Assembly (NCBI GenBank): GCA_903940125.1
Contig: CAJAJL010000020.1
Span: forward strand, 1 to 34,241
Length of the DNA stretch: 34,241 nucleotides
Origin: an uncultured Chlorobiaceae bacterium
Lineage (GTDB): Bacteria; Bacteroidota; Chlorobiia; Chlorobiales; Chlorobiaceae
Direction: 5' to 3'
The notes beneath the pieces are model-generated. The model saw only the letters and a program-made list of their open reading frames with translations. It ran no database searches and had not been told where the DNA came from. The position numbers were made by a program, and so were the translations under genes. Shown in pieces: positions 1 through 34,241 of this stretch (its first letter is position 1; each line of letters opens with the position of its first letter).

Positions 1-593
1 ACAAGGGTTTTAACAATACTGGCTGGCGTGTAGAACTGGCCGCCTCGCTTGCCTTCGGCACTGGCGAACTGACCGAGAAAATATTCATAGACTTGGCCCA
101 GCAGGTCACGCGCGCTCTGGCCGGTTGTGCCAAAGCCGATGGTTGAGACCATATCTACCAGTTCGCCAAGCTTGCCATCGGGGAGCTGGACACGGGCGTA
201 GCGTTTGTCAAGGATTCCTTTGAGCTTTGGGTTTTCAGCCTCAATCAGGGTAAGGGCATCGTCGATGCGCTTGCCGATGTCGGGCTGTTTAGCCTGTGCA
301 CGAAGGGTTTCCCAGCGTGCCGGTTCCGGTACCCAGAAGACGTTTGCCTCTTTGTAGTAGTCGCGATCTTCCAGCTCTTCCTGCAGGAGGCTGGAATCGG
401 AATTGTCGAAGAAGTAGTCGTCGCCGGTATCTGAAAGGCGCCGTGTGAGTTCGGTGCGGTGGGTCTGAAAGGAGTCGGAGATATACTTTACAAAAATGAG
501 GCCGAGTACAATATGCTTGTATTCGGCAGCGTCCATGTTGGCACGGAGTTTATCGGCAGTGGCCCAGAGCGTTTTTTTAATGTCGTCGATCAT
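1..593 (-). CDS. hsdM: Type I restriction-modification DNA methyltransferase subunit M (HsdM), 5' part, cut by window edge
   Basis: Translating the minus strand from the ATG at 593 gives an open frame to base 1, about 197 residues. It begins MIDDIKKTLWATADKLRAN and continues through LGLIFVKYISDSF, a signature of the N-terminal helical domain of HsdM. Near the left edge it reads GKRGGQFYTPASIV, equivalent to the (G/Q)xFYTP motif that opens the SAM-binding N6-adenine methylase domain. HsdM works with HsdS (specificity) and HsdR (nuclease) to methylate adenine at a bipartite site. The catalytic NPPF/Y motif and the partner subunits would lie beyond base 1. An in-frame ATG at 611 would add six residues; 593 is preferred because relatives begin M(F/I)DD, and neither start has a clear Shine-Dalgarno. 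Family assignment is firm; system integrity cannot be judged. Confidence 0.9.
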   Translation of the reverse strand, partial: MIDDIKKTLWATADKLRANMDAAEYKHIVLGLIFVKYISDSFQTHRTELTRRLSDTGDDYFFDNSDSSLLQEELEDRDYYKEANVFWVPEPARWETLRAQAKQPDIGKRIDDALTLIEAENPKLKGILDKRYARVQLPDGKLGELVDMVSTIGFGTTGQSARDLLGQVYEYFLGQFASAEGKRGGQFYTPASIVKTL

Positions 594-714
594 GAAGTGG
601 TGAACGGTCATAAGGTTAACCAGCGGCTCGGATTCTCAGGGCTTAAAGTGCTCGCACTGCTGTAAGATATTATTTACAAAATAATTGCTTGAGATGAAAG
701 AGGGAGGGGGAAGA

Positions 715-774
715 GAGTGCTGAGTTTCGAGTGCTGAGTGCCGAGATAAGAAGTTGGCAGTGGGCAGTTGGCAA
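715..774. repeat. Two adjacent heptanucleotide tandem arrays
   Basis: Bases 715-745 read as four 7-nt units and a partial (GAGTGCT, GAGTTTC, GAGTGCT, GAGTGCC, GAG). Bases 754-774 read as three further units (TTGGCAG, TGGGCAG, TTGGCAA). Degenerate heptamers of this kind resemble the short tandemly repeated repetitive (STRR) sequences known from cyanobacterial intergenic regions. No function can be assigned from sequence. Confidence 0.7.
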
Positions 775-843
775 TTTAAATCAGCTGGTAGAGTGCGGAG
801 TTGTTCAAAACTTGCCGGACAGTTCCCTGAGTCTGCTGTAGGG

Positions 844-893
844 CGGTTCGAAGCATAAACCAGTAATTCACCCATTCACACCCATTTACAAAT
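844..893 (-). repeat. Copy A of the Fic-start repeat (50 bp)
   Basis: This block matches 27742-27791, the 5' end and leader of the intact Fic gene, at 44 of 50 positions. Its first 22 bases also recur at 33433. Read on the minus strand it has the ATGCTTCGAACC start seen in the Fic gene, but the frame then diverges and stops after about 26 codons. It is therefore either the remnant of a lost fic copy or a small dispersed element. Confidence 0.7.
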
Positions 894-913
894 CATACGC
901 TTAACACAAAGAT

Positions 914-938
914 GTTGGGGTTCAGGAATCACCCCAAC
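914..938. repeat. Perfect 8-bp inverted repeat (hairpin)
   Basis: GTTGGGGT (914-921) and ACCCCAAC (931-938) pair perfectly around a 9-nt loop, 25 bases beyond the stop of the minus-strand hypothetical gene. The G+C-rich stem would suit a terminator for that gene, but only a short T run (ATCTTTG) follows on the minus strand, so an intrinsic terminator is not certain. Confidence 0.45.
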
Positions 939-962
939 CTACGAGCAGTGTTCAATTGCTGG

Positions 963-1283
963 TCAGGGAATTGTGTCGAAGTTTACCGGGAATGAGGGTT
1001 CGATGTTGTTGTTGCTGTCGCGGCCTTCGGGCATGGTGTGGATGCCTGTGGGGAGGGTGTTATGGGTGGCGATGTAGTCGCGGAGATAGTTGGTGAGGCG
1101 GTAGTAGCCGCTTGGTTTTCCGGTGGTTTCGAGCAGTGGCTTGCCCTTTGCCCAGCTTTCGACGATCTGATCAGCTACTGCCTGGTTGGGGTTTTTCTGG
1201 GTATTCATCAATGGGGTTGAGGTTAATTTTTTGAGAAAATGCTTGCCTTTCTGTAATAAAGACAATAAATCATTGAGCTCCAT
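963..1283 (-). CDS. Hypothetical protein, 106 aa
   Basis: I do not recognise this family. The product begins with a short hydrophobic/basic stretch (MELNDLLSLLQKGKHFLKKL), followed by a soluble region with a YYRLTNYLRDYI segment and a polar, proline-containing C-terminus ending NFDTIP. No membrane helix, signal peptide or metal-binding cluster is evident. An AAGGAGG sequence lies about 13 nt before the ATG; an internal Met at residue 26 (MNTQKNPNQAV) is an alternative start, and the tract before it might be untranslated. It lies upstream of hsdM on the same strand, separated by about 370 nt of repeats, so co-transcription is uncertain. A hairpin 25 nt past its stop may be its terminator. Confidence 0.5.
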   Translation of the reverse strand: MELNDLLSLLQKGKHFLKKLTSTPLMNTQKNPNQAVADQIVESWAKGKPLLETTGKPSGYYRLTNYLRDYIATHNTLPTGIHTMPEGRDSNNNIEPSFPVNFDTIP

Positions 1284-1496
1284 GGTTCACCCGAACGCCT
1301 CCTTGTAAAGGCGCGTTGTTAATCTCGTACACTTTCCGGGCGAGGAGAAGAGGGTGGAAGTGTTATTTTGTAATCCTGCAAGGGTGAAGTATATTTTCGG
1401 GAGAATAGTGATGCAAGAGAGAAATGAATACATTTGACTTGACGCCTATATGTACGGTATCGTTTGATAAGGAAATTGTAAATCAGAAAATAGATA

Positions 1497-1766
1497 ATGC
1501 CTGAGATAGCAAGATTTTACGGAATTTTGATAAGGATGTACTCAGAAATCGATTCTCCTCATCATAAGCCTCATTTTCATGTTTATTATCAGGGCTCTCA
1601 GGCTGTTTTTTCAATTGATCCGATTGAGACCATCGAAGGTTCATAAGCGGATAGACAGCGTCGATTGGTTGAGGCGTGGGCAGAAATTCATCAGCTTGAA
1701 CTAATGTCAGATTGGGATTTGTTACAGTCGGGTAAAGCACCACTTCGAATAGAACCGCTGCATTAA
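1497..1766 (+). pseudogene. DUF4160-family gene with an in-frame stop codon
   Basis: One 90-codon frame reads MPEIARFYGILIRMY, then HHKPHFHVYYQGS, matching the N-terminal core of DUF4160 (MPxIxRFxGIxIxMY...HxPHFHVxY). It is broken by TAA at codon 50 (1644-1646), then resumes in the same frame as RQRRLVEAWAEIHQLELM and continues to the natural end IEPLH. The stop falls where relatives usually carry Leu, so TTA to TAA is a simple single-base explanation. DUF4160 genes commonly sit directly before a DUF2442 gene, as here (24 bp gap). The pair is sometimes discussed as toxin-antitoxin-like, but the biochemical role is unknown. Either it is inactive, or a 49-aa product is made. Confidence 0.8.
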
Positions 1767-1789
1767 AGAAATAAGGGGAGGGATTTACG

Positions 1790-2107
1790 ATGAAACATCT
1801 AATGAAAAGGGTTACAGCCGTCGAAATATTGGGGAATAGCTTTTTCTTAAGGGTGCATTTTGATGATGGCACCATTAAGAATATTAATGTTGAGCCTGTT
1901 TTGTATGGCGAACTCTATGGTCCTTTGCGTAGAAAGGAGCTTTTTGATAAGGTTACTGTTGATGATGAGGTTGGAACTCTTGTTTGGCCCAATGGAGCAG
2001 ATTTCGATCCTGACATGTTATACCTTTGGGATGACTACGTCGATGTTTTTGCAACCCAACTGAAACATGCTGATCAATCGGGCCGGAAAGTCAGCGAATG
2101 CGCCTAA
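1790..2107 (+). CDS. DUF2442 domain-containing protein, 105 aa
   Basis: The product reads MKHLMKRVTAVEILGNSFFLRV, then HFDDGTIKNINVEP, PLRRKELFDKVTVDDEVGTLVWPNGADFDPDMLY and a short polar tail. The VxxxxxxxLxxxFxDGxxxxxD and VxWPNGxDxxPxxLY patterns are characteristic of DUF2442. The start is supported by GGGAGG 8 nt upstream. It follows a DUF4160 gene, the usual partner, but that partner carries a nonsense codon, so this may now be an orphan. DUF2442 has no established biochemical function; a DNA-binding or antitoxin role has been proposed for some members. The final 13 or so residues after ATQLKHA look unconserved. Confidence 0.85.
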   Translation: MKHLMKRVTAVEILGNSFFLRVHFDDGTIKNINVEPVLYGELYGPLRRKELFDKVTVDDEVGTLVWPNGADFDPDMLYLWDDYVDVFATQLKHADQSGRKVSECA

Positions 2108-2325
2108 GTGCGCCGACCCCATCGCCAGCGTTTTGCGCTCAACCCCCGCATCATTTCCATTTGTCTTCATCAATCTCCGCCCCTTCCCGTTAGCTTCTAT
2201 AACCCCTCATGTATTGTTAAAAGGTTTCAAAGAAAAATCGTGGATGGGTGAAAGCTCGTATAAATCTAAATGAAAAGTATATTACGTCTATACCATTTTC
2301 TATACTCATGAAAAAGGAGAGGATG

Positions 2326-3096
2326 ATGCTGGCATTTGATTTGATGACTGTTCTGGTTGTTGTGGCTCTGTTTCTTGCTTCGTCGGTTAAGATTCTCAGA
2401 GAATACGAGCGGGGAGTGGTTTTTCGTCTTGGGCGGATTATTGGTGCAAAGGGGCCTGGGCTTATTATTCTTATTCCCGGGATCGATAAAATGGTGAAGG
2501 TTGATCTTCGAACGGTAACGCTCGATGTTCCACCGCAGGATATTATCACGCGCGATAACGTATCGGTGAAGGTCAGTGCTGTGGTCTATTTCCGTGTGCT
2601 TGATGCCATCAGGGCTATTGTTGATGTTGCTGATTTTCATTTTGCAACCTCCCAGCTTGCGCAGACCACGCTCCGCAGTGTTTGCGGGCAGGGGGAGCTT
2701 GATAATCTGCTTGCTGAACGGGATGAAATCAATGACCGTATTCAGGCTATTCTCGATAAAGATACCGAGCCCTGGGGTGTCAAGGTGAGCAAGGTTGAAG
2801 TGAAGGAAATTGATCTGCCTGAAGGTATGCGCCGGGCAATGGCCAAACAGGCTGAAGCGGAAAGGGAACGTCGTTCTGCCATCATTAATGCGGAAGGGGA
2901 GTTTCAGGCTGCCCAGCGGCTTGCAGATGCAGCCGCTATTATTTCAGGTACTCCCGCGGCACTGCAGCTTCGCTATCTGCAGACGCTGAAGGATATCGCA
3001 GCGGAAAACAACTCTACTACTGTCTTTCCTATACCGATGGATCTTTTCAGGCCATTCTTTGAAATCAAGCCGCCGGCACCTTCTCAGACAACTTAA
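2326..3096 (+). CDS. SPFH/Band 7 family protein, stomatin-like slipin
   Basis: The 256-aa product has one N-terminal membrane helix (about residues 5-22, [15 protein letters not shown]) and then [11 protein letters not shown], the standard start of a slipin SPFH domain. The domain continues with [54 protein letters not shown] and [20 protein letters not shown] charged, probably coiled-coil helix follows ([21 protein letters not shown]), then LRYLQTL. Slipins are membrane-anchored oligomeric scaffolds linked to microdomain organisation and often to an NfeD protease partner, which is not seen here. Upstream in-frame ATGs exist at 2248, 2308 and 2323, but AAGGAG at 2314-2319 is best spaced for 2326. 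A UspA gene follows 12 bp later and is probably co-transcribed. Confidence 0.93.
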
Positions 3097-3108
3097 ACTC
3101 ATTCGATC

Positions 3109-3567
3109 ATGTTCAAGATTCACACTATTCTTTGTCCAGTCGATTTTTCAGATGCATCCAAAAAGGCGATACGGTATGCTCAGGAATTTGCGGCAAATAT
3201 GGGAGCTTCTGTCTATCTGTTGAATGTTGTGGAACCACGGCCTATGGCGGTTGATGTATCGCTCAACTATGTGCCTTTTGAAGCAGACCTTGAAAAAGCG
3301 GCAAAAGATGATCTTGAAGTTATTCTTAAAGATTTTCATCGTGTCGGTCTGAGGGCTGAGTATGGTGTGGTCATTGGTAATCCTGCTGACTCGATCCTTG
3401 AACATATTGACATGTTCAATGTCAATCTTGTTATCATGGGCTCTCACGGGAAAAAAGGACTGAGTCGCCTTATTATGGGCAGTGTGGCCGAGACGGTTGT
3501 CCGCAAGGCTAATTGTCCTGTGCTGATTGTAAAATCGGAAGAAAAGGAGTTTATCGGCGAGGAATAA
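3109..3567 (+). CDS. Universal stress protein, UspA family
   Basis: A 152-aa single Usp domain begins HTILCPVDFSDASKKAIRYA and ends with GSHGKKGLSRLIMGSVAETVVRKANCPVLIVK. The latter contains the G-x2-G-x9-G-(S/T) nucleotide-binding signature, so this is the ATP-binding class. The conserved Asp of the PVDFSD motif is present. Such proteins are cytoplasmic dimers induced by starvation or energy stress. It lies 12 bp after the slipin gene in the same direction. Its last 17 bases overlap the 3' end of the convergent meaB gene, leaving no room for a terminator between them. Confidence 0.95.
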   Translation: MFKIHTILCPVDFSDASKKAIRYAQEFAANMGASVYLLNVVEPRPMAVDVSLNYVPFEADLEKAAKDDLEVILKDFHRVGLRAEYGVVIGNPADSILEHIDMFNVNLVIMGSHGKKGLSRLIMGSVAETVVRKANCPVLIVKSEEKEFIGEE

Positions 3568-4573
3568 AAGCCTCTATGAGTTTTTTTGCACCGCTGAAAG
3601 GGCTTATTTCTGTGGAAAGCACTTGTCGTTCGATGCTCTCTTTCGAAGCAATCACGTCAGGGTGTGAGAAAAACTCTTTTTTCAGCATCTCTTCAAGCAC
3701 GGTATAAAGCAGGCTGTTCAGCTGCTTGCGTCGTCGAGTCTCAAGGATGTTCTCTTTGCGCATTGCTGTGAAAAACTCAGAAATATTCTCCCAGACATCC
3801 TTGATTCCCTTGCCGGTGAGGGCTGAGGTGAGAAAAACCTCCCGTTTCCATACCGGATGTTTTACCGGCAGCATTCTGAGCGCTGCTTCAAATTCTGCTC
3901 TTGAAATGGCGGCAATGCCGGATTGATCACCGTCGGTTTTGGTAATTGCCACAGCATCGGCAATTTCCATGATACCTCGTTTGATGCCCTGAAGTTCGTC
4001 ACCGGAGCCCGGCAGCATCAGAAGCAGAATAAAGTCGACCATGGTGTCCACAAGCACTTCCGATTGGCCGACTCCTACGGTTTCAACAAGAATGACATCA
4101 TACCCTGCAGCTTCGCACAGCACAATGGCTTCGTGGGTTTTCGGCGATGTACCGCCAAGGTAGCCCGAAGAAGCGGTTGGTCGGATGAAGGCTTCCTTTC
4201 TTGCGGCAAGTTTTTCCATGCGTGCCTTGTCGCCGAGGATACTCCCTTTTGACTGACGGCTGCTCGGGTCGATGGCCAGCACAGCCAGGGTAAGTCCCTG
4301 GTTGATAATCAGTTCACCCAGCGCTTCGATAAAGGTGCTTTTTCCTGCCCCCGGAGCGCCGGTTATGCCGATGCGTAACGATGAAGTTTTTTTTGTAATG
4401 CACCGGTCAAGAATTTCATGTGCTTTTCGCTCATGCTCTGGTTTCAGCGATTCAATCAGGGTAATCGCTCTGCTCAGCATGTGGCGGTCACCATTCATGA
4501 TGCCGTTGACGACGGTATCGACGTCCGGGTCGTGATATGGCTTCAGTCGGCTGTGAGTTTCACCGCTTCTCAT
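3551..4573 (-). CDS. meaB: Methylmalonyl-CoA mutase-associated GTPase MeaB (G3E family)
   Basis: The 340-aa protein is a G-protein chaperone that protects methylmalonyl-CoA mutase and gates loading of adenosylcobalamin. Visible motifs are the P-loop GAPGAGKST at residues 72-80, AIDPSSRQSKGSILGDKARM (a MeaB/ArgK hallmark), TASSGYLGGT, the ETVGVGQSE segment equivalent to switch II/G3, and ITKTDGD for guanine recognition. A C-terminal helical dimerisation arm is present (EFFTAMRKENILETRRRKQLNSL). Older databases call the family LAO/AO transport ATPase or ArgK. Its ATG overlaps the TAA of the mutase large subunit by one base (TAATG), so the two are translationally coupled. It is the last gene of the propionyl-CoA operon. 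Confidence 0.96.
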   Translation of the reverse strand: MRSGETHSRLKPYHDPDVDTVVNGIMNGDRHMLSRAITLIESLKPEHERKAHEILDRCITKKTSSLRIGITGAPGAGKSTFIEALGELIINQGLTLAVLAIDPSSRQSKGSILGDKARMEKLAARKEAFIRPTASSGYLGGTSPKTHEAIVLCEAAGYDVILVETVGVGQSEVLVDTMVDFILLLMLPGSGDELQGIKRGIMEIADAVAITKTDGDQSGIAAISRAEFEAALRMLPVKHPVWKREVFLTSALTGKGIKDVWENISEFFTAMRKENILETRRRKQLNSLLYTVLEEMLKKEFFSHPDVIASKESIERQVLSTEISPFSGAKKLIEAFIPRR

Positions 4574-6714
4574 TATTCAAAGCGAGCAATAAGCTGTTTA
4601 AGAATGTTCGTGGCGGCTTCGGCAATAACGGTACCAGGTCCGAAAATGCCGGCGACACCTTTTTCATAAAGGAACGCGTGATCTCTTTCAGGAATAATTC
4701 CACCGGCAATGACAAGGATATCCTCTCGGTGTTTTGCTTTCAGCTCCTCAATGATTTTCGGTATAAGGGTTTTGTGACCTGCGGCAAGGCTCGATATGCC
4801 GATAAGGTGAACATCGTTATCAAGGGCCTGCTGGACAACCTCTTCAGGTGTCTGAAAGAGGGGACTGATGTCGACGTCAAAACCAATATCAGCGAATCCT
4901 GCAGCTATAACTTTTGCACCACGGTCGTGTCCGTCCTGTCCGACCTTGGAAACCATGATTCTTGGTTGACGGCCTTCAAGCTTGGCAAAGGTGTCTGCAA
5001 GCTGCTGAGCCTCTTTAAAGAGTATGTTATCCTGCATCTGTGACATATAGACACTGGTGTTAAGCCTGGTAATGGCGCGATATCTTCCGAATGTTTTTTC
5101 GCATGCTGATGATATTTCTCCCAAGGTAGCTCTTTTTCTAGCCGCATCTACAGCCAGTTCAAGTAGATTGCCCTCTCCTGAAGCAGCTGCCTCCTCAATT
5201 GCCCTGAGAGCAAGAGATGTTTCTTCACTGTTTCGTTCAGCTTTGATCGATGCAAGGCGCCTGAGCTGCTGCTCAAGAACAAGTGTATTGTCCACTTCCA
5301 GCAGTTCAATGTCAGTTTTGCTGGTGGTAGTGTATCCGTTGACGCCGACAATAATCTCTTTACCGCTGTCGATACGGGCTTGCTTGCGGGTTGCGGCCTC
5401 CTCAATCTGCAGTTTGGGAACTCCCTGTTCAATAGCCTTGACCATACCTCCTGCTGCTTCGATATCGCTGATGATCTTCCATGCTTTGGCCGCAAGCTCT
5501 CCGGTCAGGTATTCGACATAATTTGAGCCTGCCCATGGATCGATGCTTTTGGTTATGTCAGTTTCTTCCTGAAGGTAGAGCTGAGTGTTTCGTGCAATTC
5601 TTGCCGAAAATGGAGAGGGAAGTGCAATGGCTTCGTCGAGTGCATTGGTGTGCAGTGACTGTGTGTGGCCGAGCGTGGCTGCCAGAGCCTCAAGACAGGT
5701 CCGCGTAATATTGTTGAAGGGATCCTGTTCTGTCAGGCTCCATCCGGAGGTCTGGCAGTGGGAGCGAAGCATCAGGGATTTCGGATTTTTCGGGTTGAAC
5801 TGCCCGACAATTTTTGCCCAGAGCATTCTTGCCGCGCGCAATTTGGCTATTTCCATGAAATAGTTCATACCTGTTGCCCAGAAGAAAGAGAGGCGGGGGG
5901 CAAACGCATCGATGTCGAGTCCTGTTTTGAGGCCTGTACGAATATATTCAAGACCGTCGGCCAGAGTGAATGCAAGCTCAAGATCGGCCGTAGCGCCGGC
6001 TTCCTGCATGTGGTAACCCGATATGCTGATTGAGTTGAACTTCGGCATGTGGCTGCTGGTGTAGCGGAAAATATCGGCAATAATCCTCATGGATGGTTCA
6101 GGAGGGTAGATATAGGTGTTGCGAACCATGAACTCCTTGAGAATATCATTCTGAATCGTTCCGCTCAGCTTTTCAGCCGCTACACCCTGTTCTTCGGCAG
6201 CGACGATATAAAAAGCCATGACAGGAAGTACCGCTCCGTTCATGGTCATCGAGACAGAAATATCACCGAGGGGAATCTGGTCGAAGAGAATCTTCATATC
6301 TTCTATCGAGTCGACAGCTACACCGGCTTTACCGACGTCCCCGATGACCCGTTCGTGATCTGAATCATAACCACGGTGGGTTGGCAGATCGAAGGCAACT
6401 GAAAGACCTTTCTGGCCCGCAGCAAGATTCTGACGGTAAAAGCGGTTTGATTCCTCAGCTGTTGAAAATCCTGCATACTGTCGTATAGTCCATGGCCTTG
6501 TCGTATACATGGTGGAGTAGGGTCCTCCAATGTAAGGTGCAAAGCCGGGTGCAAAGTTCAGGTGATCAGCCTGTTCTAAGTCACTTTCATGGTAAATAGA
6601 TTTGATTCCGATGCCTTCTGCCGATGTCCAGGCTTGCGGTTGAACTTCGCAGCACTCTTGACTGGCTGCTGCATTGGAAGAAAAAATATCAATGGCTGAA
6701 AAGTCCGGTCTCAT
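4573..6714 (-). CDS. mutB: Methylmalonyl-CoA mutase large (catalytic, cobalamin-binding) subunit
   Basis: This 713-aa subunit carries the radical B12 reaction converting (R)-methylmalonyl-CoA to succinyl-CoA. The TIM-barrel part shows [21 protein letters not shown] (residues ~63-83), [13 protein letters not shown], and [10 protein letters not shown] (catalytic His region). The B12 domain occupies about residues 580-713 and contains [10 protein letters not shown]; the DxHxxG motif (D594, H596, G599) supplies the base-off His ligand. [13 protein letters not shown] and AGGIIPERD are also typical. Length matches the family. Its start overlaps the small-subunit stop by four bases (ATGA), consistent with stoichiometric heterodimer synthesis, and its stop overlaps meaB. 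The operon context suggests propionate assimilation or succinyl-CoA/propionyl-CoA interconversion. Confidence 0.98.
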
Positions 6715-8474
6715 TTCACTCCGGTTTTATGTTGAAAGGAGGTCAGCATGTCAAGGACGTTGACGCCAGTGTAAATAAAGCTGTCAATGCCTGCATCGAG
6801 GAGCTGATCATGTTCTTTTGGGGGTTTGCCGGCCATGACCGTGATAAGGCCGGGTTGGAGAGTGCGAAGTCTGGAGGCGATTGATGCCGCTGCAGGTGCG
6901 GGATCTTTTTCGGCCACGCAAAGGACAATAATGTCTGGTTTACTTTGCAGTGCGGTGCTGTAAGAGCTCTCTTCAACAGGAAGAGCCGATCTTCCTGCAA
7001 TCTCAAAACCTCCGCACTTGAAAAAATCTTCTGCAAAAGCAGCCTGCCTGAAACTTACTGCGGGATCGCCCAGCATCCAGATGAAGAGTGACGGTGTACG
7101 ACCGGACTTTTGGCTGAAAGCCAGTGTTTTAAGACGCAGCAGCTCATACCCGGCCGTTTCATTCCCTTCAGGTGTTGTTGAAACTCTCCCTTTTAGTTTT
7201 TCCATGTTTTCAAGCTGTTCGGGCGTAAGAGGCCATGGATATCGGTTGACGCCGATAAGAGTTTTTTTCCGGTTATCGAGACTTTTGCGTCGTTTTGTTT
7301 CAGCGTCCGAAATCATTGCCTGGATAAAGCCGCTCTTTGTAGCTTCAGCTGAACCGCCCTGTGCTTCAATCTCTTTAAAGATTATCCATGCAGATTCTGC
7401 AAGGTTTCTTGTCAGGGTTTCGATGTAGTGAGAGCCCTGTGTCGGATCGACAACCCGGTCGAGAGACGCCTCTTCCTTGAGAATGAGATGAATGTTAGCG
7501 GTAATTCGCTCAGCAATATCAGGGCTTACGGAAAGTCCGGTATCAAACGCTCCAATCTGAAGCGTATCGTAACCGCCGAGCACTGCTGAAACTGCTTCAG
7601 TGGTCTGTCGAAGGACATTGGTGTAGGGATCAAGCAGAGAACGGTTTCTTTCAGATGTTCTGGCAAAAAGGGCAGGAAGCGAAGTCGCTGATGCCCCGTA
7701 TGCTTTCAGCAGATGCCCGAGAAGGTAACGCAGAGCTCTTGGTTTTGCAAGTTCAGTAAAATGGCTCGATCCGACCGGCAAAATGATGGTTATGGCTGAC
7801 GCAACAGTGTCAGCCGGAATGCCAGCTTGAAGATACCGATCGAGACAGTCGCTGACTCCGGCAAGTGCCAGTGCAATTTCCTGCACGGCAGTTGAGCCTT
7901 TATCGTGCCAGGGAATGGTATCGACTGTAAGTAGTCGGAAGTCTGATAGTGATGCACCATACGCAAAAAGCTCAGTATCCTGCACGGTTGAAGCCGAAGC
8001 GGGCTCTACAAGCAGCCCGCCGCAATTATCGGTAAACCCAGGAATAGTAAGGAGGGTTTTCAGAAGTTCAGCAGCAGGGGGAAGGTTTCCGGAAAAGTAT
8101 ACAGCTGCAGCAGAAAGTTTAATTCCTGTAAAGAGTCTGATGAGATTTTCAGGTGTACAGAGCGCAGGGTCAGTTATCAGGAACTCAATTGCAGCCGTAT
8201 CCAGCGCAAAACTATTCAAGGCAGCCTGGTTGGCGGATTCAGAGTCGAAAACAGTGATTTGCCGGCAGTTTTTCCAGCTGTTGGATGGTTTATAGAGTGG
8301 TATGTCAAGAGGTCGGGTTTCTTCTTCATGGCTGTACCAGGGTTCAAGAGTAAACCCGTCCGGCGTTTGCCAGACAATACTCTCATAAGGTGTTCCCTTC
8401 AGCTCGGCTATAACCTTTTTTTTCCAATCCTCCCGGCTGACCGCCGGGAACTCATGAAAGAGAGAATCAGGCAA
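6711..8474 (-). CDS. mutA: Methylmalonyl-CoA mutase small (non-catalytic) subunit
   Basis: This is the structural partner of MutB. The barrel-like region includes [38 protein letters not shown] and [20 protein letters not shown]; a flavodoxin-like C-terminal domain follows. The C-terminal domain lacks DxHxxG (it reads [11 protein letters not shown]), as expected for the subunit that does not bind cobalamin. The open frame runs back to 8876, but everything before about 8522 lies within the preceding carboxyltransferase gene and has no family character. I place the start at TTG 8474, one base past the upstream stop and 6 nt after AGGAAG; ATG at 8522 is the alternative and would add 16 residues overlapping the upstream gene. 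From TTG the protein is 587 aa, near the family length. Confidence 0.93.
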
Positions 8475-8475
8475 A

Positions 8476-10278
8476 TTATGCTTCCTGCTCTTCGAGCTGG
8501 GTTTGTTCAATCCTGTATTCATTGAGGATTTCGGTGATTTTAAATTTAATTTTTGAAGGCAATGCCGTTCTTTCAACAAATCCCTTCTGCTGCAGCCACC
8601 AGGTTGTCTGGAAGTCTCTTGTTGTTGCTTTCCCTGTATACTGCTCAATGACACGTTTACCGGAAAATCCGATGTTTCCGGCATTATGCTCAAAAAGTTT
8701 GATTCCCCTCGATGCGATACCGATGGCCACACCTCCGAGCGTAGGATCGGTAATGATGGAGATGACAGGAAGACCTGCTTTTTCAACACTCGATATTGCA
8801 ACATGCAGTTTGGGCAAACCCACCATCGAAGAACATCCTTCATGCATTCTCGCACCACCACCCGTTGCCTGTACAATAAGTGGCACTCTTTGCCTGATTG
8901 CGGCCTTGCTTGCCCGCCAGATTTTTTCTGCAGTAGTCATGCAGAACGATCCTCCAAGGAAGTTGAAGTTGGTGGCGCAAAAGACAACAGGTTCTCCCTG
9001 AATTGTGGCATCTCCGGTTATAAACGATGCTGCAGCTCCGGTTTTCTGTTGTGCCTCATCAATTTTTTTCCGGTAATCGGGAAATTTAAGGATATCCTTG
9101 TCGACAATGTAACGGGTGTCTTCATGTTCCTGGAATGTACCAGGGTCAATGATCAGATCGATGTAGTCATGGGCGGTGAGTCTGACATAACGGTGACCGC
9201 ATGTTTCGCAAACAAAATTGTCGCCGAGCAGTTTTGAATAAAGAATCGGGTCCAGCACTCTTTTGCCTGTTATGTTGTGGCAGTTTTTATGCCGGGCAAC
9301 AAAAAGAACATTCTCGGGTTTAGGGATGAAGAATGAAACAGGTTTTTCGAAAGCAGTAATCTCTTCTTCAGTGATGGTATTCCACTGGCCGATTTTTTCC
9401 CAGCGTTCCATTCTTTGTGCAAAGATCTGTTCTTGCGGTATTTCGCTCAGCTTGTCAAGCCACTTGACCATTGATGTTTTGAACGATTGAAGAGCAGACT
9501 CGCGGTAATGGTGTGCCGGCCCTTCAGGTTCTTCTATAATTTCATCAATAATGCCGTTTTTCAAGGCTTTCAGGGCTGTTATCTGTGAAATCTCCGCAGC
9601 GAAACCGGCTTTTTCCCTTGTGCGGAACAAAATGGATGAACATGCTTCAGGCGAAATAACCATGTAGGTTGAGTATTCCATTGCCAGAACAACATCGCAT
9701 CCAGTCAGAGCAATGGCACCTCCGCTGCAGCCCCGGTTAATAATGACCGATAAGGTTGGAACCGTTGCTTCGGCGAGTAATTGCATGCATCGCCCTATCT
9801 TCCAGGCGATACCCCCTGCTTCAGATTGTTCGGTTGGATCAGCACCAGCCGTATCAATCACTGTAATGATGATGCGGTTTTCCTCTTCAGCAATTTTAAT
9901 GGCATCGTTCGCTTTTTCAAATGCCGCCGGTGTTGGCATACCCTGATTCCATTTGTGTATCTCAACAGGATTTCTCATCAGTTTGCGCATGAGCACAAAA
10001 TCAGATGTCGGACCTGATTGCTGGCCGATCAGCATGACAGGCAGAATCTTCGATCCATTGCGCAGAATTGCCCGGTGAGTCTGGATGATGCAGCTGCCGT
10101 AGAGGTCGTTCTGCAGACACTCTTCAGCGGCTTCAAATACTGTCAGGTAATCAAGGTGTTTCGGGCGTTCGGGGTGAAAGGAGAGTTGATACTTTTCGTA
10201 TTCGGTAAGCTGTTCAATACTCTCGCGAGAGTAGCTGAAGCCCTCTCTTTTTTCAAAAGGCAGATAAAAATGTTTCAC
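8476..10278 (-). CDS. Fused alpha-beta acyl-CoA carboxyltransferase (AccA-like plus AccD-like halves)
   Basis: The 600-aa protein has two crotonase-fold halves. Residues ~45-300 are AccA-like: VIDTAGADPTEQSEAGGIAWK, then CSGGAIALTGCDVVLAMEYS and VISPEACSSILF. Residues ~325-600 are AccD-like: a metal knuckle, then NFNFLGGSFCMTTAEKI, TGGGARMHEGCSS, TDPTLGGVAIG and GFSGKRVIEQYTGK. The first pair of the AccD zinc knuckle is HxxC (H330, C333) rather than CxxC; the second is C357-x2-C360. It should transfer carboxyl from carboxybiotin to acyl-CoA. Its position between epimerase and mutase genes suggests propionyl-CoA as substrate, though acetyl-CoA is possible. Biotin carboxylase and carrier genes are absent from the window. 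It starts 28 nt after the epimerase stop. Confidence 0.9.
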   Translation of the reverse strand: MKHFYLPFEKREGFSYSRESIEQLTEYEKYQLSFHPERPKHLDYLTVFEAAEECLQNDLYGSCIIQTHRAILRNGSKILPVMLIGQQSGPTSDFVLMRKLMRNPVEIHKWNQGMPTPAAFEKANDAIKIAEEENRIIITVIDTAGADPTEQSEAGGIAWKIGRCMQLLAEATVPTLSVIINRGCSGGAIALTGCDVVLAMEYSTYMVISPEACSSILFRTREKAGFAAEISQITALKALKNGIIDEIIEEPEGPAHHYRESALQSFKTSMVKWLDKLSEIPQEQIFAQRMERWEKIGQWNTITEEEITAFEKPVSFFIPKPENVLFVARHKNCHNITGKRVLDPILYSKLLGDNFVCETCGHRYVRLTAHDYIDLIIDPGTFQEHEDTRYIVDKDILKFPDYRKKIDEAQQKTGAAASFITGDATIQGEPVVFCATNFNFLGGSFCMTTAEKIWRASKAAIRQRVPLIVQATGGGARMHEGCSSMVGLPKLHVAISSVEKAGLPVISIITDPTLGGVAIGIASRGIKLFEHNAGNIGFSGKRVIEQYTGKATTRDFQTTWWLQQKGFVERTALPSKIKFKITEILNEYRIEQTQLEEQEA

Positions 10279-10306
10279 TGGTTACAAGCTGCTTTGTCTC
10301 GATTGG

Positions 10307-10714
10307 TTAATGCTTTTTCTGAGCAAACTCAATAAGTACCCTGTTTGTCTCTTTTGGATGAAGAAACATGATTTTTTTTCCGCCTGCCCCCTCTTTTGGC
10401 AAGCCGAGTGGATGAATGTTAAGAGATGCAAGGCGTTCCGTTTCTTTGTCAATATCGTCGGTTTCAAGCGCTATATGATGCATGCCATCCCCGTTTTTTG
10501 CAAGAAATTTTGCAATCGGGCTTTCATCGCTCAATGGCTCAAGAAGTTCGATTTTTGATTCACCGATTGTAATAAATGCCACTCTGACTTTTTCAGAGTC
10601 AACTTCTTCAATCCTGATTGTCGCAGGGTCGCACCCGATAACGTTCCGGAACGTATCGAGTGCGCTTTCAAGGTTCTGAACGGCAATAGCTATGTGGTCA
10701 ATTTTTTTGATCAT
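10307..10714 (-). CDS. mce: Methylmalonyl-CoA epimerase
   Basis: The 135-aa vicinal-oxygen-chelate protein converts (S)- to (R)-methylmalonyl-CoA, linking the carboxylase to the mutase. It starts MIKKIDHIAIAVQNLE, with metal-ligand His7. It continues with VAFITIGESKIELLEP (substrate-loop and Glu-bearing strand), FLAKNGDGMHHIALETDDI (second His, residue 79 or 80) and FLHPKETNRVLIEF (Glu129 as metal ligand). This is one complete double betaalphabetabetabeta unit of normal length. Its ATG overlaps the stop of the upstream acyl-CoA synthetase by four bases (ATGA), so the two genes are translationally coupled. Confidence 0.96.
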   Translation of the reverse strand: MIKKIDHIAIAVQNLESALDTFRNVIGCDPATIRIEEVDSEKVRVAFITIGESKIELLEPLSDESPIAKFLAKNGDGMHHIALETDDIDKETERLASLNIHPLGLPKEGAGGKKIMFLHPKETNRVLIEFAQKKH

Positions 10715-12639
10715 TTGCTTACTGTCGTGGCTGATTTTGGTTTTTCCTGCGCATAGCCGATTGTCTGCAGTACTGTGGTTATCTCTTCGAGAATCATCGG
10801 GTCATCTATCGTCGCCGGCATGGTATACTCTTCCCCGTTGGCAATTTTTCTCATAGTGCCGCGAAGAATTTTCCCTGACCTGGTTTTCGGCAGACGATTG
10901 ACAATAACTGCGCTCTTGAACGAAGCGACTGGCCCGATATTTTCACGGACGTACTCGATGACATGCTTGATGATAAGGTTGTGAGGGGTTTCGACATCAT
11001 TTTTAAGAACAAGGAAGCCCAGCGGAACCTGTCCTTTCAAGTCATCATGGACGCCGATAACCGCGCTTTCAGCAACATCAGGATGTTCGCACAGCGCACC
11101 TTCAATACCACCGGTTGAAAGTCTGTGACCGGCAACATTGATAATATCATCCGTTCGCGACATGATATTAATGTACCCGTCTTCGTCGATGAATCCGGCA
11201 TCACTGGTCTGGTAGTAGCCGGGGAACTCCTTCATGTAGCTGTCAACAAACCGGTTGTCAGCTTTCCACAGGGTCAGCATACAGCCTGGAGGGAGAGGCA
11301 GTTTTACAACAATATCTCCCATCTGACCAGCTGGAAGCTCATGCATATCTGCATTGATGACCTGGACATTATAACCTGGAACCGCCCTTGATGCTGAACC
11401 GTACTTCACCGGACCGGGTTCAATACCCTGGCAGTTGGCAGCAATTGCCCATCCGGTCTCAGTCTGCCACCAATGGTCGATAACCGGTACCTTCAGTTTC
11501 TCTTCAGCCCATTTCACGGTATCGGGATCAGCCCGTTCTCCGGCAAGAAACAGAGTACGGAAATTTCCTAAATCATAGTGCTTGAGATAGGTGCCGTTCG
11601 GATCTTCCTTCTTGATTGCTCTGAAAGCGGTCGGTGCGGTAAAAAGGACCGAGACGTTATATTCGCTGATGATTCTCCAGAAGGTACCTGGATCGGGTGT
11701 ACCTACCGGTTTACCTTCAAAAATCAGGGTGGTGCAGCCCTGGAGAAGTGGGGCATAGACAATATAAGAGTGGCCGACAACCCAGCCGACATCACTTGCC
11801 GCCCAGAAAACCTCTCCGGGTTCCACATTATAAATATTTTTCATAGACCATTGCAATGCCACCATGTGGCCGCCGTGATCGCGAACAATGCCTTTAGGCT
11901 GCCCGGTTGTTCCGGAAGTGTAGAGAATATAGAGGGGGTCGGAAGATTCAACAGGGACACATTGTGCAGGTTCCGCGCCTAGAAGTGACTGGTTCCAGGT
12001 AAGATCCCGCTCTTCGTTCAGTTCTGCCTTAAGCTGGTCACGTTGTTTGATGATACAGATTTCAGGCTTGAAGTGTGCCAGTTCAATAGCGAAATCAAGG
12101 AGACGTTTGTAATCAATAATTTTGCTGTGTTCAATACCGCATGATGCAGAAATGATGACTTTCGGCTTACAGTCATCAATACGTATTGCAAGTTCATGAG
12201 AAGCAAAACCTCCGAACACCACGGAATGGATTGCCCCGATTCTTGCGCAGGCAAGCATGGCGACAACCGCTTCGGGAATCATAGGCATATAGATGATAAC
12301 CCTGTCACCTTTGCGTACTCCTCTTGACTGCAGGGCACCGGCGAAAAGCGCTACAATGTCCCGAAACTCACGGTAGGTATAACGTTGCTTGGTACCTGTT
12401 ACAGGGCTGTCATAAATAACAGCCAACTGATTGCCGCGGCCCTCATCAACATGGCGGTCAAGGGCATTGTAGCAGGTGTTGGTAATCCCTCCGGCAAACC
12501 ATCGGTAAAAAGGGGGGTTGTTTGTGTCTAAAACCTTGTTCCATTTCTTGTACCAGTGAAGCTTTTCAGCGGCTTCTCCCCAGAAAGCTTCAGGAGCCTG
12601 AATTGATTGCTGATAGACGGTATTGAAGGACTGCGGCAT
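10711..12639 (-). CDS. prpE: Acyl-CoA synthetase, PrpE-type propionate--CoA ligase (acetyl-CoA synthetase family)
   Basis: The 642-aa AMP-forming ligase activates a short-chain acid. Motifs are the ATP-binding loop TSGTTGQPKG (residues 241-250), DHWWQTETGW (A5 region), MSRTDDIINVAGHRLSTG (A8 hinge) and TRSGKILRGTMRKIANG with the catalytic, typically acetylatable Lys (A10). The N-terminus (VYQQSIQAPEAFW, then NNPPFYRWFAGGITNTCYNALDRHV) resembles PrpE more than Acs. As the first gene of the operon ahead of epimerase, carboxyltransferase and mutase, it probably makes propionyl-CoA; acetate is an alternative substrate. A GGGGG tract lies about 8 nt before the ATG. The operon promoter should lie in 12640-12949. 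Confidence 0.92.
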   Translation of the reverse strand: MPQSFNTVYQQSIQAPEAFWGEAAEKLHWYKKWNKVLDTNNPPFYRWFAGGITNTCYNALDRHVDEGRGNQLAVIYDSPVTGTKQRYTYREFRDIVALFAGALQSRGVRKGDRVIIYMPMIPEAVVAMLACARIGAIHSVVFGGFASHELAIRIDDCKPKVIISASCGIEHSKIIDYKRLLDFAIELAHFKPEICIIKQRDQLKAELNEERDLTWNQSLLGAEPAQCVPVESSDPLYILYTSGTTGQPKGIVRDHGGHMVALQWSMKNIYNVEPGEVFWAASDVGWVVGHSYIVYAPLLQGCTTLIFEGKPVGTPDPGTFWRIISEYNVSVLFTAPTAFRAIKKEDPNGTYLKHYDLGNFRTLFLAGERADPDTVKWAEEKLKVPVIDHWWQTETGWAIAANCQGIEPGPVKYGSASRAVPGYNVQVINADMHELPAGQMGDIVVKLPLPPGCMLTLWKADNRFVDSYMKEFPGYYQTSDAGFIDEDGYINIMSRTDDIINVAGHRLSTGGIEGALCEHPDVAESAVIGVHDDLKGQVPLGFLVLKNDVETPHNLIIKHVIEYVRENIGPVASFKSAVIVNRLPKTRSGKILRGTMRKIANGEEYTMPATIDDPMILEEITTVLQTIGYAQEKPKSATTVSK

Positions 12640-12949
12640 ACGAGTGACCCCCTGATAAATAATTAATTTAATGAAAAATAAGGGAGGGTGGATTAGTAAG
12701 AGTACAACAACTGGCGGTAAGGTATAAGAAGAGCATGAACTGCAATGGCTTTTTTATTTTAAACCCAATGTTAACAAAAAATATACATTCGAACAATGAA
12801 CATTTGTTTTTGGAGAGGAAGATGTTGTCGCATGACGTGCGGTGAAACTGAAAAGCCGGATTGCTGAAGAGAGGCATGTATGCCAGCGCACGGTCGTCTA
12901 TGATCCTGATTGGAGAGATGGAGCGCATCAATTATTTTTTCAGGTATTT
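12640..12949. other. Intergenic region between prpE and ksgA
   Basis: About 310 A+T-rich bases separate two minus-strand genes. An 87-codon minus-strand frame exists, but its composition (Cys, Phe, Ile, Ser and Leu-rich) and lack of family features suggest chance. The segment must hold the prpE operon promoter; I cannot single out a convincing -35/-10 pair. No strong hairpin followed by a T run was seen downstream of ksgA. Confidence 0.4.
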
Positions 12950-13735
12950 TTATGGAAGCAGCTTGAGCTGGCTGAAAAGTTTGAAAAAATCATCGATTGA
13001 AAGTGCTTCGGCACGAAGTGTGAGAGTGTTGCTGTCAACCAGTTCAAGATTATAGCTCTCTTTTAAATTGTTGAGAAGCGTTTTGCGACGTTGATGAAAG
13101 GCGGTACGGACAAATCGGCTGAATCCTTTCTGGTCTTCTGTCCTGTCCTCTTTTTTTGGTGTCAGGCTGATAACGGCACTGTCCACTCCAGGCTGCGGTC
13201 GAAAAACTTTGCGCCCTACTTTGAAAAGGTAGTCGACAGTAAAAAATGACTGCATCTGGACAGCAAGGATTCCATACTCTTTTGTACTCGGTTTAGCGAC
13301 AATTCTCATGGCAACTTCATGCTGCATCATCAACGTTGCTGAAACCAGAGAGTGACGGCAGTCCAGGAGTTTGAAAAGAATGGGTGTTGTAATGGAGTAG
13401 GGGATATTGCCGAGAACTCGTAATGGTTTTTCTTGAGCAAGCGGCTCAAGGTTAATTTCAAGAAAATCGCCCTCAATAAGGTTCAGCTGCTTGTACTCTG
13501 TACGGATGAATTCAGCAAGCTTCCGATCTTTTTCAATGACGGTAAAGGCCGGACAGATCTCATTGATCTCCCTGGTCAACGATCCGAACCCTGGCCCTAT
13601 TTCCAGGATGTTGTCCTCAGTGCATGCACCGGAGGCGGTAACTATTTTTCTTGTAATATTACGGTCGGTCAGAAAGTTTTGCCCTAATTTTTTTTTCGCC
13701 GCGATTTCAGTATCCTTATATTCAACTTTTGTCAT
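12950..13735 (-). CDS. rsmA: 16S rRNA dimethyladenosine transferase RsmA (KsgA)
   Basis: The 261-aa enzyme dimethylates two adjacent adenosines in the 3' terminal hairpin of 16S rRNA during late 30S maturation. It has [13 protein letters not shown] (motif X region), [16 protein letters not shown] (motif I, SAM binding), [12 protein letters not shown] (motif II) and the catalytic [14 protein letters not shown] (motif IV). [14 protein letters not shown] (motif VI), [14 protein letters not shown] (motif VIII) and [12 protein letters not shown] at the C-terminal domain complete it. Length is normal. It is divergent from the transketolase gene with only 71 bp between start codons, so both promoters share that space. 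Confidence 0.97.
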
Positions 13736-13806
13736 GAGGTGTGGAATTATTTCAAAAGCTTGGCTGGGCGGAAGTAGTTTTTATAATTTAAGTTATTCTG
13801 GAAGTA

Positions 13807-14790
13807 ATGGAAGAAAATATCATCGGGGCTGCGACGGCGCAATACCTTTCGCGGGGAAACAAGGCTACTCGAACCGGATTTGGTGATGCTTTACTTGAAA
13901 TCGGTCGGGAAAACAGTTCTGTTGTCGCTCTATGCGCTGATCTGACAGGGTCGTTAAATTTGAATTTGTTTCGCGATGCTTTTCCCGATCGTTTTATCCA
14001 GACAGGGATAGCTGAAGCCAACATGATTTCCATGGCAGCCGGACTTGCAACAACCGGGAAAATACCTGTTGCCGCAAGTTTTGCTGTGTTTGCCACCGGC
14101 AGGGTTTTTGACCAGATCCGCCAGTCAGTCTGCTATTCAAACCTCAATGTCAAAATTTGTGCATCCCATGCCGGTCTGACGCTCGGAGAAGATGGCGCTA
14201 CCCATCAGATCCTTGAAGATATCGGGCTGATGCGCGGCTTGCCGAGAATGACGGTAGTCGTACCCTGCGATTACAGTGAAACTGTCCGTGCGACAAAAGC
14301 TGTTATAGAGCATCAGGGTCCCGTCTATCTGCGGTTCGGAAGACCGAATATTCCTGATTTTTCACTTGATGAGGACGGGTTTGAAATCGGTAAGTCGATA
14401 GAACTTCATCCCGGCAAAGACGTTACCGTTATCGCTTGTGGCATCATGGTCTGGAAAGCCCTTGAAGCTGCCCGTATTCTCGAAAAAGAGGGCGTAGGTG
14501 TCAGGGTGATCAACATGCATACCATTAAACCAATTGATACACTGGCCATTGTGTGTGCCGCCAATGATACCGGAGCCATTGTGACAGCCGAAGAGCATCA
14601 GATCTATAACGGTCTTGGAGATGCTGTGGCCAATGTCTGTGCCCGCAATATTCCCGTGCCTATAGAGATGGTCTCTGTGGAGGATCAGTTTGGCGAGTCC
14701 GGCAAAGCTGATGATCTTCTTGAAAAATACCGTTTGACGACAGGGGATATTCTTGAAAAAATTTATCTGGCTCTGCGCAGAAAGAATTGA
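13807..14790 (+). CDS. Transketolase C-terminal subunit (split transketolase)
   Basis: The 327-aa product covers the pyrimidine-binding and C-terminal domains only. It has [48 protein letters not shown] (with the catalytic Glu that contacts ThDP), the [18 protein letters not shown] loop and [21 protein letters not shown] in the C-terminal domain. The ThDP-diphosphate domain should be encoded by a separate N-terminal subunit gene, not seen in this window. Transketolase moves two-carbon ketol units in the pentose phosphate pathway. DXP synthase shares this fold, but two-subunit architecture and sequence favour split transketolase. Next on the same strand, 71 bp on, is ybaB. Confidence 0.9.
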
Positions 14791-14861
14791 TTTCTTGCTC
14801 TTTGCATGGAAAAGGATGACAGCCGCAATAACAATTTTTTAACGCAGAGGAGTGATGACTT

Positions 14862-15197
14862 ATGGCAATGCCTAATTTAGGTGATATGATGAAGCAGATC
14901 CAGCAGGCTGGCGAAAAGATGCAGGATGTGCAGAAGCAGCTTGAAAAGATCGTGGCTTATGGAGAGGCGGGGGGCGGAATGGTTAAGGTCAGTGTCAGCG
15001 GCAAGCAGAAAGTGCTCAGTCTCGCTATCGATCCGGATATTATGGATGACCCGGAAATGGTTCAGGACCTGGTGCTTGCCGCGGTGAACAACGCGCTTGA
15101 CGAGGCAGCCCGGCTTGCACAGGAAGAGATAGGCAAAGTTACGGGAGGAATGATAAATCCTGCTGATATTCTCAAAAATATGAACCTCGGTCAATAG
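14862..15197 (+). CDS. ybaB: Nucleoid-associated protein, YbaB/EbfC family
   Basis: The 111-aa protein starts [27 protein letters not shown], a long N-terminal helix. The family core follows: [29 protein letters not shown] and [29 protein letters not shown] glycine- and Met-containing tail closes it. YbaB/EbfC dimers bind DNA and influence nucleoid structure. It is 5 bp upstream of recR, the most common genomic partner of this family, so the two are surely co-transcribed. GAGGAG lies about 11 nt before the ATG. Confidence 0.95.
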
Positions 15198-15202
15198 AGT
15201 CC

Positions 15203-15817
15203 ATGCATTATACGTCACTCTCTATTGAAGCTCTGATTGATGAATTTGCCAAACTTCCCGGTATCGGGCGCAAAACAGCTCAGCGTCTTGCCATGCATAT
15301 TCTCCATGAGCCGAGAGATGAGGCCGTAAAACTGGCTGAAGCCCTGATCGACGTTAAAGACAAGGTTATCCGCTGTTCAGTATGCCAGAATGTTACCGAT
15401 AGAGGTGCCGATCCTTGTGCCGTGTGTACAAGCCGGTCTCGTGACCGGTCGGTCATCTGTGTCGTGGAATCCCCTGTCGATATGCTCGCTTTTGAAAAAA
15501 CAGGGTATTACAAAGGACTCTATCATGTTCTGCATGGTGTCATTTCCCCCCTTGACGGCATCGGGCCCGATGATATCAAAGTTCGTGAACTTCTCGCCCG
15601 AATTTCCACCACTCATCCCTCTGAAATTAAAGAGGTTGTTCTTGCTCTGAATCCGACCATTGAAGGCGAAACCACAGCTCTCTATCTTGCCAGACTTCTC
15701 AAGCCTCTCGGAATCTTTGTTACAAAAATAGCGAGGGGGATACCGGTAGGAGCGGAGCTTGAGTTTATTGACGAAGCAACTCTTTCGCGGGCTATGGAAG
15801 GTCGTTCTGCCGTTTAG
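15203..15817 (+). CDS. recR: Recombination protein RecR
   Basis: The 204-aa protein loads RecA through the RecFOR pathway at gaps. It has the N-terminal helix-hairpin-helix ([17 protein letters not shown]), the Cys4 zinc finger (CSVC, then CAVC about 14 residues later), the Toprim domain ([28 protein letters not shown]) and the Walker-B-like C-terminus ([35 protein letters not shown]). Length matches the family. It is coupled to ybaB with a 5-bp gap and is followed 25 bp later by the carotene desaturase. Confidence 0.98.
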
Positions 15818-15842
15818 CAATTCCTTTTTAATTACCACAATA

Positions 15843-17231
15843 ATGAGTTCAGAAAAAAAGTCAGTCTTGATCCTTGGAGGCGGCCTTGCTGGTTTGACAG
15901 CCGCCAAGCGCTTGACAGATAAAGGGTTTCAGGTTAAGCTGCTTGAAAAAAGAGAGATTTTCGGCGGGAAGGTCTCTTCCTGGAAAGATGATGAAGGCGA
16001 CTGGATTGAATCCGGCACCCACTGCTTTTTTGGAGCATATACCGTGCTTTACGATCTCATGAAGGAGATCAAAACCGATCATGCCGTCTTGTGGAAAAAG
16101 CATCAGCTGACCTATACCCTTGATGGTGGAGGGCGTTTTACCTTCAATACATGGGATCTCCCCAGTCCGCTTCATCTGTTGCCGGCGATTGCAAAAAACG
16201 GTTATTTTACGCTTGGTGAAATGGCAGCTTTTTCAAAATCGCTGATTCCTCTCGCGCTGAAAAAAGATAAGTATCCGCCGACACAGGATCATCTTACCTT
16301 TGCTGAATGGGCGGAACAGAAAAAATTTGGCAAACGTCTGATGGAAAAAATGTTTCGTCCGATGGCTCTTGCACTGAAGTTTATTCCTCCGGAAGAGATA
16401 TCTGCCAAAATTATTCTTGACGTTACCGAAACCTTTTATCGCCTTCCGGATTCTTCCTGTATGGGATTTCTGAAAGGAGCTCCCCAGGAATATATTCATC
16501 AGCCACTTCTTGACTACTCAGCATCGAAAGGTGCTGTTTTCAAGAACAGAACTGCGGTTGAGGAACTGCTCTTTGACGGGAGCGAAATAAAAGGTGTACA
16601 ACTGCGCAATGGCGAAATACTGAATGCCGATTACTATCTTTGTGCTCTGCCTATCCATAACCTGAACAGGGTGGTGCCGGAAAATCTTAAAACATATGAC
16701 AGGTTTTTTGGGGGACTTGACAATCTTGATGCGGTTCCTGTAATTTCCGTGCAGATTTGGTACGATCGGGAAATCGCCTCGGACGATAATGTGCTTTTTT
16801 CTCCCGACGGTGTTATTCCTGTCTATGCAAACCTTGCTCGCACCACGCCTGATTACCGAACTCTCAGGGGTGAGCCATTCAGCGGCAAAACCCGTTTCGA
16901 GTTCTGTGTAGCTCCAGCGAGAAACCTCATGGGCCTTTCGAAAGAAGAGATTATCCGTCAAGTTGATCTCAGCGTGAGAAACTGTTATCCCCAATCCTCA
17001 ATCGGTGCTCGGATTCTGAAAGCAACACTGGTAAAAATTCCTCACTCAGTCTATGCTCCCATTCCTTTCATGGAGCAGTACCGTCCGACTCAGAAAACCC
17101 CGGTTCACAATCTTTTCCTTGCCGGTGGATTTTCACAACAGCTCTATTACGACTCCATGGGCGGGGCAGTGATGAGTGCAAATCTTGCGGTAGACGGCAT
17201 AGTGAAACAAGAAAACCTGAAGAATGGCTGA
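15843..17231 (+). CDS. crtP: Carotene desaturase, plant/cyanobacterial type (CrtP-like phytoene desaturase)
   Basis: The 462-aa flavoprotein has the N-terminal dinucleotide-binding motif [13 protein letters not shown], then [32 protein letters not shown], characteristic of the CrtP/CrtQ desaturases. It also has [27 protein letters not shown] and the C-terminal FAD motif [25 protein letters not shown]. The GAPxExxxQP and IxxWxDR segments favour CrtP (phytoene to zeta-carotene) over CrtQ, but CrtQ cannot be excluded. Green sulfur bacteria use CrtP/CrtQ/CrtH rather than bacterial CrtI to reach lycopene for chlorobactene or isorenieratene. An in-frame upstream ATG at 15759 lies inside recR; 15843 places the nucleotide-binding strand at residue 7, as usual. 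It is the last gene of the transketolase-ybaB-recR run. Confidence 0.85.
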
Positions 17232-17340
17232 CAACAAAGCCTCAATCAATCAAAGGGCGGCCTGTAGACAGCATGCAATACTAAGCCGGTCACGCGGAAT
17301 ACTATCGCTTGATATGCATATGGGAAGCCTATGGCCGAAT

Positions 17341-17595
17341 CTACAATTCGTCTAAGTCAGCATGCTCTAATGCATCATGCTTTACCTCACCACACTCTTT
17401 GAACCTTCCGCACCAGGCTTTATGATCAACTTCAGGCCAGCCGCCTTTATTAAACATCGCTTTAAAGTCATCGCCATGTTGTTCAGGCTGCTGCATAGGC
17501 ACCATAGAAGGTGATTTCATCCGGCACTGCCCCATTTCGTTATTGTATTCTGGAAATGAGAAATAGTGCTCACAAGCTTCACATACTATTTCCAT
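17341..17595 (-). CDS. Small cysteine-rich protein, 84 aa, unknown function
   Basis: The product starts MEIVCEACEHYF, with CxxC at residues 5-8. It continues with GQCRMKSPS, and then GGWPEVDHKAWCGRFKECG. The CxxC, a QCR-hydrophobic-P and a WPxVxxxxWCGxF ending are recognisable as a pattern of small bacterial proteins with four spaced cysteines, probably a structural metal (Zn or Fe) site. No function is established. GGAAGAG directly precedes the ATG. Its first bases overlap the end of another minus-strand open frame (17579-17779), suggesting a two-gene unit. It converges on the carotene desaturase gene. Confidence 0.6.
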   Translation of the reverse strand: MEIVCEACEHYFSFPEYNNEMGQCRMKSPSMVPMQQPEQHGDDFKAMFNKGGWPEVDHKAWCGRFKECGEVKHDALEHADLDEL

Positions 17596-17779
17596 ACTCT
17601 TCCGTTTTATTCAGTTTAATGCATTCCTTAAAGTAAATACTTTTTCCCCAATCGTCAAACTCCTTCCTTGTCATCTCTATGCGTATTAAGTACGCGTTTT
17701 TTGACGTGATAATATCGTCGTTGGTTGTTATCTGTGTTATGCAGTTGAAAAATGGAGGAACAATATTTATATATAAAAA
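17579..17779 (-). CDS. Small open frame with protein-like composition, start unclear
   Basis: From a TAA just upstream of 17779, 66 codons stay open to TGA at 17579-17581. The reading includes NDDIITSKNAYLIRIEMTRK, then EFDDWGKSIYFKECIKLN. Its composition is far more protein-like than the surrounding A+T-rich DNA. The only ATG before the last codon is at 17674 (MTRKEFDDW), which lacks a Shine-Dalgarno; the protein-like sequence extends upstream without ATG, GTG or TTG. It may be a gene that lost its 5' end or uses a rare start. It overlaps the start of the cysteine-rich gene by 17 bases. I recognise no family. Confidence 0.35.
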   Translation of the reverse strand, partial: FLYINIVPPFFNCITQITTNDDIITSKNAYLIRIEMTRKEFDDWGKSIYFKECIKLNKTEEYGNSM

Positions 17780-18112
17780 TTACATAAATATTGGAAAATT
17801 CTAAAAATTTATTTTTTTATACGGTTCAATTTTTTGCTCTTAAGTATATAAAGTTTAGAAAAAAAAGAGAGTTCAAAGAAGAAGTTGCCCCATAACGAAT
17901 GCTCCCTATGTTGTTGTTGCTTCCTCAACGTTTTTTTTTGAAGGTTGCGACGCTTTGGCCTGCCACTCGGGTGTTAAAGCTCAGCAGAAGGAGGAAGTAT
18001 TTCTGTTAAGTGCTTTTTATATCTACTCATTGCACAGAATAAGTATTATTCCGTATTTCTGTTTTTATTATTATCTTCAATTCCCTGATTCGATTCAGTT
18101 AATTGACAGCAG
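17780..18112. other. A+T-rich intergenic region upstream of the tRNA genes
   Basis: No gene is evident. The segment is strongly A+T-rich at 17760-17870 with several poly-T/A runs, then more balanced. It should contain the promoter for the two plus-strand tRNAs, but I cannot pick out a dependable -35/-10 pair. Confidence 0.4.
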
Positions 18113-18185
18113 GCCCTTGTAGCTCAGTGGATAGAGCAGTAGTTTCCGAAACTAAAGGTCGGCAGTTCAAGTCTGCCCAAGGGCA
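18113..18185 (+). tRNA. tRNA-Arg (anticodon CCG)
   Basis: A full cloverleaf is visible. The acceptor GCCCTTG (18113-18119) pairs with CAAGGGC (18178-18184), with discriminator A. The D arm is GCTC...GAGC. The anticodon loop TTCCGAA gives CCG, reading the CGG Arg codon. The T arm is GGCAG-TTCAAGT-CTGCC. CCA is not encoded. A 27-43 G-A mismatch next to the anticodon stem is common in this tRNA. Confidence 0.95.
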
Positions 18186-18201
18186 CAGAAAAGAGGTATT
18201 T

Positions 18202-18274
18202 CGGGGTGTGGCTCAGTTGGTAGAGTGCTGCGTTCGGGACGCAGAGGTCGTGGGTTCGAGTCCCGCCACCCCGA
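18202..18274 (+). tRNA. tRNA-Pro (anticodon CGG)
   Basis: The acceptor CGGGGTG (18202-18208) pairs with CACCCCG (18267-18273), discriminator A. The D arm is GCTC...GAGT. The anticodon stem CTGCG/CGCAG encloses loop TTCGGGA, giving CGG for the CCG Pro codon. The T arm is GTGGG-TTCGAGT-CCCGC. It lies 16 bp after tRNA-Arg and is presumably co-transcribed with it. CCA is not encoded. Confidence 0.96.
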
Positions 18275-18280
18275 CACCAG

Positions 18281-18314
18281 AGGCGATTATGGCAGGTTCC
18301 ATAGTCGCCTTTTT
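18281..18314 (+). terminator. Intrinsic terminator after the tRNA pair
   Basis: AGGCGATTATGG (18281-18292) pairs with CCATAGTCGCCT (18299-18310) around a 6-nt loop, with one G-T wobble in 12 pairs. A run of T follows immediately. It lies 6 nt past tRNA-Pro and would end the tRNA transcript before the convergent transporter gene. Confidence 0.88.
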
Positions 18315-18351
18315 CCGTTTTAGCCTCTGTGACTCAATTGTTCAGCATGAA

Positions 18352-19614
18352 TCAGTTGCCAAGAGTATACCAGAGCAGGAAAAGTGAAGAGACTGTCATT
18401 AGAAGAAAGGTTGCAATACCGAAAAAATTGGACCAGAAATTATTGGTATAGCGCCCCATTATTTTTTTGTTGTTGCAGATATGCAGAATGAGTGCAATCA
18501 GTACCGGTGCGGTTACCCCATAGAGCACTGCTGTATAGATCAATGCCTGAATAGGACTTATTCCTACGAAATGGATAAGCAGACCGATGATGAGTGAGAG
18601 CGCCATCGTGATGTAAAATCCCGGCGCTTCATTATACTTTTTATCAAGCCCCTCTTTCCAGCCGAAGGTTTCCGCCATCATATAACTTAATGCTCCTCCA
18701 AGAACCGGAATGGCAAGAAATCCTGTACCGATAACTCCCAGAGCAAATAAGAGATAAGCCTGATCTCCGGCAAGCGGTCGTAATGCACGGGCCGCTTCTT
18801 CCACAGTATTGATGTTATGAATCCCCGCATTGAAGAGTACTGTTCCTGCCGCTAAAATTATAAAGTAAAAAACCACATTGGTAAAGAGCATTCCTCCTTT
18901 GACATCGGCTTCCATATCGGCAATAATTTTTTTATCGACAAACAGATGCTTTTCGTGCCGCTCTTCAACTTCCATTGAAGTCTGCCAGAAAAAAAGATAT
19001 GGTGAAATCGTTGTGCCGAGAATACCGACCAGGGTTATGAAATAGGCCTTGCTGGGTGTAAACGTCGGGATAAATGTGTCTTTTAATACATGAAGCCAGT
19101 CGACACCGATAAGAAAGGGAATGAGTATGTAGCTTATAAGAGTGATGCACAGCCATTTCAGGATCATGGATATTTTATGGTATGACCAGAAAATGACGCT
19201 GTAGAGAATAAGCAGTGTGAAGAGTATTGAGAAAGAATACGCTGGAATAACAGGGAATAACAGATTTCCAACAGCTCCCATTCCCGCAATGTCGGCTCCG
19301 ATGTTAAGCGTAATCGAGGGGAAGCTTATAAAAAGAATGGCATAGAGCAAGAATTTTGGATAATACCTCTTTATGGTTCCGGTGAGGCCGTGATTGGTAA
19401 CCAGCCCTATACGGGCGCACATTTCCTGAATGGACACCATTAACGGGTAAGTGACGATGGCGCTCCAGAGCAGCTGCGATCCAAATGCTGCGCCTGCCTG
19501 CGTATAGGTTGCTATCCCTGAAGGATCATCATCACTCGCTCCGGTAATAAGACCCGGCCCAAGAATCCCCCAGAACCTTTTTATTAGGCCGGCTTTTTTA
19601 GCTTTTGTCTCCAT
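18352..19614 (-). CDS. NRAMP-family divalent cation transporter, DPSG variant
   Basis: The 420-aa integral membrane protein has about eleven hydrophobic helices. TM1 carries GPGLITGASDDDPSGIATYTQ in place of the canonical NRAMP DPGN motif. CARIGLVTNHGL after TM2 is conserved in the family. The TM6 region reads TTISPYLFFWQTS where classical MntH/NRAMP has MPHN, so the Met that confers transition-metal preference is absent. Canonical NRAMPs co-transport Mn(II) or Fe(II) with protons; this subfamily, frequent in bacteria, may prefer other ions such as Mg(II), by analogy with NRAMP-related Mg transporters. It is divergent from the RyR-AAA gene with 164 bp between them and converges on the tRNA terminator. 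Confidence 0.88.
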   Translation of the reverse strand: METKAKKAGLIKRFWGILGPGLITGASDDDPSGIATYTQAGAAFGSQLLWSAIVTYPLMVSIQEMCARIGLVTNHGLTGTIKRYYPKFLLYAILFISFPSITLNIGADIAGMGAVGNLLFPVIPAYSFSILFTLLILYSVIFWSYHKISMILKWLCITLISYILIPFLIGVDWLHVLKDTFIPTFTPSKAYFITLVGILGTTISPYLFFWQTSMEVEERHEKHLFVDKKIIADMEADVKGGMLFTNVVFYFIILAAGTVLFNAGIHNINTVEEAARALRPLAGDQAYLLFALGVIGTGFLAIPVLGGALSYMMAETFGWKEGLDKKYNEAPGFYITMALSLIIGLLIHFVGISPIQALIYTAVLYGVTAPVLIALILHICNNKKIMGRYTNNFWSNFFGIATFLLMTVSSLFLLWYTLGN

Positions 19615-19778
19615 AGCGTCTTGATAATCAATTATTTATAGTGGTGCCGGCATCGAACCTATGATATGTAATATATATTTAATGTATACTATCGGCTTTG
19701 GAAAGCGGATTATAAAGAGCATTTTCTAAAATACATCCATCATTTCTGAAAGTCAGGGTTGTTTTTTTCAATATTCTA

Positions 19779-22424
19779 ATGTCACCGGCAATGCGGAAAA
19801 AAAAGGATTTACTTTCAGTTTTTGTTACCGGTGATGTTACTATTGATTGGAATATCGCACATGTCTCACGTGAATCGCATGAACAAACTGACTGGATTGG
19901 CGAAGATATTTGCAGAATGAGCTGGCAATATGGCAGTGCGGTTCTGCTTGCTGACCTCATTACGGCCATGACGACTCAGCTCAAGGAAGAGCTGCTTTTT
20001 CCCATAGAGGTTACGAGTACTCACACAACCACACAAGAGCCGATTGATCCATACGACCCGCACTACTACCACTGCTACTCTGTTTGGGCTCCTTACCGTG
20101 ACAAGGAAGCTCCCGATACTGTCATCTGGCGGGTTGAGCGGTTTCTCGGTCTTGACCGGTCATCCAAAATAGCTACGGAACACATTGGTGTTGACGATGT
20201 TCCCACCGGTTCCAAAAATGCGGATATTATTGTTATCGATGATGGCAATCTTGGTTTCAGAGATCACCCTGCTCATTGGCCCCAGGCGATACGTCATCCT
20301 CAAAAGGATAAAAAAGCTCCCTGGATTATTGTTAAGATGACCGGCCCTGTTGCTGAGGGAGCCTTATGGGAGCATCTTGTGTCCAAATTTTCGGATCGTC
20401 TTATTGTTGTTTTATCCATTAACGATTTGCGGCAGTCGGCCATTCAGGTGAGCGCTCAAATTTCATGGGAAAAAACAGCTCAGGAACTGATCTGGGAACT
20501 GACTCACAACCCAATGATCAACACGCTAACTCACTCAGCGTATAGTATCGTTTCATTTGGCCCGACTGGAGCAGTGCTTCTGCCGGGACATAAAAAGAGT
20601 GATGAAGCACCTCAGCTTCTGTTTGATCCATTTTATATGGAACGTGAATGGCCGGCAGGAAAAGGGAAAATTATCGGCAAAACATCGGTATTGTTATCAG
20701 GAATCGTTCGTGAAATCATCATCAATACTGAAAATCCCGATCTTACCAGAGGAATTCAGTCCGGTATTACAGCAATGCGTTATCTCCATAAGGCCGGATA
20801 TGAAAAAGATACAGACTTTTCACCCCGGTTGCGCTTTCCCATTGAAGGTGTCATTACCTCGTTGAAAAGCCTCGATATGCCACTTGCAAGTGCTGATTTT
20901 CCAATATTTGATATAGAAAACAAATCACAGCCCTCTTCCTGGACAATCCTAAGGGATCGATACCATGATGACCTTGAAGAGTTGAGTCAGCGGATTGTTC
21001 TTGAGGGCGCCAAAGCGGCATTGAACAATGTTCCGATTGGTGAGTTCGGGGAACTGGTTACGGTGGATCGTCAGGAGATTGAGTCATTGAGAAGTATTCA
21101 TAGTCTGATTGCAGAATATTGCAATCAGCAGGAAGAACGTCCTGTTTCAATAGCAGTTTTTGGCCCTCCAGGGTCAGGCAAATCATTTGCCGTCAAGCAA
21201 ATTGCCAAGGTTGCCAGTCCTGACAAAAAAATTGCAGAGAAAACGCTGACATTTAACCTTTCTCAGTTCAAAGGTCCGGCTGATCTCATCGATGCTTTTC
21301 ATCAGATTCGGGATATTGCTTTATCAGGTAAAATTCCGCTGGCATTTTGGGATGAATTTGATTCATCGCTCGATGGTAAACCCTTGGGCTGGCTGCGTTT
21401 TTTTCTGGCTCCAATGCAGGATGGCGAGTTTCAGCAAGGCCAGTTGACCCATCCTATAGGCAAAGCTATTTTTGTTTTTGCGGGAGGTACCTCTTCCAGC
21501 CTTGATTCTTTTACGAAATCAAAAAAACAACACCAGTTTATCGAAGCAAAAGCCCCCGACTTTCTAAGCCGCCTTAAAGGGTTTCTCAACGTCCTTGGGC
21601 CGAATCCGCAGCTATCGGAGGAACGTGATGACCCTTATTTTATAGTACGACGTGCCCTTCTTCTGCGATCACTGTTCGAGCGGTTGACACCTCAATTGTT
21701 TGATGGAAACCATAAACTCCGAATCGATACCGGAATCATGCGCGCATTTTTCCGGGTTGATTCCTATCGACACGGTTCCCGTTCGATGGAGGCAATTGTT
21801 GCTATGAGCAGGCTTGGAAACGCAACACATTTCAATCGATCCTACCTGCCTCCTGAAGAACAACTCAGACTCCATGTTGATCCTCACTCTTTTGTGGCAC
21901 TTGTTCATCATCTTGAACTCAGGGAACAACTTCTCGAAAAATTAGCCCGTCTTAACCATAAATTGTTTCATAACAATCTTAAAAGCCAGGGCTATGTCTG
22001 GGGAAAGGTGACCGATGAAGATGCTGATCCAAAAACGCACAGCTCCCTTGTCAGCTTTTCTGCCCTGTCACCCCATGAGCGGGAAGAGAATCGTGCGGCT
22101 GTCCGCGATATCCCCAATAAACTTGCGACGTTTGGATACGCCATAGTTCCAATGCGTAACAATGAGCAGGCGGTTGAATTTCCGATTCCGGAGCTGAAGG
22201 AAATGGCTAAACTTGAACACGAGAGGTGGATGGATGCCAAACTGAAGGATGGGTGGAAATATTCTCCTCACACCAACAAAGAGAAAAAGCTCCACGCTCT
22301 GCTTGTCGATTGGGAAAGACTCTCGAAAGAGGAAAAAGATAAAGACAGTTCGCTGGTTTCAGAAAGCATACCTCGTTTACTGAAGGAGGCGGGTTATACA
22401 ATAGTTAAACTCTCCCATACATGA
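19779..22424 (+). CDS. PfkB-like / AAA ATPase / RyR-domain protein, 881 aa
   Basis: Three regions are visible. Residues ~10-370 look like a ribokinase/PfkB fold: VFVTGDVTIDWNI at the start, ADIIVIDDGNLGFR, LIVVLSINDLR, then YSIVSFGPTGAVLLPG and GIQSGITAMRYL. Residues ~440-640 are an AAA-type ATPase with Walker A GPPGSGKS (462-469) and Walker B FWDEFD (D525, E526). The C-terminus (~805-870) is a RyR domain: ELKEMAKLEHERWMDAKLKDGW, then LVDWERLSKEEKDKD. Prokaryotic RyR domains are thought to sense nucleotide-like ligands and often occur in conflict or signalling proteins. No membrane segment is seen, so it should be cytosolic. A P-type ATPase gene follows 65 bp later. An internal ATG at 19791 is an alternative start; neither has a clear Shine-Dalgarno. 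Confidence 0.82.
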   Translation: MSPAMRKKKDLLSVFVTGDVTIDWNIAHVSRESHEQTDWIGEDICRMSWQYGSAVLLADLITAMTTQLKEELLFPIEVTSTHTTTQEPIDPYDPHYYHCYSVWAPYRDKEAPDTVIWRVERFLGLDRSSKIATEHIGVDDVPTGSKNADIIVIDDGNLGFRDHPAHWPQAIRHPQKDKKAPWIIVKMTGPVAEGALWEHLVSKFSDRLIVVLSINDLRQSAIQVSAQISWEKTAQELIWELTHNPMINTLTHSAYSIVSFGPTGAVLLPGHKKSDEAPQLLFDPFYMEREWPAGKGKIIGKTSVLLSGIVREIIINTENPDLTRGIQSGITAMRYLHKAGYEKDTDFSPRLRFPIEGVITSLKSLDMPLASADFPIFDIENKSQPSSWTILRDRYHDDLEELSQRIVLEGAKAALNNVPIGEFGELVTVDRQEIESLRSIHSLIAEYCNQQEERPVSIAVFGPPGSGKSFAVKQIAKVASPDKKIAEKTLTFNLSQFKGPADLIDAFHQIRDIALSGKIPLAFWDEFDSSLDGKPLGWLRFFLAPMQDGEFQQGQLTHPIGKAIFVFAGGTSSSLDSFTKSKKQHQFIEAKAPDFLSRLKGFLNVLGPNPQLSEERDDPYFIVRRALLLRSLFERLTPQLFDGNHKLRIDTGIMRAFFRVDSYRHGSRSMEAIVAMSRLGNATHFNRSYLPPEEQLRLHVDPHSFVALVHHLELREQLLEKLARLNHKLFHNNLKSQGYVWGKVTDEDADPKTHSSLVSFSALSPHEREENRAAVRDIPNKLATFGYAIVPMRNNEQAVEFPIPELKEMAKLEHERWMDAKLKDGWKYSPHTNKEKKLHALLVDWERLSKEEKDKDSSLVSESIPRLLKEAGYTIVKLSHT

Positions 22425-22489
22425 TAAGCAAGCCTGGTTCCGTTCATTTATAATAGGTCAGTGGTTATATTTTTCAAGAAGGGTATATC

Positions 22490-25051
22490 ATGAAAAATGC
22501 CATAACTTCAGTTGGAATTGCTGGACTTTCAGAAGCTGAAGCTTCAGAGCGATTAGCTTCGGAGGGTTATAATGAATTGCCATCGACTGGAAAGCGGAGT
22601 ATTTTTTCTACTGCGTTTGAGGTTATTCGTGAGCCGATGCTGTTGCTGCTGGTTTCCTGTGGAGCAGTCTATCTGGTGCTTGGCGATGTGCAGGAGGCGC
22701 TCATGCTTCTTGGTTTTGTTTTTTTTGTCATGGGCCTGACTCTCTATCAGGAACGAAAAACAGAAAATGCGCTCGAAGCCTTAAGGGATCTTTCAAGTCC
22801 ACGCGCTCTGGTCATCAGGGATGGAGCAGAACGGCGCATTGCCGGACGCGAAGTAGTACAGAGTGATATCATTATTGTCAATGAGGGTGATCGGGTTCCC
22901 GCCGATGCTGTACTCATCTCCTGCCTGAATCTTTCAGTTGATGAATCGTTATTAACCGGTGAATCTGTTCCGGTCAGAAAATCCGATAATGAAACGGATG
23001 GCAAAGAGGTGCATCCTGGCGGAGATGATCTTCCTTTCATCTATTCGGGAACCCTTGTTGTTCAGGGGCAGGGGATTGCCCGTGTTACTGCAACCGGTAT
23101 CAGGAGTGAAATCGGAAAAATCGGAAAGGTTTTACAAGCTGTGGAGACGGAAGAGACCCCATTGCAGCAGGAAACAGGGGTATGGGTTCGTAATCTGGCT
23201 TTTGTCGGGCTTTTCTTATGCGTTGTGGTGATTGTATTCTATAGTCTTAGCCGCAGCGATCTTCTTAACGGCATACTTGCAGGGATTACCCTTGCCATGT
23301 CAATTCTTCCTGAAGAGCTGCCTGTTATTCTGATTATTTTTCTTGCTCTTGGGGCATGGCGCATGTCAAAAAAACAGGTACTTACACGACGTATGCCGGC
23401 GATAGAAGCACTCGGTTCGGCGACTGTTCTCTGTGTTGACAAAACCGGTACGCTCACCATGAACCGTATGACGGTAAGTAAACTCTTTGCCGGGGGAGAG
23501 GTTATTGATATTGGATCGAATCTAAAGGGCTCTATACCTGAAGGTTTTCATGAGCTTATCGAATTCAGTATTCTTGCCAGTCAGCTTGATCCTTTTGATC
23601 CTATGGAACAGGCAATAAAGCAGACAGGGAGAGACTATCTCACAGAGCGTGAGCATCTGCACCATGACTGGACGCTTGTACATGAATATCCGTTATCGAA
23701 AGAGCTGCTTTCACTTTCCCGCGTATGGAAATCATCGGATAGAGAAGAGTATGTGATAGCTGCTAAAGGGGCTCCTGAGGCAATCATTGATCTTTGTCAT
23801 TTTGATGCCTCCGAGATAGAGCTCCTGTCAACTCATATCAGTGAAATGGCAGATAAAGGGTTAAGGGTAATCGGTGTGGCAAGGGCACTCAGTCAACAAG
23901 CATTATTGCCTGAAAATCAGCACGATTTTGTTTTTGAATTTCTTGGCCTGATAGGGCTTGCTGATCCGGTACGGCCAACGGTGCCATCGGCAATTTCCGA
24001 ATGCTATAGTGCTGGAATTCGTGTGGTGATGATTACAGGTGATTATCCCGGTACTGCCAGGAATATTGCCAGCCAGATAGGACTGAATGATGCTGATAAG
24101 GTTATGACAGGCGCCGAAGTACAGGCTATGTCAGACATTGATCTGCAAAAGAGGATTGATGATGTGAATATTTTTGCGAGGGTTGTTCCCGAAGAAAAAT
24201 TGCGACTTGTCAAGGCATTAAAGGCTAATGGAGAAATTGTTGCAATGACAGGCGATGGAGTGAATGATGCTCCAGCGTTGAAAGCCGCCAGCATTGGAAT
24301 AGCTATGGGAGGGCGAGGAACTGATGTTGCCAGGGAGTCAGCTTCACTGGTGCTCCTTGATGATGATTTTTCTTCTATTGTGCAGGCGGTAAGGATTGGA
24401 CGCAGGATTTTTGACAATATCAGAAAAGCCATAGCCTATACTTTGGCGGTTCATGTTCCTATTGCAGGGATGCTGCTCTTTCCCGTGCTGTTTCACTTTC
24501 CTCTGGTTCTGTTGCCGGCACATATCGCTTTTCTTGAACTCATCATTGATCCGGCCTGTTCAATTGTTTTTGAAGCTGAACAGGAGGAAAAAGATGTTAT
24601 GAGCCGTCGGCCCCGTAACTCCAGGGAGCCCCTTTTCAGTCGTCAGACAGTTGTTGTAAGTATCATCCAGGGCGTTATTGTTCTTGGTGTTGTTCTCGGA
24701 GTATTCTTTTATTCCCTGAACAGGGGAGATAGTGTGCCGGAAGTGCGGGCATTGACCTTTACAACACTGATTTTTTCAAATCTTGCTCTCATTTTGACGA
24801 ATCGCTCATGGAGCCGTACATTTATCGCAACACTGCGTTTTTCCAATAAGGCGCTCCTGCCCTTACTCGCAGGAGCTGTTCTTTTGCTTGCCATTGTGCT
24901 TTATGTTCCCTTTTTTATCTCGCTATTCAGATTTTCCGGCATACATCCCCTTGATCTTGTCGTTTGTCTTCTGGCTGGCCTTGGAAGTGTGCTCTGGTTT
25001 GAGGCTCTGAAATGGTTTGGTTATTTTCGAAAAAACTATAATGCCGGATAA
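22490..25051 (+). CDS. P-type cation-transporting ATPase (P2-like, Ca2+-type subfamily)
   Basis: The 853-aa ATPase has an N-terminal cation-ATPase domain (GLSEAEASERLASEGYNELP), actuator motif LTGESVP (TGES 156-159), TM4 motif ILPEELP (274-278), phosphorylation site DKTGTLT (D317), nucleotide-binding KGAPEAII and hinge TGDGVNDAPALKAA. The TM4 motif PEELP differs from PEGLP of classical SERCA/PMCA-type pumps. TM6 reads FLELIIDPACSIVFEAE rather than the NLVTDG type. This is a recognised bacterial subfamily with unproven ion; Ca(II) or another divalent cation is likely. It is downstream of the RyR-AAA gene on the same strand (65 bp gap). Its stop is one base from the stop of the convergent EEP gene. 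AAGAAGG precedes the ATG. Confidence 0.93.
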   Translation: MKNAITSVGIAGLSEAEASERLASEGYNELPSTGKRSIFSTAFEVIREPMLLLLVSCGAVYLVLGDVQEALMLLGFVFFVMGLTLYQERKTENALEALRDLSSPRALVIRDGAERRIAGREVVQSDIIIVNEGDRVPADAVLISCLNLSVDESLLTGESVPVRKSDNETDGKEVHPGGDDLPFIYSGTLVVQGQGIARVTATGIRSEIGKIGKVLQAVETEETPLQQETGVWVRNLAFVGLFLCVVVIVFYSLSRSDLLNGILAGITLAMSILPEELPVILIIFLALGAWRMSKKQVLTRRMPAIEALGSATVLCVDKTGTLTMNRMTVSKLFAGGEVIDIGSNLKGSIPEGFHELIEFSILASQLDPFDPMEQAIKQTGRDYLTEREHLHHDWTLVHEYPLSKELLSLSRVWKSSDREEYVIAAKGAPEAIIDLCHFDASEIELLSTHISEMADKGLRVIGVARALSQQALLPENQHDFVFEFLGLIGLADPVRPTVPSAISECYSAGIRVVMITGDYPGTARNIASQIGLNDADKVMTGAEVQAMSDIDLQKRIDDVNIFARVVPEEKLRLVKALKANGEIVAMTGDGVNDAPALKAASIGIAMGGRGTDVARESASLVLLDDDFSSIVQAVRIGRRIFDNIRKAIAYTLAVHVPIAGMLLFPVLFHFPLVLLPAHIAFLELIIDPACSIVFEAEQEEKDVMSRRPRNSREPLFSRQTVVVSIIQGVIVLGVVLGVFFYSLNRGDSVPEVRALTFTTLIFSNLALILTNRSWSRTFIATLRFSNKALLPLLAGAVLLLAIVLYVPFFISLFRFSGIHPLDLVVCLLAGLGSVLWFEALKWFGYFRKNYNAG

Positions 25052-25052
25052 G

Positions 25053-26081
25053 CTATTCAGCAACATGTGCTTTCAGAAGCAGTGGCAGGTGATCGGAGTA
25101 GCCGCCTTTATATCTTCTTCTTTCATAGGTGGAATAAGGCTTGTTACCGGAAAAGTCCAGCATTTTTGAAAACGAAAAACAGCGGAAGGCATTGTTTTGA
25201 ACGTAAAGGCCTTTCTTGTCGAGCATGCCGGAAGAGAGAAGAATCTGGTCAATGTGCTGCCATTTGTTATGGAATGAGAAACTTCCAATCCCTTGATAGC
25301 CGCTCCAGCAGTTATAGAGGAACTCCCTGCCGTTTGCTTTAACCCTTGCCGCATCATCTGTTGAGCCAAGCACCTCTTTTATTGAACGATTTTCAGGTTC
25401 ATCATTGAAATCCCCCATGACAACAATATCGGCTGCCGGGTTGGCGATACGCAGACTGTCGAGGATATGCCGGGTTACCATTGCTGCCGAAACCCGCTTG
25501 CGTTCCGTCCATTGGGTATCGAAGGAGCGTGAGGGCCAGTGGTTCAGAATAACATGAAACGGATGACGGCCAGCGGAAAAACCCGCGACAATAATCTTTC
25601 GTGTCGCCTTGCCTTCAAGAGGGACGCTATACGCTTTCGACAATCCCGCTCGTAGCGTTTGCGGATTGAAGGCCAACGCAACATCAATGCCCCTCGGGTC
25701 AGACGACTCATAATAAATGGTTTTGTAACTGACACCTTTTATCGGGCTGAGTGTTCCCTTAAAGACACGCTCGTTTTCAACTTCTGCAAACGCCAGGATA
25801 TCAGGATATTTCTTGTAGTCGGGGTGCGCCTCGATGACGGAGAGGGTATGGCGAATCCGCATCTGTTTCAGAAGGAGTTTCTTCTCTGTCCACTGCATGC
25901 TGCCTTCAGGAGTGAAGTCATCGTCGTCGGTTGTCGGATCATTCGCGGGATCGAAAAGATTCTCAACATTCCACCATAGCAAAAGCACATTTTTTTCAAG
26001 CCTTGGTTTTCCTGTGGCAGTGCAGGAAATACAACATGCTATGCTGAAAAAGAGAAAAGCATAAAAGAGTAATCTTCGCAT
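25053..26081 (-). CDS. Endonuclease/exonuclease/phosphatase-family lipoprotein
   Basis: The 342-aa product starts with a lipoprotein signal (MRRLLFYAFLFFSIACCISC; lipobox ending in C at residue 20), so it should be lipid-anchored in the cell envelope. The EEP fold is shown by LLWWNVENLFDPANDPTTDDDDFTPEG (metal-binding Asn and the family hallmark), FAEVENERV (catalytic Glu), ILNHWPSRS (His), VVMGDFNDEP (Asp/Asn) and YSDHLPLLLK (catalytic Asp-His). All catalytic positions of the DNase I-like superfamily are present. Substrate is unknown; the NVENLFD subgroup includes exported nucleases and phosphodiesterases. It is transcribed convergently with the P-type ATPase gene and divergently from the toxin-antitoxin remnant. 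Confidence 0.9.
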   Translation of the reverse strand: MRRLLFYAFLFFSIACCISCTATGKPRLEKNVLLLWWNVENLFDPANDPTTDDDDFTPEGSMQWTEKKLLLKQMRIRHTLSVIEAHPDYKKYPDILAFAEVENERVFKGTLSPIKGVSYKTIYYESSDPRGIDVALAFNPQTLRAGLSKAYSVPLEGKATRKIIVAGFSAGRHPFHVILNHWPSRSFDTQWTERKRVSAAMVTRHILDSLRIANPAADIVVMGDFNDEPENRSIKEVLGSTDDAARVKANGREFLYNCWSGYQGIGSFSFHNKWQHIDQILLSSGMLDKKGLYVQNNAFRCFSFSKMLDFSGNKPYSTYERRRYKGGYSDHLPLLLKAHVAE

Positions 26082-26206
26082 AACCTCGTGCTATTTTTTC
26101 TTAACCATTATGATGATCTATCAGCAACTCTTCGACAGAGTATCCATGAATGCACTCATGAGAACAGCCGAAAATGCTCTTATGAAGACAAAGGAAGTGA
26201 AAGGAA

Positions 26207-26440
26207 ATGATAACTGATTTTAATTCAGAAACCCATAAATTAAGCGTAATATTTGATCTGCCATTAATTCATGGCCTTTCAGGATACCGAATTTATTTTA
26301 TGCAGCACGGTTTGACGGTGTACATCCTACTCATTGGTGGAAATAAGGCAACACAACAGCAAGACATTACTCGAGCAAAAGAACTTGCCCGTGAAATTAA
26401 GGAAGGAAACTATGAGCAAAGTGATAATCAGGGATTTTGA
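26207..26440 (+). pseudogene. HigB/RelE-like toxin lacking its N-terminal half
   Basis: The 77-aa frame matches only the C-terminal half of the COG3657-type RelE/HigB killer family: GLSGYRIYFMQHGLTVYILLIGGNKATQQQDITRAKELAREIKE, given here in full only to residue-type level (GYRIYF, LLIGGNK, QQQDI, AKELA). Full toxins are about 100 aa and carry a further 45-50 N-terminal residues. Here residues 1-30 (MITDFNSETHKLSVIF) show no likeness to that part. I read it as a 5'-truncated toxin fused to unrelated DNA, though a short functional variant is possible. AAAGGA precedes the ATG closely. The antitoxin gene overlaps its last 29 bases, the normal toxin-antitoxin order for this family. Confidence 0.65.
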
Positions 26441-26702
26441 CCCAGCCAACTATCTCGACAGCGATGAAGTGATTGCCGAATACCTCAAGGCAACAGCCGA
26501 AGACCCGAACCCGGAGGTATTTCTTGAAGCTTTGGGCGATGTTGCACGGGCAAAGGGTATGACTGAAATTGCCAAAAAAACAGGTCTTGGGCGTGAAAGC
26601 TTGTATAAGGCTTTGCGTCCGGGAGCACATCCACGCTACGAGACCGTGAAAGCAGTCCTCAAAGCAATCGGCGTGGAAATGACATTCAAACAGGTTTCCT
26701 GA
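26412..26702 (+). CDS. HigA-like addiction-module antidote protein (COG3636 family)
   Basis: The 96-aa helix-turn-helix protein reads DFDPANYLDSDEVIAEYL, EDPNPEVFLEALGDVARAKGMTEIAKKTGLGRESLYKAL and YETVKAVLKAIGVEMTF. That order is diagnostic for the putative addiction-module antidote family. The HTH covers about residues 55-75. It would repress its own operon and neutralise a RelE/HigB-type toxin. The start at 26412 is supported by AAGGAAGG 5 nt upstream, better than the in-frame 26334. The adjoining toxin looks truncated, so this may be an orphan antitoxin. It converges closely on the Fic gene (2 bp between stops). Confidence 0.9.
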   Translation: MSKVIIRDFDPANYLDSDEVIAEYLKATAEDPNPEVFLEALGDVARAKGMTEIAKKTGLGRESLYKALRPGAHPRYETVKAVLKAIGVEMTFKQVS

Positions 26703-26704
26703 AG

Positions 26705-27754
26705 CTATCCCAGCTCGTACCAGACACCACGTCCACTGCCATGCTGGATAAGATGACCGCGTTCGACCAAGTTTCGGAAGTGCCCCTTCAAGGTGTTGCG
26801 GCTGCAACCAGTCAACTTGATAGCATCTCCTATGGTTATGCGCCCATGTTCACGGACAAACTCGACGATCTGCAGTGAGAGTTCCGGCAAGGAGGCTAAA
26901 ACGATCTTCTCATGCGCTACCTTTTTTTTAAGACGGTGTACCTGATCGGATAGTGAACGCAGGAAAAACAACAACCACGGCTGCCAGTTCGGAGCATCGG
27001 TACGGATCGTACCCTGAGTATGGCGCAGAGCCAGATAGTAGGCTTCCTTATTGAGTTCGATGACACTTTCCAATGAACTGTAAGGTACGTAGGTATACCC
27101 CGCCTGAAGTAACAGCAAGGTGGTCAGAACGCGACTGAGCCGTCCGTTGCCATCCTGGACCGGATGGATTCCGAGAAATACCACCACGAAGATAGCGATG
27201 ATCAGCAGCGGATGCAGTTGCGCCTTCTCACGTTCATCCTTAACCCAGGTTACCAATTCTTCCATCAGAAATGGAGTGTTGAATGGGGTCGCTGTCTCGA
27301 ACACGATACCGATCTGCTTGCCATTTTCATCAAAGGCCGCGACACTGTTTGAGTTGGTTTTGTAATGTCCCCGGTGCCGGGCATCTTTCTCACTGTGTCG
27401 TAACAGGATCTGATGTAACTGTTTGATGTGGTTCTCGCTGAAGGGGATATCTTGCCACGAGCTGAATACCAGGTTCATCAGCTCTGCATAACCTGCAACT
27501 TCCTGCTCGTCACGTGTTTTGAAAGACTGTATTGCCAGGTTGGAAAGGAGGCGCTCCACTTCACGATTGGATAGTTTGCTCCCCTCTATACGGGTCGACG
27601 ATCCGATGCTCTCGATGGTGGCGACCCGGCGTAAGGCTGAGAGTCGATCAGGGGCAAGCGTACCCAAGGCACGCCATGCGCCTTTGAATTCGTCGATCTG
27701 AGCGATAAGGTTCAGAATCTCTGGAGTGATTTGAAGAGTGTCGGTTCGAAGCAT
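26705..27754 (-). CDS. Fic family protein with C-terminal winged helix
   Basis: The protein (349 aa from ATG 27754) contains the N-terminal inhibitory helix motif STRIEG ((S/T)xxxEG, residues ~53-58), a class II Fic arrangement. A Fic_N region (SNREVERLL) is present, and the catalytic core reads IHPVQDGNGRLSR; the HPFx(D/E)GN(G/K)R motif is intact except that Val replaces Phe. The C-terminus is a winged HTH (DAIKLTGCSRNTLKGHFRNLVERGHL). Fic proteins usually AMPylate target hydroxyl groups; targets here are unknown. The frame can begin with GTG at 27769, but ATG 27754 (MLRTDTLQITPEIL) matches the usual start. Its 5' end and leader recur twice elsewhere as a repeat. Confidence 0.92.
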   Translation of the reverse strand: MLRTDTLQITPEILNLIAQIDEFKGAWRALGTLAPDRLSALRRVATIESIGSSTRIEGSKLSNREVERLLSNLAIQSFKTRDEQEVAGYAELMNLVFSSWQDIPFSENHIKQLHQILLRHSEKDARHRGHYKTNSNSVAAFDENGKQIGIVFETATPFNTPFLMEELVTWVKDEREKAQLHPLLIIAIFVVVFLGIHPVQDGNGRLSRVLTTLLLLQAGYTYVPYSSLESVIELNKEAYYLALRHTQGTIRTDAPNWQPWLLFFLRSLSDQVHRLKKKVAHEKIVLASLPELSLQIVEFVREHGRITIGDAIKLTGCSRNTLKGHFRNLVERGHLIQHGSGRGVWYELG

Positions 27755-27791
27755 AAACCAAAAATACACCCATTTACACCCATTTCAAAAT
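27742..27791 (-). repeat. Copy B of the Fic-start repeat, at the intact fic gene
   Basis: This copy spans the first codons of the Fic gene (ATGCTTCGAACCG on the minus strand) and its leader, which contains a direct repeat of the 10-mer ACACCCATTT (plus strand). It matches 844-893 at 44 of 50 positions and shares its first 19 bases with 33433. It is the likely source of the other two copies, or marks a conserved leader common to several fic genes. Confidence 0.7.
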
Positions 27792-27835
27792 TAGCTTTTG
27801 AGCATTCCCTTGTCACTTTGCAATGACCAAGCCAC

Positions 27836-27988
27836 TCATTTTTTCCGATGCTTGAAAGACTGTTGCGAGCGCATATAAACTGCTGTCGAAGCTGGCGAAT
27901 CAGGAGTGACTATGCTTTTTTTTAGCTGTCCTTCAGCCTTCCGACGTAACTCTGAGTGGTCTATTGGATTAGAATCATCCTTTTTCAT
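27836..27988 (-). pseudogene. N-terminal remnant of a PAS-type sensor kinase gene
   Basis: A 50-codon frame reads MKKDDSNPIDHSELRRKAEG, then QLKKSIVTPDSPAS and a short unrelated tail before TGA. The pattern ELRRxAExxL...P is the usual N-terminus of PAS-domain sensor kinases found in green sulfur bacteria and related groups, where it precedes LHELQVHQIELE; that part is missing here. No Shine-Dalgarno is visible. I interpret it as the 5' stub of a deleted kinase gene. The match is from memory of the family and is short, so confidence is moderate. Confidence 0.45.
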
Positions 27989-28212
27989 GGCGCTGGACTT
28001 ATCGAAAAGGTTGTTACACTGTTAGACCCTGCATGCTAAAGAATGTCAGATAGAGCTGGCATGATTGTCTTTCTCTTATTGCAGGGAAGGTAGTATTTAT
28101 CTTCAATGCAAATATGCTGTGTATGCGCTGCCATTATTTTCTTAGATGGTCAATGTTGGCCTAGCCGAACGATTGTCTTTAAATGGTCTGACGACACTTG
28201 AATCTCCATTTT

Positions 28213-28240
28213 ACAAAAAAAGGAGGTCATAAACCTCCTT
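28213..28240 (-). terminator. Intrinsic terminator for the DUF2934 gene
   Basis: AAGGAGGT (28220-28227) and ACCTCCTT (28233-28240) form a perfect 8-bp stem with a 5-nt loop. On the minus strand the stem is followed by a run of seven T (28213-28220 region). It lies about 25 nt past the stop of the minus-strand DUF2934 gene. Confidence 0.9.
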
Positions 28241-28265
28241 GTGACCTATTGCCGAGACATTGAAG

Positions 28266-28460
28266 TTAGTCTTTATAATCCTCAATAAGAGAATCTTCTA
28301 CTTCAAACCAGTCATCCTTATCGGACCCGAGGTTTTTTCCTTTTGCTTCCCAACGGTAATATGCGGCAAGTCTGATCTGCTCTTCACGCTGCTCTTGAGT
28401 CAGTTCTGATGTAGCTGATTCGGCTTCTTTTTTTGTTTTTTTTGATGATTTGTGTGACAT
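28266..28460 (-). CDS. DUF2934 domain-containing protein, 64 aa
   Basis: The small protein has a basic Ser/Lys/Glu-rich leader ([15 protein letters not shown]), then [20 protein letters not shown] and [16 protein letters not shown]. The pattern I(R/A)xxAYxxWExxGxxxGxxxxDWxxAE is diagnostic of DUF2934. Function is unknown; it is a short helical cytoplasmic protein common in environmental bacteria and often near stress genes. An Hsp20-type gene, now broken, lies just upstream on the same strand. A strong terminator follows. Confidence 0.88.
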
Positions 28461-28512
28461 GGCTTCTAATGTTTAGAAATTGTAATGAAATATTTCTGCC
28501 CACCATTGATCT

Positions 28513-28879
28513 TTAGGGAATTTTAAGAACACCATTGTCGTAAGTCGCCTCAATTTTATCTGCATCAACATTTTCGCCTACGGAAAAGCTTCTGTTAAGG
28601 CAACCCCACGAACGTTCGATACGGTGATATTCTTTTTTCTTTTCCTCTTCATTCTGTATTCTTTCTGCGCTGATAGAAAGCATTATCTTCCACCGAATCC
28701 TTGATATCCTCTTTGTTGATACCAGGCATATCGGTCTAAATGAAAATTGCTGTATCATCCTCGCCGATATCAACCTTGAAGGATAGAGCTGCTAATGAAG
28801 AAACAAATGGCGACACATTGTCATGAAATACGTTTTCAAAGAGCTTCAAGGGATCCCTTTTAAAAAGTGCCAGTGACAT
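28513..28879 (-). pseudogene. Hsp20/alpha-crystallin small heat-shock gene, inactivated
   Basis: AAAGGAG sits 8 nt before ATG 28879, and the protein begins MSLALFKRDPLKLFENVF, then FKVDIGEDDTAIFI. TAG follows where relatives have Glu, and the same frame goes on TDMPGINKEDIKDSVEDN, the standard Hsp20 core (E/A)DMPGxxKEDI. A 2-base deletion (or 1-base insertion) near 28683 shifts the frame; the other frame then reads LSISAERIQNEEEKKK, YHRIERSWGCLNRSF and ADKIEATYDNGVLKIP. The reading stops abruptly at 28513, without the usual IPKK tail and C-terminal IxI. So there is a nonsense change, a frameshift and a shortened 3' end. It still has recognisable promoter-proximal signals. Confidence 0.9.
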
Positions 28880-29003
28880 GACTACATCTCCTTTTTTTGT
28901 ATTTTTAATACACTTTTTATATGAATAGGAGGGATTGCGCATATATATTTAATATATTTTGCGGATATTTCCTATAGAATCGTTACAAAAAAAGAAGGTG
29001 TAT

Positions 29004-29300
29004 ATGGCTACATTGAAAAAAATCATACTGGATATCGAGAACGAAACCGGTGGACCACAATGGGCAAAATGGGATAGCCCTCAAGATATTATTGACCTAT
29101 ACGCTCCTTATGGGGTATCCCTTGAAGAACATGCGATCACTGAGCGATTTGTTTGGAGTGTCCTTGAACGAGCTATTGAATCCAATGGAAAAACCTTGCC
29201 TGGAGATTGTGATCTCTACGAACACATGATTCTGGAAAATCTTATATCATCGAACGGAAACAGCTACTGGGTTGTGAACCTTAAGGATAAATATTCTTAA
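29004..29300 (+). CDS. Hypothetical protein, 98 aa
   Basis: I do not recognise the family. The product begins MATLKKIILDIENETGGPQW and continues with WDSPQDIIDLYAPYGVSLEEHAITERFVWSVLERAIESNG, ending with a NSYWVVNLKDKYS tail. It is acidic and soluble, with no signal, membrane helix or Cys cluster. The start at 29004 is preferred because AAGAAGGTG lies 5-6 nt before it; an in-frame ATG at 28959 has no such signal. It is divergent from the Hsp20 pseudogene and converges on the hybrid kinase. Confidence 0.65.
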   Translation: MATLKKIILDIENETGGPQWAKWDSPQDIIDLYAPYGVSLEEHAITERFVWSVLERAIESNGKTLPGDCDLYEHMILENLISSNGNSYWVVNLKDKYS

Positions 29301-29427
29301 CCTCTCTTGCCTTTTGCTGCTTGCACAATATGCGATTTGAGCTCGGGGGGCGCCGTTACCTATCGCTTGGGAATGAGAGTGGGGATGATGCGTTTGTGGT
29401 GATTTGGTGATATAGCAGTTGAAGCAG

Positions 29428-32400
29428 TTACTCTTCAGGTCGATTTTTCAGGATATCATAGACGACTTTTGTAAAAGAGGTAATGGAAAAAGGTTTTTCG
29501 ATGAAGTTTACCCCTTCGTCGCTACCTAAGTGCTGACTGAGTTGTTCTGTTGTGAAACCAGACATATAGAGCACTTTAAGTTTCGGGCAAATCGGTTGAA
29601 TTTTATTGAAGAGATCGGTACCGTTCATCTCCGGCATAATCACATCCGTCACCAGCAGGTCAATAGCCTCTCTCTTTACCTCGGCAAGTCCTATCGCCTC
29701 TTGAGGCCCTGAAGCGGCAAGAACCGTATATCCCTGATGTACAAGCATTGTGCTGCAGAGGTGCAGAATATCCGCTTGATCTTCAACCAGCAGGATCATG
29801 CCTTTTCCCTGCTGCAATCCCCGCTCTTCAGCAGAACTTGCTTCCAGTTGCGTCTGCTCCCGATGCAATGGCAGGTAAATGATGATACTGGTTCCTTTGC
29901 CCTTTTCACTCTGTATGTCAATAAAACCGTTGCCTTGTTTGACAATACCGTAGACCGTTGCAAGGCCCAAACCGGAGCCTTTGCCAACCTCCTTAGTCGT
30001 AAAAAATGGCTCAATAACATGAGGCAGAAGCTTTTTATCAATACCGTCTCCGTTATCGGTGATACTCAGCGTTATATAATCGCCCGGGATGGTACAGGTA
30101 TGCCCTGCATTGATTGTGTCCTGGTCAAGATGGATGTTATTTGTCTCGACTGTAATGGTGCCGTTGCTTGCAATGGCATCGCGGGCATTGACACAAAGGT
30201 TGGTAAGAATCTGGATGATCTGCGATGGATCAAGCTTAACAAGTGCATACTTGACGTTGGGTCGCCAGATGAGCGTGATGTTTTCGCCAATCAAGCGTCT
30301 CAGAATGGGGAGCAATTCCTCTATTGAAGAATTCAGATTAAAAATCCGGGCCGACACCGTCTTCCGCCGGGCAAATGCAAGGAGCTGCCTCGTCAGTTCT
30401 GCAGAGTTGGTCGCGGCTTTCTGTATGGACTTAAGATCATCATAGGAGCTGTCATGGTGCTCAAGGGCCAGCTCGGTATGGCCGAGAATCACCTGCAGCA
30501 GATTGTTGAAATCGTGGGCAACACCCCCGGCAAGCTGGCCAACCATCTGCATTTTCTGTGCCTGAAAAAGCTGCTCCTGCATACTTTCTCTCTCTATCTC
30601 CAAGTGCTTCCGCCGCGTGATATCCTGTATGATGCCTGACAGACGAATCGCATTGCCCGTTTTGTCAAACTGATATCCCCCAACCGCCCATATCCATCGA
30701 ACCTCACCATCTGCACGTCGAATCCTGCACTCTATATTCCAGTCAGCAAGTTTCTCAACAGCTTTCTTGAAGTGATAGGCTACCATTGCACGATCTTCGG
30801 GAATAATGTGTTCCAGAAACGTCGAATATGACCAGTGCGTTCGAAGCGATTCATAGCCGAAAATACGCTCATGTTCAAGCGAACGATATACAACGTTATC
30901 GCTCAAATCAAGTTCCCACCAGCCTATATGTCTTATTTCAAGAGCAGCATTAAATGCGTCCCGACTCTTCATCAGTTTTTCACGCTCAAGCTCTATCTGC
31001 TTACGCTCGGTGATATCAATACTTGTTCCGATATATCGAATGACCTTGCCTTTTTCATCAAATAACGGCATTCCCCGTCCCATCAGCCAGTGCACCGTGC
31101 TATCAAGGTGAATAACACGATACTCAACTTCCATTAGACTCGCATTTTTTGCAGCATTCAAAATATTCCGGACGATCTCAATCCTGTCATCGGGATGTAT
31201 GGAACGTCGCCAGAGTACATGCGATGGTTTTTCCTTCCCTCGTTCCAATCCATACAACTCCCATATCTCGTCCGACCATATATTCTCCCCGGTTGTCACA
31301 TCCCATTCCCAAACACCTGCATGTGAGGCTTCCAAAGCCTGATTAAATCGCTTCTGCTTTTCAAGCAACCTATTTTCAGCCAGCTTGCGCTCGGTGATGT
31401 CAATACTTGTGCCGATATAGCGCGTCAGGCAGCCTTGTTCGTCAAAGAACGGCATGCCACGTACCATCAACCAGCAAACAGCTCCGTCAAAGTGATTGAT
31501 GCGATACTCTACGGCTATTTCGGCCTCTTTGGTTACAGCATCTGTAACGGTTTTAAAAATTCTCTCTCTGTCAAGAGGGTGGACGGAATGTTGCCAGAGT
31601 TCATGGGATGGTTTGTTGTCACCTCGTTCCAACCCGTACAATTCCCATATCTCGTCCGACCAAATATTCTCGTTTGTCTCTAAAACTACCTCCCAAACGC
31701 CTGCATGAGTCGCTTCCAAGGCCTGAGAAAAGCGTTTATATGTTTCAATCAGCTTCGATTCAGCCTGCTTGCGAACGGTGATGTCGTGAATAACAGAGTA
31801 AAGGAAGGATTTTTGCTCAATGGTAATGGGGCCGCTGTATACTTCCACATCGCGCAGAGAGCCGTCAGCAAGGTGATGGCGAAAGAGAAAGTAATTACGC
31901 TTTTCAGTGCTTGCCCGTTGCAGTTCGGCCTGAACTTCTTCATCCCTCAACTGATTGATCTGCTTGATATTCATCCGGCAAAGTTGCTCATGCGACCATC
32001 CAAAGAAGCTGGACGCTGCAGGATTAGCGTCAACAATGGAGCCATCATGCTGATCAATGATGAGCATCACCGTATGGTTGTTCTCAAACAGGCTCCTGTA
32101 TCGTGACTCACTCTCTCGCAATTTTTCTTCAGCCTCTCGATGCGCTTTTTGGGTTCGGAGCATATAGACTCCGTAAGCCAGATTATCGGCAAGTGCCGTC
32201 AAGAGGCTGATCTCTTCGGTATAAAAAGCGTTCGGCAGGGAGGAGTAAATACACAAACAGCCAAACACTTCATTCGCTGTTTTTAAAGGCAGGCTGAGCC
32301 CGGATGCGTAACCACGAGCAATTGCCTCTTTTCGCCATGGTTCAAAGTGAGGATCAGTGAGCATATTACGGTTGACTGCAGGCTGACCTGAACGGATTGC

Positions 32401-32787
32401 CTGCCCGGCTGGTCCCCGCCCGCATTCAACATCAGCCCAGGTGACCTGTATCGTCCTCAGGTAATCCTCTTCAAAGCCCGCCTGGGCAACCCGGCGTATG
32501 CTTTTTTCAGTATCATTTTCGGCATAGCCTACCCACGCCATCCGGTATCCACCAATGTCAACAACAATTTCACAGATCTGATCAAGAAACTCTTGTTCGT
32601 CACTGGCATGTATCAAAGACTGATTACACTGATTGATTGGTCGCAGTGCCCGGATCAGCAGTTGCAACTCTTCCGGTGAAGAGGCACTACCCTCTCTGCC
32701 CACTTGCTTACACTCGGGTTTATCTTCACCAGTTGAGCTTAACCCGGATGGAGTGTTCGGGTCATTGCTGTGCGGGTCTTTAGCCAT
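29428..32787 (-). CDS. GAF/PAS hybrid sensor histidine kinase with receiver domain, 1119 aa
   Basis: Domain order: GAF (~45-212; [32 protein letters not shown]), PAS1 (~225-340), PAS2 (~350-470), PAS3 (~478-598), PAS4 (~610-730), HisKA (H758 in [11 protein letters not shown]), HATPase ([32 protein letters not shown]) and a C-terminal receiver ([11 protein letters not shown] with phospho-acceptor D1048; EKPF). Each PAS ends in an (D)IT(E/R)RK-type PAC tail. There is no signal peptide or membrane helix, so it is cytosolic. No heme- or flavin-binding motif can be assigned with confidence. PAS2 and PAS3 are near-duplicates at 128-residue spacing. GGAG lies 8 nt upstream of the ATG. No cognate response-regulator gene adjoins it, so output is probably by phosphorelay to an unlinked partner. 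Confidence 0.95.
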
Positions 32788-33600
32788 CGGGAAACTCCGA
32801 AGATTATAACGTGTTCTTTACCTTTAAGGTATAAATTGCCAGGAAAAACAACAAATACGTATCCATCACTGATCTTAAGAATATACAGCATTGTAGACGG
32901 CGCCTGAGGGCGGGGCGGGGGAAGAACATGCAGAGTTGGCGCTTGGGTGCTATATGCCCCTTGTTATATTTGTTGTCACTACTGTCCAATTATAAGTTAT
33001 ATAAATTCAATTGGTTACAGGTATGGGTTTCTGGAGCTGTGCCGAAAGAATTGGTAACTAATTTTAAAATATCGACTGCCTCAAACACACTGACGCATTG
33101 CCGTTGTACCGCTTGACGCACAGGCGAAACTGATGAAGCGGCAGGTGTTCAAGCAGCTGAGTAAAGACGGTTTTTCCTGTGTACATCGATCATTCCTTGT
33201 TGAAGCATTATGAAATGATCGAAGATAGCAGGCATTTTCAAGTCGGTAACGGCATAAAAACGAGGTATTATATTTTATTATTATAAGTTATAGGATTTTA
33301 TTTTTTCAACAGTTGGACACCAGTGAAATTCTAAATAAAGATGCGGACTATCCCCGTTAATGAGGTCAACCTGGTATAGCAAAATCCGTTTGTATCAATA
33401 AACGGTCGTATGAGGAGACTCTGAAAAGGTGTCGGTTCGAAGCATAAACCAGTAGTAGCCCCATTTCAAAGTCAAACGGTGCCAACTCTTTTGGAGTTGA
33501 AAAGTGACTTTATAATTGGGGTCGTTTGGTGTTATGCCGTCTTGCTTCAAGGCTGGGTGCTGAGGGAAGAGTAGAAAGAGATGTGGGTTGCCCTTTTTTA
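32788..33600. other. Long region without a convincing intact gene
   Basis: About 810 bases separate the kinase start from the next fragment. I see no full-length gene. A short plus-strand reading at about 33133-33212 (MKRQVFKQLSKDGFSCVHRS) looks protein-like and may be debris of a larger gene. The third copy of the Fic-start repeat is at 33433, inside a 73-codon minus-strand frame that is not otherwise protein-like. The kinase promoter should be near 32800-32900, but I cannot define it. Confidence 0.45.
33433..33470 (-). repeat. Copy C of the Fic-start repeat (shortened)
   Basis: The first 22 bases are identical to copy A at 844, the first 19 to copy B at the fic gene, and the GTGT/TGT bases before it also match copy B. 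A CCCATTT segment follows, but the rest differs. On the minus strand it reads WFMLRTDT like the fic start, then loses similarity after DT. Confidence 0.65.
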
Positions 33601-33795
33601 CTAAGGCTCTGCCCATTTTGCGATGTCGCGCCAGCTCATTACCGACACCCCGCTCCGCTCGTATGAAGAGTTACCTCCATAAATCAGCCAGGGCTGAAGT
33701 GCTTCTGAAGCGGCAAATCTTCCGACTTTTAACCCTGCACGGATATAATCATCGGTGATTGTCTGAAGGGTTGATGTTAGTTTACGGTAGAGCAT
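33601..33795 (-). pseudogene. Probable gene fragment, 64 codons, C-terminus-like
   Basis: The frame reads MLYRKLTSTLQTITDDYIRA, then AASEALQPWLIYGGNSSYER and SGVSVMSWRDIAKWAEP. The ending (PxLIYGGxxxYxRxGVxVxxWR) recalls the extreme C-terminus of some AAA-type ATPases of the DUF4143 group, but this is a weak recollection. No Shine-Dalgarno is visible, and the start lies immediately outside an 11-bp inverted repeat. It is either a small hypothetical gene or the 3' end of a deleted larger gene. Confidence 0.35.
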
Positions 33796-33800
33796 AGTGG

Positions 33801-33839
33801 GTTATACAATTCCCCAAACAAATCTGTAAATTGTATAAC
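33801..33839. repeat. Perfect 11-bp inverted repeat with 17-nt spacer
   Basis: GTTATACAATT (33801-33811) and AATTGTATAAC (33829-33839) are exact reverse complements. The repeat covers the last codons and stop of the minus-strand frame ending at 33802. No T run follows on either strand, so it is not an obvious intrinsic terminator. It may be a recombination or operator-like site, or the scar of a small element. Confidence 0.7.
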
Positions 33840-34056
33840 TATCTTGGATCGTTGTGCTGGGTGCGGCTCCCCCTATTTCGCAGGTGTCAATTTTCTTGGT
33901 TTTTGCTTCATTGTATGCAATGTTAAAGTTGAACAACAAAAACGCAGCTAGCGGTTTATCAAGAGGAATGTTCTTTTTTATGAGCCAAGCAAGTCCCTTT
34001 TGCCGGACATTCGAATTGAACGAATCTGGCTCGGTTTGTGCATCAACATGAATCAT
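33802..34056 (-). pseudogene. Probable HNH-nuclease N-terminus joined to unrelated sequence
   Basis: From ATG 34056, which overlaps the preceding stop as ATGA, the frame reads MIHVDAQTEPDSFNSNVRQK, then GLAWLIKKNIPLDKPLAAF. The xEPxxFxxxVRxKGLxWL start is one I associate with defence-linked HNH endonucleases that continue into a YW...CAY...VDHF nuclease core. Here that core is absent; the reading switches to LLFNFNIAYNEAKTKKIDTCEIGG and stops inside an inverted repeat. I interpret it as a truncated nuclease gene fused to other DNA. The translational coupling with the upstream gene is still intact. Confidence 0.5.
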
Positions 34057-34241
34057 AACGACCATCCTTTCTTTTCAGCCACAAACCGCCAGCGCATCCA
34101 GAATGGATCAGTATCAGAGAGAACTGCCCGCAAACGCTGCTCCAGTGAGAGAGCGTCGTCTTTACTGAACTGTTCGTTACTTAACGCCAGAGCGGCTTCT
34201 TCCAGAACTGTTTCAGCTTCAATCGAATAGCCGGATTTAAG
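34053..34241 (-). CDS. C-terminal part of an unidentified protein, cut by window edge
   Basis: The frame is open from the right edge and gives the last 62 residues of a protein: LKSGYSIEAETVLEEAALAL, then SNEQFSKDDALSLEQRLRAV and SDTDPFWMRWRFVAEKKGWSL. It is charged and helical with a Trp-rich end. Its TGA overlaps the ATG of the HNH-like fragment (ATGA), so the two belong to one operon. I cannot assign a family from this tail; an ATPase or other partner of the nuclease would fit the context but is not shown. Confidence 0.55.
   Translation of the reverse strand, partial: LKSGYSIEAETVLEEAALALSNEQFSKDDALSLEQRLRAVLSDTDPFWMRWRFVAEKKGWSL

Follow-up and report, generated by a model that had tools for sequence, protein, structure and literature searches.

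A fused AccA-AccD carboxyltransferase in the methylmalonyl-CoA operon of green sulfur bacteria is a probable propionyl-CoA carboxylase component

PccB, MmdA and the 12S subunit of transcarboxylase are crotonase-fold carboxyltransferases (CTs) that work on acyl-CoA and carboxybiotin in the methylmalonyl-CoA pathway. In PccB the D-like half comes first, and there is no zinc knuckle. In the acetyl-CoA carboxylase (ACC) of E. coli, S. aureus and Chloroflexus, the CT is built from two separate chains, AccA and AccD. A fusion of the two in A-then-D order is already known from Shewanella AccS, which the accessible part of its report presents as a multi-domain ACC (PMC11602165) and which we take to be the same protein as the single-chain ACC AccADCB of entry 9kkm_A. 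A review, in its accessible part, states that Chlorobium incorporates labelled propionate and that methylmalonyl-CoA is the probable route (PMC11269200, citing labelling work from 1980). The accessible part of an early-evolution study credits acyl-CoA carboxylase CTs to some Chlorobi and does not mention an A-D fusion (PMC3199775). Among the papers listed by searches of the open-licence PMC literature, no title or abstract described the fusion reported here or named a Chlorobium gene for propionyl-CoA carboxylase, and the propionyl-CoA role that we propose from sequence comparison would be new.

Here, we investigated a window of 34,241 nt, which is an entire contig (C20) of a 2.98 Mb Chlorobiaceae genome bin, from a Chlorobium-type green sulfur bacterium, that is 98.6% complete. 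The fused CT gene lies on the reverse strand at positions 8476–10278, with a GTG start at 10278 and a stop at 8476, and encodes 600 amino acids. The AccA-like half spans 9343–10278 (reverse strand; residues 1–312 as cut for the trees), and Pfam ACCA passes on residues 17–297 with 202.6 bits against a cut-off of 23. The AccD-like half spans 8479–9246 (reverse strand; residues 345–600), and the NCBIfam accD model matches residues 345–588 with 172.1 bits and an E-value of 1.5e-50, below its equivalog cut-off of 317.45. The accA model TIGR00513 likewise scores 173.8 bits, below its equivalog cut-off of 319.3. For reference, a standalone AccA from the same genus scores 436.4 against the accA model, and the AccD of the same genome scores 360.4 against the accD model. 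The original prediction of an AccA-like half followed by an AccD-like half is therefore borne out by the positions of the two domains.

Both halves lie in one open reading frame, unlike the two separate chains of an AccA/AccD-type CT. Pfam Carboxyl_trans places model positions 7–183 of 493 on residues 366–554 and positions 307–429 of 493 on the A half. These segments fall in reversed order, so the fusion does not have the PccB/MmdA-type arrangement, and its mmdA score of 88.9 bits falls short of the cut-off of 998.8. Pfam and NCBIfam profile searches found neither a biotin carboxylase nor a biotin domain on the fusion chain. An alignment of relatives shows that the catalytic glycines are retained in both halves. 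A chance origin of the frame can be ruled out, as length, domain order and neighbours are all conserved.

We then modeled the fusion with AlphaFold2 from an alignment of 32 relatives (mean pLDDT 88.5, pTM 0.89). The A half is structurally similar to 8uz2_A, with a Z score of 29.1 and an rmsd of 2.2 over 279 residues, and the AccD half matches 2f9i_B (E 1.7e-35) and 2f9y_B (TM 0.82 of the target). The best match to the whole chain is the Shewanella enzyme (9kkm_A; Z score 29.6, rmsd 5.6 over 508 residues), which shares the A-then-D order. Unlike AccS/AccADCB, the fusion consists of A and D only, lacks the biotin carboxylase and carrier domains, and sits in a methylmalonyl-CoA operon instead of having a fatty-acid role. 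The D-first order of PccB and its lack of a knuckle are consistent with these sequence and structure comparisons.

The protein carries a zinc knuckle, H330-x2-C333 and C357-x2-C360, at 9199–9291 on the reverse strand. The HxxC motif and its residue numbering had been predicted correctly. In the alignment, H330 takes the place of the first of the four Cys in ordinary AccD, and the fusion has eight additional residues between the two ligand pairs, a feature that was not part of the original prediction; both differences set it apart from the two-chain enzymes. No variation occurs at H330, C333, C357 or C360 across the 78 aligned fusion sequences, which comprise the window's protein and 77 of the 80 fetched loci; the other three loci hold partial genes and were excluded. 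A four-Cys pattern is present in 28 of 29 standalone AccD proteins from the same phyla. The His-Cys-Cys-Cys knuckle is therefore a mark of the fusion family, and by analogy with AccD it presumably binds zinc.

Relatives of the fusion, drawn from 80 of 96 confirmed loci, were collected with a scan by two short peptide patterns that may have missed further holders. Those from Chlorobium, Chlorobaculum, Pelodictyon and other Chlorobiaceae are 61–99% identical to the fusion, and those of a second group, in Candidatus Neomarinimicrobiota/Marinimicrobia, are 55–60% identical. The second group comprises 16 loci, of which 12 are titled Neomarinimicrobiota or Marinimicrobia, one "FCB group bacterium" and three only "bacterium". 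Among the matches listed for 24 genomes of other families in the same order or phylum, no fused frame was present, and none of 33 pattern matches on viral contigs encoded a relative.

We built a tree for each half using 26 of the 78 fusion sequences; nine of the 39 standalone AccA sequences were removed from the A tree by hand as near-copies within a genus. In both trees, the fusion halves group together (SH-aLRT 96 and 95), away from the ordinary AccA or AccD encoded by the same organisms. The fusion therefore did not arise by a recent union of accA and accD in its present host. It represents a distinct, old branch of the AccA/AccD family with its halves joined A-then-D, and this separate clade, together with scores that miss both the accA and the accD equivalog cut-off, distinguishes it from the two-chain enzymes. 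With a distant PccB outgroup on long branches as the root, the Neomarinimicrobiota sequences are nested within those of the Chlorobiaceae in the A-half tree (98, 89), and the two sets are sisters in the D-half tree (80, 61).

The genes around the fusion run acs-mce-CT-mutA-mutB-meaB, all on the reverse strand. An acyl-CoA synthetase of 642 amino acids (10711–12639) appears closest to the propionate-CoA ligase PrpE, its best NCBIfam match being PRK10524 at 769 bits, below the cut-off of 955. It is followed by the methylmalonyl-CoA epimerase mce (10307–10714; 135 amino acids; TIGR03081, 143.5 bits, cut-off 114.95). Downstream of the CT are the small mutase subunit mutA (6711–8474; TIGR00642, 294.7 bits, below the cut-off of 617.25), whose start is likely the TTG at 8474, the large subunit mutB with its B12 domain (4573–6714; 713 amino acids; PRK09426, 1275.6 bits, cut-off 876), and the mutase-associated GTPase meaB (3551–4573; 340 amino acids; PRK09435, 455.7 bits, cut-off 329). 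This string confirms the earlier proposal that the fused CT occupies the PccB slot of a methylmalonyl-CoA operon. No dedicated biotin carboxylase or carrier gene lies within the operon. In all 25 same-genus fusion loci examined, the CT is preceded by acs and mce and followed by a mutase gene, all in the same orientation; co-occurrence of the epimerase with the fusion was checked in Chlorobiaceae. In four genomes of the genus (G013, G018, G023 and G029), mutA-like and mutB matches share one frame of 1093–1149 amino acids with a shortened mutA part, for example at L077:3187-6591 and L080:8806-12084. Elsewhere in the window are an 881-amino-acid protein with a C-terminal RyR domain and, by eye, an ATP-binding-like motif (19779–22424), and a Fic/DOC family protein (26705–27769).

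The original prediction had left the substrate as propionyl-CoA, acetyl-CoA or both, and took an absence of other accA/accD genes as a sign of a housekeeping acetyl-CoA role. We searched the same bin for these genes and for a biotin carboxylase and carrier. An accD gene over the equivalog cut-off is present on contig C65; accA, accB and accC were not found in the bin. PF02786 matches on contigs C77 and C78 were considered as AccC and rejected, as the genome has no PF02785 match; by eye, these are carbamoyl-phosphate-synthetase-like frames of 492 and 618 amino acids, possibly a split carB. In a close relative, accA, accB and accC lie in a 14.8 kb block with the order rpoC - accC - accB - (efp, hup) - accA - korB/korA - alaS. 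The genome that carries a 99%-identical fusion has this block in one piece at 87% DNA identity, and the block has no match in the window's own bin. Pfam named rpoC, accC, accA, the POR-type subunit and alaS; accB was named in the neighbouring locus L243, and efp, hup and korB were named by eye. Since rpoC and alaS are missing from the bin as well and the near-identical genome has the block, the absence of accA, accB and accC is an assembly or binning gap. The accA part of the proposed test and the search for biotin carboxylase and carrier thus came back negative in the bin for this reason, with accB and accC present in near relatives. Standalone AccA is present in 35 of the 36 other genomes of the genus, and a biotin carboxylase likewise in 35 of 36. 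Together with the bin's own accD, this rules out the fusion as the sole housekeeping ACC; it is an additional CT beside the ordinary ACC.

Next, we compared the distribution of the fusion with that of the mutase. Across 37 genomes of the genus, including the window's own, the fusion is present in 33 and the mutase in the same 33. Neither was found in G011 (100% complete), G019 (81%) or G033 (80%), and G026 (80%) has a mutase fragment of 118 positions and no fusion. The complete genome G011 retains AccA and AccD, and no PccB/MmdA-type gene of any kind was found in it. G011 may have lost its entire C3 metabolism, and the shared absence of fusion and mutase may go back to the deletion of a single block of genes.

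The strongest test of a propionyl-CoA role comes from the second group, where the fusion is the only candidate found. It was sampled as 14 genomes reached via fusion loci, for which completeness was not given, and the mutase is present in all 14, with its gene on the fusion's contig in seven, 7.8–18.4 kb away. At this sampling, no PF01039 match of PccB length was found in nine of the 14. In the other five, a match of 532–548 amino acids is present. One of these scores 675.9 bits to methylcrotonyl-CoA carboxylase and at most 264.4 to a PCC beta chain in a comparison with solved structures, the other four are 70–73% identical to it, and HMG-CoA lyase adjoins all five. By sequence, these five are assigned as MccB-like proteins of the leucine pathway. 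A PccB for propionyl-CoA was therefore not detected in a single one of these 14 genomes of unstated completeness, and none of their PF01039 matches is the CT of an OAD-type decarboxylase or a transcarboxylase. Instead of a mut operon, the fusion in this group has genes for ETF beta, ETF alpha and an iron-sulfur protein as its nearest neighbours, a setting that fits acyl-CoA oxidation. The neighbour of 665–672 amino acids, a candidate for a dedicated PccA by its length, was rejected, as Pfam and NCBIfam identify it as an iron-sulfur/CCG protein following ETF beta and alpha.

Exactly one biotin carboxylase is present in 13 of the 14 second-group genomes, and G067 has none. The one that we checked passes the accC equivalog, and the adjoining BCCP gene passes its own. 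Among the 32 fusion-bearing congeners, 27 have a single biotin carboxylase that scores over the cut-off, and the other five have two. Where the cell contains a single AccC-type enzyme, a fusion that depends on biotin carboxylase would have to share AccC with ACC. Separately, loci L221 and L248–L251 carry MccB beside HMG-CoA lyase, yet there is one biotin carboxylase match per genome. Methylcrotonyl-CoA carboxylase in some Neomarinimicrobiota-type genomes may also borrow AccC.

Taken as a whole, the comparative evidence now favours propionyl-CoA among the substrates first considered. In both Chlorobium-type green sulfur bacteria and Neomarinimicrobiota-type bacteria, the fusion is probably the CT of a propionyl-CoA carboxylase and would work with borrowed AccB and AccC. 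The synthetase would make propionyl-CoA, the housekeeping AccC would place CO2 on the biotin of AccB at the expense of ATP, and after carboxylation the epimerase and then MutAB with MeaB would lead to succinyl-CoA. We infer the substrate, the use of AccB/AccC and the direction of flow from gene content and context.

The window's own genome also encodes other C3 enzymes. One set (contig C59; L069:4347-7840) consists of an MmdA/PccB-like CT, OAD-gamma, a biotin carrier and OAD-beta, the make-up of a sodium-pump-type decarboxylase; among solved structures, PCC beta chains give its CT the highest score, 720.7 bits. A Na+-linked methylmalonyl-CoA decarboxylase has been reported in Chlorobium phaeovibrioides, according to the accessible part of a review (PMC11269200). 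A second set (contig C100; L070:7686-11457) combines a 12S-like CT with a carrier and a 5S subunit (978.9 against an equivalog cut-off of 827), and is a Propionibacterium-type set for a methylmalonyl-CoA:pyruvate transcarboxylase in a green sulfur bacterium. In principle, either enzyme could act on propionyl-CoA and interconvert it with methylmalonyl-CoA. Propionyl-CoA carboxylation in Chlorobium therefore has more than one candidate enzyme, of which the fusion is the best.

Three other explanations were weighed. The fusion could be an accessory ACC CT for malonyl-CoA production, or it could take acetyl-CoA and propionyl-CoA alike, as both halves are of the AccA/AccD kind and not PccB, and a single-chain Saccharopolyspora carboxylase is reported, in the accessible part of its source, to accept both substrates (PMC6491548), making dual use possible. 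However, the genus has full separate ACC genes, the fusion and mutase keep to the same 33 genomes while G011 without both keeps its AccA and AccD, and the operon context points elsewhere; we consider this explanation unlikely. Slightly less probable is a reverse reaction, in which the fusion would pass the CO2 of methylmalonyl-CoA to AccB biotin and save ATP for malonyl-CoA synthesis, with propionyl-CoA arising from the succinyl-CoA of the reductive TCA cycle. Such a carboxyl shuttle is chemically possible if AccB is shared with ACC, given one AccC-type biotin carboxylase in most genomes, and a transcarboxylase already exists in some genomes of the genus. Against it, the synthetase at the head of the operon points to propionate uptake, Chlorobium already has the Na+-pump-type decarboxylase for the reverse step, and the ETF context in Neomarinimicrobiota suggests oxidation. 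We give the least credence to carboxylation of propionyl-CoA by the C59 or C100 enzyme, with the fusion taking another acyl-CoA or serving a regulatory role through its zinc knuckle, as both CTs are indeed close to the PCC/MmdA type but their OAD-beta/OAD-gamma and 5S partners are marks of a decarboxylase and a transcarboxylase, the second group lacks such genes among its PF01039 matches, and the fusion keeps its catalytic glycines.

Returning to the fusion as a propionyl-CoA CT, we lean, by a modest degree, toward a broader reading. Two lineages, the Chlorobiaceae and the Neomarinimicrobiota-type bacteria, would have replaced PccA/PccB with a zinc-bearing A-D fused CT re-specialised for propionyl-CoA and served by one shared AccB/AccC hub, and in some Neomarinimicrobiota MccB would be a third CT on the same single biotin carboxylase. 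If this is true, one supply of carboxybiotin in those Neomarinimicrobiota would have to serve three competing processes: the synthesis of fatty acids, the use of propionate and the breakdown of leucine. By the usual gene names, the operon has no propionyl-CoA carboxylase, despite the reported assimilation of propionate by Chlorobium. Since family models place the fusion nearest to ACC subunits and below their cut-offs, automatic annotation of both green sulfur bacteria and Neomarinimicrobiota may overlook this step of the pathway. The fusion would be a natural case of a CT with a changed substrate that could share the biotin hub of ACC.
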